DNA from: Desulfovibrionaceae bacterium
Lineage (GTDB): Bacteria; Desulfobacterota; Desulfovibrionia; Desulfovibrionales; Desulfovibrionaceae
Direction: 5' to 3'
Assembly: GCA_031082225.1 (NCBI GenBank)
Contig: JAVHLG010000015.1
Coordinates: 18,578-67,515, forward strand
DNA: 48,938 nt
In this document: one piece after another, positions 1-48,938 of the stretch
Layout of the letters: each line of letters starts with the position of its first letter
How positions within the stretch are numbered: position 1 is the first letter of the stretch
The notes under the pieces: model-generated
Database searches by the model: none
Told to the model about the DNA's origin: nothing
What the model saw: only the letters and a program-made list of their open reading frames with translations
Program-made: the position numbers and the translations under genes

Positions 1-136
1 GAAATAAAACCGCCCTGGCCCATTCCCCTTCCCGGCAGGCTGTATTATCTGCATCGGATGGAAGAAACCGTTCCCGCGCCGAGGCGTCCGAAAAGGGGCG
101 TATCCGGGGCCGGGTCAAGCGAACAAGGAGCGCCCT

Positions 137-985
137 ATGTGGGAATATACCGACACGGTTCGGGACCATTTCTTAAACCCCAGAAACGCCGGGACCATGG
201 ACGACGCCGATGCCGTGGGCGAGGTGGGCAGCCTGGCCTGCGGCGACGCCCTGAAGCTTTTTCTCAAGATTAACGACGCTGGCGTCATCACCGACGCCAC
301 GTTTCAGACCTTCGGCTGCGCCAGCGCCATCGCCTCCAGCTCCGTCCTGACCGAGATGCTCAAGGGCAAGACCCTCGACGAGGCCAAAAAGATCACCAAC
401 AAGGACATCGCCAACGCCCTGGGCGGTCTTCCCAAGGAGAAGATGCACTGTTCGGTCATGGGCCAGGAGGCCCTGGACGCGGCACTCAAAAATTTTGCGG
501 GCGAGGCCGCCCCGGCCCACGAGCCCGAGGGCGAGTTGGTATGCAAATGCTTCGGGGTCACGGACGTGCAGATTCGCCGGGCCATCCGGGAAAACGGCCT
601 GACCACCCTTGAGGAGGTCACGGACTTCACCAAGGCCGGGGGCGGCTGCGGCGACTGTCATGAGCGCATCGGCCAGATCCTGGCCGAGGAGCTTTCCGGG
701 GTGGTGGCCGCGCCCAAGGCTCCCGGGGACGGCGCGCCAAAGCCCCTGACCAACCTGGAGCGCATGCGCCTGGTGACCAAGGTCATCGACGAGGAGATCC
801 GCCCGGCGCTCAAAAACGACGGCGGCGATCTGGAGCTTGTGGACATCGACGGCCGCGTGGTTCTCGTGTCGCTTCGCGGGGCCTGCGTGGGCTGTCCGTC
901 AAGCAAGCTGACCCTGGCCGATTTCGTGGAGAAGCGGCTTCGGGAAACCGTGGACCCGGAGATCACCGTCAAGGAGGCGCGCTGA
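137..985 (+). CDS. nifU: NifU, Fe-S cluster assembly scaffold (three-domain)
   Basis: NifU assembles Fe-S clusters on a scaffold and passes them to apo-proteins. The 282 residues show all three classical domains. An IscU-like N-terminal scaffold carries Cys35, Cys61 and Cys105. A central Bfd-like [2Fe-2S] domain carries the four cysteines 136, 138, 171 and 174. The C-terminal NifU domain carries the CxxC pair 250/253. The start follows AAGGAG at 125-130. The stop overlaps the nifS start by one base, so the pair is translationally coupled. No nitrogenase gene is nearby, so in this anaerobe it probably acts as the general Fe-S assembly system. That role is inferred from context and from the known use of NifU/NifS in bacteria lacking ISC. 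Confidence 0.95.
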   Translation: MWEYTDTVRDHFLNPRNAGTMDDADAVGEVGSLACGDALKLFLKINDAGVITDATFQTFGCASAIASSSVLTEMLKGKTLDEAKKITNKDIANALGGLPKEKMHCSVMGQEALDAALKNFAGEAAPAHEPEGELVCKCFGVTDVQIRRAIRENGLTTLEEVTDFTKAGGGCGDCHERIGQILAEELSGVVAAPKAPGDGAPKPLTNLERMRLVTKVIDEEIRPALKNDGGDLELVDIDGRVVLVSLRGACVGCPSSKLTLADFVEKRLRETVDPEITVKEAR

Positions 986-2169
986 TGCAGCCCATCTATC
1001 TGGACAACAACGCCACCACGCGGGTCGCGCCCGAGGTGCTGGACGAAATGCTCCCCGTGCTGCGCGACCACTACGGCAACCCCTCCAGCATGCATTCCTT
1101 CGGCGGGTCGGTGGGCGCGCTGGTGAAAAAGGCCAGGGCGCGCACGGCGCAGGCCCTTGGGTGCCGTCCGGAGGAGATCATCTTCACCTCCTGCGGCAGC
1201 GAGGGCGACAACACGGCCATCCTGTCGGCCCTTCGCGCCAACCCCGAAAAACGGCACATGGTCACCACGCGGGTGGAGCATCCGGCGGTCTTAAGCCTGG
1301 CCAAGCATCTGGAAACCCGGGGCGTGGCCGTCACCTACCTGGGCGTGGACGCCGCAGGCCGTCTGGACCTGGACGAGCTGCGGGCGTCGCTTCGCAAGGA
1401 CACGGCCGTGGTGTCGATCATGTACGCCAACAACGAGACCGGCGTGGTCTTTCCCATCCCGGAGATCGCGGCCATGGTCCGGGAACGCGGCATCGCCTTC
1501 CACACCGACGCGGTGCAGGCCGTAGGCAAGATTCCCATATCGCTTCAGGACATGCCCGTGGACTATCTGGTGCTCTCGGGCCACAAGCTGCACGCCCCCA
1601 AGGGCGTGGGCGCGCTGTACGTGCGCCGGGGCACGCCGTTTCGGCCGTTTCTCATCGGCGGGCACCAGGAGCGCGGCCGCCGGGCGGGCACCGAGAACAC
1701 CCCGGGCATCGTGGCCCTGGGCCGGGCCATGGAGCTGGCCGTGGCCGGGATAAAGGACGAGAACACGAGGGTCAAGGCCCTGCGCGACCGCCTGGAGCGG
1801 GGTCTTGTGGCCGCCATCCCGGACAGCATCATCAACGGCGACCCGGAAAACCGCCTGCCCAACACCACCAGCATCGCCTTCAAATACGTGGAGGGCGAGG
1901 CCATCCTGCTTCTTTTGGACACGTTCGGCATCTGCGCCAGTTCCGGCTCGGCCTGCACCTCCGGGAGCCTTGAGCCGTCGCACGTGCTGCGGGCCATGGG
2001 CGTGCCGTTCACCTTCGCCCACGGCTCCATCCGCTTCAGCCTGTCGCGCTATACGACCGATGCGGAAGTGGATACGGTGCTCACGGAGATGCCCGGGGTC
2101 ATCGAGCGGTTGCGCAAAATGTCCCCGTTTTCGGCCGCAACCGACGAAAAGCCGTCCTGCACCTGCTGA
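985..2169 (+). CDS. nifS: NifS, cysteine desulfurase
   Basis: This PLP enzyme removes sulfur from L-cysteine as a persulfide and delivers it to NifU. The 394-residue length is normal for class-I desulfurases. His99 stacks on PLP, SGHK ends with the Schiff-base lysine at residue 201, and the catalytic cysteine is Cys324 in the SGSACTSG loop. The loop length is typical of the NifS/IscS class. The ATG overlaps the nifU stop and is preceded by AAGGAGG at 971-977. It is followed after 15 bases by cysteine synthase, so cysteine supply and sulfur mobilisation share one transcript. Confidence 0.96.
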   Translation: MQPIYLDNNATTRVAPEVLDEMLPVLRDHYGNPSSMHSFGGSVGALVKKARARTAQALGCRPEEIIFTSCGSEGDNTAILSALRANPEKRHMVTTRVEHPAVLSLAKHLETRGVAVTYLGVDAAGRLDLDELRASLRKDTAVVSIMYANNETGVVFPIPEIAAMVRERGIAFHTDAVQAVGKIPISLQDMPVDYLVLSGHKLHAPKGVGALYVRRGTPFRPFLIGGHQERGRRAGTENTPGIVALGRAMELAVAGIKDENTRVKALRDRLERGLVAAIPDSIINGDPENRLPNTTSIAFKYVEGEAILLLLDTFGICASSGSACTSGSLEPSHVLRAMGVPFTFAHGSIRFSLSRYTTDAEVDTVLTEMPGVIERLRKMSPFSAATDEKPSCTC

Positions 2170-2184
2170 ACCGGATAAAACGCC

Positions 2185-3114
2185 ATGCACATCCACGACG
2201 ACATGCTGTCCCTTATCGGCCACACCCCCCTGGTGCGCCTGAACCGCCTGGCCAGGGGCCTGCCCGCCACGGTGGTGGCCAAGATCGAGTCCCGCAACCC
2301 CGGAGGCTCGGTCAAGGACCGCATCGCCCTGAACATGGTCCTGGCCGCCGAGCGGGACGGCCGCATCGGCCCGGACACGCTCATCGTGGAGCCCACCAGC
2401 GGCAACACCGGCATCGGTCTGGCCTTTGTCTGCGCCGTCAAGGGCCTGCGCCTCGTCTTGACCATGCCCGAGAGCATGAGCCTGGAGCGGCGCATGCTCC
2501 TTGCCGCCTACGGGGCCAGGGTGGTGCTCACCCCGGCCGCGCTTGGCATGCGCGGGGCCATCGACAAGGCGAACGAACTCGCGGCCGCCAGTCCCGGGGC
2601 CTTTGTGCCGGGGCAGTTCGACAACCCGGCCAACCCCGAGGCCCATTTCCTGACTACGGCCGAGGAGCTGTGGGCGGACACGGAAGGGAAAATCGACGTG
2701 TTCGTGGCCGGGGTGGGCACGGGCGGCACGGTCACCGGCGTGGCCCGGGCCTTGCGCGCCAAAAAGCCGGGTATCCGGGTGGTGGCCGTGGAACCGGCGG
2801 CCTCGCCGGTTTTGTCCGGCGGCTGCCCCGGGCCGCATGCCATCCAGGGCATCGGGGCCGGGTTCGTGCCCGGGAATTTCCGCCGCGACCTGGTGGACGC
2901 CGTGGTCGCCGTGGAGAACGAGGAGGCCATGGCCATGGCCCGGGCCCTGGCCCGGGACGAGGGCATGTTGTGCGGCATCTCGTCGGGGGCCAACGCCCAC
3001 GTAGCGCTTCTCGAGGCCAGACGCCCGGAGAACGCCGGGAAGCTCATCGTGTTCGTGGTCTGCGACACGGGCGAACGGTATCTGAGCACCGCGCTTTTTC
3101 GGGGGGAGGACTAG
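2185..3114 (+). CDS. cysK: Cysteine synthase (O-acetylserine sulfhydrylase)
   Basis: It converts O-acetyl-L-serine and sulfide into L-cysteine with PLP. The 309 residues match the CysK/CysM fold type II family. The PLP lysine is Lys44 in the PGGSVKDR motif, and the phosphate- and substrate-binding loop TSGNTG is at 71-76. A glycine-rich PLP phosphate loop ([10 protein letters not shown]) lies near residue 178. It stands between nifS and the serine acetyltransferase, giving serine to O-acetylserine to cysteine to cluster sulfur in one operon. CysK and CysM cannot be separated with certainty by eye; neighbouring cysE favours CysK. Confidence 0.93.
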
Positions 3115-3117
3115 GCC

Positions 3118-4110
3118 ATGCCGGATCTTTTCGCCCCGCTGGCGCGGCCGGAGGCGTCTGCGGCCATGGAGATGGCCGACCATCACGCCGGGGAGCCCGA
3201 ACCCCTGAGTCTGGAGGAGGTGGCCGAACGCCTGTGCGACCCGGCCTCGTACACGACCGTCTACCACCGGCCGCTGCACGACCAGCCCATGCCGGCGGTG
3301 AAGGTCTTGCGCGAGGTCATGGAGCGGCTGCGGGCCGTGCTGTTCCCGGGCTATTTCGGCAACTCCGACATCACCCCCGAGTCCATGCGCTTTCATGTGG
3401 GGGCCAATCTCGACGCCGTGTCCAGGCTTTTGGCCGACCAGATCCGGCGCGGCTACTGTTTTTTCTGCGACCGGGAGCAGGTGGAGGGCTGCCAGGCCTG
3501 CGAGGACCGGGCCAAGAACCTGGCCGGGCGGTTTCTGGCCGCCCTGCCGCGCATCCGCTCGTACCTGGCCGACGACGTGCAGGCCGCCTTCGAGGGCGAT
3601 CCGGCGGCCAGAAGCCCCGGGGAGACGATTTTCTGCTATCCGAGCATCACGGCCATGACCTACTACCGGGTGGCCCACGAACTGCACCACCTGGGGGTGG
3701 AACTGATCCCGCGCATCATCACCGAGATGGCCCATTCGGCCACGGGCATCGACATCCATCCCGGGGCCGAGATCGGGCGGCGGTTTTTCATCGACCACGG
3801 CACGGGCACGGTCATCGGCGAGACCTGCGTCATCGGCGACAACGTGCGCCTGTACCAGGGCGTGACGCTTGGGGCCAAAAGCTTTCCCAAGGACGCCTCG
3901 GGCAACATCATCAAGGGGATTGCGCGCCATCCCGTGGTGGAGGACGGGGTGACCATCTATTCCGGGGCCACGATTTTGGGCCGGGTGACCATCGGCCGGG
4001 GCGCGGTGGTGGGCGGCAACGTGTGGCTGACCCGCGACGTGCCTGCCGGGGCCAGGGTGCTCCAGGGCCGGGCCCGGGAAGGGGTGTTTGAATACGGGGC
4101 GGGGATTTAG
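3118..4110 (+). CDS. cysE: Serine O-acetyltransferase with an unusual four-cysteine insert
   Basis: It transfers acetyl from acetyl-CoA to serine, the first step of cysteine synthesis. The C-terminal half is the left-handed parallel beta-helix of SATs, with the D-I-H-P-G-A motif at 211-216 and the catalytic-type DHGTGTVIGET from 225. The protein is 330 residues, longer than the roughly 270 of E. coli CysE, with a longer helical N-terminal region. Cys114, 117, 125 and 128 form a C-x2-C-x7-C-x2-C pattern resembling a zinc or Fe-S knuckle, which I do not know from textbook SATs. GGAGGA overlaps the cysK stop just before the ATG, indicating tight coupling. Confidence 0.92.
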   Translation: MPDLFAPLARPEASAAMEMADHHAGEPEPLSLEEVAERLCDPASYTTVYHRPLHDQPMPAVKVLREVMERLRAVLFPGYFGNSDITPESMRFHVGANLDAVSRLLADQIRRGYCFFCDREQVEGCQACEDRAKNLAGRFLAALPRIRSYLADDVQAAFEGDPAARSPGETIFCYPSITAMTYYRVAHELHHLGVELIPRIITEMAHSATGIDIHPGAEIGRRFFIDHGTGTVIGETCVIGDNVRLYQGVTLGAKSFPKDASGNIIKGIARHPVVEDGVTIYSGATILGRVTIGRGAVVGGNVWLTRDVPAGARVLQGRAREGVFEYGAGI

Positions 4111-4408
4111 GGCCGAGCCAGAGAGAACCTGCGGGTTTTTTAGAAAAGTCTTCTTTTGGCGTGCAGGGCTTTTTTGCGGATATCGCCGTCTTGCGGCCGC
4201 CTCCTGCGCCTCTTGTCCGAAAGGGGCGGCCTGCGCCTCCAGTCCGAAAGGGGCGGCGTGCGCCTCCAGTCCGAAAGGGACGGCGTGCGCCTCTTGTCCG
4301 AAAGGGGCGACGTGCGCTTCTTGTCCGAAAGGGGCGGCGTGCGCTTCTTGTCCGAAAGGGGCGGCGTGCGCCTCCTGCCGGGCGACGACGTCCATTGACT
4401 TTGTGTGA
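4088..4408 (+). CDS. Possible Cys-rich repeat protein (CASCPKGAA units), doubtful
   Basis: This 106-codon frame starts inside the end of cysE, behind a purine-rich GGGAAGGGG stretch, and runs through the 27-bp repeat array. It encodes repeated nine-residue units of the form C-A-S-C-P-K-G-A-A; two units have Ser in place of the second Cys. There are 14 cysteines in total. There is no signal peptide and no recognisable fold. It could be a metal-binding peptide translated with the cysteine operon. Just as likely it is an accidental frame kept open by the repeat period, since other frames are also open. The N-terminal part before the repeats looks non-coding. Confidence 0.22.
   Translation: MNTGRGFRAEPERTCGFFRKVFFWRAGLFCGYRRLAAASCASCPKGAACASSPKGAACASSPKGTACASCPKGATCASCPKGAACASCPKGAACASCRATTSIDFV
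4126..4142 (+). terminator. Weak terminator-like hairpin after cysE
   Basis: AACC and GGTT flank a four-base loop and run into a T tract at 4136-4141. The stem is only four pairs, so termination, if any, is weak. The Cys-repeat frame reads through it. Confidence 0.3.
4205..4372. repeat. 27-bp tandem minisatellite, six copies plus a partial copy
   Basis: Six consecutive 27-bp units begin at 4205, 4232, 4259, 4286, 4313 and 4340, each with the core GTCCGAAAGG flanked by TGCGCYTC and GGCG. A partial seventh unit fades into GCCGGGCGACG. Units differ at only a few positions and the last two are identical, which suggests recent slippage. The period is a multiple of three, so several frames stay open on both strands across the array. 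It follows the cysteine operon and precedes a toxin-antitoxin pair. Confidence 0.95.
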
Positions 4409-4481
4409 AATCATGCAGATAAAAAGACTGCTTTTGAACATTTGACAGTTGCGGCACACCACGTGATGGAGGTTGGAAGCG

Positions 4482-4760
4482 ATGCGCGAGACCGTCGACC
4501 CTCGGACCAGGACGATAACCGTCCGGGTGACGCCTGAGGAATACAAGCGGGTCGTGCTGCTCAAGCTGGAAACCCGGCGCAAGATTCGTGAAATCGTCAT
4601 GGACGCCGTGAACGAGCAGTGGGCGAGGATCAATCCCGAGGACGTCCTTTCGGCCCAGGAAGAAAGGCGGATGGCCGAGGCCCTGGCCGAATACCGGTCC
4701 GGGCAGGGGCAGTCCGTGGACGACGTGCGGCGGGAACTTCTCGCAGACCGCGATGAATGA
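4482..4760 (+). CDS. Antitoxin of a RelE/ParE-type toxin-antitoxin pair
   Basis: A small charged protein of 92 residues that begins MRETVDPRTRTITVRVTP and continues with a predicted helix and an acidic C-terminal tail. Its size, position directly before a RelE/ParE-like toxin and overlapping reading frame indicate an antitoxin, probably ribbon-helix-helix-like at the N-terminus. ATG 4482 is chosen because GGAGG lies at 4468-4472, nine bases upstream. A TTG at 4473 would sit against the ribosome site. No sequence family is recognised with confidence. Confidence 0.6.
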   Translation: MRETVDPRTRTITVRVTPEEYKRVVLLKLETRRKIREIVMDAVNEQWARINPEDVLSAQEERRMAEALAEYRSGQGQSVDDVRRELLADRDE

Positions 4761-5025
4761 GGCCCCCGCCGACTGGTCGGTCATCATCCAGGAGAAGGAA
4801 AAACGCTACCTGTCCAGGCTGCCGCGAAAGGAAAGGGAACGGCTCCTGGACGCGATGCTGGCCATGAAGGCGGACCCGTTCGCCGGGGATGTGGCCCGGC
4901 TCAAGGGAAATCTTGAGGGATGGCGGCTGCGGGTCGGCCGATGGCGCGTCCTTTTCATGGTGGACCATGAGAAAAAGGCCGTGCTCATCGCAGGTCTTGG
5001 GCCGCGTGGGGATATATACAAATAA
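4753..5025 (+). CDS. RelE/ParE-family toxin
   Basis: This 90-residue protein has the layout of the RelE/ParE fold. Two N-terminal helices contain the RLPRKERERLL stretch. They are followed by the family phrase LKGNLEGWRLRVGRWRVLF and a C-terminal strand ending in GPRGDIYK. RelE members cleave ribosome-bound mRNA and ParE members poison gyrase; the sequence does not decide between them. It overlaps the antitoxin by eight bases, the normal antitoxin-first arrangement. Arg and Lys residues that could act in catalysis are present in the WRLRVGRWR segment. Confidence 0.8.
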   Translation: MNEAPADWSVIIQEKEKRYLSRLPRKERERLLDAMLAMKADPFAGDVARLKGNLEGWRLRVGRWRVLFMVDHEKKAVLIAGLGPRGDIYK

Positions 5026-5166
5026 ATTGTGGACGATGCCTGGGGACAAAAGCCCTTTTCGTTCCGCCTCTGACCGCAGGCCTTCAGAAGCGAAGCCGGG
5101 GTTGGGGACTTGTATCGGATGAGATGACGTGGATGGTTGTGTGGAAAGGCCACGTGCTGCAAGAAA

Positions 5167-5199
5167 AACGGCCGCCCGGATCAATTCCGGGCGGCCGTT
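5167..5199 (-). terminator. Strong intrinsic terminator of the first FecR gene
   Basis: A 13-bp perfect stem (AACGGCCGCCCGG at 5167-5179 pairing with 5187-5199) closes a seven-base loop. Read on the minus strand it is followed by TTTTTCTTG, the classical intrinsic terminator form. It lies 30 bases after the FecR stop. The plus-strand toxin gene converges on it, so it may act in both directions. Confidence 0.88.
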
Positions 5200-5228
5200 C
5201 GTCATTTCCAGGCGAAAGCTCGGCGCCG

Positions 5229-6086
5229 CTATCCGCTGCACCCGCCACCGCTGTTGCCGCCGTTGTTGTTCGATCCCGGCGTATCGCCCAGGGTGTTTTT
5301 GAAGGCCCCCGGAACCTTGGCCGAACGGCTGATCGGTGCGGCCTTGACCGCCGTCGTCAGGGCGTCGGGCATGGGACCGGCTTCGGACGAACCGCGCTCG
5401 CGGCTGACGGTCACGCCCTGCCCCACGGCCATCTCCACCGTCTTGCCCATTTTGTCCGTGAAGGCCAGGGGCCGCTTGTTCCAGCCGTTTATGTGGCCAT
5501 GGGCCTCGGTCGAGGTGGCCTCCAGCGCGGCCTGGCGCAGGGCGGCCAGGATGCCCGCCGCGTTTGCCCCGGGGGCGAAGGCCTCGGCCAGGGCGGCCCC
5601 GTAGGGCTTGCCGTTGACCGTGGCCGGGGCCTGCACCAGGGAGCCCAATTCCGTGCCCCGGATGCCGATGGCCCCAAGGGGCGTGTCCACGGAAAACGCC
5701 GCCGGGTTGCGATCCGAAATGATCCCGGTCACGGCCCGGAACACCCCGGGGCCGTAGGTGAACTTCATTTTGTTGGTGAACGTCTTGTCCCGGCCCCATT
5801 CGTTGATGAACTCGTCCACGGCGCACAGGCTCTCGGGGCCCATGGCCAGGATGCTGCCGTCGGAGAACATGATCTGCAGCGACGAATCGGCCTTGGTGGC
5901 CAGAGTGTCGCCCGGATGCACGCCATCCTTGGCGCCCAGGGGCAGGGATTTCCCGTCCCGGACGGCCAGGGCCTGGCCCTTGGCCTCCTGGACGTAGCCG
6001 ACGGGTTTGTCCGATCCTGCGGCCAGGGCCTGGAAGGCCAGCAGGCTGAACACGATTACAGCAAAGAAAAGAAATTTCGTTTTCAT
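5229..6086 (-). CDS. Exported FecR-domain protein, copy 1
   Basis: A 285-residue protein with a Sec signal peptide (about residues 1-22, ending AFQALA). A FecR-type periplasmic beta domain follows, recognisable from QEAKGQALAVRDGKSLPLG, GDTLATKADSSLQIMFSDGS and SVDTPLGAIGIRGTE. The tail after about residue 265 is Asn/Gly-rich and ends in GGGCSG. Unlike iron-signalling FecR it lacks the cytoplasmic anti-sigma region and transmembrane helix, and no ECF sigma factor or TonB receptor is adjacent. It is therefore a FecR-fold exported protein of unknown job, possibly envelope-associated. Start ATG 6086 is preceded by GGAGG. It is a close duplicate of the next gene. Confidence 0.88.
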   Translation of the reverse strand: MKTKFLFFAVIVFSLLAFQALAAGSDKPVGYVQEAKGQALAVRDGKSLPLGAKDGVHPGDTLATKADSSLQIMFSDGSILAMGPESLCAVDEFINEWGRDKTFTNKMKFTYGPGVFRAVTGIISDRNPAAFSVDTPLGAIGIRGTELGSLVQAPATVNGKPYGAALAEAFAPGANAAGILAALRQAALEATSTEAHGHINGWNKRPLAFTDKMGKTVEMAVGQGVTVSRERGSSEAGPMPDALTTAVKAAPISRSAKVPGAFKNTLGDTPGSNNNGGNSGGGCSG

Positions 6087-6181
6087 GTGAAGTCCTCCAT
6101 CGTGCATAGGGGGCATATAAAAGACCTTCAGGGGCGGTGCCTTCGTCATGCGGGCCGGGGCAACCGGCTCATGGTTTCCGT

Positions 6182-6209
6182 TTGGTACAATGTCCGGGCG
6201 TGATGTCAA
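6182..6209 (-). promoter_or_regulatory. Candidate promoter of FecR copy 1, duplicated
   Basis: On the minus strand TTGACA (6204-6209) is followed after 16 bases by TACCAA. The segment ACATTGTACCA is conserved, with the same spacing, upstream of FecR copy 2. It predicts a leader of about 90 nt. Confidence 0.5.
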
Positions 6210-6265
6210 CAGGGTTGTTTCCTGGGAACGATGCCGGACACCTGGGGAATGAAAGCGGTGCGCCG

Positions 6266-7177
6266 TTACCGGGTGCCTCCGGTGTTGCTGTTGCCGCCGT
6301 TGTGGCCTCCGGAGCCCGACCTTCCGGTGGTGCGGTCGGTACTGCCGGTGTTGCTGTTGCTGGAGCCCGGGGTGTCGCCCAGGGTGTTTTTGAAGGCCCC
6401 CGGAACCTTGGCCGAACGGCTGATCGGCGCAGCCTTGACCGCCGTCGTCAGGGCGTCGGGCAGGGGACCGGCCCCGGACGAACCACGTTCCCGGGTGACG
6501 CTTACGCCCTGCCCCACGGCCATCTCCACCGTCCTGCCCATCTTGTCCGTGAAGGCCAGGGGCCGCTTGTTCCAGCCGTTTATGTGGCCATGGGCCTCGG
6601 CCGGGGTGGCCTCCAGCGCGGCCTGGCGCAGGGCGGCCAGGATGCCCGCCGCATTCGCCCCGGGGGCGAAGGCCTCGGCCAGGGCGGCCCCGTAGGGCTT
6701 GCCGTTGACCGTGGCCGGGGCCTGCACCAGGGAGCCCAGTTCCGTGCCCCGGATGCCGATGGCCCCAAGGGGCGTGTCCACGGAAAAGGCATGCGGATTG
6801 CGGTCCGAGATGGCCCCGGTCACGGCCCGGAACACGCCGGGGCCGTAGGAGAACTTCATTTTGTTGGTGAACGTCTTGTCCTGGCCCCATTCGTTGACGA
6901 ATTCGTCCACAGCAAAAATGCTCTCCGGGCCCATGGCCAGGACGGCGCCGTCGGCGAACATGATCTGCAGGGACGATTTGGTCAGGGTGGCCAGGCTGTC
7001 GCCGGAAAAGACCGGGGCCTTGGCCGCAAGTTCCCGGGACTGTCCGGCCCGCACGGCCAGGGCCTGGCCCTTGGTCTCCTGGACGTACCCGGCGGGCTTG
7101 TCCGATCCTGCGGCCAGGGCCGAGGCGGCAGCCAGACACAGAATGATGGTCATCCATACAAGTGGTTGGCGTTTCAT
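6266..7177 (-). CDS. Exported FecR-domain protein, copy 2
   Basis: A 303-residue paralogue of the downstream gene, with a signal peptide (MKRQPLVWMTIILCLAAASA). The body is nearly identical, with shared blocks such as SLQIMFADG, NKMKFSYGPGVFRAVTG and the SVDTPLGAIGIRGTE core. The two proteins diverge mainly in the first 60 residues and in the tail, which here is a longer Ser/Asn/Gly/Thr-rich linker. Such low-complexity tails often tether a domain to, or extend it from, the cell surface. No anti-sigma domain is present. The start has only a weak purine stretch (GAGGGGCTC) upstream. Tandem duplication, including the promoter, is evident. Confidence 0.87.
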   Translation of the reverse strand: MKRQPLVWMTIILCLAAASALAAGSDKPAGYVQETKGQALAVRAGQSRELAAKAPVFSGDSLATLTKSSLQIMFADGAVLAMGPESIFAVDEFVNEWGQDKTFTNKMKFSYGPGVFRAVTGAISDRNPHAFSVDTPLGAIGIRGTELGSLVQAPATVNGKPYGAALAEAFAPGANAAGILAALRQAALEATPAEAHGHINGWNKRPLAFTDKMGRTVEMAVGQGVSVTRERGSSGAGPLPDALTTAVKAAPISRSAKVPGAFKNTLGDTPGSSNSNTGSTDRTTGRSGSGGHNGGNSNTGGTR

Positions 7178-7275
7178 GCGAGAGCCCCTCCAATGTATGC
7201 AAAACAAATGCAATGCACGGGTTTCCGGCGCTTCTGCCCGGGAATCTGTCCCCCACAATGGACGTCTCTGTCTCT

Positions 7276-7303
7276 GTGGTACAATGTTCGTGAAAGAAGT
7301 CAA
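7276..7303 (-). promoter_or_regulatory. Candidate promoter of FecR copy 2
   Basis: On the minus strand TTGACT (7298-7303) and, 16 bases on, TACCAC. ACATTGTACCA lies exactly ten bases after the TTGAC block, as in copy 1. The leader would be about 92 nt. Confidence 0.5.
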
Positions 7304-7477
7304 CATGCCGTATCTACGTTTCCGCGTCGATGCAGGCCCGGGTTGTGTGCTGGACCGAAAAACGGCAAGGGAAACGACGGCATGGGCCGCCAGACGGCAG
7401 AACCGGTCCCGTGACCGGGGCGGACAGCCTGGGCAGGCGCGATGTGGCGTTCGCAACATGCGCCTAGCGGGCCGGAC

Positions 7478-8326
7478 TCAGGATGGGCAGGGGAGGGCGG
7501 GAAGCCCGAAAAACGACACGGCGTTTTCCGCCGTGGCCCGCCACAGCGCCTCTGGGGCAAGGCCCTTGAGTTCGGCCACGCGGGCGGCGGTAAAGCCGAG
7601 CAGGGCCGGTTCGTTGCGTTTTCCCCGCCAGGGCTCGGCGGTCAAAAACGGGGCGTCGGTCTCAAGCAGAAGCCGCGACAGGGGGATTTCGGCCACGGCG
7701 GCGGCCAGGGCCACGTTTTTGGCATAGGTCACCGGGCCGGGCACGGAGATGAAAAAGCCCATGGCCAGGATGCGCCGGGCCAGGTCCGCCTCGCCGCCGA
7801 AACAGTGCCACACCAGGGGGCGGCCGGAAAATCCCATGTCAGCGAGGATGGCCAGGGTATCCTCCTCGGCCGACCGGCTGTGGATGACCACGGGGACGTC
7901 CAGCCCCCGGGCCATCTCCAACTGTTCCCGAAAGGCCCGCCGCTGGTCCTCGGGGGGCGCGTCGTCCCAGTAGAAGTCCAAGCCGATCTCGCCCACGGCC
8001 CGAAGCCTCGGGTCGGCCCGGAAGGCCGCCTCCATGGCGGCGGTCAGGGGCTCGCCGTAGTTCGAGCATTCCGTGGGATGCATGCCCAGGATGAAAAAGA
8101 CCTGGGGGGCGGCGGCGAAAAGCGCGGCGTTTCGGGCATAGGCCTGCGGTCCCAGAAACACGTTGCCGATGCGGGTCACCCCGGCGGCCCGGGCCCGGGC
8201 CAGGATGTCGGGAATCTCGGCGGGCTCGAAGCCGCGCATGTCCAGATGGGCGTGGGTGTCGACGCCAACCGGCGGCAGCCCCAGGGTCTCGGGCGCGGGG
8301 CGCTCGCGGTGTTTTTTTTTGGACAC
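7478..8326 (-). CDS. tatD: TatD-family metal-dependent deoxyribonuclease
   Basis: A 282-residue TIM-barrel metallohydrolase of the TatD family, which act as Mg-dependent 3'-5' DNases and RNases in DNA repair and RNA quality control. The metal-ligand motifs are all present: HxH at residues 25-27 (DTHAHLD), GEIGLDFYW with the bridging glutamate, VIHSR, WHCFGG, and ETDAPFL near the C-terminus. The start is GTG 8326, since GGAGG lies ten bases upstream and no better ATG is near. The upstream open frame is only Arg/Pro-rich non-coding sequence. It stands alone, convergent with nothing, and is divergent from the O-acetylation genes. Confidence 0.92.
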   Translation of the reverse strand: MSKKKHRERPAPETLGLPPVGVDTHAHLDMRGFEPAEIPDILARARAAGVTRIGNVFLGPQAYARNAALFAAAPQVFFILGMHPTECSNYGEPLTAAMEAAFRADPRLRAVGEIGLDFYWDDAPPEDQRRAFREQLEMARGLDVPVVIHSRSAEEDTLAILADMGFSGRPLVWHCFGGEADLARRILAMGFFISVPGPVTYAKNVALAAAVAEIPLSRLLLETDAPFLTAEPWRGKRNEPALLGFTAARVAELKGLAPEALWRATAENAVSFFGLPALPCPS

Positions 8327-8742
8327 GGTGAGGATACCTCCGGGGGTTGCGGCATGCGCCGGACGGCAGTGGTGGTAGCAAAGGCCGGGGGGGCTGTCAC
8401 CCCGGCCCGGGCGTTGCGCTGCTGGCGGGGCAGGTCGAAAACGGCGGCGGACGGGTGGAACGGACCGGGCGGCCAAAGGGACGTATGACGCGCCGGGCCT
8501 GGGTTTTTCCGGAGGATTTCGCGTTGCGCATGACGCGGCCCAGCATGGGTCCCGGGCCGAGGCGTCCGGGCGGGGAGAGGGTCTGCGGGCGGCCGGGCCG
8601 GACATGGCCGCGCTTGTATCGGGGCGGGCGAGGGGATAAGGAGACCCGTCGGGCGGGCGGCAGGTTCCGGCCCGGCAGGCATCCCCCGGCGGGCATCCCC
8701 CGGCGGGCATCCCCCGGTAGGCAAGCCCATGGACGTGACCAC
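8327..8742. other. Divergent intergenic region, no gene seen
   Basis: A 416-bp very GC-rich spacer between tatD (minus) and the MBOAT gene (plus). It should hold both promoters but I see no convincing hexamers. Frames across it are Arg/Pro-rich and look non-coding. It ends in the short tandem repeat at 8679-8720. Confidence 0.6.
8679..8720. repeat. 14-bp tandem repeat, three copies
   Basis: GCATCCCCCGGCGG repeats at 8679 and 8693, then at 8707 with the variant end GGTAG. It lies 22 bases before the MBOAT start, within the presumed 5' leader. Confidence 0.85.
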
Positions 8743-10185
8743 ATGAGCCTTGATTCCCCGCTGTTCCTCTTCGCCTTTCTCCCGGCCGTCCTGGCCGGAT
8801 TTTTCGCCGCGCCCATCCGGCTGCGGCCCGTATTCCTGCTCCTGGCCAGCCTGGTCTTCACGGCCATGGGCGACGTGGCGGCCCTGCCGGTCCTGGCCGC
8901 CTCCATCCTCGGCAACCACGCCCTGGCCCTGGCCATCGGCAACGCCCGGGACGCCGGACGCACGCCCAGACGTCGCAGGCTGGCGGCCCTGGGGGTGGCG
9001 GCCAACATCCTCTATCTGGCCAAGGCCAAGTACCTGGCCTTCGCGGTCTCGGCCCTGCCGTTTCTGGAATCAAGCGGCATCGATCCCGCAGACGTCCATG
9101 GCCTGCCGCCGCTTGGCATCTCCTTTTTCACCTTCCAGGCCGTGTCCTATCTGGTCGATGTCTCCCGGGGCCAGGCGGCTGCCGAGAAAAACCTCCTGCG
9201 CACGGCCCTGTACCTGTCTTTTTTCCCCAAGATGATCGCCGGTCCCATCGCCCGCTACGCCACCATGCTCCCGGGCATGCGCCTGCCGCGTCCGGCCCTT
9301 TCCGACCTGGCCGCCGGGTCCGTGCGCTTCTGCCTGGGGCTGGCCAAAAAGACGCTTTTGGCCGGGACGCTGGGGCCCGTGGCCGACGCCGCCTTCTCCG
9401 CCCGCCCCCTGGGCGAGTCCCTGGACATGGGCACGGCCTGGCTCGGCCTTTTGGCCTATACCGGGCAGATCTATTTCGATTTCTCGGGCTATACGGACAT
9501 GGCCGTGGGCCTTGGGCGCATGTTCGGCATCGCCCTGCCGGAAAACTTCGACCATCCCTACGTCTCCCGCTCCGTGCGCGAATTCTGGCGGCGCTGGCAC
9601 ATCTCCCTGTCCACCTGGTTTCGCGACTACCTGTACATCCCCCTGGGCGGCGGCCGGGTCAGCCCGGCCAGGGTGCAGGGCAACCTGCTGACGGTCTTCG
9701 TGTTGTGCGGGCTGTGGCACGGTGCGAGCTGGACCTTCGTGGTCTGGGGGCTTTTTCACGGGGCGTTTCTGGTTCTGGAGCGCACCCGGTTCGGCCAGGC
9801 CGTGGACGCCGCCCCGGCGGCAGTGGGGCACGCCTATGCCCTCACGGCGGTCATGCTGGGCTGGGTCTTTTTCCGGGCCGCCGACCTGCCCCAGGCCGTA
9901 AACTATCTCGTGGCGCTCTTTTCGTTTCGCTTCGAGGGCTTCGCCTATACCTGGATGACCGTGGCCAGCCGCCAGGCCGTGTGCGCCCTGGTCCTGGCCG
10001 TGGTCTTTTCCCTGCCGCTTGGCGGCGTGGCCCGCACCATGTCGGATCTGGCCGGGCGCCTGGGCGCTCTCGGCCGGGGCGCGGCCACGGCGGCGGCAGT
10101 CCTGGTCCCGGTTGCGCTTTTGGTCCTGTCGGCCATGCAGCTTGCGGCCGGAACCTATTCCCCCTTCATCTACGCCAGATTTTGA
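8743..10185 (+). CDS. MBOAT O-acyltransferase, AlgI/DltB-like
   Basis: A 480-residue polytopic membrane protein of the MBOAT family. It should move acetyl groups across the membrane for attachment to an extracytoplasmic polysaccharide. Family hallmarks are SFFPKMIAGPI, the block EFWRRWHISLSTWFRDYLYIPLGG and CGLWHGASWTFVVWGLFHG, whose histidine is the invariant MBOAT catalytic residue. About ten or more hydrophobic segments are visible. ATG 8743 begins MSLDSPLFLF; no strong ribosome site precedes it. The next gene is an AlgJ/AlgX-like partner, the usual two-component acetylation arrangement. No alginate polymerase is in the window, so the polymer is unknown. Confidence 0.9.
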   Translation: MSLDSPLFLFAFLPAVLAGFFAAPIRLRPVFLLLASLVFTAMGDVAALPVLAASILGNHALALAIGNARDAGRTPRRRRLAALGVAANILYLAKAKYLAFAVSALPFLESSGIDPADVHGLPPLGISFFTFQAVSYLVDVSRGQAAAEKNLLRTALYLSFFPKMIAGPIARYATMLPGMRLPRPALSDLAAGSVRFCLGLAKKTLLAGTLGPVADAAFSARPLGESLDMGTAWLGLLAYTGQIYFDFSGYTDMAVGLGRMFGIALPENFDHPYVSRSVREFWRRWHISLSTWFRDYLYIPLGGGRVSPARVQGNLLTVFVLCGLWHGASWTFVVWGLFHGAFLVLERTRFGQAVDAAPAAVGHAYALTAVMLGWVFFRAADLPQAVNYLVALFSFRFEGFAYTWMTVASRQAVCALVLAVVFSLPLGGVARTMSDLAGRLGALGRGAATAAAVLVPVALLVLSAMQLAAGTYSPFIYARF

Positions 10186-10211
10186 GCCAGGTTATGAGCC
10201 AGGTTATGACC

Positions 10212-11414
10212 ATGAACGCGCGCGCCACAGACTTCCTGCGGATTTTCGTTTTCCTGGCCGTGCTCGTCACCCCCCTGGCCGTGGCCGCCCTGGGCCTTGA
10301 GCCCGTGGGGGTGCTGGCCCATGAAAACCGCACCCTGGCCGCCGTCCCGGCCCTCCCCCTGCTTGTCTCCGATCCGGCGGCCTACGCCAGGGGCCTGCGG
10401 GCCGCCTTCGCGGACCATTTTCCCCTGCGCGAGACCCTGATCCGGGCCGGGAACCGGCTGCGGCTGGCCGTCTTCGGGGAATCCCCCGTGCCCGGGGTGG
10501 TGCTGGGACGCGACGGCTGGCTGTTTTATTCCCTGGAGCATGCCCTGGACGACCACATACACGTCATGGACATGTCCGAGGCCCTGCAAGAGGACATGAC
10601 GCGCATCCTGGTGCAGCGCCGGGACCGGCTGGCGGCCCGGGGCATCGCCTTCTATGTGGTGGTGTGCCCGGACAAGCACACGGTCTATCCCGAATATCTT
10701 CCCGGATACGTCCATCCCCTGCGGCCCCGGTCCCGGCTGGACATCCTGGGGGAGCGCCTGACGGCGGCAGGCGTGGCGCTTATCGATCTGCGCCCGGACA
10801 TGGCCCGGGCCAAGGCCGTGCGCCGGGCCTATTGGAAGACCGACACCCACTGGAACGACTGGGGGGCGTTTGTCGGGGCCAAACGGATCGTGGACGCCCT
10901 GCGGCAGCGCTTCCCGGCCATTCCCCCCCTGGACGAGGCCGACTATGCCGTGACCGAAGCCGTGATCCCGGGCGGCGATCTGGCCGGGATGCTCCTTTTG
11001 CCGGATATCTGGCCGGAAACGGACATCCGCCTGAGGCCGAAAAATCCCCGGGCCAAAGGCGTCCTGGCCAGCTTCGGCGCGCCCCGTCCCTATGCCGACC
11101 CGGCCAACCATCCGGATCGGGCCATGGTGGTGGCCGAGACCGGGGATGCGCGGCTGCCCAGGGTGCTCTTTTTCCGCGACTCCTTTTCGTCGGCCATGAT
11201 TCCCTTTCTGGCCGGGCGCTTCCAGAGTGCGGTCTTTGTGTGGAGCCACGCCTATTCCCCGGACATCGTGGCTGCGGAGAGGCCCGACGCTGTGATCCTG
11301 GAGGTGGTGGAACGCTACCAGTACGCCTTTTGCCTTGAAAATCCTCCCGAGCCCTCCGCCGCCGGATCCCCCTTGGGCATGCCGTCGCCATCCGCGACTC
11401 CGGATTCGCCCTGA
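10212..11414 (+). CDS. AlgJ/AlgX-like O-acetyltransferase, SGNH-hydrolase type
   Basis: A 400-residue protein with one N-terminal membrane anchor or signal (about residues 8-27) and a periplasmic SGNH-like domain. It shows the AlgJ/AlgX signature DTH at 211-213 followed by WNDWGAF, and the nucleophile motif RDSFSS with Ser324. In the alginate pathway these proteins complete acetyl transfer onto the polymer after AlgI delivers the acetyl group. ATG 10212 is preferred because AGG lies eight bases upstream; in-frame ATGs at 10194 and 10206 are possible. A 12-bp direct repeat (GAGCCAGGTTAT) covers these alternative starts. The C-terminus is a Pro/Ser-rich tail. Confidence 0.85.
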   Translation: MNARATDFLRIFVFLAVLVTPLAVAALGLEPVGVLAHENRTLAAVPALPLLVSDPAAYARGLRAAFADHFPLRETLIRAGNRLRLAVFGESPVPGVVLGRDGWLFYSLEHALDDHIHVMDMSEALQEDMTRILVQRRDRLAARGIAFYVVVCPDKHTVYPEYLPGYVHPLRPRSRLDILGERLTAAGVALIDLRPDMARAKAVRRAYWKTDTHWNDWGAFVGAKRIVDALRQRFPAIPPLDEADYAVTEAVIPGGDLAGMLLLPDIWPETDIRLRPKNPRAKGVLASFGAPRPYADPANHPDRAMVVAETGDARLPRVLFFRDSFSSAMIPFLAGRFQSAVFVWSHAYSPDIVAAERPDAVILEVVERYQYAFCLENPPEPSAAGSPLGMPSPSATPDSP

Positions 11415-11723
11415 GCAGGTGGCAGGGCAGGCGCGTTTTTCCGAAGCGCGGCGGAAGCAGGTTCTAAAGGATCCATCCGCAGGACGTCACACAGGCAGTA
11501 TTTTCCCATCCCGCCCGGGGGCGAAAGCCTCCCTGACGCCGCCGCCAACGCCAACCCTTTGCATATGCACATGTTTTGCGGCCATCGCCATGCCCTTTGG
11601 GGCAGGCGGCGGGCTTTGGAGCGGAATATGCTTTGTCGCACCATGACACGACCGTGCGCGTGAAGGCGGTAACTTTTTCCATCCCAGGGAGAGGGGGACA
11701 CGACACAACATTGGAGTCGCATC
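11415..11723. other. Intergenic region, no gene seen
   Basis: 309 bp between the AlgJ-like gene and the Ser-rich coiled-coil gene. I see no clear terminator, promoter hexamers or coding frame. GGAG at 11713-11716 is the ribosome site of the next gene. Confidence 0.5.
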
Positions 11724-12215
11724 ATGGATATTACCAGCATTTTGTCCGGGAGCAGCTACACGTCGGCCATCGAGTCCGTGACCGCCTCGAAAAAGGCGGC
11801 TGACGACGAGTCGTCGAGCACCACGTCAAGCTCCGGGACCGACACCGTGACCATCTCCGACGCGGCCAGGAAACTGGCGGAGATTCTGGCCAACGCCCGG
11901 GGCCAGTCCGGCAGCGGCGGCGGCGAAACCAGCAGCGAGAGCGAAACCGAAAGCGGCGACGGAGAATCCTCCGAATCGTCCGAGTCGGCCGAAGGCGCCG
12001 GCGGCAGCGGCGGCTCGGGCAGCAGCGATTCCGCCAGCCAGATCGAGGATCTGAAGAAGAAGATCGAGGAGTTGCAGGGCAAGATCCTCAAGGTGGAGCA
12101 GCAGGACATCCCGGACGGGACCAAAAAGCCCATCGTGGCCGCCCTGCAGGCGGAAATCGCCAGTATCCAGCAGCAAATCGCCCAGCTTCAGGCCGCCACC
12201 GCCCAAAGCGCCTGA
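11724..12215 (+). CDS. Ser/Glu/Gly-rich protein with C-terminal coiled coil
   Basis: A 163-residue protein without a signal peptide. Residues 1-60 contain a Ser-rich stretch and the phrase DTVTISDAARKLAE. Residues 60-105 are a low-complexity Ser/Glu/Gly linker. Residues 106-160 form a heptad-type coiled coil (IEDLKKKIEELQGKI, then repeated IQQQIAQLQ). The architecture resembles small FlxA-like or flagellum- and secretion-associated coiled-coil proteins, but I cannot assign a family. The start has GGAG seven bases upstream, and an intrinsic terminator follows. Codon use is that of a real gene. Confidence 0.75.
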   Translation: MDITSILSGSSYTSAIESVTASKKAADDESSSTTSSSGTDTVTISDAARKLAEILANARGQSGSGGGETSSESETESGDGESSESSESAEGAGGSGGSGSSDSASQIEDLKKKIEELQGKILKVEQQDIPDGTKKPIVAALQAEIASIQQQIAQLQAATAQSA

Positions 12216-12238
12216 CGCACACAGGCATGGCCATCTTT

Positions 12239-12284
12239 CGCATCCCCTGCACCGGGCTTGGTCCGGACAGGGGATGCGCTTTTG
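12239..12284 (+). terminator. Intrinsic terminator after the coiled-coil gene
   Basis: An 11-bp stem, CGCATCCCCTG at 12239-12249 with CAGGGGATGCG at 12268-12278, is followed by CTTTTGG. The loop is 18 bases. Confidence 0.75.
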
Positions 12285-12549
12285 GGAAGGGTCGATGACG
12301 TGGCGGCCGGATGTGCAATCCGTTTCACTTTGTGAGACGGTGATAAGGGCAAGTCCGGCCGCTGGGACGGGCAGATTGCCTGGGGACAGTGAAGGCGCGG
12401 TGGGTAATCAGGATTGTCCTGGAATTTCGAAGGGGTGGTGTGATGTCTCGGCCCACAGGGGGAAACGGGGTGTTGGCACGGTTTGTGAAAAATATCCGTG
12501 GGACCAGTCTCGCCCGCCCCGACAACCACCGCAACCACGGGCGCACTCC
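12285..12549. other. Leader region of the LysM gene, no gene seen
   Basis: 265 bp, forming with the preceding terminator a gene-free stretch of 334 bp. A perfect sigma-54 -24 block (TGGCACG from about 12475) is present, but the -12 position reads GA instead of GC. I see no other promoter. Confidence 0.4.
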
Positions 12550-13275
12550 ATGACCGGCACGGCACGCATTCCTTCCCCAGGCGACCTGGCCCCGGCCTTT
12601 GCCGCCGTGTGTCTGGCCTGTCTCCTGGCCGCCGTTTTCGCGCCTGCGGCCCAGGCCCAGATCCCGGCCACGTCCCGGACGCATGTGGTGCAGCCGGGCG
12701 ACACCCTTTTTTCCCTGGCCAGACGCTACGGGGTGTCCCTGGCGGCGCTTCAGGCCGAAAACGGCATCATGCGTCCGGACCAGGTGCAGGCCGGGACGCG
12801 TCTGCGCCTCCCTGCCGAGGCGGCGGCCAGACCCGGAACGGGCGGATGCGCCCTGGCCGGGGGAGCGGGGCGAGGTCCGGCGAAAAAAGCCGTCTCCCCA
12901 AAGCACCTGGCGGCCAAGTGGAACGTCCACGATCAGACATCCGCCATCATGGGCAATCCGCCCAAGCCCGATCCCCCGCGCAGCGGATCGCTGCTGGAGG
13001 TTCCCCTCAAGGGCGGCGGCGCCCTGTCCCCGGAGCATCGTGATCCGGGCGCGGTGCTGTTGTCCGACTCGGCGGACAAGAAAGAGGATTTTTCGGGCCA
13101 TGCCCTGGGGGTGCGCACCACCCTGCCCGCCGGGAAGGACACGCAACTGGTCACCACCCTGGGCTACGCCGTGGACGTCTCGGTCTCCAAAAACGACGCC
13201 TCCCGGGTCGGCTACGAAACCGACACCAGCATCGGCGGCCTGGGGTACGGCCTGGGCATCAGGCATTCGTTTTGA
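12550..13275 (+). CDS. Exported LysM-domain protein with possible outer-membrane C-terminus
   Basis: A 241-residue protein with a signal peptide ending APAAQAQ (about residue 37). One LysM peptidoglycan-binding domain spans roughly 44-88 (HVVQPGDTLFSLARRYGVSL). The middle is unrecognised. The last 60 residues have alternating strands ending YGLGIRHSF, with a terminal Phe as in BAM-recognised outer-membrane proteins. That could mean it bridges peptidoglycan and outer membrane; this is inference. ATG 12550 is chosen because the signal peptide begins there. No good ribosome site is visible, so the start is less certain than the gene. Confidence 0.75.
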   Translation: MTGTARIPSPGDLAPAFAAVCLACLLAAVFAPAAQAQIPATSRTHVVQPGDTLFSLARRYGVSLAALQAENGIMRPDQVQAGTRLRLPAEAAARPGTGGCALAGGAGRGPAKKAVSPKHLAAKWNVHDQTSAIMGNPPKPDPPRSGSLLEVPLKGGGALSPEHRDPGAVLLSDSADKKEDFSGHALGVRTTLPAGKDTQLVTTLGYAVDVSVSKNDASRVGYETDTSIGGLGYGLGIRHSF

Positions 13276-13321
13276 GAACCGGCAGGACCGGCAGGTCCGC
13301 CTGTGTTTCGGCTGGTGAGCG

Positions 13322-13543
13322 TCAGGCGACGTTTTCGGCCAGGGCTCCGCGGCCCGAGTGCAGGTAGGCGGCCAGGTCCACGGCCTCGCCGGGGTCGGCT
13401 GGCGCGGGATCGGGGATGCGGACCATGGCGTACTTCATGGCGAAGTGTTTTTCCGCCAGGATGGTCTGCAGTTCGGCCAGGGTGGAGTCGTCGCCGCGGG
13501 CGTTTTGGGCCAACACGCTCCATTTGGTGTCTTCGCTGAGCAT
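13322..13543 (-). CDS. Small hypothetical protein
   Basis: A 73-residue, mostly hydrophilic protein beginning MLSEDTKWSVLAQ. It has no signal peptide, membrane segment or recognisable family. ATG 13543 is supported by GGAG eight bases upstream. A longer start at 13594 has its GGAG only one base away. It converges with the LysM gene and lies divergent from the Gly/Pro/Tyr-rich gene. Codon third positions are GC-rich like real genes nearby. Function unknown. Confidence 0.55.
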   Translation of the reverse strand: MLSEDTKWSVLAQNARGDDSTLAELQTILAEKHFAMKYAMVRIPDPAPADPGEAVDLAAYLHSGRGALAENVA

Positions 13544-13926
13544 CTCGGAAACTCCGCGACCGGGTTTCGGTGCTGTCACGCACACTCCCTCCATACTCCA
13601 GGCACTCGCGGCGGGCAAGGGGGATGCCGTCGCATGGGCCGCATGGGGCACGCCTCGCCGGAAACGCCATTTTCGTACTCGTCACGGCAAATTTCGTGAT
13701 CCCGGGGATGCGCCGGAGGTGGGCGCGACTATGCGCAATAACGACGGTATGTCGTCATCCCGGCGAAAACCCGGCCAACGGCGCGCCCCGGCGGGGAGGG
13801 ATGGCATCCGGCAAGGCCTGATGTGTCCGGCCTGGGGGAAACCGCATGCTGTGGCACGCTCCTGGCAATCCTTCTGGCAAGCGTGCGCACCATGCGCCCG
13901 GCTTTCCAAACCGCAAGGAGATTCCC
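13544..13926. other. Divergent intergenic region with sigma-54-like promoter
   Basis: 383 bp between the small minus-strand gene and the Gly/Pro/Tyr-rich gene. Its main recognisable content is the -24/-12 element at 13852-13867. Other frames look non-coding. Confidence 0.5.
13852..13867 (+). promoter_or_regulatory. Sigma-54-type promoter candidate
   Basis: TGGCACG, four bases, then TGGCA: GG at 13853-13854 and GC at 13865-13866 are separated by exactly ten bases, as RpoN requires. The -24 half is perfect; the -12 half has G for the second T. The transcript would start near 13878, leaving a leader of about 50 nt. Confidence 0.5.
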
Positions 13927-14358
13927 ATGAAGCGCCTCACCTTTATCGCCGCCTGCGTCCTTGGCCTGTGTGTCGCGGCGTCCGAGGCCCGGGCCATCCA
14001 GATCGCCGCCCCTGGACTGTGGGTGGATGTTCCTCTGGTCATCGGAGGCGGTCCGGACTGCGATGGCCCTTCCCTGTACGTTCCGGTGCGCGGCCCCGGG
14101 TATGGGCCGCCGCCTCCTCCCCCTCCTCCCCCGGGATACTGGGGCCCCTACCGGGGCGGATACGGCTACGGCCCGTATCCGGGACGCAGGGGGTACGGCG
14201 GCCCGCCTCCGGGCTATTACGGTCCCCGGGGCGGCTACGGCGGATACTACGGCCCGCCGCCGCCCCCGCGCGGGCCTGGCGGCTATGGTCGGCCGCCGTA
14301 TCCTCGCGGGCCTGGCGGCTACGGCCCTCCGCCGCCCCCGCGCGGCCGGGGCTGGTAA
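13927..14358 (+). CDS. Exported Gly/Pro/Tyr-rich protein
   Basis: A 143-residue protein with a clean signal peptide (MKRLTFIAACVLGLCVAASEARA). A short segment follows, then about 95 residues of Gly, Pro, Tyr and Arg low complexity, with proline runs and repeated GGYG and PPPP elements ending PRGRGW. Such proteins are often surface or envelope structural proteins; no family is assigned. AAGGAG lies six bases before ATG 13927. Possible sigma-54 control (13852-13867) would tie it to a specific enhancer-binding regulator. Confidence 0.75.
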   Translation: MKRLTFIAACVLGLCVAASEARAIQIAAPGLWVDVPLVIGGGPDCDGPSLYVPVRGPGYGPPPPPPPPPGYWGPYRGGYGYGPYPGRRGYGGPPPGYYGPRGGYGGYYGPPPPPRGPGGYGRPPYPRGPGGYGPPPPPRGRGW

Positions 14359-14378
14359 TCGAACGGTCCATGCTTCTC

Positions 14379-14407
14379 GGCGGTCCCGTCCATGCGGCGG
14401 GACCGCC
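14379..14407 (+). terminator. Hairpin after the Gly/Pro/Tyr-rich gene
   Basis: GGCGGTCCCG (14379-14388) pairs perfectly with CGGGACCGCC (14398-14407). No T tract follows, so it may act as a transcript-end stabiliser rather than a strong terminator. Confidence 0.5.
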
Positions 14408-14700
14408 GCTTCCGCGTCTGCTCTCCGGCGGCGTGGGGCACGCTCGGCCCGGGTCTGCGCTGGGTCTGGCGGATCGTCCATTCTCCGGCGGCGTGGACCG
14501 CGCCCTTGCCCAGCGGCAAGGGGGGGCGCAGATGGCCTCCCGTCCCGGACGCGCCCGGACGGCATTGACAACTATCCGCTGATTCTGCTTTATGGTTTTT
14601 TCCGAATCGGCTCACGAATCCACCCAACGGCATCCGATTTGCAAGCTGTGTCGCACGGAGGAACGTCGCGGGAACGTGTCCTGAACGCTCCCGATCTGCC
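14408..14700. other. Intergenic region with candidate promoter
   Basis: This is the rest of a 342-bp gene-free stretch. A 15-bp element (TCTCCGGCGGCGTGG) occurs near 14420 and again near 14482. TTGACA at 14565-14570 is followed after 17 bases by CTTTAT, a plausible but weak promoter for the 3D-domain lipoprotein. Confidence 0.4.
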
Positions 14701-15285
14701 ATGCCTATGCCCGTAGCCCCTCGCACCATCCCCCCAGGCGGCAGGAAGCCGCCTTGCGCTCCGTGGCGCAGTGTTTTTTCTGCGACCTTGCGGATGTTGC
14801 TGCTTGTGGTGGCTTGTGCAGGCCTTGCACCGGGTTGCGCATCCAAGGGCGGGGAGGGGACGCAACCGGCGGTGGCGCATGTGGCTTCCCGTCCTGCCCC
14901 GGCCACTATGGCAGCCGACTGCTTCGACCTGGGAACCATGGATGATCCCGACCGGCTTTTCCGCGCCTTTCCGCCGCGCCGGACGCTCACGGTGAAAGCC
15001 AAGGCCTATGTGTCCCACGGGCGCAAGAAAAAGACGGGCTATCCGCGCGGGGCCTGGGGCGACACCCTGACCCCCGAGACCAAGGCCATTGCCGTGTCGC
15101 CGGATCTGGCGGCGGCGGGGCTTGGCTACAAAACGCGTCTGACCATCGAAGGGCTGCCCGGGGAATATGAGGTGCTGGATCTCATGCACGGACGATGGCG
15201 CAAGACCATCGACGTCTATTTCGGAGACGACCGCGTCGCCGCCCGGCATTGGGGCAACCGCACCATCACCATCTCCTGGGACTGA
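14701..15285 (+). CDS. Putative lipoprotein with 3D (double-psi barrel) domain
   Basis: A 194-residue protein. After a hydrophobic stretch, LLLVVAC offers a lipobox with Cys39. The C-terminal 80 residues match the 3D domain of MltA-like and YuiC-like proteins: KAIAVSPDLAAAGLGYKTRLTIEG, then VLDLMHGRWRKTIDVYFGD and GNRTITISW. 3D domains bind or cleave peptidoglycan glycan strands. One catalytic Asp position reads D-L-M instead of the commoner D-x-G, so activity is unsure. The N-terminal extension before the hydrophobic segment is long, so the true start may lie downstream near 14790. Confidence 0.75.
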   Translation: MPMPVAPRTIPPGGRKPPCAPWRSVFSATLRMLLLVVACAGLAPGCASKGGEGTQPAVAHVASRPAPATMAADCFDLGTMDDPDRLFRAFPPRRTLTVKAKAYVSHGRKKKTGYPRGAWGDTLTPETKAIAVSPDLAAAGLGYKTRLTIEGLPGEYEVLDLMHGRWRKTIDVYFGDDRVAARHWGNRTITISWD

Positions 15286-15607
15286 TCCCGGCCTGCCTCT
15301 CCTAAGCCCATGCGGCGGCGCGCCGCGTCGATCCCCCCCCCTTTTCCCGCAGGGCCGCAATCCATCCGGACCCTGGCGTCCTGGCGACGATCCCGCCGCC
15401 ATATCCGCGGACAGGGCAAATATCGGGCCTTGGCGCATCGTGCCCCGCAGCCTCCCGCCCGTGCCGCCGGAGTGCGCCTTCCCTGGGGGATCCTCCTTTC
15501 GGGCGGTGCGGGTCGGCAGGAAAAATCCTCCTTTCGGACGATTGCGCGGTTTCCCCTCCAGGGGCAATCCTGTCGCCCCCGTACACCTCAAACAAGGATG
15601 GGAGTCC
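15286..15607. other. Intergenic region, no gene seen
   Basis: 322 GC-rich bp between the lipoprotein and DUF805 genes. No terminator, promoter or credible coding frame was found. GGGAG just before 15608 is the ribosome site of the next gene. Confidence 0.5.
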
Positions 15608-15976
15608 ATGGATTTCATGACTGCGCTGAAAACATGCCTGCACAAGTATGCGACCTTCTCGGGGAGGGCCTCCCGGGGGGAGTTCTGGTTTTTTATCCTT
15701 GCGGTCTGGCTTGTCTCCATCGTTGCGATGGTGCTGGATCAAACCCTGTTCGCAAGCAGCGGGGGGGAGGCCTCGGCCATGCCCGTGACGACCATATTCA
15801 ACCTCGTCACGTTTCTCCCGGTCCTGGCCGTTTCCGTCAGGAGGCTCCACGACGTGAACCGATCCGGATGGTGGTATCTGATCATCCTGACCGGCATAGG
15901 GGCCATCCTGCTTCTGTACTGGTTCATCAAACGGGGCACGGACGGAGAAAACCCGTATTCTCCCGTCCTGGCCTGA
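15608..15976 (+). CDS. DUF805 family small inner-membrane protein
   Basis: A 122-residue protein with the DUF805 signature: ATFSGRASRGEFWFF at the N-terminus and VRRLHDVNRSGWWYLI in the middle, with about four hydrophobic segments and GENPYSP near the end. Function is unknown in the family; members such as E. coli YhaH/YhaI are inner-membrane proteins. It appears monocistronic. ATG 15608 follows GGGAG closely. The AT-rich island downstream separates it from the metallopeptidase gene. Confidence 0.9.
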   Translation: MDFMTALKTCLHKYATFSGRASRGEFWFFILAVWLVSIVAMVLDQTLFASSGGEASAMPVTTIFNLVTFLPVLAVSVRRLHDVNRSGWWYLIILTGIGAILLLYWFIKRGTDGENPYSPVLA

Positions 15977-16163
15977 GCATCCACGGCAGGACGCCGGTGT
16001 TGCGGATCGTCACGGGGGACATGAACCCGGGAGGCGCTTCAGGTTCCCCCGTGACCCCGGGCGCCCCATACGAGGGGCGCGACAAGGAGGGCGGCTCGAC
16101 GAGCAACGCCTCCCAGTCGGGCGAACGAGGTCATCCAGATGCATGTCCACACTGTAAAAAAGG

Positions 16164-16181
16164 ATTTTTCTACAGAAAAAT
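16164..16181 (+). terminator. AT-rich hairpin with T-rich tail
   Basis: ATTTTTCT, two bases, AGAAAAAT is a perfect inverted repeat followed by TTCTTTTTG. It could end transcripts from the DUF805 side or insulate the promoter directly downstream. Confidence 0.45.
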
Positions 16182-16192
16182 TCTTTTTGTTC

Positions 16193-16222
16193 TTGACAGA
16201 AAGAGAAAAGGAAAAGTATTTT
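16193..16222 (+). promoter_or_regulatory. Candidate sigma-70 promoter in AT-rich island
   Basis: Perfect TTGACA at 16193-16198, an 18-base spacer and TATTTT at 16217-16222. If it drives the metallopeptidase, the leader is about 550 nt. Confidence 0.5.
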
Positions 16223-16773
16223 TTTTGTAAGTTCAAGTATTGTGTTAGTCTTTTGTGACAGAATGCTCTATATAACAGGCGATATTTTCAATGTGTTGGA
16301 ATTTTGTATGAAATAAATGTCAAGTTTGCAAATAATTATGGAATTAATACTGTTAAGCTGTCAATGCTCAAGAGTCCAGTGATGGCATGAAGGGTTCTGA
16401 GGGGGGTGGAGAGAGGCCAGTCCTTCAGATCCTGCCTTTCGAATGGCTGAGCGAGAGGAAAATATTCGCCTTCAGAACATGCTGCGACGATTTCCGGGCC
16501 GCTGAACCCCTTTCATCCTCGACCATGGGGGGATGGTGGACAGAATTGTTTCGAAAAAGGTGTTCATGGGACAGGCTGTTCAGGAAGGAGGAATCGGGCC
16601 GCCTGTCTCGCTTGTGTCCGAACTGTCTGAATCTCTCAGGTGTGGCCAGGCACAGGCACGACGTTCCAGGATGCCACGATGAAAGGCGTGTCGTGCGATG
16701 TGAATCAGGGTGATATTTTCATGGTATCTGATGCAACGCTCCTGCAAGTGGAAGGCAGGAAAGGAGGCATCGC

Positions 16774-18987
16774 ATGTCATTCATCATGAAGACGATTTTT
16801 CAAAAAATGATGGTCACGTTTGCAATAGCTTTCTGCGTCTTGTGTGGTGTCATGCGCATCCAATTTGCGCATGCAACAGACGATGATTTTTATCTCCTCA
16901 CTGTTGCGGCCACGAGCTTTCGCGTGAAAAGCACGGCGATCATTGGAAGCGCCGGCGGAAGAATCCGGGCCGGGGCCGCCGCCGTGGAGTTTCCAGCGGC
17001 CGCCGTGCCGGATGAAACCGTTGTGCAACTCGAACGGGCGCTTCCCCAGGACGATTTCAGCGATGCAAATGACGCCGCCTATGTCCTGGACATCGCCACC
17101 ACGCATATCGCACAGGACATCACGCTCGCCCTGGGCGTTCCCGGAGAGGCGGACGGCACGGGCCTCGTCGCCGTGCAAAGCGAGGTGACGCGTTCAAGCG
17201 GGGCGAAGGAAACCCTGCCCCCGGTGGTCGTCTCCGGCGTCGTCCAGGGGCAGCGCCTCGCCGCCGTCCTCCCCGCCCTGGAGACGGAACTCCGGGCGGA
17301 CGCCGCCGGACCCCGGATGGCGCAGCCCCGGGTTGCGTACAAGATCTGGCATCTGCGGTCCTCCGGCGTCTCCCACGGCTCCACGGCGCGGTTTTTCGTC
17401 ACCTGCCCCACCCGGGTCGTGGTCATGGAACCCGGGATCATCAACCGTATCCTGGAATACGCCGAGCAGGCATACGCCCTGCTGACCGGCATGGGGTTCG
17501 CTTTTGACCCCCAGGTGAACTGGCCCTTGCACATTGCCGTGTCCTACAATCTCAAGCCGGGGGTCAATGGCGAGACCGTCATTCCGCTTTCAGGAAAGGC
17601 CAACCAAACCATCACCCTCAACCGTCAGGTGTGCGTAAATTCCGATCTCAATACCCTGCGCGCGACCATCGGCCACGAGTTTTTCCATGTGGTGCAGCAC
17701 CATTATGATCCGAGGTCAGCCGTTGCGATTCGCAACACGGATGTTTTCACCCCGTATTTCTTCATGCTCGCCGAGGCGTCGTCCGCGTGGTTCGAGGCCA
17801 GGATGCTCGGTTCCCCCACGTATGTGTCGCCGGTTTTCCCACTCAACGATTTCCGCCATGCCTACGGCCTCGAGTCCTGGACGTCTGCCACGGAAGGGCA
17901 GGAGTCGGGCTATTGGGGGTCGGGATTTATCCGGTACCTGCGGGACATCAAGGGGAGCGACGGGTTTTTGCCCGAACTGTGGCAGGCCGTGCGGGCCCAG
18001 GGGACGGATGGGCGCTATTCCGATCTTCGGGCCCTGTTCGACTGTTTCGGAAACAGATCCGTCCTTGCCGGGCATTGGCATGAGTTCATGCGCAAGTGGA
18101 ACACGGCGACCACCGGCTACGCCGGTTGGCGGCTTCCGCCGAGCGATCGGACCTGGTACTTCAATACGTCCGGTCCGTCCGGCCAGATCGTGCAGGGCAC
18201 GCAGCCCTTCTCAGGCCGGAAATGGCGGTTCAATTTCGGGAGCCTCGGCACGTCCAAGGACTATTTTTTCAACATCATCTCCGACTCGAACAATTTGACG
18301 TATACCATCTATAAAGAAATCATCATCTCCTCGTCGGCTTCAACGTTTCAGAAAATTGCCGACCTGAGCCACAACGCCCCGCATCGCCGGATGGTCGCTG
18401 ACGGCGACGTGTATGCGGTCGTGGTCTCGAACAACGGCACGAACTTGTTCAAGACCACGACCCAGGCCGGTCTGCGCGTCGGCCAGGTCGGGACGAACTC
18501 CATGTTCTGCCGAGATGTGCCGAACGACGCCGTTTTTCAGTCTGGAAACAAATACTATCAGTGGAGACATGCAACAGGAGGATATCTTGTCGCAGATGAG
18601 ACATACTTTGATGATGCAAAAAAGAACATATCGAATACGTCATGCTATTGGTATGAATCGGGAAATAAACAGTTCTATGGAACATGGTACAGTAATAATA
18701 ATAAACGATCAGAGACAAAATATGATGAAAATGGGCTGGCACATGAGGAAGACAAGAAGTATTATGATACGGGAATTCTCAAAGAGGTCTACACCTGGGA
18801 CCACGGCCATCAGACCGGACCGTTCTTCCAATACTATCAAAGTGGCCAGACATACTGCGCCGGGGGGTTCGACAACGGGCTCGAACATGGCGAATGGAGC
18901 TATTACGACGATGGCGGCGGATGGCTGTACACCTGCACCTACAGCTACGGAGCGCTCGTGAACTGCGTCTATCCCCAGGAACCCTGA
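16774..18987 (+). CDS. Secreted zinc metallopeptidase fusion: ZU5-like, HExxH and YwqK/MORN-like repeats
   Basis: A 737-residue exported protein with a signal peptide to about residue 34 (ending FAHA). Residues 46-75 resemble a ZU5 domain. A gluzincin-type catalytic segment follows: ATIGHEFFHVVQHH with His301, Glu302 and His305, and AEASSAWFEA with Glu334 as the likely third zinc ligand. The last 100 residues carry YwqK/MORN-like repeats (YYDTGILKEVYTWDHG, GGFDNGLEHGEWSYYDDG), known from toxin-immunity and surface contexts. Codons about 590-660 are much more AT-rich than the rest, suggesting a module of different origin. AAGGAGG lies six bases before the ATG. The substrate is unknown. Confidence 0.8.
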   Translation: MSFIMKTIFQKMMVTFAIAFCVLCGVMRIQFAHATDDDFYLLTVAATSFRVKSTAIIGSAGGRIRAGAAAVEFPAAAVPDETVVQLERALPQDDFSDANDAAYVLDIATTHIAQDITLALGVPGEADGTGLVAVQSEVTRSSGAKETLPPVVVSGVVQGQRLAAVLPALETELRADAAGPRMAQPRVAYKIWHLRSSGVSHGSTARFFVTCPTRVVVMEPGIINRILEYAEQAYALLTGMGFAFDPQVNWPLHIAVSYNLKPGVNGETVIPLSGKANQTITLNRQVCVNSDLNTLRATIGHEFFHVVQHHYDPRSAVAIRNTDVFTPYFFMLAEASSAWFEARMLGSPTYVSPVFPLNDFRHAYGLESWTSATEGQESGYWGSGFIRYLRDIKGSDGFLPELWQAVRAQGTDGRYSDLRALFDCFGNRSVLAGHWHEFMRKWNTATTGYAGWRLPPSDRTWYFNTSGPSGQIVQGTQPFSGRKWRFNFGSLGTSKDYFFNIISDSNNLTYTIYKEIIISSSASTFQKIADLSHNAPHRRMVADGDVYAVVVSNNGTNLFKTTTQAGLRVGQVGTNSMFCRDVPNDAVFQSGNKYYQWRHATGGYLVADETYFDDAKKNISNTSCYWYESGNKQFYGTWYSNNNKRSETKYDENGLAHEEDKKYYDTGILKEVYTWDHGHQTGPFFQYYQSGQTYCAGGFDNGLEHGEWSYYDDGGGWLYTCTYSYGALVNCVYPQEP

Positions 18988-19250
18988 CCCGGCGGAAGGC
19001 CAGAAACGGCATGCGCCCTGTATATGTCCACGGCGCGAGGCCGTGGTGTGGCGTCCTTGAAATCGAGGTTCCCAGATGTCGAAGGCGAAAATTTGAAATA
19101 ATACATGTATTCTCATAAGATGCGGTTGTTTTTTTAAGAAGGGACGGGGCAGAAGCGGCATGGAACCGGCGGTGATGCAGCAAAGGGGAAGCCGCCAGAC
19201 CCTCGGCGTCAGGCTTTCGGCCCTGACCTCGGGTTGCGCGGCCCTAGCGG

Positions 19251-19625
19251 CTATTCATACGGATAGGTCGAACCGGCGAACTCCTTGGCCCGGGGATTGG
19301 GATACTTGCCCTCGGCGGTCAGCTTTTTGATCCCGGCGGACTTGTCGGCATACGTCGTGTGCAGCAGTTCGTGGGACTTGTGCTCCAGGGGCGCGTGCAG
19401 GAACTTCTTGTAGAGGTCCTTGACCTGGGCGTTGTCCTGGGAGGCGCGCACCTTGAACTTGGCGTCCGCCCCGTAGACCCCGTTGATACGGTCCATCATG
19501 TAGTCCTTGAGCTGCCTGCCGGCGGCCACGGCCTTTCCGGTCAGACGCAGTCCGATGAGCACGCCGCCGGAGGCGACGCAGGCCGTCTTGAGGAAACCGC
19601 GCCGGGTGAGTTGGAGAATGGACAT
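19251..19625 (-). CDS. hydB: [FeFe] hydrogenase small subunit, periplasmic
   Basis: A 124-residue small subunit. The N-terminus carries a twin-arginine signal ([14 protein letters not shown]) that exports the folded HydA-HydB pair, since HydA has none. The remainder matches the helical belt subunit of Desulfovibrio periplasmic hydrogenase ([19 protein letters not shown]; ending AGSTYPYE), with typical family length. It starts 12 bases after the HydA stop, so the two are co-translated in the order hydA-hydB. Confidence 0.95.
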
Positions 19626-19637
19626 GGCGTTCCCCCC

Positions 19638-20903
19638 TTATGCTTTGTTGGCGTTAAACATGGCCAAACGTTTTTGCAGCGAGGCGTGGAAGGTGGTCAC
19701 GCGACGATCCATGGCCTCAAGCACGCCGGGCATGATGGGCTGGCCGCCGCCCATGACGCAGCCGCCGGGGCAGGACATGAACTCAATGAAGTGGTACGGG
19801 GACTTTCCGGCCTTGACCTCTTCGCAGATGGACGCGAAGCGTTTGGCCCCGTGCACCACGGCCACCTTGACCACGGTCCCGTTCAGGTCAACCGAGGCCT
19901 CCTTGAAGCCGGTCAGGCCCCGCACGCCCTTGAAGTCCCAGCTCTCGGGCTTTTTCTTCATCACGGCCTCGTAGGCGAAGCGCAGGGCCGCCTCCATGAC
20001 GCCGCCGGTCACGCCGAAGATGGTGGCGCCGCCGGTGGACTCGCCCATGATGGCGTCGCGTTTGCCGTCAGCGGCCTTGGGCAGGTCGAATCCCGCCTTC
20101 TTGAGCATATACGCCAGTTCGCGGGTGGTGATGGTGGCGTCGATGTCCTTGTGTCCGCTGGCCTTGAACTCGGGGCGCATGCCCTCGTACTTCTTGGCCG
20201 TGCAGGGCATGATGGACACGGTATAGACCTTGGCCGGGTCGTACTTGGCCTGCTCGGCCCCGTAGGTCTTGGACAGGGGACCGCACATGGCGATGGGCGA
20301 CTTGCAGGTGGAGAGGTGCGGGATCAGCTCCGGATAGTAGGTCTCGACATACTTGATCCAGGCCGGACAACAGGAGGTGAACTGGGGAAGCGGCAGGTCC
20401 GATTTCTTGGTCAACCGGGCCAGAAGCTCGCTGCCTTCCTCCCAGATGGTCACGTCGGCGGTGTACTCGTTGTCCCAGACGTGGTCGAAGCCGATCTTTT
20501 TCAGGCCTTCGAGCATCTTCTCCGTGGTCACCGAGCCCAGGGGCTGGCCGAAGCAGTCGCCCAGGCCGTAGCGCACGGCCGGGGCGGGCATGGCGATGAC
20601 CTTGACGTTCGGATCCTTGATCTTGGCCTCGATCTCCGGAATCCAGGACTGGGTTTCGTAGATGGCCGACACCGGGCAATGGGTCAGGCACTGGCCGCAG
20701 TTGATGCAGGCCGCCTGATCGGGGATCTTGTGGGGTTCGCCGGTCTCGCCGAAGATGGCGCCGGTGGGGCAGTAGCTCATGCAGGAGTCGCAGCCGATGC
20801 ATTTGGTCTCATCGACCTGGACGAAGAAGAGCTTGTCCGGATCGGCCTTGGCGTCCGGAACCTGGTTTTCGTAAAAGATTTTCTCGATTTCGATTCTGCT
20901 CAT
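19638..20903 (-). CDS. hydA: [FeFe] hydrogenase large subunit
   Basis: This subunit catalyses reversible H2 oxidation in the periplasm, with electrons leaving through F-clusters to cytochrome c3. It is 421 residues. Cys35/38/41/45 and Cys66/69/72/76 bind two [4Fe-4S] clusters. H-cluster ligands are Cys179 (TSCCPAW), Cys234 (MPCTAKKYE), Cys378 and Cys382 ([14 protein letters not shown]). Cys178 is the proton-shuttle cysteine. These positions agree with what I recall of D. vulgaris HydA. Start ATG 20903 follows GGAGG; an earlier in-frame ATG lacks a site. The maturation operon ends 153 bp upstream on the same strand. Confidence 0.97.
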
Positions 20904-21031
20904 GAGATTCCTCCATGTGTTGTGGCCAGAATTGAATGATACAAACATGGCAACGTGATGCTGTGCGGCTCCTCCTTTGTTTGGACCGCCGTGGCGGTCG
21001 TGTCACCCTCGGGCTGTTATGGTTTCTTCAT

Positions 21032-21051
21032 GCGAAACGGCACGGTTTCGC
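21032..21051 (-). terminator. Hairpin between hydF and hydA
   Basis: GCGAAAC and GTTTCGC form a seven-pair stem with a six-base loop, directly after the hydF stop. There is no T tract, so read-through from the maturation operon into hydAB is possible. Confidence 0.4.
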
Positions 21052-21056
21052 GGGCC

Positions 21057-22343
21057 TCAGATGCCTCCATACATGACCGCCCCTTCCCGGGAGGAGCGCC
21101 GCCATGTCGCCCGGGCCTTCTCAAAGGCCGCCCGGGCCGCCGGGAAGGGCAGAAGGACGCGGGGCAACACCCCCTGGAGAAAGGAGATGGCCAGACCGTA
21201 GTTGGTCATGGGCACGTCCTGGCGGATGGAATGGTAAAGCCTGGACAGCATGGCCTTGCGGTTGATGACGCAGGCCCCGCAGTGGATGACCAGGGCGTAG
21301 GGCGAAAGATCCTCGGGATAGGCGGCCCCGGCCTTCACCTCCACCTGGATGGCCCCCCCCGCGTATTGCCGCAGCCAGCGGGGAATCTTCACCCGGCCGA
21401 TGTCGTCGGCCAGGGGATGGTGGGTGCAGGCCTCGGCGATGAGCACCCGGTCCCCGGGCCGCAGGCGGTCGATGGCCGCCGCGCCCTCGGCCAGTCTGGC
21501 CAGATCGCCCTTGAAGCGGGCCATGAGGATGGAAAAGGTGGTCATGGGTACGTCGGCGGGCGTGTCCCCGGCGGTTTTGAGCACCACCTGGGAGTCGCAC
21601 ACCACCAGGGCCGGTTTGTGGGTGAGGTGCTCCAGGGCGTCGCGCAGTTCGCGCTCCTTGACCACCATGGCCCGGGCGTCGCTGTCCAGGATGTCCCGGA
21701 TGGCCTGGACCTGGGGCAGGATGAGCCGTCCCTTGGGCGCGCCCAGATCGATGGGCACCACCAGCACGGCCAGTTCCCCGGCCCGCAACAGGTCGCCCAC
21801 CAGCCGCGGCTCCGCGAACCAGTCGTCCGGGGCCAGCTTCACCAGGATCTCCTTGAGGGCCAGAAGTCCCAGGCCCTGTGCGGCGGAGACCGGGATGACC
21901 GGCGGGGCCGGATTGCAGCAGGCCGCGATGTGGTCCAAAAATTCTCGTGTGGGCGGGCTGTGGTCGATCTTGTTCACCACCACGGCGAACGGGGTGTCCC
22001 GCTCGGAGAGCATGGCCGCGATGCGCACCTCATCCTCCCCGAACACCCCGGAGTCGGTGACCAGAAGGGCCACATCCGTGCGTTCCAGGGCCTTTTCGGT
22101 TCGCTTGACGCGAAGCTCTCCAAGCCTTCCCACGTCGTCCAGACCGGCCGTGTCGATGAACACCACCGGCCCCAGGGGGGAAAGCTCCTGGGCCTTTTCC
22201 ACCGGATCGGTGGTGGTGCCGGGCGTGTCCGAGACGATGGACACGGGCTGGCCGGTTATGGCGTTGACAAGCGAGGACTTGCCCACGTTGCGGCGTCCGA
22301 AGACGCCGATGTGCAGGCGAAGTCCTTTTGGCGTATCGCGCAT
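21057..22343 (-). CDS. hydF: HydF, GTPase scaffold of [FeFe] hydrogenase maturation
   Basis: HydF builds and delivers the two-iron subcluster to apo-HydA. The 428 residues contain a P-loop (GRRNVGKSS, 16-24), a switch region (DTPGTTTDP), DTAG, and NKID of the GTPase domain. After a dimerisation region comes a C-terminal cluster domain with EACTHHPLADDIGR and VIHCGACVINR, which supply the His/Cys [4Fe-4S] ligands. ATG 22343 has GGAGG 12 bases upstream and lies inside the end of hydE: the frames overlap by 88 bases, an unusually long overlap for two conserved genes. Confidence 0.95.
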   Translation of the reverse strand: MRDTPKGLRLHIGVFGRRNVGKSSLVNAITGQPVSIVSDTPGTTTDPVEKAQELSPLGPVVFIDTAGLDDVGRLGELRVKRTEKALERTDVALLVTDSGVFGEDEVRIAAMLSERDTPFAVVVNKIDHSPPTREFLDHIAACCNPAPPVIPVSAAQGLGLLALKEILVKLAPDDWFAEPRLVGDLLRAGELAVLVVPIDLGAPKGRLILPQVQAIRDILDSDARAMVVKERELRDALEHLTHKPALVVCDSQVVLKTAGDTPADVPMTTFSILMARFKGDLARLAEGAAAIDRLRPGDRVLIAEACTHHPLADDIGRVKIPRWLRQYAGGAIQVEVKAGAAYPEDLSPYALVIHCGACVINRKAMLSRLYHSIRQDVPMTNYGLAISFLQGVLPRVLLPFPAARAAFEKARATWRRSSREGAVMYGGI

Positions 22344-23308
22344 GGTTTTTTGAGACCTCCGTCCCGGATGAGCGTGCGACCGGCCTGCCGGATCACGGCC
22401 TGGGCCGACTTGAGGCCCACGGCCTCCTTGTGGTCGTAGATGCGGTAGTGCTCCCTGTGGGCGCTGGGGGTGAAATTGGGCATGATGACGTTGCACCCGG
22501 CCTGCAGGGCCAGAAGCTGGCCGCGCCCGGGGTCCAGGCTGGCCAGGGCCGTGGTGGCGGGCAGGTTGGCCCGGGGGCAGGCCAGACGCAACAGGGCCAG
22601 CACGCGCAGGGTGGTGTCCTCGTCGCCGCGTGCCGCCGTGGACAGGGGGGTGTCGGCCTGGGGCAGAAACGGCCCGGCCCCGCACATGTCCACGCCAAGC
22701 TCGCGCACCAGGGCGATGTCGTCGGCCAGGGTCCGGGCGGTCTGCCCCGGCAGGCCCACGATGAACCCGGAGCCGATCTCGTAGCCCAGTTCTTTGAGAT
22801 AGCGCAGTGCGGCCAGCCGTTCCTGCAGATGTTTCCCGGGGTGCAGCCGATCGTACAGGTCCGCGTCCGCTGTCTCGTGCTTCATGAGGTAGCGGTCGGC
22901 ACCGACGTCCCGCCACAGTTCGTAGTCCGGAAACGGCCGTTCCCCCAGGCTGAGCGTGATCTTGATCTCGGCCTGGTCCTTGATGCGGACGATGATGTCC
23001 GCAATGCTTTCGGCCCCATACTCCAGGTCGTCGCCCGATTGCAGCACCACCGTGCCCACGCCCAGGGCGGCGGTGCGCAGGGCGGCCGCCACCACCTCGT
23101 CCGGGGTCATGCGGTAGCGGGTGATGTTCGTATTGGCCCGGCGCAGGCCGCAGTAGAGACAGTTGCGCACGCAGCGGTTGGAAAATTCCACAATGCCGCG
23201 CAGATAGACCCCGTTTCCGACGCTTGCGGCCCGCACGGCGTCGGCTTCGGCCAAAAGCTCGTCCAGCGGGGCGGCAATCAGCCGCTCGAGGATGTCCTGA
23301 CGGTTCAT
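22256..23308 (-). CDS. hydE: HydE, radical SAM maturase
   Basis: A radical SAM enzyme that processes the organometallic Fe(CO)2(CN)-cysteine synthon made by HydG. The 350 residues carry the CX3CX2C cluster motif (Cys46, Cys50, Cys53 in NRCVRNCLYCGL). Typical HydE blocks follow, such as SGDDLEYG and GFIVGLPGQT. Start ATG 23308 overlaps the aspA stop by four bases and follows GGGAGG. The C-terminal 29 codons overlap hydF in another frame and look Ala/Ser-rich, so the true HydE tail may be a recent extension past an ancestral stop. Confidence 0.94.
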   Translation of the reverse strand: MNRQDILERLIAAPLDELLAEADAVRAASVGNGVYLRGIVEFSNRCVRNCLYCGLRRANTNITRYRMTPDEVVAAALRTAALGVGTVVLQSGDDLEYGAESIADIIVRIKDQAEIKITLSLGERPFPDYELWRDVGADRYLMKHETADADLYDRLHPGKHLQERLAALRYLKELGYEIGSGFIVGLPGQTARTLADDIALVRELGVDMCGAGPFLPQADTPLSTAARGDEDTTLRVLALLRLACPRANLPATTALASLDPGRGQLLALQAGCNVIMPNFTPSAHREHYRIYDHKEAVGLKSAQAVIRQAGRTLIRDGGLKKPCAIRQKDFACTSASSDAATWASPRLSTP

Positions 23309-24759
23309 GGCCTCCCCTCCCGACCCTGCCCGAGCACGGTCATGGTTTCGGCGGACAGAAGACGCCGCAGTTCCGGGGCGTCCAGAAGGCCGCGCTCCAG
23401 CACCGCCTGGGGCACGGTTTTCCCCGTCTCGCGCACCTCCCGGGCCACCTCCACGGCGGCCTCGTAGCCGATGGCCGGAACCAGGGCCACCACCGTGGCC
23501 CAGGAACGGTGGACATGCTCCTCGCAGGCGGCGGGGTCGGCCGTGACGCCTTCCACGCATTTGGTCCGGAACATGACGCAGGCCGCATCCAGCAGGCTCA
23601 GGCCCTCAAGCAGGGCATCGGCCAAAAGGGGCAAAAAGGCGTTGAGTTCGAGCTGTCCGGACATGGCCGCCGAGGCCGTCAGCCCGTCCAGGGCCATGAC
23701 CCGCAGCGCCGCCTGTCCCACGGCCTCGCAGATCACCGGATTGACCTTGCCGGGCATGATGCTCGACCCGGCCTGGACCTCGGGAAGGTGGATCTCCCCA
23801 AGCCCGGCCCGGGGCCCCGAGGCCAGGAGGCGCAGGTCCGAGGAGATCTTTATGAGGTTCACGGCCACGGCCTTGAGGATCCCCGAGACCTCCACGAAAC
23901 AGTCGGCGTTTTGCGTGGCGTCCACCAGGTTTTCCGCCCGGGACAGCCCAAACCCCGTGTCCTCGCGCAGCTTGTCCACCACGCAGAAGATGTAGTCGCG
24001 CGGGGCCGTCACCCCGGTGCCCACGGCCGTACCCCCCAGGTTCACCACCCGCAGGCGCTCCTCGCACTTGAACACCCGCCAGCGATCCCGGGAGACGGCC
24101 TCGCCGTAGGCCGAGAACTCGGCCCCAAGGGTGATGGGGCAGGCGTCCTGAAGCTGGGTGCGGCCCATCTTGACCACGGAGGCGAACTCCCGCTCCTTGT
24201 CCTGGAAGGCCGTCTGCAGGGCGGCCAGGGACTTTTCCAGGCGGCGCAGAAGCGTAATCGCCGCGACCTTGACGGCCGTGGGAAAGACGTCATTGGTGGA
24301 CTGGTGCAGGTTGACGTGGTGCAGGGGATGCACCCGGGCGTAGTCGCCGGGCCTGCCGCCGAGCAGTTCCTCGGCCCGGTTGGCCAGCACCTCGTTGGCG
24401 TTCATGTTGGCCGAGGTTCCGGCCCCGCCCTGCAGGGCGTCGGTGATCCCGATTTCGGGCAGAAGGCCGCCAAGGGCCTCGTCGCAGGCGGCGACCACGG
24501 CCTGGCCCACGTGCAGGGGCAGATGCCCGGTCTCCATGTTGGCCCGGGCGCAGGCCCGCTTGACCAGCACCAGGGCCCGGGTCAGTTCCGGATGCACCGT
24601 CCGCCCGGACAGGTGGAAGTTCGCCAGGGCCCGGGCCGTATGGATGCCGTGGGTTGCGCAAAGCGGCACGGCCGACTCGCCGAGGAGATCCCGCTCCAGG
24701 CGGACCTCCCCGGCGCATGCCTCCAGGTGCGGATGCCGCTGGGTTTCAACAGTAGACAT
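23305..24759 (-). CDS. aspA: Aspartate ammonia-lyase-like protein within the Hyd maturation operon
   Basis: A 484-residue fumarase/aspartase superfamily enzyme. The signature GSSIMPGKVNP (331-341) carries the catalytic loop, HQSTNDVFPTAVKVAA lies at 152-167, and GGAGTSANMNANEVLANRA is the substrate-binding block. The expected reaction is L-aspartate to fumarate plus ammonia. It overlaps hydG by 14 bases and hydE by four, so it is an integral operon member. Aspartase genes occur in hyd maturation clusters of several anaerobes. A role in supplying ammonium for the bridging dithiomethylamine nitrogen is plausible but is inference. Confidence 0.9.
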   Translation of the reverse strand: MSTVETQRHPHLEACAGEVRLERDLLGESAVPLCATHGIHTARALANFHLSGRTVHPELTRALVLVKRACARANMETGHLPLHVGQAVVAACDEALGGLLPEIGITDALQGGAGTSANMNANEVLANRAEELLGGRPGDYARVHPLHHVNLHQSTNDVFPTAVKVAAITLLRRLEKSLAALQTAFQDKEREFASVVKMGRTQLQDACPITLGAEFSAYGEAVSRDRWRVFKCEERLRVVNLGGTAVGTGVTAPRDYIFCVVDKLREDTGFGLSRAENLVDATQNADCFVEVSGILKAVAVNLIKISSDLRLLASGPRAGLGEIHLPEVQAGSSIMPGKVNPVICEAVGQAALRVMALDGLTASAAMSGQLELNAFLPLLADALLEGLSLLDAACVMFRTKCVEGVTADPAACEEHVHRSWATVVALVPAIGYEAAVEVAREVRETGKTVPQAVLERGLLDAPELRRLLSAETMTVLGQGREGRP

Positions 24760-26143
24760 CGCGGCGTCCCGAACGGACCTTCTCGATCATGTGCTGCGAC
24801 ACGCGCCGGGTCTTGGGCAGCATGTCCTCCAGTTCCTGGGAGATGGCCCGCTCCCCGACTGCGGCCACGTCGGCCGGGGCGTAGTCGATGAGGTATTCCA
24901 GGAACGTGGACAGGGCGTTGGGGCCGCATTTCTCCTTGATGAGCCCGGGCTTGGCCAGGTCCATGAAATCCGCGCCGGTGCGGCCCAGACGGTAGCAGCC
25001 GGTGCAGAAGGAGGGGATGTAGCCCAGTTCCGAGACGTCTTTTATGACCTCGGACAGGCTTCTGTGGTCGCCGAGCTGGAACTGGCTGGCCTCGAATTTT
25101 TCCTCGTCGGCATAGCCGCCGGGGTTGGTGCGGCTTCCGGCCGAGATCTGGGACACGCCCAGGGCGAAGGTCTCCATGCGCATTTCAGCGGTCTCCCGGG
25201 TGGACATGATGAACCCGGTGTAGGGCACGGCCAGGCGCAGGATGGCCACGATCTTCTTGAAATCCTCGTCCGAGACCGGGCTGGGGGGTGAGGTGGCCAT
25301 GTCCGAACCCATGGCCGGTTCCATGCGCGGGACGCTTATGGTGTGGCAGCCCACGCCAAAACGCTCTTCCAGATGGGCGATGTGCAGCATGAGCGCCATG
25401 ATCTCGTATTTCCAGTCATAGAGGCCAAAAAGCACGCCCACGCCCACGTCGTCGATGCCCGCCAGCATGGCCCGGTCCACGGCCGAGGCCCGCCAGTCGA
25501 AATCGCGTTTTTTCCCGGCCACGTGCACCTTGGCATAGGTGCCCCGGTGGTAGGTCTCCTGGAAGATCTGGTAGGTGCCGATGCCCGCCTCCTTGAGGGA
25601 CGTGAAATCGTCCACGGAGAGTGGGGCCACATTGACGTTCACGCGCCGGATCTCGCCATTGCCTTCCTTGACGGAATAGACCGTGGCGATGGAGTCGAGG
25701 ATGTACTTGAAGCCCTCGCCGGGATAGGACTCCCCGGCCACCAGAAGGATGCGCTTGTGTCCCTGGTTGATGATGATGCGCGTCTCCTCGGCGATCTCCT
25801 CCTGGGACAGCACCCGGCGGGTCAGTCCCGTGTTGGTGCGGCGGAAGGCGCAGTACAGACACTCGTTCTTGCACAGATTGGAAATGTAGAGCGGGGCGAA
25901 CATCACCAGACGGCGGCCGTAGATCTCTTCCTTCACCTTCCGGGCGGCGGCGAAAATCTCCTCCAGAAGGCCCGCATCCGAGACGGCCGCCAGGGCGGCC
26001 ACGTCGTGCAGGCGAAGACCCTTGAGCTCCAGGGCTTTAGCCAGGATTTCGCGGACCCTGCCCGCGTCTTCCGTGCGGCCTGACTCCAGAGCGGCCCCGA
26101 TCCGGGCCTCGTCCACCCAATCCGCGACTGTGTCCTGTAACAT
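24746..26143 (-). CDS. hydG: HydG, tyrosine-cleaving radical SAM maturase
   Basis: It cleaves L-tyrosine to p-cresol, CO and cyanide and builds an Fe(CO)2(CN) unit. The 465 residues show the SAM-cluster motif CKNECLYC (Cys91, 95, 98) and a C-terminal second-cluster motif, CTGC with a further Cys in EKCGPNA, which binds the dangler iron. Conserved HydG phrases include YQIFQETYHRGTYAKVH and ISVPRMEPAMGSD. ATG 26143 follows AAGGAG. It is the third gene of the operon, one base after the TM1266-type gene. Confidence 0.96.
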   Translation of the reverse strand: MLQDTVADWVDEARIGAALESGRTEDAGRVREILAKALELKGLRLHDVAALAAVSDAGLLEEIFAAARKVKEEIYGRRLVMFAPLYISNLCKNECLYCAFRRTNTGLTRRVLSQEEIAEETRIIINQGHKRILLVAGESYPGEGFKYILDSIATVYSVKEGNGEIRRVNVNVAPLSVDDFTSLKEAGIGTYQIFQETYHRGTYAKVHVAGKKRDFDWRASAVDRAMLAGIDDVGVGVLFGLYDWKYEIMALMLHIAHLEERFGVGCHTISVPRMEPAMGSDMATSPPSPVSDEDFKKIVAILRLAVPYTGFIMSTRETAEMRMETFALGVSQISAGSRTNPGGYADEEKFEASQFQLGDHRSLSEVIKDVSELGYIPSFCTGCYRLGRTGADFMDLAKPGLIKEKCGPNALSTFLEYLIDYAPADVAAVGERAISQELEDMLPKTRRVSQHMIEKVRSGRRDVYC

Positions 26144-26144
26144 C

Positions 26145-26468
26145 TTATGCTCCTTGAAAATCTGTTTGGCCCGGCACCGTGCTGTCAAACAGCACCATCT
26201 TGCTTTTGACGGCGGGCAGCATGCCGAGCTTGCCGCCAAACGCCCCCAGGGCGTCCGTCGTGCCTTCCACGATCATGGCGATGACGCTGAAACCCTTTTG
26301 CCGGTAGGGCACGCCGATGCGTCCTATGACCAGTTCCCCGTAGTCGCTGATGAGCCGGTTGACGGCCTCGGCGGCCTCGGTGCGGTTTTTTACGGCCAGG
26401 GCCAGAATGCCCATGCGCAGTCCGGGGTCGGTGGCGCTGCGGCCCGGGATGTCGGCGTCGTCGTTCAT
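26145..26468 (-). CDS. TM1266-family hydrogenase-system regulator (ACT/NikR-C fold)
   Basis: A 107-residue protein of the TM1266 family, annotated elsewhere as iron-only hydrogenase system putative regulator, with an ACT-like fold related to the NikR C-terminal domain. Visible family phrases are RMGILALAVKNRTEA, GELVIGRIGVPYRQKG and FSVIAMIVEGTTDALG. It has no DNA-binding domain of its own, so regulation would be indirect or ligand-sensing. It sits immediately before hydG, as in other hyd clusters. Its ligand is unknown. Confidence 0.88.
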   Translation of the reverse strand: MNDDADIPGRSATDPGLRMGILALAVKNRTEAAEAVNRLISDYGELVIGRIGVPYRQKGFSVIAMIVEGTTDALGAFGGKLGMLPAVKSKMVLFDSTVPGQTDFQGA

Positions 26469-26493
26469 GTTGTCCTCCCGTTGCGGGTTTTTG

Positions 26494-27108
26494 CTAAAAC
26501 GCCATGTTCAGCCAGGGGATGCGGTGCACCCTGTCTGCGATGCGGCCATGCCTGCAGACGGCGTGGTTTTTTTCCAAAAAACATGCGGTCAGTTCCACGG
26601 CCCGGCGCACGCCCCGACGGGCGGCCGGGGACAGGCACGCCCCATGGGCGTCGCGGGTCGGATCGGGGTCCACCAGGATGATGCGCAGTTGTGGCGGCAG
26701 CCGGTGGGCGGTTTCGATGGTCCCGAGCATCTCGGCCAGGGCCACGCGGCGGGAGGGAATGCGGTGATCCAGGGCGGCCAGGGTCCGAAAACGGTCCAGG
26801 TCCAGGTCGTGCACGTCGCCCGGGCGTCCGGTGACCACGTCGGCCTGGAGGATCACCACTGCATGGGCCGAGTACAGACAGGGCATGAGATTGCGGTAGT
26901 CCCCGGCGATGTAATCCAGGTGGACATCAGGTCCGAACCCCACCTGTTCCAGGGCCTCCAGGGCGTAGAGCCCCAGGCCGTGGTCGCCGCGAAACAGGTT
27001 TCCGAAACCCACCACGGCATGGCGGCGTCCGGGCGTCTCCGTCAGGGGCGGGGATGTCGTGGTTTCAGGGGAACATGCCGTGTGCGTCTGGGCCCGGGTG
27101 GTGAGCAT
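26494..27108 (-). CDS. HyaD/HybD-like hydrogenase maturation protease
   Basis: A 204-residue protein of the M52 (HyaD/HybD/HycI) fold, which normally trims the C-terminus of [NiFe] hydrogenase large subunits. Features are GFGNLFRGDHGLG at the first strand, ILQADVVTGRPGDV with the conserved metal Asp, and DHRIPSRRVALAEML with the metal His. The first metal ligand (Glu16 in HybD) aligns here with His in GDHG, a change from the commoner D-D/E-G form. Its presence at the head of a [FeFe] maturation operon is odd, because HydA needs no such cleavage. The N-terminal 25 residues are disordered-looking. Confidence 0.68.
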   Translation of the reverse strand: MLTTRAQTHTACSPETTTSPPLTETPGRRHAVVGFGNLFRGDHGLGLYALEALEQVGFGPDVHLDYIAGDYRNLMPCLYSAHAVVILQADVVTGRPGDVHDLDLDRFRTLAALDHRIPSRRVALAEMLGTIETAHRLPPQLRIILVDPDPTRDAHGACLSPAARRGVRRAVELTACFLEKNHAVCRHGRIADRVHRIPWLNMAF

Positions 27109-27240
27109 TGCATCGCGCCTCGTGTGGCCATCCTGGTCGGTCGTTCCCGTGTCGCCGTCGGGAGCGTCTGCTTTTTTCCCTGTCCGTCACGCCCGGCCAG
27201 GCAGGGAAGCGGCCGGGCGGATGGCAGGGAGGGTGACAAC

Positions 27241-27254
27241 AAATTTTAAAATTT
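27241..27254. promoter_or_regulatory. 14-bp AT palindrome
   Basis: AAATTTTAAAATTT is perfectly self-complementary and lies 133 bp before the first gene of the maturation operon. It is an operator candidate, but AT-only palindromes can be chance. Confidence 0.35.
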
Positions 27255-27297
27255 CATATTAGCGACGTACGTAAATCAAAAAGTTGCTACCGGAGAG

Positions 27298-27316
27298 ACC
27301 GATATCCCCAATCGGT
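27298..27316. promoter_or_regulatory. Inverted repeat ACCGAT-N7-ATCGGT
   Basis: Perfect six-base arms around seven bases. No T tract follows on either strand, so an operator fits better than a terminator. It is near the presumed promoter of the maturation operon. Confidence 0.4.
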
Positions 27317-27449
27317 AAAAGATGCAATTGGTTTCGTGAAAAAAAGCGCATCGTCCGGATGCGTCTGGATGCGTCCGGGGAGGCGCTGTCCCGCCTGGAC
27401 GGCCGAATGGGGGCCTTCCAGGCGGGGGCATGCGCGGGGGGCGGCGAGG

Positions 27450-27700
27450 GCCTTCCTTCGCCCGGGCGGTCCACATATGTCGCGTGCAGCAGGTGATGGG
27501 CCAGCGGTTGCCCGGGCGCGACCAGGAAGTCCTGGGAGATGAGGGCGATTTCCGGGTTCTCGCGGGTTTTGCGGATGGCCTGGTTGCGGCCGTCGGTATT
27601 GGGCCCGGCGATGCGGCGGCCAGCTTCAGGGGAACCACCCGGCCGTCGAGGTCACCGGCAAAAAAACGCCGGACAGTCGGCGTTGCAGATGAGATCCAGC
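27450..27700 (-). pseudogene. Degraded coding remnant downstream of hdrB
   Basis: On the minus strand one frame reads IDKLDLICNADCPAFF and breaks at a run of seven T's (27660-27666 on the plus strand are A). The next frame continues AGDLDGRVVPLKLAA. The first frame then resumes with NTDGRNQAIRKTRENPEIAL and ISQDFLVAPGQPLAHHLLHA. Each segment is protein-like with GC-rich third positions, but no single start-to-stop frame joins them. Two compensating shifts or a base error would be needed. The protein family is not recognised. It directly follows hdrB in the same direction. Confidence 0.38.
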
Positions 27701-28651
27701 TTATCGATCGATACTTGGCGCCAGGGTCATGAGCGGTTCCTGCTCCCTGACCTTGCGGGCTTCGCTCTGGATCTCGGCGATGATGGCGTCGCGGGGGGTG
27801 ACGCAAAGGGCTGCGACGTTGGCCGGGTCGAATCCCATGGCCAGGGCCAGAAGCTGGGTGTAGTAGAAGACCGGGATCTCGAAGTCGATCTCGCCGCGTT
27901 CCTTAAGCGTCTTCTGCGACATGTCGAACTGCAGAAAGCAGGAGGAGCAGGTGGTCACGATACAGTCGGGATCGATCTCTTCCTTGATGGACAAAAGCTT
28001 GGTCTTGAACAGCTCCAGCGATTTCTCCACGTCCGTGGAGCGCATGCCGCCCATGCCGCAGCAGGCCTCCAGACGCGAATAATGCGGGGCCGACGCGCCC
28101 AGGGCCTCCACCAGTTCTTTTAACTGGGTGGGGAAAAACGAGTTCTTCTCTTTGACATGGTAGACGTCCGACGGCCACAGGATGTGGCAGCCGGGCTGCA
28201 CCGCGACCTTGAGGCCGGAGAGGTCGTACTTCAGGCTCTCCTTGATCTTGTCCAGGCCCACCTTCTCATAGAGCACGTGGGAGATGTGATAGATGTCGCT
28301 TGTGCCCTTGAACTGGCGGTTGATGAGCCCGAGTTTTTCGTTGACCGCCTTTTTGCGGGAGGCGTCGGCCTCGATGAAGTGCTTGGCCTCGCTCAAAACG
28401 CCGAAGCAGCTGTTGCAGCCGGTCATGATGGGTACGTCCAGGTCCTCGGCGATGGTGATGTTGCGTCCGGAGACAGCACACCAGGTGGTCAGGTCGAAGG
28501 ACGGGGCCGTGCCCCAGGCCGGACAGCAGCCCGCGCCGGGAAGATCCGTGACCTCGATGCCCAGCGCCGGAAAGACCTTGCGGAAGGACTGTTCGATGTC
28601 CGGCGCTTTGAACGGGATGTTGCATCCCAGATAGAGTCCGTATTTTTCCAT
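27701..28651 (-). CDS. hdrB: HdrB-like heterodisulfide reductase subunit B
   Basis: A 316-residue protein with two cysteine-rich CCG domains: GAGCCPAW with CNSCFGVL, and ACCGMGG with TCSSCFLQFD. They bind the noncubane [4Fe-4S] clusters where a disulfide is reduced. In sulfate reducers the Hdr complex couples reduction of a disulfide such as DsrC trisulfide or an unknown thiol to bifurcation. That role is inferred from the family. ATG 28651 has AAGGAG upstream. It is last in the order hdrA-hdrC-hdrB. Confidence 0.93.
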   Translation of the reverse strand: MEKYGLYLGCNIPFKAPDIEQSFRKVFPALGIEVTDLPGAGCCPAWGTAPSFDLTTWCAVSGRNITIAEDLDVPIMTGCNSCFGVLSEAKHFIEADASRKKAVNEKLGLINRQFKGTSDIYHISHVLYEKVGLDKIKESLKYDLSGLKVAVQPGCHILWPSDVYHVKEKNSFFPTQLKELVEALGASAPHYSRLEACCGMGGMRSTDVEKSLELFKTKLLSIKEEIDPDCIVTTCSSCFLQFDMSQKTLKERGEIDFEIPVFYYTQLLALAMGFDPANVAALCVTPRDAIIAEIQSEARKVREQEPLMTLAPSIDR

Positions 28652-28779
28652 TGCCAAATCTCCTTCTGGCAGTGTCGCGTTGGCCTGCGCGCAGCACAAA
28701 GACACGCGGACGTGTTGTTTTGCGCTTCGCATGTGGTTTTGCAGGCTATGTATCGTTTTTGCTGGATTCGGGATCGTTC

Positions 28780-29292
28780 CTAGAACAGCCCGAGCTCTCC
28801 CATGGGGCTGTTGTCCAGCAGGGTCTGGATCTCCTTCTGGGCCTTCTCGTCATAGGCCGAGGTGGGGGCCTTGGCGGGCAGGCCCACCTTTTCGCGCAGC
28901 GGCCCGGCCTCGGTGAACACGGCGTGCCCCGTGCCGTAGAGGTTCATCTGGCTGGTGGTGGCGGAGGAGGAAAAGGCCAGTTCGCTGGCCTGGTAGCGGC
29001 GATAGGCGAAGACCACTTCCTGGGGCCGCACGCCCTGGGGACAGACCTCGGTACACCGGTTGCAGGCCTGGCAGCCCCAGGTGGAGGTCTCTTCCACCAG
29101 CTCCTCGAACTGCCCTTCCAGAAGCTTTTTGATCAAAAGGCGGCACAGGACCGGAAACCCGGCCTTGACCCCGGGACACACGGCGGAACACGCCCCGCAC
29201 TGGACGCACTTGAGGACGCCCGTGCCGCCGTATTCCATGATTCGTTTGACGGAATCCTGTATCTTGTCGCTGTCGAGAACGATTGCGGGCAT
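28780..29292 (-). CDS. hdrC: HdrC-like Fe-S subunit
   Basis: A 170-residue electron-wire subunit with two [4Fe-4S] motifs, CVQCGACSAVCPG and CQACNRCTEVCPQG, linking HdrA to HdrB. The length is typical of soluble HdrC. ATG 29292 follows GGAGGG. The gap to hdrB is 128 bp with no clear promoter; to hdrA it is 12 bp. Confidence 0.92.
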   Translation of the reverse strand: MPAIVLDSDKIQDSVKRIMEYGGTGVLKCVQCGACSAVCPGVKAGFPVLCRLLIKKLLEGQFEELVEETSTWGCQACNRCTEVCPQGVRPQEVVFAYRRYQASELAFSSSATTSQMNLYGTGHAVFTEAGPLREKVGLPAKAPTSAYDEKAQKEIQTLLDNSPMGELGLF

Positions 29293-29304
29293 GAAATTCC
29301 CTCC

Positions 29305-31314
29305 TTAGGCGGTCAGGGCCGCGATTTGGGCGAATATCTGGTCTTCCTCGTAGCCGTGCAGCACGATGGCCGCCGAGGGGCAGGCCGCCGTGCACACGCC
29401 GCAGCCCTTGCACTGGGTGATGTCGATGATCGCCCGGGGCTTCTCGGCGTAGGGCTTGAGGCTGATGGCGTTGTACGGACACAGGGGGACGCAGATGCCG
29501 CAGCCGCTGCATTTCTCCGTGTGCACCTCGGAGATGATGGGCTCGATCTTGACCCGGCCCTGGCACAGCGGCACGGCCGCGGCGGCCGCAGCGCCCTTGG
29601 CCTGGGACACGGTGTCCGGGATGTCCTTGGGGCCCTGGCAGCAGCCGGCCAGGAAGATGCCCTCGGTGGAGGTCTCGACCGGACCCAGCTTGGGATGCAG
29701 CTCCTTGAAGAAGTTGGAGCCGCAGAACTGCAGGCCCAAGGTCTGGGCCAGCTTCTTGGCTGTAGGCGGCAGCTCCATGGCCGTGGCCAGGATCACCAGG
29801 TCGGACTCGTATTCCACCGGGGCGCAGGCGTCGAGATCGTAGGCCAGAACCCGCAGGTTGTCGCCGGGAAGCACCTCCAGGCCGCCCACCTTGCCGCGCA
29901 GGATGTTGATGCCCATCTTGCGCGCGCCGGTGTAGTATTCGTCGTAGTCCTTGCCAGGGCTTCTGACGTCGATGAAGTGCATGTAGATGTTTACGTCCGG
30001 ATATTTCTCCTTGATGAGCCGGGCCTGCTTGATCATGTACATGCAGCACACCCGCGAACAGTAGGTGTGGTGCTTTTCGTCACGCGATCCCACGCAGGAG
30101 ACGAACGTCAGGGTGTGGGGCTTTTCGTTGTCGGACGGGCGCAACAGCTTGCCGCCGGTGGGGCCGGTGGCCGAGATCAGGCGCTCCATCTGCAGCGCCG
30201 TGATGACGTTTTTGTTGTCCGGGGCCATCTCCTTGAACCAGCCCTTGTCCATGACCTGGAAGCCCGTGGCCACCACGATGGTGCCGACCTTGATCTCCTT
30301 GATCTCGCCCGCCGGATCCCATTGCAGGGTGCGGTTGATGGCGTCGGCCGGACAGGCCTTTTCGCAGGGGGCCAGGAGGGGCTTGCCGGTCTTTTCGCTG
30401 ATTTTGGGCTCGGTTCCGATCTCCCGACCGCCGCAGCTCTTGCAGTGGGCCATGTCCACCACGGCCTTTTTGGGCACGGCCTGGGGAAAGTGGATGTAGG
30501 CCGCCTTGCGGTTCGACAGGCCCATGTTGAACTCGTCGGGGGTCTTGGAGGGGCACTTTTCGGCGCAGGCCCCGCAGCCGGTACACCTGGCCCAGTCCAC
30601 GTAGGCCTGCTTGCGGCGGACCTTGACGTTGAAGTTGCCGATGTAGCCCTCCACGTCCTCGACCTCGGAATAGGTCAGAAGCTCGATGTTGGGATGGTTC
30701 CCGGCCTCGACCATGACCGGGGTCAGGATGCAGGCCGAACAGTCGTTGGTGGGGAAGGTCTTGTCCAGCATGGCCATGACCCCGCCGATGGAGGGCTCCT
30801 TCTCCACCAGGTAGGTCTTAAATCCCATCTTGGCCAACTCCAGGGCCGAGAAGATGCCGGCCACGCCGCCGCCGATGACCAGCGCGGCCTTGGTCACGTC
30901 CACGTATTTTTCTTCCAGGGGCCTCAGGCGTGCGGCCTTGCCCACGGCGCTGGCCACCAGCAGCTTGGCCTTCCGGGTCGCGCCCTCGGGATCCTGGGCG
31001 TGCACCCAGGAGTCCTGGTCGCGGATGTTGGCCATCTCGAAAAGGTATTTATTGAGGCCCCCGGCCGACAGAGCGCCACGGAAAATGGGCTCGTGGGTGC
31101 GCGGGGTGCATGCGGCCACCACGACCTTGTCCACCAGGCCGTCGCGGATGTCCTGCTTGATCATCTCCTGGCCCGAATCCGAACACATGAACAGGTCCTT
31201 GCGGGCCACGGCCACGTCCGGCAGGCCCTCGGCAAAGGCCCGCACGGCCTCCACGTCGATGACCCCGGCGATGTTCGAGCCGCAATGACACACGTAAACG
31301 CCGACTTTCGCCAT
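29305..31314 (-). CDS. hdrA: HdrA, flavin-containing bifurcating subunit
   Basis: A 669-residue FAD protein. The N-terminal YVCHCGSNIAG and the FAD-binding GGGVAGIFSALELA (about residue 147) are classical HdrA features. ARCTGCGACAEKCP, CKSCGG and two C-terminal ferredoxin motifs (CSGCGICVPLCPYN, CKGCGVCTAACPSA) bind [4Fe-4S] clusters. SCVGSRDEKHHTYCSRVCC supplies further cluster ligands. It can bifurcate electrons between a disulfide (via HdrBC) and ferredoxin. No MvhD or FloxABCD input module is adjacent, so the electron donor is not shown here. ATG 31314 follows GGAGG. Confidence 0.94.
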   Translation of the reverse strand: MAKVGVYVCHCGSNIAGVIDVEAVRAFAEGLPDVAVARKDLFMCSDSGQEMIKQDIRDGLVDKVVVAACTPRTHEPIFRGALSAGGLNKYLFEMANIRDQDSWVHAQDPEGATRKAKLLVASAVGKAARLRPLEEKYVDVTKAALVIGGGVAGIFSALELAKMGFKTYLVEKEPSIGGVMAMLDKTFPTNDCSACILTPVMVEAGNHPNIELLTYSEVEDVEGYIGNFNVKVRRKQAYVDWARCTGCGACAEKCPSKTPDEFNMGLSNRKAAYIHFPQAVPKKAVVDMAHCKSCGGREIGTEPKISEKTGKPLLAPCEKACPADAINRTLQWDPAGEIKEIKVGTIVVATGFQVMDKGWFKEMAPDNKNVITALQMERLISATGPTGGKLLRPSDNEKPHTLTFVSCVGSRDEKHHTYCSRVCCMYMIKQARLIKEKYPDVNIYMHFIDVRSPGKDYDEYYTGARKMGINILRGKVGGLEVLPGDNLRVLAYDLDACAPVEYESDLVILATAMELPPTAKKLAQTLGLQFCGSNFFKELHPKLGPVETSTEGIFLAGCCQGPKDIPDTVSQAKGAAAAAAVPLCQGRVKIEPIISEVHTEKCSGCGICVPLCPYNAISLKPYAEKPRAIIDITQCKGCGVCTAACPSAAIVLHGYEEDQIFAQIAALTA

Positions 31315-32082
31315 GTCTTCCTCCTTACATGTTTCGATAAACCCCGCAGCGTGATCCGATCCCCCGTCGATACGAAGGGAGCGGCCTGCACGTCGATTTC
31401 CCGTGGCATTCCGTTCCGCCTTGTCCGCCGGGTTGGATGCACCGGCGTGAGGACTTTCACATTGCCTTCGCCAGGCCTGTGTTCCGCAGAAGGATCATGC
31501 TCCACATACAGTGAGAGAGCCGATGCAGCATTGAGCTTCAGAGGTTGTGATGCTATTCTATCTCCTTCAATTTTGTATTCATTTCGAAAAAGAGGGTCAA
31601 ATTGAAAATATATACGGGGGGATGAAGGAAGCATCAATATTCTTAATAGATGGTGACGATAATGATAGATATATTCTAAAAATTATATGAATTAAAAAAT
31701 GATAGCATGAATGAGAGAATTATTTTCGGATGACGTGATTGAATCAAAAATTGCAATGGTAAGCCGACATCTGGCGAGGAAAGAATAATAGTTCGTCCTT
31801 GATCTTTTTTTCACGAATCCCGGAAGCCTTCCCCGGGCCTTTCCGCCGTATGGGCAACCCGAGGCCGACCAGCATGCGGTCCGGCCGAAGGAGGGTGCAG
31901 ACGTAGCGGATGTGGCGGGCATGCCCTCGAATCGCGGGCTGGACGTGAACCCGGAATAGATCCTACGATGACGGCCTGCTTTATGGATACGGGCAGGCGC
32001 GCCAGAAGGCCGACGGACCAGGCGGTCCGCTTCCCGTTCAGGCCGCGGCATGGTATGCCAGCAGGGCGAGTCGGGAGGGCAT
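31315..32082. other. Divergent intergenic region, AT-rich in its centre
   Basis: 768 bp between hdrA (minus) and rsmI (plus). About 31530-31790 is strongly AT-rich. It contains the hdrA promoter candidate. Frames crossing it look non-coding, and no RNA gene is recognised. Confidence 0.55.
31572..31600 (-). promoter_or_regulatory. Candidate hdrA promoter
   Basis: Minus strand TTGACC (31595-31600), a 17-base spacer and TACAAA (31572-31577). It leaves a leader of about 250 nt before hdrA, long enough for regulation. Confidence 0.48.
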
Positions 32083-32922
32083 GTGCACGCGGATGCGACA
32101 GGACGACTTTTTGTGGTGGCCACGCCCCTGGGCGACGTGACCGACCTTTCGCCCCGGGCCGCCCGGGTGCTGGCCGAGGCGGCCCTGGTGCTGGCCGAGG
32201 ACACCCGACGCACGGGGCTCCTCTTCAAGCGCCTGGGCATCGCCGCCCAGGGGTTTTTGAGCCTGCACGACCACAACGAACAGGCCCGCCTGGATCAGGT
32301 TCTGGGGCTTTTGGCCCGGGGGCTGACCCTGGCCCTGGTGTCCGACGCCGGGACGCCGCTTCTGTCCGATCCGGGCTACCGCCTGGTGCGGGCCTGCCGC
32401 GAGGCGGGATATGCCGTGTCCCCGGTTCCCGGCCCCTCGGCCGTTACCGCGGCCCTGAGCGCCGCCGGACTGCCCCCCTATCCCTTCACCTTCCTGGGCT
32501 TTTTGCCGCGAAAGACCTCCGACATCCGCCGTCTTTTCGAAAAACACGCCGCAACAGGGGCCACCCTGGTCTTTTTCGAACGCAAGACCCGTCTGGGCAA
32601 GGCCCTGGCGGCGGCCTTTTCCGCCCTGGGCGAGCGGGACTGCGTGGTGGCCCGGGAGATGACCAAGACCTTCGAGGAGTTTTTGCCCGGGCGGCTGTCC
32701 CAACTGGCGGCGGCCCCGCCGGAGGTCTTGGGGGAAATTACGGTTGTCGTGGGACCGGCCATGAACGATGGCCTGCCCACGCCCGCAGACGAGGTGCGCC
32801 GCGTGGCCGCCGAGGTGGCCCGCGAGGGGCTGCGGCCGAAGGAGATGGCCCGGCGCGTGGCGGCCCGGGTGTCCGGTTGGAGCGTGGCCCGGGTCTACGA
32901 ACTGCTGCTTGCCGCAGACTGA
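32083..32922 (+). CDS. rsmI: RsmI, 16S rRNA (cytidine-2'-O)-methyltransferase
   Basis: It methylates the ribose of C1402 in 16S rRNA with SAM. The 279 residues start GTG-His-Ala and reach the family core at once: RLFVVATPLGDVTDLS, AEDTRRTG, VSDAGTPLLSDPG and PVPGPSA. The C-terminal helical domain fits RsmI. GTG 32083 is preferred because GGAGG lies four bases before it; an in-frame ATG at 32050 would add 11 atypical residues. The gene appears monocistronic. Confidence 0.93.
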   Translation: MHADATGRLFVVATPLGDVTDLSPRAARVLAEAALVLAEDTRRTGLLFKRLGIAAQGFLSLHDHNEQARLDQVLGLLARGLTLALVSDAGTPLLSDPGYRLVRACREAGYAVSPVPGPSAVTAALSAAGLPPYPFTFLGFLPRKTSDIRRLFEKHAATGATLVFFERKTRLGKALAAAFSALGERDCVVAREMTKTFEEFLPGRLSQLAAAPPEVLGEITVVVGPAMNDGLPTPADEVRRVAAEVAREGLRPKEMARRVAARVSGWSVARVYELLLAAD

Positions 32923-33148
32923 GGCGGCGAACGGCCGACTTGCACATGGCTCCTGTACAAGATACGAGATATCAATAAATGCCCGTAACTGGTGCGGCCC
33001 GTGGGAATATGTCGGTGTTTTTCGTAAAAAGTATGTATTTGAAATAGCTGGTGCGAGTGCCCGGAGAACGCCGCTGTCGAGGACACGGCGCGAGGCGTCT
33101 GGCGGGAACGTCAGGATGCCGGGCGGATGCCGAGAGGATGACGCCGAT

Positions 33149-33517
33149 ATGGTCCATGATGACAACACCTTGATCGACCTTCCCAAAATGCTGGAGCGGT
33201 TCGACCACGATCTGGAGCTCTTTCGGGAGGTCATGGACGTCTTCGTCGCAGAGACCCCGGAACGGTCGCGTCGGATCGCAGAGGCAGCGGCCCGGGGCGA
33301 CATGGAGCAACTCGTGCGGCTGGCCCATTCCCTCAAAGGCGTATGCGGCACCATGCATGCCGAGCCGCTGCGGGAGCTGTCCTTCCAGGTGGAGATGGCC
33401 GCCCGGGCGGGGGATGCACAAACGGTGGCGGAGAAAGCGCCGCATCTGCTGGCCATGCTCGGGGATTTGGCGCGCCATCTGACGACGGTTGCCGCACGCG
33501 AGACGCCGCTGGCCTGA
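33149..33517 (+). CDS. Hpt phosphotransfer-domain protein
   Basis: A 122-residue stand-alone histidine phosphotransfer protein. The motif LVRLAHSLKGVCGTM places the phospho-accepting His at residue 60, followed by the usual Lys and Gly of HxLKG. Such proteins relay phosphate between a hybrid kinase and a response regulator; neither is in the window. ATG 33149 has GAGAGGA ten bases upstream. An in-frame ATG at 33116 is possible but less well placed. Confidence 0.87.
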   Translation: MVHDDNTLIDLPKMLERFDHDLELFREVMDVFVAETPERSRRIAEAAARGDMEQLVRLAHSLKGVCGTMHAEPLRELSFQVEMAARAGDAQTVAEKAPHLLAMLGDLARHLTTVAARETPLA

Positions 33518-33845
33518 ATGTGGCCTGTGCCGGGGAGTGCGGCCTGGGGCACGGCCCGGCGGCGGGATTGCCCCGCGTGTGCGCCGCCTGGGCGTGATGA
33601 AGGCTTGGCTGGTGTTCGCGCACCGGCTTTTTTTGTGCCCTTTCCCCGGGAGGGTGCAACCGATATATCGGCTGCCTTGTAGACGACTATCGTATGAAAT
33701 GATACCTGGCGTGTACGAATGGACAACGTCGAGAGGCGGTCATGAGCGAGGGGTTTTATACAGTTTTGTTGTGATTTCGATAATAAAAATGCACATGTCT
33801 ACTGTAGATAAACTATTTGGGAAACATGAATCAAAGTGAGGGTGT
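33518..33845. other. Intergenic leader of the first subtilase
   Basis: 328 bp. It turns AT-rich from about 33690, consistent with a promoter near GATAAT at about 33778, though no clear -35 is seen. No gene is seen. Confidence 0.4.
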
Positions 33846-35387
33846 ATGAAGACGAGTTTCAGAAAAATGCTGCCCAGGATTTTCTTTGCCACATTCATGT
33901 GCATGGTTTGTATGTTCGTGTCAGCGGCAGGGCAGGCATCCGAGACGCAGGGAGAAATTCTCTCTTCGATTTCAAATAATCCAAAACTGCGTGATCAGGC
34001 CACCGTCCTGAAAGCATTCCAGAGCGGCCAGGAGACGACCCGGTTCATCGTCATGCTGGCCGAACCGGCCACTACGAAAAAGGGGGCGGCCCTGGACTCC
34101 GAGGCGGCCACGGCCGCGCGCCGCAGGGAGGTGGCCGCGGTGCTGGACGGCTTTTTCAATCGCAAAAAGGCCGCCGACGTGGGCGAGGTCACCCGCCGTT
34201 TCGACTACATGCCCGCCTTTGCGGCCACTCTGACTGCGGCGCAGCTTGGAAATCTCCTGGCGGACGACGCCGTGGCCTTCGTGCGGCAGGACCGCATGAA
34301 CAAGCCGCACCTGCGCCAGGGCATCCCCCTTATGAACGCCAGCGCCACCCGGTCGAAATATTCCGGGGCGGGCGTGGCCGTGGCCATCGCCGATACCGGC
34401 GTGGACTACATGAACACCTATCTGGGGGCCGCCCCCCTGGCCTCCAACACCAAGGTCATCGGCGGGTACGACGTCGGGGAGCAAAAGGCCGATCCCATGG
34501 ACACGGAAGGGCACGGCACGTCCTGCGCGGGCATCGTGGCCGGAACCATCGGCGACACGGGCGACTACATCGGCGGCGTGGCCCCAAAGGCCAAGATCTA
34601 CGCCCTGAAGATCACCGACGCCACGGGTGAGGCCCCGGATTCGGCCATCATGGCCGCCGGGGAGTGGTGCATCACCCACCAAAACGACGATCCTGAAAAT
34701 CCCATCCGGATCATCAACATCAGCTTCGGCGGCGAGCGCTACACCTCCAACTGCGATGCCGCCATGCCGGATTACGCCGCCGCCGTGAACAACGTCCTGG
34801 CCGCTGGCATCACCATCTTCGCCTCCTCGGGCAACGACGGCTATTGCAACGCCATGGGCTCCCCGGCCTGCCTGTCCGGAATCATCTCCGTGGGCGCGGT
34901 CTACGACGCCGACTTCGGAACCTACACCCCCTGCGTGGAGCCGGAGTGCTGCCTGCCCAAGTCTCCCGCCTCGGAATGCCCCGGCGGATACTACATCCAG
35001 GACGCCACCGCCGCGGACAAGGTGGCGGGCTATTCGAATTCCGCCTCGTTTTTGACGCTTCTGGCCTCGTCCAACCGGTGCTACACCCTGCAATGCTCGG
35101 CGCAGGGCCAGACCTTCAACCAGACATTCGGCGGCACCTCGGCGGCCAGCCCCTATGCCGCCGGGGCCGCGGCGGCCCTGCAAAGCGCGGCCAAGACAAT
35201 CATCGGGAGGTGGCTGACCCCGCAGGAGGTCAAAGACGCCCTGGTTTCCACCGGGGACGAGATCACCGACGCCAAATCAAACGTCGCCACGCCCCGGGTG
35301 GATCTCCAGGCGGCCATTGATGCCGTGCTCGCCGGGGTGACAGGCGTCGGGGCGCGGTCCCTGCTCCTTTTGGGGGACGACCAATAG
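33846..35387 (+). CDS. Secreted subtilisin-family serine peptidase, copy 1
   Basis: A 513-residue S8 peptidase with a signal peptide (about 1-31) and an I9-like propeptide (about 65-150, FIVMLAEPATTKKG to AFVRQD). The triad is Asp183 (ADTGVDY), His223 (EGHGTSCAG) and Ser432 (GGTSAASP), with oxyanion Asn330 (SSGND). A Cys-rich insert (CVEPECCLP, about 363-371) and other paired cysteines suggest disulfides in the mature enzyme. It most likely degrades extracellular protein or processes surface proteins. A near copy follows 212 bp downstream. Confidence 0.93.
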   Translation: MKTSFRKMLPRIFFATFMCMVCMFVSAAGQASETQGEILSSISNNPKLRDQATVLKAFQSGQETTRFIVMLAEPATTKKGAALDSEAATAARRREVAAVLDGFFNRKKAADVGEVTRRFDYMPAFAATLTAAQLGNLLADDAVAFVRQDRMNKPHLRQGIPLMNASATRSKYSGAGVAVAIADTGVDYMNTYLGAAPLASNTKVIGGYDVGEQKADPMDTEGHGTSCAGIVAGTIGDTGDYIGGVAPKAKIYALKITDATGEAPDSAIMAAGEWCITHQNDDPENPIRIINISFGGERYTSNCDAAMPDYAAAVNNVLAAGITIFASSGNDGYCNAMGSPACLSGIISVGAVYDADFGTYTPCVEPECCLPKSPASECPGGYYIQDATAADKVAGYSNSASFLTLLASSNRCYTLQCSAQGQTFNQTFGGTSAASPYAAGAAAALQSAAKTIIGRWLTPQEVKDALVSTGDEITDAKSNVATPRVDLQAAIDAVLAGVTGVGARSLLLLGDDQ

Positions 35388-35599
35388 GCCTGGTCGCGTC
35401 CCGGAACAAACCGGACGGTTGCCTCGTTTTGGGCCGTCCGTCGCCGTGCCCGGGGGACGTTTCCGGGAAAGCGGCATCCGGACGTCGGTTTGGACGCCGT
35501 GAGGCATTCGGACGGATTTTTCCGGGAGCGCAACGCGGGCGGCCAGGGTGATGTGGCATGCAGGCCTTGAAAACAACGCGGATGACGGGGGAGAAGAGA

Positions 35600-37138
35600 A
35601 TGCAATGGATCACCGCTTCTCGGATGGCACGTTGGGGCTTGTTTCTGTTCATGACCCTGTGCCTCATCCCGGTCTCCGGGGCGAACGCCCGGGAACCGGA
35701 CGGCATCCTGGCCGGGCTCGGGCGTAGCGCCAAGCTCTTGTCGCCTGAGGCGGCCCTGGCGCCGTTTGCGTCCGGGCGTGAAACAGCCCGGTTCATCGTC
35801 ATGCTGTCCGAGCCGGATCGGGCCGGACAGGAGGCGTCCCTGGCCGCCGAGTCGGCCAAGGCTGCGCTGCGGGCCGAGGTGGCCGCCGCCCTGGACGCCT
35901 TTTTCTCCCGCAAAAAGGCCGCCGACGCCGGGCAGGTCACCCGGCGCTTCAGCTACATCCCCGCCTTTGCGGCCACCCTGACCGCCGCCCAGTTGCAGGC
36001 CCTTTTGGCCGACGACGCCGTGGCCTTTGTCCGCGAGGACCGCAAAAACACCCTGCGCCTGCGCCAGGGCGTTCCCCTCATGAACGCCTCCGCCACCCGG
36101 TCGAAGTATGCAGGGACGGGCGTGGCCGTGGCCATAAGCGATTCGGGCGTGGACTACATGAACGCCTATCTGGGCAAGGCCGCCATCGGCACGAATACGA
36201 AGGTCATCGGCGGCTACGACTTCGTGGACGAGGATGACGACCCCATGGACGCCAACGGGCATGGCACGGCCTGCGCCGGGATCGTGGCCGGGACCATCGG
36301 CAATACCGGGGACTACATCGGCGGCGTGGTCCCCCAGACCAAGATCTACGCCCTGAAGACCGCCAACGACCAGGGCAGCGCGGACGATTCGGCCATTATC
36401 GCCTCCTGGGAGTGGAGCATCACCCATCAAAACGACGACACGGCCAATCCCATCCTGATCATCAGCACCAGCCTCGGCGGCGGCCACTATACCACAGCCT
36501 GCGACGCCGATCTTCCCGACTACGTCAGTGTCGTCAACAAGGTGCGCGCCGCAGGCATCACCATCTTTGTCTCCTCGGGCAACGAGGGCTACTGCAACGC
36601 CATGGGCTCCCCGGCCTGCCTGTCCGGGGTCATCTCCGTGGGCGCGGTCTACGACGCCAACGTCGGAACCCAGACCGTCTGCGTGGAGCCCGAGAGCTGC
36701 CTGCCCAAGACCTATGATCCGGAAGATCCCAACTGCCCGTACTCCCTTGAGGAAACCAGCGCCGCCGACAAGGTGACGGGCTATTCCGACTCGGCCTCGT
36801 TCCTGACGCTTCTGGCCCCGTCCACCTCGTGCTACACCCTGCAATGCTCGGCCAAGGGTTCGACCTTCGATACGGAGTTCGGCGGCACCTCGGCGGCCTG
36901 CCCCTACGCCGCCGCGGCTGCGGCAGCCCTGCAGCAGGCGGCCAAGACCGTGACGGGAAAATACCTGACCCCGGACGAGGTGAAGACCTACCTGACCTCC
37001 ACCGGAAAAAGCATCACCGACGCCAAGTCGAACATCGCCACGCCCCGGGTGGATCTCCAGGCAGCCATCAAGGCCCTGGCCGGAAACGGCGGAATCGCCA
37101 ACCCCGCGCCGGGGAACCTCCTGCTTCTGGGCGAATAG
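35600..37138 (+). CDS. Secreted subtilisin-family serine peptidase, copy 2
   Basis: A 512-residue paralogue of the preceding gene, clearly a tandem duplicate. It shares the signal peptide plan, propeptide, triad (SDSGVDY, NGHGTACAG, GGTSAACP) and the Cys-rich insert (CVEPESCLPK). ATG 35600 is chosen over 35558 because GGAG sits six bases upstream and the signal peptide then starts MQWITASRMARWG. The two copies differ mostly in the signal peptide, the propeptide and surface loops, hinting at divergent targets. Confidence 0.92.
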   Translation: MQWITASRMARWGLFLFMTLCLIPVSGANAREPDGILAGLGRSAKLLSPEAALAPFASGRETARFIVMLSEPDRAGQEASLAAESAKAALRAEVAAALDAFFSRKKAADAGQVTRRFSYIPAFAATLTAAQLQALLADDAVAFVREDRKNTLRLRQGVPLMNASATRSKYAGTGVAVAISDSGVDYMNAYLGKAAIGTNTKVIGGYDFVDEDDDPMDANGHGTACAGIVAGTIGNTGDYIGGVVPQTKIYALKTANDQGSADDSAIIASWEWSITHQNDDTANPILIISTSLGGGHYTTACDADLPDYVSVVNKVRAAGITIFVSSGNEGYCNAMGSPACLSGVISVGAVYDANVGTQTVCVEPESCLPKTYDPEDPNCPYSLEETSAADKVTGYSDSASFLTLLAPSTSCYTLQCSAKGSTFDTEFGGTSAACPYAAAAAAALQQAAKTVTGKYLTPDEVKTYLTSTGKSITDAKSNIATPRVDLQAAIKALAGNGGIANPAPGNLLLLGE

Positions 37139-37139
37139 G

Positions 37140-37196
37140 CCCGTTTCGCAAAACGGGTGCGACGCGAATCGGCCGGAAGGGGACATCCTTCCGGCC
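37140..37196. terminator. Two hairpins between convergent subtilase and cstA genes
   Basis: CCCGTTT/AAACGGG (37140-37157) and GGCCGGAAGG/CCTTCCGGCC (37171-37196) are perfect stems. They lack T tracts but fill the 82-bp convergent gap and probably end both transcripts. Confidence 0.6.
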
Positions 37197-37220
37197 GTTG
37201 GCTTGTGGGGCGGGAAATGG

Positions 37221-39032
37221 TCAGTCGGGAACCACGGCCAGCACCGTGTCCCCGTGGGCGTCGGTCACCGGGCGGCCGGTTCTGAGAAGCTCCAGCCAGC
37301 GGCGTATGGCCAGGGCCATGACCACGGCCATGAGGACCATGACCACGATGCCCAGGCCCGCCAGCAGGTAGCGGCCCTTGGGGAGGAAGTTGCCGAGGAT
37401 GCTCTGGTAGCCGGCCGCCAGGGTGGTCACGGCCATGAAAAGCCCGGGCACGGCCGTGGTCCAGACGTAACGGGCCCGGCCCAGGCGGATGAGCATGGTG
37501 GTGCCGATGATCAGCCCGCAGGCGGCCAGGAGTTGGTTGGACATGCCGAAAAGGGGCCAGATGGTGCTGATGTCGCCGGTATAGACCAGGTAGCCCCAGG
37601 CCAGGGTGAAGATCGCGCCGCTTAGGGCGATGCCCGGCCACCATTTCTCCCGGCCGAACTGCGGCCAGACCCGCGACAGCATCTCCTGCACGAAAAACCG
37701 GCCCACCCGGGTGCCCGTGTCCACGGCGGTCAGGATGAACACGGCCTCGAACATGATGGCGAAGTGGTACCAGTAGGCGTCAAGCTCGGTCATAAACGGC
37801 AGGGAGGCGAAGATGTGGGCCATGCCCACGGCCAGGGACACGGCCCCGCCCGTGCGCCCGTGGAGCTGTTCGCCCACGGCCCGGGACAGTTCGTCCAGGT
37901 TGACCGTGGAAAGCCCCATTTTTGCGAAGACGTCGGGGGCGGCGTTGATGGCGAAATAGTCCGCCGGAACCAGCACGCAGGCCGCAATGAGCGCCATGAT
38001 CGCCACCAGCCCCTCCACCAGCATGGCCCCGTAGCCCACGAACAGGATGTCTTGTTCGTTGCCGATCATTTTGGGCGTGGTGCCCGTGCCGATGATGGCG
38101 TGAAACCCCGACAGCGCCCCGCAGGCGATGGTGATGAACACGAAGGGGTAGACCGCGCCGGGGATGATGGGGCCGCCGCCGTGGATGAAGGGCGTCAGGG
38201 CGGGCATGGACAGGTCGGGACGCACCCACAGGATGCCCAGGGCCAGAAGCCCGATGGTGCCGATTTTCAAGTAGGTCGAGAGGTAGTCGCGCGGACACAG
38301 CAAAAGCCACACCGGCAGGGTCGAGGCCACGAGGCCGTAGGCCGGGATGAGGATGGACAGTTCCTTGCGGGAAAAGGTGAACCATGCGGACAGGACCGGG
38401 TGCGAGGCCACGTAGGGACCGGCCAGGATGGTCAGGAAGAGCAGAGCCACGCCCATAAGGCTGGCCCCGCGCACGTCCCCGCGCCGCCAGACGTGCAGAT
38501 GCAGCCCCATGAGGATGGCGATGGGGATGGTGGCCGCGACGGTGAAGGTGCCCCACGGGCTGTCGTGCATGGCCCCGATCACGGCCAGGCTGAGGCCCGC
38601 CAGGGTCAGGATCAGGATGAACAGCACGGCCACGGAGGCCGCCCGGCCGGCGAAGGTTCCGATCTCCAGGCGGGCGATGCGGCCCAGGCTTTTGCCCTTG
38701 TGGCGCACGGAGCAGAACAGCACCACCATGTCGTGCACCCCTCCGGCCAGGACGCAGCCGATGAGAATCCACAGGGCCCCGGGCAGATAGCCGTACTGGG
38801 CGGCCAGGACCGGCCCCAGAAGGGGGCCTGCCGCAGCGATGGCCGCGAAGTGGTGGCCGAAGATCACGAAGCGGTCGGTTTTCACGTAGTCCACGCCGTC
38901 GGCCATGGCCACGGCCGGGGTGGGGCGGCCGGGGTCCAGGCGCAGCATGCGGCGGGCCAGGAACAGCCCGTAGAACCGGTAGCCGATGGCGAACAGGCAC
39001 AGGGCGGCAAAAACCAGGGTGAAGGCGTTCAT
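37221..39032 (-). CDS. cstA: CstA-family carbon-starvation/pyruvate transporter
   Basis: A 603-residue polytopic protein of the CstA family (peptide or pyruvate uptake, induced on starvation in E. coli). Signature blocks are FVIFGHHFAAIAAAGPLLGP near the N-terminus, GGVHDMVVLFCSVRHKG, GFHAIIGTGTTPKMI and LFGMSNQLLAA near the C-terminus. About 14 or more membrane helices are visible. E. coli CstA is longer (701); this length matches the shorter BtsT/CstA-like group. The only ribosome-site hint is GGAA upstream of ATG 39032. Confidence 0.93.
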   Translation of the reverse strand: MNAFTLVFAALCLFAIGYRFYGLFLARRMLRLDPGRPTPAVAMADGVDYVKTDRFVIFGHHFAAIAAAGPLLGPVLAAQYGYLPGALWILIGCVLAGGVHDMVVLFCSVRHKGKSLGRIARLEIGTFAGRAASVAVLFILILTLAGLSLAVIGAMHDSPWGTFTVAATIPIAILMGLHLHVWRRGDVRGASLMGVALLFLTILAGPYVASHPVLSAWFTFSRKELSILIPAYGLVASTLPVWLLLCPRDYLSTYLKIGTIGLLALGILWVRPDLSMPALTPFIHGGGPIIPGAVYPFVFITIACGALSGFHAIIGTGTTPKMIGNEQDILFVGYGAMLVEGLVAIMALIAACVLVPADYFAINAAPDVFAKMGLSTVNLDELSRAVGEQLHGRTGGAVSLAVGMAHIFASLPFMTELDAYWYHFAIMFEAVFILTAVDTGTRVGRFFVQEMLSRVWPQFGREKWWPGIALSGAIFTLAWGYLVYTGDISTIWPLFGMSNQLLAACGLIIGTTMLIRLGRARYVWTTAVPGLFMAVTTLAAGYQSILGNFLPKGRYLLAGLGIVVMVLMAVVMALAIRRWLELLRTGRPVTDAHGDTVLAVVPD

Positions 39033-39209
39033 GGGGGGTTCCTGAAAGAGGGTTCACTGCCGGGGGCGCGCCGCCAGGGACGAAAAACCCTGATTTCATG
39101 GGCGTGTTTTTTGGAAAAGGCAAGGGGGAGCGGGCGAAGGATCGTTCCTTTCTTCTTGGTCTGCCCGTCAGGTGGTCACCATCTCAACAGGCCCGGACCA
39201 ATTTCGCCC

Positions 39210-39238
39210 TTGCCATATGGTCATTTCGTCTATACATT
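39210..39238 (+). promoter_or_regulatory. Promoter abutting the brnT start codon
   Basis: TTGCCA at 39210-39215, 17 bases, TACATT at 39233-39238. Only six bases separate the -10 from the ATG and no ribosome site is present, which predicts a leaderless message. Confidence 0.55.
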
Positions 39239-39244
39239 CTGCCC

Positions 39245-39508
39245 ATGCAGTTTGAGTGGGACGAGGCCAAACGGCAGGCGAACATCACAAAACACGGCCT
39301 GGACTTTGTGGAGGCCGTGGCCGTACTCGAAGATGCGCCCACGCTTTTCGTTGACGACCGCTTTGATTACGGCGAACCCCGCTGCATCGCCATCGGAGAG
39401 GCCAAAGGCCGGGCGCTGGTGGTGGCGTTTACGATGCGCGACGGCGTCTTCCGCATCATCTCCGTGAGAAAGGCCAACGTCAGGGAGAGGAGGAAATATG
39501 CCGACTGA
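39245..39508 (+). CDS. brnT: BrnT-family toxin
   Basis: An 87-residue RelE-fold ribonuclease toxin. Family phrases are FEWDEAKRQANITKHGLDF at the N-terminus, the central DDRFDYGEPRCIAIG, and RIISVRKANVRERRKY at the C-terminus, the usual BrnT ending. Toxin precedes antitoxin, as in brnTA. The start has no ribosome site and lies at the expected transcript start (see 39210-39238). It overlaps brnA by 11 bases. Confidence 0.92.
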   Translation: MQFEWDEAKRQANITKHGLDFVEAVAVLEDAPTLFVDDRFDYGEPRCIAIGEAKGRALVVAFTMRDGVFRIISVRKANVRERRKYAD

Positions 39509-39854
39509 AAGGATCGTAAACGGCAGGACGATCACCCGGTATACCGCCAAGGAGGCCAAAAACCTCCCGTCGCAATCGGACTGGCCGCGCGTCGACGCCA
39601 TGGCCGACGCGGAACTGACCGAAAACGCCATTTCCGATGCGGACAACCCGCCGCTTGACGACGCCTTCTTCGAGCGGGCCAAGCGGGTCCGCCTGGAGGA
39701 TTTCATGCCGGAGACAAAGGAAAAGGTCTGCCTGCGTCTGGATCGGGACGTGGTGGCCTGGTTCCGCGCCCGGAAGAAGAAGGGCTATCAGACGGCCATA
39801 AATGCGGCGCTGCGGGCGTTTATCGCCAGCCAGTCCACCGGGCAGGGACGGTAG
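39498..39854 (+). CDS. brnA: BrnA-family antitoxin
   Basis: A 118-residue antitoxin that neutralises BrnT and represses the operon. A hydrophilic N-terminal half precedes the ribbon-helix-helix C-terminus, with KEKVCLRLDRDVVAWFRARKK and GYQTAINAALRAFI, typical of BrnA. AGGAGG lies just upstream in the brnT end. An element repeated near hicAB follows at 39961-40022. Confidence 0.9.
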   Translation: MPTERIVNGRTITRYTAKEAKNLPSQSDWPRVDAMADAELTENAISDADNPPLDDAFFERAKRVRLEDFMPETKEKVCLRLDRDVVAWFRARKKKGYQTAINAALRAFIASQSTGQGR

Positions 39855-39960
39855 CCGCCAACACGATCCGCCCGGTCACCCACCCGCATCCGCACCCGGC
39901 GGATGGCGTACCGCAACCACCAGAAAGCGCCCCGGTCCTCCGCGCGCCTTTGCACCCGCC

Positions 39961-40022
39961 CCGATTTCCCGCGACGCCCACACGCCTTCGCCCCACGGGG
40001 CTTTGTTCTTTCCGCCTCCCGG
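39961..40022. repeat. Intergenic repeat element, copy 1
   Basis: 35 bp (39961-39995) match 43676-43710 with one mismatch. The match resumes over ACGGGGCTTT and CTCCCGG, allowing an insertion of about 14 bases in the second copy. It is in the same orientation as copy 2. It includes GCCCC/GGGGC terminator-like arms and lies between brnA and the transporter fusion. Confidence 0.85.
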
Positions 40023-40042
40023 CAGAACCCCGGAGGCGGGCC

Positions 40043-42307
40043 TTATCCGGCAGGCTGCTCCACATCGCCGCAGGCCTGCGGCGTCGGCTTGGCCTTGTCC
40101 GCCACAAGCGTGGCCACCCCGCATCCGAAGAGGGCCTGGACGCCGGATATGATCGGGTCCACGATGGAGACGGCGGCCATGCCCACCACCACCGCCGGTT
40201 CCAGAGGCAATCCCAGGGGGCCGCAGACGATGGCCAAAAGGAGGACATAGGACAGGCCTATGGTGCCGATGGCCGACACCACGCACAGAAGCGCCAGGAA
40301 GGCGATGGCGATATATTGCCCTGGCGTGAACGACACGCCGAAGGCCTGGCCCACGAAGATCGGGGTCAGGGCGAAAAACGCCGCATAGGCGTAATGGCAC
40401 ACCAACAGGGCGAAGGGATAGGCGGCCGTGATCTGCGCACGGTCGATCTGCGGATAGTTTTTCAACCGTTCCAGGCCGATGGGCATGGAAATGACGCTGC
40501 TGCGGGTTGAAAAGGACAAAAGAAAGATCGGTCCGAAATCCCGCCAGACGGCCGCAATCGGAATCCCGAGTTTCCAGCGGAGCAGTACAAGAGCCAGCAG
40601 GCCGCCGGGAAGAAACGCCAGGGTCAGGCACACCACCAGGCGCAGGATGGCCAGCATGAGTTCGAGGCCGGTCGAGGCGACGAAGTCCAGGGACAGGGCG
40701 TAGAGGGCGAAAGGCAACAGATAGAGGGACATGCGGATCATGATCGTGAAGGACTCCAGGATGGTGTCCATGATGCCGATCAGGGTCGTCTTGGCCTCTT
40801 TTTTCCCCGCCGCCACCGCCACCCCGAAAAAAATCGCCACGAAGAGCACGGCCAGATTCTCGTTGTTGACCATGGGGGCCAGCAGGTTGTCGGGGACGAT
40901 GGTGTCCACCATATCCATAAGCTGATCGTACAGGCCTCCGCCGGGCTGCGCCGTCGGCATCCCCTTGTTCATGGAGGCCAAAAGCCCTTGCGCCTCCTTG
41001 GAGAAATCCGCCCCGGGCCTGCCCACGATGCCGATGCCGACGCCCAGAAGCGACGCGCCGAGCAACAGAAGCGGCGTCCACGCCAGCAGGCGTTTTATGA
41101 GCCGTGCGTTGCCGCCGCAGGCCAAAAGCCGGTAGGTGCTGGTGACGATGGCCGCGACCATGATCGGCAACACGCACATGCGCCAAAATCCCATGTACAG
41201 CCCGGCCGGGCGGGAGAGGTAGGCGGCCAGAAAAGGAAAATACAGGCCGGTCAGGCCGCCAAGCCCCATGGCCGCCAGCACCGTCCAGGGCGACAACAGC
41301 CAGTGCTGGCCGGAGGGCCTGCGCATCACCGTGGCCCACAGGACGCCGAGCGCCAGGAGGTGCAGCACGGCAACCAGGGCCATGTCTTGCATGTCGACGC
41401 GTTCGCCCTGCGGCGCGGGCCCGGCCACGGCCGGGACAGCCTCCCCCGGGGGCGGACCCGTCGGCCCCAGGTACTGGTCGACGATTTCCCGCGGCGTCGC
41501 CTTCGGGCGCAGGGGATGGACTTCCAGATAGTCATTGATCCAGCGCAAGAGGTCCGGCCTGCCCGGGCTGACCGCAATGGCGCAGGGATCGTCCAGGCTC
41601 GGGGCAAGGCGGTCGATCTTATAAAGCAGCCCCGGGTCGGCCTGCACGGCGATTTCGAAGATGGCCTCTCCGACCATGCTCAACTCGGCCTGCCCCTCAT
41701 AGGCCATGGCGATGGCGGTTGCGGGAGATGCTACGGGTATGAGTTGGGCCCTGGGAAAAAGCTCCCTGACAAGAGGCTCCAGGGAGGAGTGGGCCATGGT
41801 GGCGATCCGGAAGCCGGGCGTGTTGAAATGGCGCGCCACATCCTGCACCGACGTAAGGTCGGCGGCGTCGATGCGGTTTTGGGCCATGACCAGCCGGTTG
41901 GCGAGGAAAACGGCGTGGGACAGGATATAGGGGCGGCTGAAGAATACCCGCTGCGCGCGGGCCACGTTTTTGGTCAGTTCGCTTAGGCCGATGTCCACGG
42001 TCATGGCGGCCACGGCGTCCACCAGGCCGTCCCAGCCTCCGGGAACCCTGACGAACTCCGGCCGCACGCCGAGGGCCGCAGCCATCTGGCGGGCCAGGTC
42101 CACGTCAAAGCCCGTCAGGCGTCCGTCCTTCTCGAAGACGTAAGGGGGATCCTGGGCGTCGGTGACGCCGATTCGCAAGACCCCGGAGAGCTGAATCTCC
42201 CGGATATCGCCCGGCATGGACGACGCATGCAGTCCGGCTCCAAGCCAGGGCAGCGCCAGGAGAACGATCAGGAAGGACAGGCTGACGATCCGGGACACGT
42301 GCCGCAT
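40043..42307 (-). CDS. Fusion of periplasmic substrate-binding protein and SDF-family transporter
   Basis: A 754-residue single polypeptide. After a signal or anchor (1-29), residues about 35-282 form a family-3 amino-acid-type binding protein (VLRIGVTDAQDPPYVFEKDGR; LTGFDVDLARQMA; GWDGLVDAVAAMTVDIG). A Pro-rich linker leads to a sodium:dicarboxylate/amino-acid symporter (SDF) domain from about 310. The HP1 Ser motif STRSSVISMP (600-609) and NNENLAVLFVAIFFG remain. The NMDGT sodium motif of TM7 is replaced by CHYAY (637-641), and TM8 lacks the Arg-Thr and Asn of the substrate site. GGAG lies before ATG 42307. Substrate and coupling ion are unknown. Confidence 0.88.
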   Translation of the reverse strand: MRHVSRIVSLSFLIVLLALPWLGAGLHASSMPGDIREIQLSGVLRIGVTDAQDPPYVFEKDGRLTGFDVDLARQMAAALGVRPEFVRVPGGWDGLVDAVAAMTVDIGLSELTKNVARAQRVFFSRPYILSHAVFLANRLVMAQNRIDAADLTSVQDVARHFNTPGFRIATMAHSSLEPLVRELFPRAQLIPVASPATAIAMAYEGQAELSMVGEAIFEIAVQADPGLLYKIDRLAPSLDDPCAIAVSPGRPDLLRWINDYLEVHPLRPKATPREIVDQYLGPTGPPPGEAVPAVAGPAPQGERVDMQDMALVAVLHLLALGVLWATVMRRPSGQHWLLSPWTVLAAMGLGGLTGLYFPFLAAYLSRPAGLYMGFWRMCVLPIMVAAIVTSTYRLLACGGNARLIKRLLAWTPLLLLGASLLGVGIGIVGRPGADFSKEAQGLLASMNKGMPTAQPGGGLYDQLMDMVDTIVPDNLLAPMVNNENLAVLFVAIFFGVAVAAGKKEAKTTLIGIMDTILESFTIMIRMSLYLLPFALYALSLDFVASTGLELMLAILRLVVCLTLAFLPGGLLALVLLRWKLGIPIAAVWRDFGPIFLLSFSTRSSVISMPIGLERLKNYPQIDRAQITAAYPFALLVCHYAYAAFFALTPIFVGQAFGVSFTPGQYIAIAFLALLCVVSAIGTIGLSYVLLLAIVCGPLGLPLEPAVVVGMAAVSIVDPIISGVQALFGCGVATLVADKAKPTPQACGDVEQPAG

Positions 42308-42368
42308 ATCCTGCTCCAGGGAAGGCGTTATAGGGAATGTTTTATCATATGCCCGTGCAGGTTTTGAG

Positions 42369-42395
42369 GCAATACCAGACGGCTGTCGGTATTGC
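42369..42395. promoter_or_regulatory. Inverted repeat GCAATACC-N11-GGTATTGC
   Basis: Perfect eight-base arms in the divergent gap between the transporter fusion (minus) and the truncated toxin gene (plus). It is an operator candidate, perhaps for the HTH antitoxin encoded at 42570. Confidence 0.5.
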
Positions 42396-42460
42396 GAACA
42401 TATGCCATGGCCGGATGAGGGAGACGGTGATCCGGCCGATGCCGAGAGTTCTTTGAGACG

Positions 42461-42598
42461 ATGACTGGGTATGAGAGGATCTCCTGCCACCTCAACAGGG
42501 GCCGTCCGACCTCTGTGGTGGTCTGGGAGATCGAAAACAAGTCAATTCGCGTGGTGGAGGTGACCTCTGTTGAAACTCACGAAAACGCCCCGTACTGA
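42461..42598 (+). CDS. Truncated RelE-like toxin
   Basis: A 45-codon frame starting MTGYERISCHLNRGRPTS and ending ETHENAPY. It looks like the C-terminal half of a small RelE-type toxin that normally precedes an HTH antitoxin. Codons before the ATG (REFFET) continue the similarity back to an in-frame TGA at 42428, so the N-terminal half seems lost. It overlaps the HTH gene by 29 bases, the usual toxin-antitoxin arrangement. Toxicity is doubtful. The family link rests on memory of such sequences. Confidence 0.45.
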   Translation: MTGYERISCHLNRGRPTSVVVWEIENKSIRVVEVTSVETHENAPY

Positions 42599-42899
42599 CG
42601 GTATGTGGGATATTCACGCCGTCGTTCCGGCGAACCGTGTCGAGGCCGTCGCCACGGCCATAGCGGAAGCGTCCGCAGCAGGCATCCCGGCCTCCGAGGT
42701 CTTGCCGGAGTCCACGCCGGGTTCGCTTTTGCGCGGCGCGCGTACCCTCATGGGCATGACCCAGAAGCAGCTTGCGGAGGCCATCGGGGTCACCGTTCCA
42801 AACCTCTCCGGGATGGAGAACGACAAGCGCCCCATCGGCAAGGCCATGGCCAAAAAGATCGGCGTCGCCCTGGACTTCTCCTACAAGGTCTTTCTGTAG
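42570..42899 (+). CDS. HTH (XRE-type) antitoxin
   Basis: A 109-residue protein. The C-terminal half is a Cro/C1-type helix-turn-helix (LMGMTQKQLAEAIGVTVPNL, then SGMENDKRPIGKAMAKKIG). The N-terminal half, with DIHAVVPANRVEAVATAI, is a partner-binding region as in HigA-like or RelB-like antitoxins. The start is TTG 42570, supported by GGAGGTG nine bases upstream; no ATG fits. It would repress its own operon and perhaps the divergent transporter. Confidence 0.8.
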   Translation: MKLTKTPRTDGMWDIHAVVPANRVEAVATAIAEASAAGIPASEVLPESTPGSLLRGARTLMGMTQKQLAEAIGVTVPNLSGMENDKRPIGKAMAKKIGVALDFSYKVFL

Positions 42900-42932
42900 C
42901 CCTCGGGGCTGGTCCGCCTTTTCTGTTTCTTC

Positions 42933-42960
42933 TTGACCATGGCGTCGCATGTAGTACCAT
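42933..42960 (+). promoter_or_regulatory. Promoter abutting the hicA start codon
   Basis: TTGACC at 42933-42938, 16 bases, TACCAT at 42955-42960. ATG 42967 is six bases after the -10, the same distance as at brnT, and there is no ribosome site. Confidence 0.55.
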
Positions 42961-42966
42961 ATGGTT

Positions 42967-43206
42967 ATGGGCTCAGCGGACAAGGTACTGGCCAGAATGC
43001 GGGAAAACCCGCGGGATTGGCGGATCGATGACCTGGAGAACGTCTCGCGGCGACTCGGCTTTTCGATTCGCAAGGCGCCTGGAAGCCATGTCACGTTCAG
43101 TGCGGTCGGATGCCAAACCGTCGTGACCGTGCCCGCCCACAAGCCCGTCAAACCGGTCTATATCCGCATGTTCCTGCGGTTGGCGGACGAGGCCGAGGAG
43201 GTTTAG
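42967..43206 (+). CDS. hicA: HicA-family toxin
   Basis: A 79-residue double-stranded-RNA-binding-fold ribonuclease toxin. The catalytic-type GSHVTF and the C-terminal VTVPAHKPVKPVYIRMFLR fit HicA/YcfA-like proteins, with LENVSRRLGFSIRKAPGSHV between. ATG 42967 is chosen because it is the predicted transcript start; ATG 42961 overlaps the promoter edge. Toxin precedes antitoxin, as is usual for hicAB. Confidence 0.86.
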   Translation: MGSADKVLARMRENPRDWRIDDLENVSRRLGFSIRKAPGSHVTFSAVGCQTVVTVPAHKPVKPVYIRMFLRLADEAEEV

Positions 43207-43208
43207 CG

Positions 43209-43577
43209 ATGGCCGACACAATGCCGAAATTTGAAGGCTACCCGTTTCAGATAACCCCCCTTTCCAGCGAGGACGGAGGAGGGTATCTGGTTACGTTCCC
43301 CGATCTCCCGGGCTGCATGAGTGATGGGGAAACCGTCGAAGAGGCCATTGAAATGGCCCGGGATGCGTTCAAATGCTGGATGTCCGTTTACATTGAGGAG
43401 GGGCGTGAGATACCGGCCCCGGGCGGTCACGGCCCGGCCTCCGGCAGGTTCAACCTGCGCACTCCCAAAACGCTTCACGCAAAACTCGCCCGACAGGCTG
43501 CGGCCGAAGGCGTCAGCATGAACACCCTGGCCGTGGCCCTTTTGGCCGAGGGGCTTGGGCATAGGGAAGCCCGGTAG
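43209..43577 (+). CDS. hicB: HicB-family antitoxin
   Basis: A 122-residue antitoxin with the HicB degenerate RNase-H-like domain (GGGYLVTFPDLPGCMSDGET, then VEEAIEMARDAFKCWM). A C-terminal ribbon-helix-helix-type segment follows (FNLRTPKTLHAKLARQAA, then SMNTLAVALLAEGL) for operator binding. GAGGAGG precedes ATG 43209, two bases after the hicA stop. A terminator follows at 43715. Confidence 0.92.
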   Translation: MADTMPKFEGYPFQITPLSSEDGGGYLVTFPDLPGCMSDGETVEEAIEMARDAFKCWMSVYIEEGREIPAPGGHGPASGRFNLRTPKTLHAKLARQAAAEGVSMNTLAVALLAEGLGHREAR

Positions 43578-43675
43578 CTGACGGCCCGCCCGCCGCCTTT
43601 TTTCGGAGACGCACATCGGTCCCAGCCGCCCAGGCCACGGGCCGCCGTCGCCCCCTTTCGTGCATCCCTATCTGT

Positions 43676-43750
43676 CCGATTTCCTGCGACGCCCACACGC
43701 CTTCGCCCCATGGGAGCCCCCCACGGGGCTTTTTCATTCCCGTCTCCCGG
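43676..43750. repeat. Intergenic repeat element, copy 2
   Basis: The second copy of the element at 39961-40022, same orientation, with about 14 extra bases that complete a terminator hairpin. The two copies flank a segment of about 3.7 kb with the transporter fusion and two toxin-antitoxin loci. Confidence 0.85.
43715..43734 (+). terminator. Intrinsic terminator of hicAB
   Basis: AGCCCC (43715-43720), four bases, GGGGCT (43725-43730), then TTTT. A short but classical terminator form. Confidence 0.75.
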
Positions 43751-43872
43751 CGTGAGCCCGGCTGCGGCACTCCCCGTGCCCCGGGCAGGGGTCGCCACCC
43801 CCGGCGCGCCTGAGGGTTTTTCACGTTGCGCGACGGTTCGCAGGCAGCGCCATGTCCGTCTTTTCGCGCCGA

Positions 43873-43886
43873 TTACGATATCGTAA
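43873..43886. promoter_or_regulatory. 14-bp perfect palindrome, possible enhancer site
   Basis: TTACGATATCGTAA. Its centre is about 130 bp upstream of the start predicted from the sigma-54 element at 43983, where an enhancer-binding protein site would be expected. Confidence 0.5.
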
Positions 43887-43982
43887 CCGGGTTTGGTCCC
43901 AGGATGGTAATTTTCGTTCCCGCCGCGTGTCAGGCAGGCGATCGGCCATCCGAAAGCCCCGCCGCGACAGGTGTGCAATATC

Positions 43983-43998
43983 CGGCACGATGCTTGCT
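43983..43998 (+). promoter_or_regulatory. Sigma-54 promoter of the GH-GT2/ABC operon
   Basis: CGGCACG, four bases, TTGCT: GG (43984-43985) and GC (43996-43997) are ten bases apart. The only deviation from the TGGCACG-N4-TTGCW consensus is the first base. Transcription would begin near 44009, leaving a leader of about 114 nt. Confidence 0.7.
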
Positions 43999-44122
43999 TA
44001 TGGGGGCTCGCCGGGATGCACGCGCGTCCTGCGGCGAAAAGAGTGAGACAAATCCGGGAACTCCCCGGAATCATGAAAAAAGCGGGGAAAAACGATCCCC
44101 GCGCACCAGGAGCGAAACATCC

Positions 44123-46876
44123 ATGTTCCAGATCGAAGAAGGACTCGCCATCGCCCCCATGGAACGCGTGCGCGCCCATGGCCGCTACCTGTTCGCCGGA
44201 GACGAAAAGTTCTTCATCAAGGGCGTCACCTACGGACCGTTCCCCGAGAATGAAAACGGCGAACCCCTGCCCGAGCGTGAACGCGTGGTGCGCGACTTCG
44301 AGATGATGCGCGCCGCCGGGGTCAACACCATCCGCGTGTACTACGTCCCGCCCCGCTGGTTCCTGGACCTGGCCCAGAGCCTGGGCGTGCGGGTCATGGT
44401 GGGCATCCCCTGGCCCCAGCACCTGTGTTTCCTGGACCAGTGGGAGGTCAAGGAAGAGATCAAAAAGGTTATCCGCGAGGCCGTCGCCCCCCTGGCCGGA
44501 CACCCGGCCATCCTGGCCTGGCTGATCGGCAACGAGATTCCCTCGCACATCGTGCGCTGGCACGGGGCCAAAAAGATCGAGAAGTTTCTGGCGAAACTGG
44601 CCGCCATCGTGCGCGAGGAAGACCCCGCGTGCATGGTGACCTACGCCAACTATCCGTCCACGGAATACCTGCGCCTGCCGTTTCTGGATTTCCTGTCGGT
44701 CAACGTCTATCTGCATGATGAAAAGGCCTTCCGGTCCTACGTCAAGCGCCTGCAAAACGTGGCCGGGGATCTGCCCCTGGTTTTGTCCGAGTTCGGCATG
44801 GACTCCATCCGCCAGGGCGAGGAACACGTGGCCGAAACCCTGGCCTGGCAGCTTCGGGCCGCCTTCGAACTCGGCGTCTCGGGCACCATGGTCTTCGCCT
44901 GGACCGACGAGTGGTTCACCGGCGGCAACCTGATCGAGGACTGGGCCTTCGGCATGGTGGACGCGGCCCGCAACCCCAAGCCCTCCTATGAGGCCGTGGC
45001 CGGGGTCTACCGGCAGCGTCTGCCGCTTCTGCCCGACGCCACGCCGCTGATCTCCGTGGTGATTTGCGCCTACAACGCCGACTCCACCATGGACGGCTGC
45101 CTGGCCTCCTTCCAGAAGCTGGCCTATCCCAACTTCGAGGTCATCGTGGTCGACGACGGCTCGACGGATAAAACCGGCGAGATCTCCGACCGCTACGCGG
45201 CCAAGTATCCCTACATCCATGTCATCCATCAGCCCAACCTGGGGTTGTCCGCCGCCCGCAACGTGGGCATGAACGCCTCCCGGGGCGAGATCGTGGCCTA
45301 CACCGATTCCGACTGCTACGTGGATCCGGACTGGCTGACCTACATGGCCTGGGCCTTTACCGATCCGCGCTTCATGGCCGTGGGCGGCCCCAACCTGCCC
45401 CCGCCCGAGGACAACCGCACCTCGGCCTGCGTGGCCGTCTCCCCGGGCGCGCCCACCCACGTCCTTTTGACCGACGAGGTGGCCGAGCACATCCCGGGCT
45501 GCAACATGGCCTACCGCCGTGAAAAGCTCATGGAGATAGGCGGCTTCGACGCCACCTATCGGGCCGCAGGCGACGACGTGGACGTGTGCTGGCGGTTGCA
45601 GAACGAGGGCTACATCATCGGATTTTGCGCGGCCATGATGGTCTGGCACCACCGCCGCAACACCGTCTCGGCCTACATCAAGCAGCAGAAAGGCTACGGC
45701 CGGGCCGAGGCCCTGCTTCTGCCCAAGCACCGGGACCGCTTCAACGTCCTGGGCAACTCCCGCTGGGCCGGGCGCATCTACGGCGACATCGGCGGCTGCC
45801 TCCTGGCCAACCGCCCCATCATCTACCACGGCGTCTTCGGCATGGGCCTTTTCCAGACCCTCTATGAGCCCAAGGGCAGCCTTGTGGCCTACCTGCCCCT
45901 GTCCATGGAATGGATGGTCCTGGCCCTGGCCCTCATGGTGGCCACGCCCTTCGTGCCGGTCCTGGGGATTCTCGGGCTGGCCATGGCCGTGACCTCCCTG
46001 GCCTTTGTCGGGCACCGGGCCAGCAAGGCCAAGCTGCCGGATCGCCACAACACCCTGGCCGCCCGGCTGACCATCGCCGGACTGACGCTTTTGCAGCCGC
46101 TTTGCCGGGGCTGGACGCGCTACAAGACCGTGTGGCAGTTGCGCAAGTGCGCCGCCCAGGCCGTGTGTCCCGTGCCCCTGGCTGCGGACATGCCCCATGA
46201 CGAGCGCGAGATGCCGAGGGTGGGGCTTGTGCGCAAGGCCTCCGAGATCGCCGGGGTCTTCTCCCACCGCCTGACCTTCCACCGTTTCTTCTGGAACAAC
46301 AAGGGCGTGGAGCGCGAGGAGCTTTTGTCCCATATCCTGTCCGTCCTGACCGGCCTGCACATGCCCTTCACCACGGATACCGGATTCTCCTCCATCTCCT
46401 CGGTGCCGCCCTGGGATCTGACCACCAAGACCGGCCTGTGGACCAGACTGAAGCTGCGGGTGACGGCCGAAAACCATGGCGGGTACAAACGGTTCGTGCG
46501 TCTGGCCGGAACCATCCTGCCCAGCAAGCGGTCCCTGCTCCTGCTGGCCGGATTGGCCGCCGCCGCCATCGCCATCCTGCCCCTGTCCAGCTATGCGGCC
46601 ATGGCCGTGGCCACCACGGCCGCGCTGTTCGCCGGATGGATGCTGTGGGGCCTGTACCGCGCCGCCGCCCTGGTGACCATGCTGGTGCAGTATCTCATGG
46701 TGCGCGGCCCCGGCGGCTCCCTGGAAGAGCCCATTGAGGAAGTCGTGGAAAAGCGTCGCGCCGCCAAGGCCCCGTCCCGCCGCACCGTGACCGGCGAAGG
46801 CGACGTGGAAGACCTTTCCGGACTGATCCCCGCATCCGCGGCCGGACACAAGACCGAAAACGTGCTGGCTGCCTAG
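44123..46876 (+). CDS. Membrane-anchored glycoside hydrolase/GT2 glycosyltransferase fusion
   Basis: A 917-residue protein. Residues 20-300 form a clan-A (GH2-like TIM barrel) hydrolase with the acid/base AWLIGNEIP (Glu138) and nucleophile VLSEFGMD (Glu223), both intact. Residues 308-560 form a GT-A family-2 transferase with DDGS (344-347), DSD (395-397) and GDDVD (483-487) plus a QQKGYGRAE segment. Hydrophobic segments follow near 575-620 and 795-855, with soluble parts between. It lacks a signal peptide, so both catalytic domains are probably cytoplasmic. ATG 44123 has AGGAG ten bases upstream. The next gene is an ABC exporter, which suggests synthesis and export of a glycan or glycolipid. 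Confidence 0.88.
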   Translation: MFQIEEGLAIAPMERVRAHGRYLFAGDEKFFIKGVTYGPFPENENGEPLPERERVVRDFEMMRAAGVNTIRVYYVPPRWFLDLAQSLGVRVMVGIPWPQHLCFLDQWEVKEEIKKVIREAVAPLAGHPAILAWLIGNEIPSHIVRWHGAKKIEKFLAKLAAIVREEDPACMVTYANYPSTEYLRLPFLDFLSVNVYLHDEKAFRSYVKRLQNVAGDLPLVLSEFGMDSIRQGEEHVAETLAWQLRAAFELGVSGTMVFAWTDEWFTGGNLIEDWAFGMVDAARNPKPSYEAVAGVYRQRLPLLPDATPLISVVICAYNADSTMDGCLASFQKLAYPNFEVIVVDDGSTDKTGEISDRYAAKYPYIHVIHQPNLGLSAARNVGMNASRGEIVAYTDSDCYVDPDWLTYMAWAFTDPRFMAVGGPNLPPPEDNRTSACVAVSPGAPTHVLLTDEVAEHIPGCNMAYRREKLMEIGGFDATYRAAGDDVDVCWRLQNEGYIIGFCAAMMVWHHRRNTVSAYIKQQKGYGRAEALLLPKHRDRFNVLGNSRWAGRIYGDIGGCLLANRPIIYHGVFGMGLFQTLYEPKGSLVAYLPLSMEWMVLALALMVATPFVPVLGILGLAMAVTSLAFVGHRASKAKLPDRHNTLAARLTIAGLTLLQPLCRGWTRYKTVWQLRKCAAQAVCPVPLAADMPHDEREMPRVGLVRKASEIAGVFSHRLTFHRFFWNNKGVEREELLSHILSVLTGLHMPFTTDTGFSSISSVPPWDLTTKTGLWTRLKLRVTAENHGGYKRFVRLAGTILPSKRSLLLLAGLAAAAIAILPLSSYAAMAVATTAALFAGWMLWGLYRAAALVTMLVQYLMVRGPGGSLEEPIEEVVEKRRAAKAPSRRTVTGEGDVEDLSGLIPASAAGHKTENVLAA

Positions 46877-46894
46877 GGACCATGCATGTAAGCG

Positions 46895-46928
46895 ACTGGG
46901 GCGCGCCGCCTGTGCGGCGTGCCCCAGT
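46895..46928 (+). terminator. Strong hairpin between the GH-GT2 gene and the ABC gene
   Basis: ACTGGGGC pairs with GCCCCAGT, and CGCCGC with GCGGCG, with one G-T pair and a four-base loop: 15 pairs. There is no T tract. It may attenuate or stabilise message ends rather than stop transcription. Confidence 0.5.
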
Positions 46929-47085
46929 ATTGCGTCCGCTCCAGGCCTGAAGACGCCGGTCATACGGCGGACGGCGGTCCGGTCCCCGGGCGGCGACGAC
47001 ACGAAACCCAGCGGCGGCGCACGCCGCGCCGATCCTGACGACGCGCCGATTTCGGCCAACGCAAAACGCACAAGGCTCGTCCCCC

Positions 47086-48861
47086 ATGCCCGTATTCCTG
47101 CGCCTTCTGGCCTATCTGCGGCCCTACAGGCTGACGTTTCTCCTGTGCCTGGGACTGGTGGGCTTAATCAGCGCCATGGAGCTGCTCAAGCCCTGGCCGC
47201 TCAAGCTCGCCGTGGACCAGATCATCGGCCGCACCCCCCTGGAACTCTGGGGCTGGACCTTCGATCCCGCCACCATCAGCCTCTCCCTGCAACTGGCCTT
47301 GGTGGTGGGGATGCTTCTAGGCGTGCACTTCCTGGTGGGGTTCGCCCAGCTTCTCAACAATTACCTGACCATCCGCATGGGCCAGAACATGGTCCAGGAT
47401 CTGCGCTGCGACCTCTTCCAGCACCTGCAGCGCCAATCCCTGCTTTTTCATCAGAAATGGCCCACCGGCGATCTCATCTACCGCATCATGGGCGATACCT
47501 ATTCCGTGCAGACCCTGCTTATGAACGGGGTGTTCACCACGCTCACCAGCACCGCCATGCTCATCGGCATGCTCGTGGTCTGTCTGCGCATGGACGTGGA
47601 GCTGACCATCTACGCCGTATGCATCATCCCGTTTCTTTTCCTGGCCATCTCCAGGGTCAGCCGCCGCATCGGCGATTTGACCACCGAGACCCACATGAAG
47701 GAGAGCCAGGTCTATACCACGGTGGAGCGCATCTTCTCGTCCATCTCCCTCATCCAGGCCTTCGCCCGGGAGGAGGAGGAGAAACAACGCTTCGTGGCCG
47801 AGTCGCAACATTCCTTCGACCGCAAGCTCTCCCTCTATGCCCTGCAAACCATCTACGGCTGGCTCATCGGCGGCATCACCGCCGTGGGCACGGCCCTGGT
47901 GCTGTATATCGGCGTCAGCCACGTCCTGGACGGGTCGCTTTCCACCGGCGAACTGCTGATTTTCATCTCCTACCTGGCCACCCTCTACACCCCCTTAAGC
48001 AGCTTGAGCACCACCGTGGCCGGCATCCGGGGGTCTTTGGCCCAGGCCAGGCGGGTCATCGACGTCATGGGCATGGATCAGTCCGTGCATGAAGACCCCG
48101 ACGCCGCGCCCCTGGCCATCTCCGACTGCCAGGTCCGCTTCGACGGCGTCAGCTTCGGCTACGACCCGGAAAAACCCGTGCTCACGGACGTCGCCTTCGC
48201 CTGCCCCGGCGGTTCCACCGTGGCTGTGGTGGGCCAGACCGGCGCGGGCAAGACCTCGCTCATCAGCCTGCTCCTTCGCTTCTACGACCCCCAAAAGGGG
48301 GCCATCACCATCGACGGCCAGGATCTGCGCCGGGTGACCCTCAAAAGCCTGCGCGAGAAAATCGCCATCGTGCTCCAGGAAACCCAGCTCTTTCCCATGT
48401 CCGTCCATGAGAACATCGCCTACGGCAAACGCAAGGCCAGCCGCGAAGAGGTCGTGCGGGCCGCCACCCTGGCCAACGCCCACGACTTCATTACCGCCCT
48501 GCCCGAAGGCTACGACACCCAGCTTGGCGAACGCGGCGCGAACCTCTCAGGCGGACAGCGCCAACGCCTGGCCATCGCCCGGGCCCTGCTCAAGGACGCG
48601 CCGCTTCTGATTCTCGACGAGCCCACCAGCGCCCTGGACGCCGAGACCGAGGCGCTCATCATGCAAGGCCTGGAACGGCTCATGACCAACCGGACCACGT
48701 TCATCATCGCCCACCGCCTGTCCATGATGCGCCGGGCCGACCTCATCCTGGTCATAAAAGACAAGCATATCCAGGAGATGGGGACATTCGAGGAACTCAT
48801 GCAGGCGGGCGGCGAATTCGCCCGGCTGCATGGCATCCAGATGGGGACCATTCCGGCGTAA
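47086..48861 (+). CDS. ABC exporter, fused permease and ATPase (MsbA/NdvA type)
   Basis: A 591-residue half-transporter. Six membrane helices span about residues 10-310, and the ATPase domain begins about 345. Walker A is GQTGAGKTS, the Q-loop lies in VLQETQLFP, the signature is LSGGQRQRLAIARALL, Walker B is LLILDEPTSALD and the H-loop is IIAHRLS. The closest families are MsbA, NdvA and lipid- or glycan-exporting subfamily-B proteins. Placement right after the GH-GT2 fusion, as in the cyclic-glucan pair NdvB-NdvA, suggests export of that enzyme's product. The ribosome site is weak (AAGG upstream of ATG 47086). Confidence 0.92.
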   Translation: MPVFLRLLAYLRPYRLTFLLCLGLVGLISAMELLKPWPLKLAVDQIIGRTPLELWGWTFDPATISLSLQLALVVGMLLGVHFLVGFAQLLNNYLTIRMGQNMVQDLRCDLFQHLQRQSLLFHQKWPTGDLIYRIMGDTYSVQTLLMNGVFTTLTSTAMLIGMLVVCLRMDVELTIYAVCIIPFLFLAISRVSRRIGDLTTETHMKESQVYTTVERIFSSISLIQAFAREEEEKQRFVAESQHSFDRKLSLYALQTIYGWLIGGITAVGTALVLYIGVSHVLDGSLSTGELLIFISYLATLYTPLSSLSTTVAGIRGSLAQARRVIDVMGMDQSVHEDPDAAPLAISDCQVRFDGVSFGYDPEKPVLTDVAFACPGGSTVAVVGQTGAGKTSLISLLLRFYDPQKGAITIDGQDLRRVTLKSLREKIAIVLQETQLFPMSVHENIAYGKRKASREEVVRAATLANAHDFITALPEGYDTQLGERGANLSGGQRQRLAIARALLKDAPLLILDEPTSALDAETEALIMQGLERLMTNRTTFIIAHRLSMMRRADLILVIKDKHIQEMGTFEELMQAGGEFARLHGIQMGTIPA

Positions 48862-48865
48862 GAGC

Positions 48866-48929
48866 CCGGGGAGGGGGCGCCGCCCCCTTCCCGGACCCCA
48901 CCCCCGCCGGGGGGAATCATTCCCCCCGG
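48866..48929 (+). terminator. Two GC-rich hairpins at the window end
   Basis: The first is CCGGGGAGGGGGCG with its near-complement GCCCCCTTCCCGG. The second is CCGGGGGGAAT, one base, ATTCCCCCCGG (48907-48929). Together they probably terminate the exporter transcript. They may belong to a genome-wide intergenic hairpin family. Confidence 0.6.
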
Positions 48930-48938
48930 ACCCCCTGG

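Follow-up and report, generated by a model that had tools for sequence, protein, structure and literature searches.

The closest described relatives of the gene reported here are secondary transporters that depend on a solute-binding protein (SBP) and members of the SDF elevator family (PF00375). TRAP transporters combine a periplasmic SBP with a secondary elevator transporter (PMC12344293). In the TAXI-GltS system of Bordetella pertussis (BP0403-BP0402), an SBP and a secondary transporter whose model is that of an elevator are likewise linked by translational coupling or by gene fusion, and binding-protein-dependent secondary transport is likewise proposed for them; besides TRAP and TT, that report names no earlier SBP-dependent secondary transporter, and its main text has no word match for SDF or GltP (PMC12344293). 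SDF proteins form an elevator family that is very well studied structurally. Among them, the ancestral uncoupled aspartate transporter AncInt (9bgy/9bgz) is Na+-independent with unaltered ion-binding sites, coupling having been lost by allostery, according to PMC12668577. E. coli DctA, another SDF protein, is described as a structural co-regulator of the membrane sensor DcuS, a sensor kinase, and this system has no SBP (PMC8307970).

The window analysed here, a stretch of 48,938 nucleotides from a Desulfovibrionaceae bacterium, encodes a protein that differs from each of these systems. Unlike TRAP transporters, which use other SBP and membrane families, its membrane domain is PF00375 and not DctM. 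It pairs SBP_bac_3 with SDF, in contrast to the TAXI-type SBP and GltS (ESS family) of TAXI-GltS, and whereas GltS is a Na+/glutamate symporter, the Na+ residues of the window SDF are replaced. The first-pass annotation had proposed an SBP-dependent secondary transporter outside TRAP, and gene linkage, matching trees and purifying selection make this the best reading. No characterised subfamily of SBP-SDF fusions was found in the literature searched, nor any earlier SBP-SDF description among the matches listed, the search having used partly narrow terms with preprints, most subscription papers and domain databases outside its scope.

Architecture of the fusion gene

A single open frame encodes 754 amino acids (Table 1). 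Pfam places SBP_bac_3 at residues 49-263 (E 8.6e-21, above the cut-off) and SDF at residues 341-737 (E 6.3e-41; 141.1 bits versus a cut-off of 27.9; profile positions 3-385 of 387), in agreement with the earlier description of a family-3 SBP fused to an SDF transporter. The gene is the only SDF match in the 4.08 Mb genome. A misread start was considered and ruled out by the one open frame with its conserved GGAG and ATG. The AlphaFold model of the protein (mean pLDDT 80.4, pTM 0.57), fed by a 20-row alignment judged by identities only, orders the chain as helix 2-25, SBP fold, low-confidence linker, helix 306-328 and SDF fold. Foldseek relates the modelled SBP part to amino-acid SBPs (L-tryptophan-bound 9e2b, E 4.8e-15; AncCDT-1, 5t0w) and the modelled SDF part to GltTk and GltPh, and VIA-align superposes this SDF part on ASCT2 (8qrs; Z 36.9, rmsd 3.3, 379 residues) and GltPh (6uwl; Z 36.8, rmsd 3.8, 383 residues). 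The predicted fold of the SDF part is that of an elevator transporter. Hydropathy places one hydrophobic helix between the two parts at residues 309-327, likewise in G001 and G002, and a periplasmic SBP joined to an SDF with a cytoplasmic N-terminus would need just such an extra helix. None of the seven window neighbours scanned with Pfam (CstA, BrnT, BrnA, HTH, HicA, HicB and a GH/GT protein) is an ABC permease, an ABC ATPase or DctM.

Table 1. Features of the fusion gene, in window coordinates.
Feature	Position	Strand	Basis
SBP-TM-SDF fusion gene, 754 aa	40043-42307	-	ORF, Pfam, orthologue comparison
Ribosome-binding-site-like GGAG ahead of ATG (42307)	42308-42317	-	Shared by the two orthologues of the genus
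N-terminal hydrophobic signal, residues 1-29 (end estimated)	42221-42307	-	Hydropathy; model helix 2-25
Family-3 solute-binding domain, about residues 33-285	41453-42211	-	Pfam, model, Foldseek
SELTKNVAR, R117 at the R77 position of ArgT/HisJ	41957-41983	-	Alignment
VGEAIFE, Gly at the D161 position of ArgT	41654-41674	-	Alignment
Low-confidence linker, residues 286-305	41393-41452	-	pLDDT <50 at 282-303
Extra membrane helix at the SBP/SDF junction, residues 306-328	41324-41392	-	Hydropathy peak 309-327; model helix 306-328
SDF elevator transporter domain, about residues 335-740	40088-41305	-	Pfam, model, VIA-align
TM3, Leu/Leu for GltPh T92/S93	41042-41077	-	Alignment
HP1 FSTRSSVISMP, serine motif retained (TRSS within 599-609)	40481-40513	-	Alignment
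CHYAY at the TM7 NMDGT position, residues 637-641	40385-40399	-	Alignment
TM8 DPIISGVQALFG: D394 = D717, R397 to I720, N401 to Q724, D405 to G728	40124-40159	-	Alignment

Sodium-site, substrate and ligand residues

An alignment set the window SDF beside 27 ordinary SDFs, comprising GltP, DctA, SstT and TcyP of E. coli and 23 from other genomes; GltPh residue roles follow PMC12668577 and established background on the family. N310-T314 of GltPh correspond to C637-H638-Y639-A640-Y641, as expected from the earlier observation that TM7 NMDGT is replaced by CHYAY. The same alignment upholds the statements that the HP1 serine motif is kept and that TM8 lacks the substrate-binding Arg and Asn, the TM8 Asp being retained. 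A pattern search found no NMD, NLD, N-x-DG, NMAG or [NG]QNG anywhere in the window protein, and residues flanking the TM7 and TM8 motif positions do align, so that no hidden NMDGT equivalent was found elsewhere. Thus NMDGT, the Na+ residues T92/S93, D312 and D405, and the substrate residues R397/N401 are all replaced. The signature of H+-coupled bacterial SDFs (aliphatic or Phe at 92, L311 and N405; PMC12668577) is also not matched in full by the window residues at 92, 311 and 405 (L, H638 and G728). An altered NMDGT is not rare per se (NMAGA in SstT, GQNGC in TcyP); the unusual point is that the whole Na+ set is lost together with the presence of an SBP.

The same positions are altered throughout the aligned family. 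In alignment columns covering 36 SBP-linked-type members and 27 ordinary SDFs, D312 is found in 0/36 members versus 21/27 ordinary SDFs (one further with Glu), D405 in 0/36 versus 19/27, Ser/Thr at 93 in 0/36 versus 24/27, R397 in 10/36 versus 23/27 and D394 in 30/36 versus 22/27, near-identical rows (L090/L091/L093/L094, L081/L082 and L083/L084) inflating the family counts. Position 311 holds Arg (19), Lys (3), His (3), Pro (9), Gly (1) or Ala (1) in members and Met (17), Leu (6), Gln (3) or Arg (1) in ordinary SDFs, so that Arg or Lys replaces M311 in 22/36 members and a basic residue or Pro occupies the site in 34/36; neither NMD nor the L311 of H+-coupled proteins occurs in any of the 36. 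The altered positions of the window protein thus follow a family pattern, and Na+ coupling of the GltPh kind is unlikely; a basic side chain may stand in place of the ion. Retention of R397 in 10/36 members suggests that specificity is not uniform. Compared with GltPh, GltTk, GltP and DctA, members share the predicted fold, the Pfam family, the HP1 serines and, mostly, the D394 equivalent; they differ in the absence of NMD, D312, D405 and Ser/Thr 93, in the scarcity of R397 and in the added SBP partner. The family sequence profile matched 45 distinct PDB sequences, with AncInt the best match; in contrast to AncInt, it is the site residues themselves that are replaced here.

The full fusion is present in both other genomes of the window genus (87 and 90% identity). 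Whole-gene dN/dS is 0.28, 0.25 and 0.22 in the three pairwise comparisons within the genus, with lower values in the SDF part (0.12-0.22) than in the SBP part (0.29-0.33), and the window gene and its two same-genus orthologues are under purifying selection. A decaying or non-functional fusion could explain why canonical motifs are missing from the window protein, but three open orthologues with such ratios, the SDF part having the lower values, and replacement of the same sites in 36/36 members make this very improbable; a pseudogene is disfavoured by dN/dS and the open orthologues. The term 'eroded', applied to these motifs in the first-pass annotation, is the wrong word for positions that are replaced in every aligned member, with a fixed class of residue at 311 in nearly all.

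On the SBP side, we take R77 of ArgT/HisJ to be the carboxylate-binding Arg and D161 of ArgT to be a contact to the ligand alpha-amino group. The R77-equivalent Arg is present in 33/33 paired SBPs and Asp occupies the D161 position in 25/33, with Gly in all three of the window genus (alignment). From these counts, the ligand of the paired SBPs likely carries a carboxylate, and an alpha-amino group is less sure because the D161 equivalent is Gly in the window genus. Gene neighbours vary between lineages and yield no substrate prediction.

Gene linkage and matching trees of the two parts

A contig scan queried with the full-length window protein found no relative; a scan with an SDF alignment (one pattern, in TM2) then found 22 loci, from sequence records named as Desulfobacterota, Spirochaetota, Omnitrophota, Anaerolineaceae, Cyanobacteria, Thiomargarita, Lentisphaerae, Clostridia and Muiribacterium. 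SDF-only searches gave relatives in at least eight phyla, again by record names, ruling out a lone oddity. A family-3 SBP adjoins the SDF on the same strand in 21/22 scan loci; three of these loci (L080, L095 and L098) are the records of members of the search alignment (seeds), so the independent figure is 18/19. The first ATG of the SDF lies at most 100 bases from the SBP stop in 15/17 measured loci, several overlapping (Muiribacterium L099 excluded). Eight further linked-type SDFs were found via the SDF profile alone, with an adjacent SBP in four. Non-seed loci found by SDF alone thus have an adjacent SBP in 22/27 cases versus 1/31 ordinary SDF loci (G395), the ordinary loci having mostly 1.5 kb flanks (just 0.3 kb in L112, and 0.9 kb upstream in L150) and including four (L107, L109, L112 and L121) that were checked for SBPs and are absent from the tree.

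Within the same taxonomic family as the window, G033 encodes the two parts as overlapping open frames, its SBP ending in a membrane helix of its own, and in G114 and G224 the SBP gene lies next to that of the SDF. SBP-SDF pairs are also found further off in the phylum (G429, G631, G650 and G579, the last with its SBP cut by the contig end), and plausible SDF starts in these seven pairs range between 49 bases ahead of the SBP stop and 50 bases beyond it. Pfam confirmed SBP_bac_3 or SDF in all eight separate SBP and SDF proteins scanned. The SBP-first fusion is the exception within the family, and two neighbouring genes are the rule. L099 was not counted as a confirmed fusion owing to an in-frame TAG inside its SBP part; hydropathy shows a hydrophobic helix at its SBP/SDF joint, and the fusion is doubtful. 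In G075, which belongs to a different family of the order, fragments of SBP and of SDF lie at contig ends, an arrangement that fits fused and separate genes alike. The family is rare, with members in 5/244 cyanobacterial and 2/149 spirochaete genomes (draws centred on a known member) and in 3/247 genomes of the window phylum including the window's own (nine genomes above threshold, three at ≥462 bits and six at ≤218), although large draws scored only part of the first-look candidates and members may be missed.

The 36 linked-type SDFs form one clade (bootstrap 100, SH-aLRT 97) apart from the 27 ordinary SDFs including GltP, DctA, SstT and TcyP, L086b, L088b, G075a and L101 (partial) having been excluded before the tree was built, and the 33 SDFs left after removal of the longest rows are still one clade (SH-aLRT 100). 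The 33 paired SBPs likewise group in a single clade (99/97) that excludes 28 other family-3 SBPs; four of these are named E. coli ABC-system SBPs, and the other 24 were included irrespective of role. The window genus sits on a long branch in the SDF tree (2.74 changes per column). With the window genus and G033 left out of the family profile, the window SDF still reaches 270 bits on it versus 123 on the ordinary profile; the window SBP reaches 156 bits when its genus is left out, versus 101.5 on the ordinary one. By tree and profile, the SDF is placed in the SBP-linked clade and the SBP in the SDF-linked clade. SDF and SBP tree distances correlate at r = 0.94 (30 pairs), at 0.89 without the window genus and G033 (26 pairs) and at 0.86 after thinning (21 pairs), values that include shared descent of the host genomes, which adds to the correlation. 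None of 10,000 permutations reached the observed r in any of the three pair sets. The trees have 16/27 splits in common, and some of these unite phyla, placing L087 (Anaerolineaceae) with cyanobacteria and G579, from the window phylum, with spirochaetes, which suggests that the SBP-SDF pair moves as a unit.

Five of the 36 members have no adjacent SBP gene (L097, L151, L156, L159 and L160); some may thus function on their own or use an SBP encoded elsewhere. L151 and L156 share an array with a third SDF that has an SBP, the L097 genome holds a second copy with an SBP, and L159 and L160 have no SBP within their 14 kb stretches. Separately, a second SDF without its own SBP (L088b) lies just downstream of L088 and is outside all counts. 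The SBP-less members, together with the neighbouring SBP of the ordinary NMDGT-type SDF in G395, are what would be expected if the SDF domain were an ordinary lone transporter and the SBP only raised the local substrate concentration or served an ABC permease. This is quite unlikely, given the matching trees and single clades, the replacement of canonical Na+ residues in 36/36 members and the lack of an ABC gene among the seven scanned window neighbours.

The window gene is instead probably a binding-protein-dependent, Na+-independent secondary transporter built on an SDF (SLC1/GltPh-type) elevator. This explanation draws on the domain architecture with its predicted fold, the replaced motifs, the linkage of the two genes, the single clades and their matching trees, and the purifying selection; we infer hand-over, substrate, coupling ion and topology. 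The tethered periplasmic SBP would capture a nutrient with a carboxylate group, probably an amino acid or a related compound, and hand it to the SDF domain, which would import it without Na+, the Na+ side chains being gone. At the TM7 break, the place of the ion may be taken by a fixed residue, basic or polar, and a proton or substrate gradient would then drive import. Helix 306-328 would place the SBP on the outer side of the membrane and leave the SDF N-terminus on the inner side. In most relatives the two parts are encoded by separate, overlapping or closely spaced genes. SBP-linked SDFs are most likely a further class of binding-protein-dependent secondary transporter beside TRAP, TTT and TAXI-GltS. 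As the motions, substrate site and ion sites of SDF proteins are known, an SBP-dependent SDF would be a readily testable case, and the loss of the Na+ side chains together with SBP linkage would be a natural experiment on how coupling and the source of specificity change in a transporter.

Neighbouring sensor genes and other SBP-SDF associations

A gene for a dCache-type sensor adjoins 12/36 members, upstream, downstream or divergent. Pfam finds dCache in all 11 of the 12 that were scanned, several with scores below its cut-off, accompanied by SpoIIE in four, a cyclase in four and PAS in one. The combinations are dCache, HAMP and SpoIIE (G631, as L080; L081, G114 and G224), dCache and cyclase (L083, L084, L089 and L158), dCache, HAMP and PAS (L100) and dCache and HAMP (L153). 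L085 has dCache alone by Pfam; its frame leaves the contig and matches a custom cyclase profile. The sensor of L082, at a contig end, is a profile match only. A search of 60 control loci (303 kb, most with flanks of 1.5 kb) with these profiles found no match. In six genomes of 2.1-5.8 Mb, dCache matches (E 0.001) number 20, 24, 21, 1, 6 and 1, and in both spirochaete genomes the sole match adjoins the SBP-SDF pair.

The main alternative to the transporter reading, alone or combined with it, is a sensory role: the pair might chiefly sense or co-sense nutrients (as a transceptor), the SBP-loaded SDF setting the activity of the neighbouring dCache enzyme with little or no net uptake. The empty control loci, the sole dCache matches of the two spirochaete genomes and the precedent of DctA-DcuS in E. 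coli (PMC8307970) speak for it. However, a profile search found no dCache-type sensor gene in the window, and none lies beside 24/36 members, some of which have short flanks; eight of the 12 sensors seeded the main dCache profile used, the controls have mostly short flanks and, of the two spirochaete matches, one scores under the Pfam cut-off. The retained elevator fold, HP1 and D394 equivalent also fit transport, and sensing as the main role is unlikely. The DctA-DcuS parallel to dCache-SBP-SDF gene groups has its own limits, in that DcuS is a sensor kinase and the family neighbours have mostly SpoIIE or cyclase outputs.

A combined role for SBP-linked SDFs is only slightly less doubtful, and we offer it tentatively. 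They would form a new class of Na+-independent elevator importer, made of two components and doubling as a transceptor; in some members, the SBP-loaded transporter would directly set the output of a partner dCache protein (SpoIIE phosphatase or cyclase), making uptake and signalling one machine, and the window genus would carry a single-polypeptide version without an adjacent receptor gene. If these proposals are true, the family represents a two-part nutrient importer, or an importer and sensor in one.

SBP-SDF associations also occur outside this family. G398 and G347 encode fusions in the reverse order, SDF then SBP, that fall outside both linked clades in the SDF and SBP trees; both are PF00375 matches and count neither among the 31 ordinary loci nor among the 36 members. 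Matches to them are found in 9/297 genomes of the phylum, not all full length. Together with the adjacent SBP gene of G395, they suggest that SBP and SDF came together on more than one occasion.

Genes flanking the fusion gene

The gene encoding the fused family-3 binding protein (SBP) and SDF transporter has cstA downstream of it in all three genomes of the genus, as assigned by Pfam in the window and by eye in the two others, G001 and G002. A BrnT/BrnA toxin-antitoxin pair lies between these two genes in the window, on the other strand; this pair appears to be absent from the same interval in G001 and G002, as judged only from the spacing.

Coordinates of neighbouring genes, other SBP-SDF joinings and loci in other genomes
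Feature	Coordinates	Remark
cstA	window 37221-39854	region; Pfam
HTH protein and HicA/HicB-like pair	window 42570-43577	just upstream of fusion gene, opposite strand
1016-aa frame, glycoside-hydrolase-like domain joined to family-2 glycosyltransferase	window 43826-46876	neighbouring gene
SDF then SBP_bac_3	L131:5949-8156	reverse-order fusion
SDF then SBP_bac_3	L132:4461-6638	reverse-order fusion
Family-3 SBP gene before NMDGT-type ordinary SDF	L164:4126-6526	G395
Three SDFs, single SBP	L163:6184-15877	Omnitrophota array, G728
SBP and SDF genes with adjoining cluster	L036:2-9958	G033
SDF family member without SBP	L161:5698-8733	cyanobacterial
SBP-SDF frame with in-frame TAG	L099:4071-6251	Muiribacterium

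Sensor and putative biosynthetic genes at SBP-SDF loci

dCache sensor proteins are encoded beside SBP-SDF pairs at L080, L081, L083, L084, L085, L089, L060 and L061, and most such sensors carry SpoIIE or cyclase outputs. Two spirochaete genomes each have a sole dCache match, below Pfam's cut-off in one of the two, and it adjoins an SBP-SDF pair.

By eye, the intervening genes of the Omnitrophota array look like phosphonate biosynthesis. The G033 pair leads directly into a putative cluster, which, also by eye, looks like aminotransferase, oxidoreductase, methyltransferase and NRPS-type genes.

Unusual members and joinings outside the family

The two reverse-order fusions fall outside both the linked-type SDF clade and the paired SBP clade, and of 297 genomes from the phylum, 9 have matches to these fusions, not all of them full length. 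The SBP gene preceding an ordinary SDF in G395 appears to be a separate recruitment.

Within the family, the cyanobacterial member at L161, which has no SBP, follows an FHA-PAS-protein-kinase gene at a distance of about 25 bases. The Muiribacterium TAG lies within the SBP part and may represent an assembly error, a real stop or recoding.
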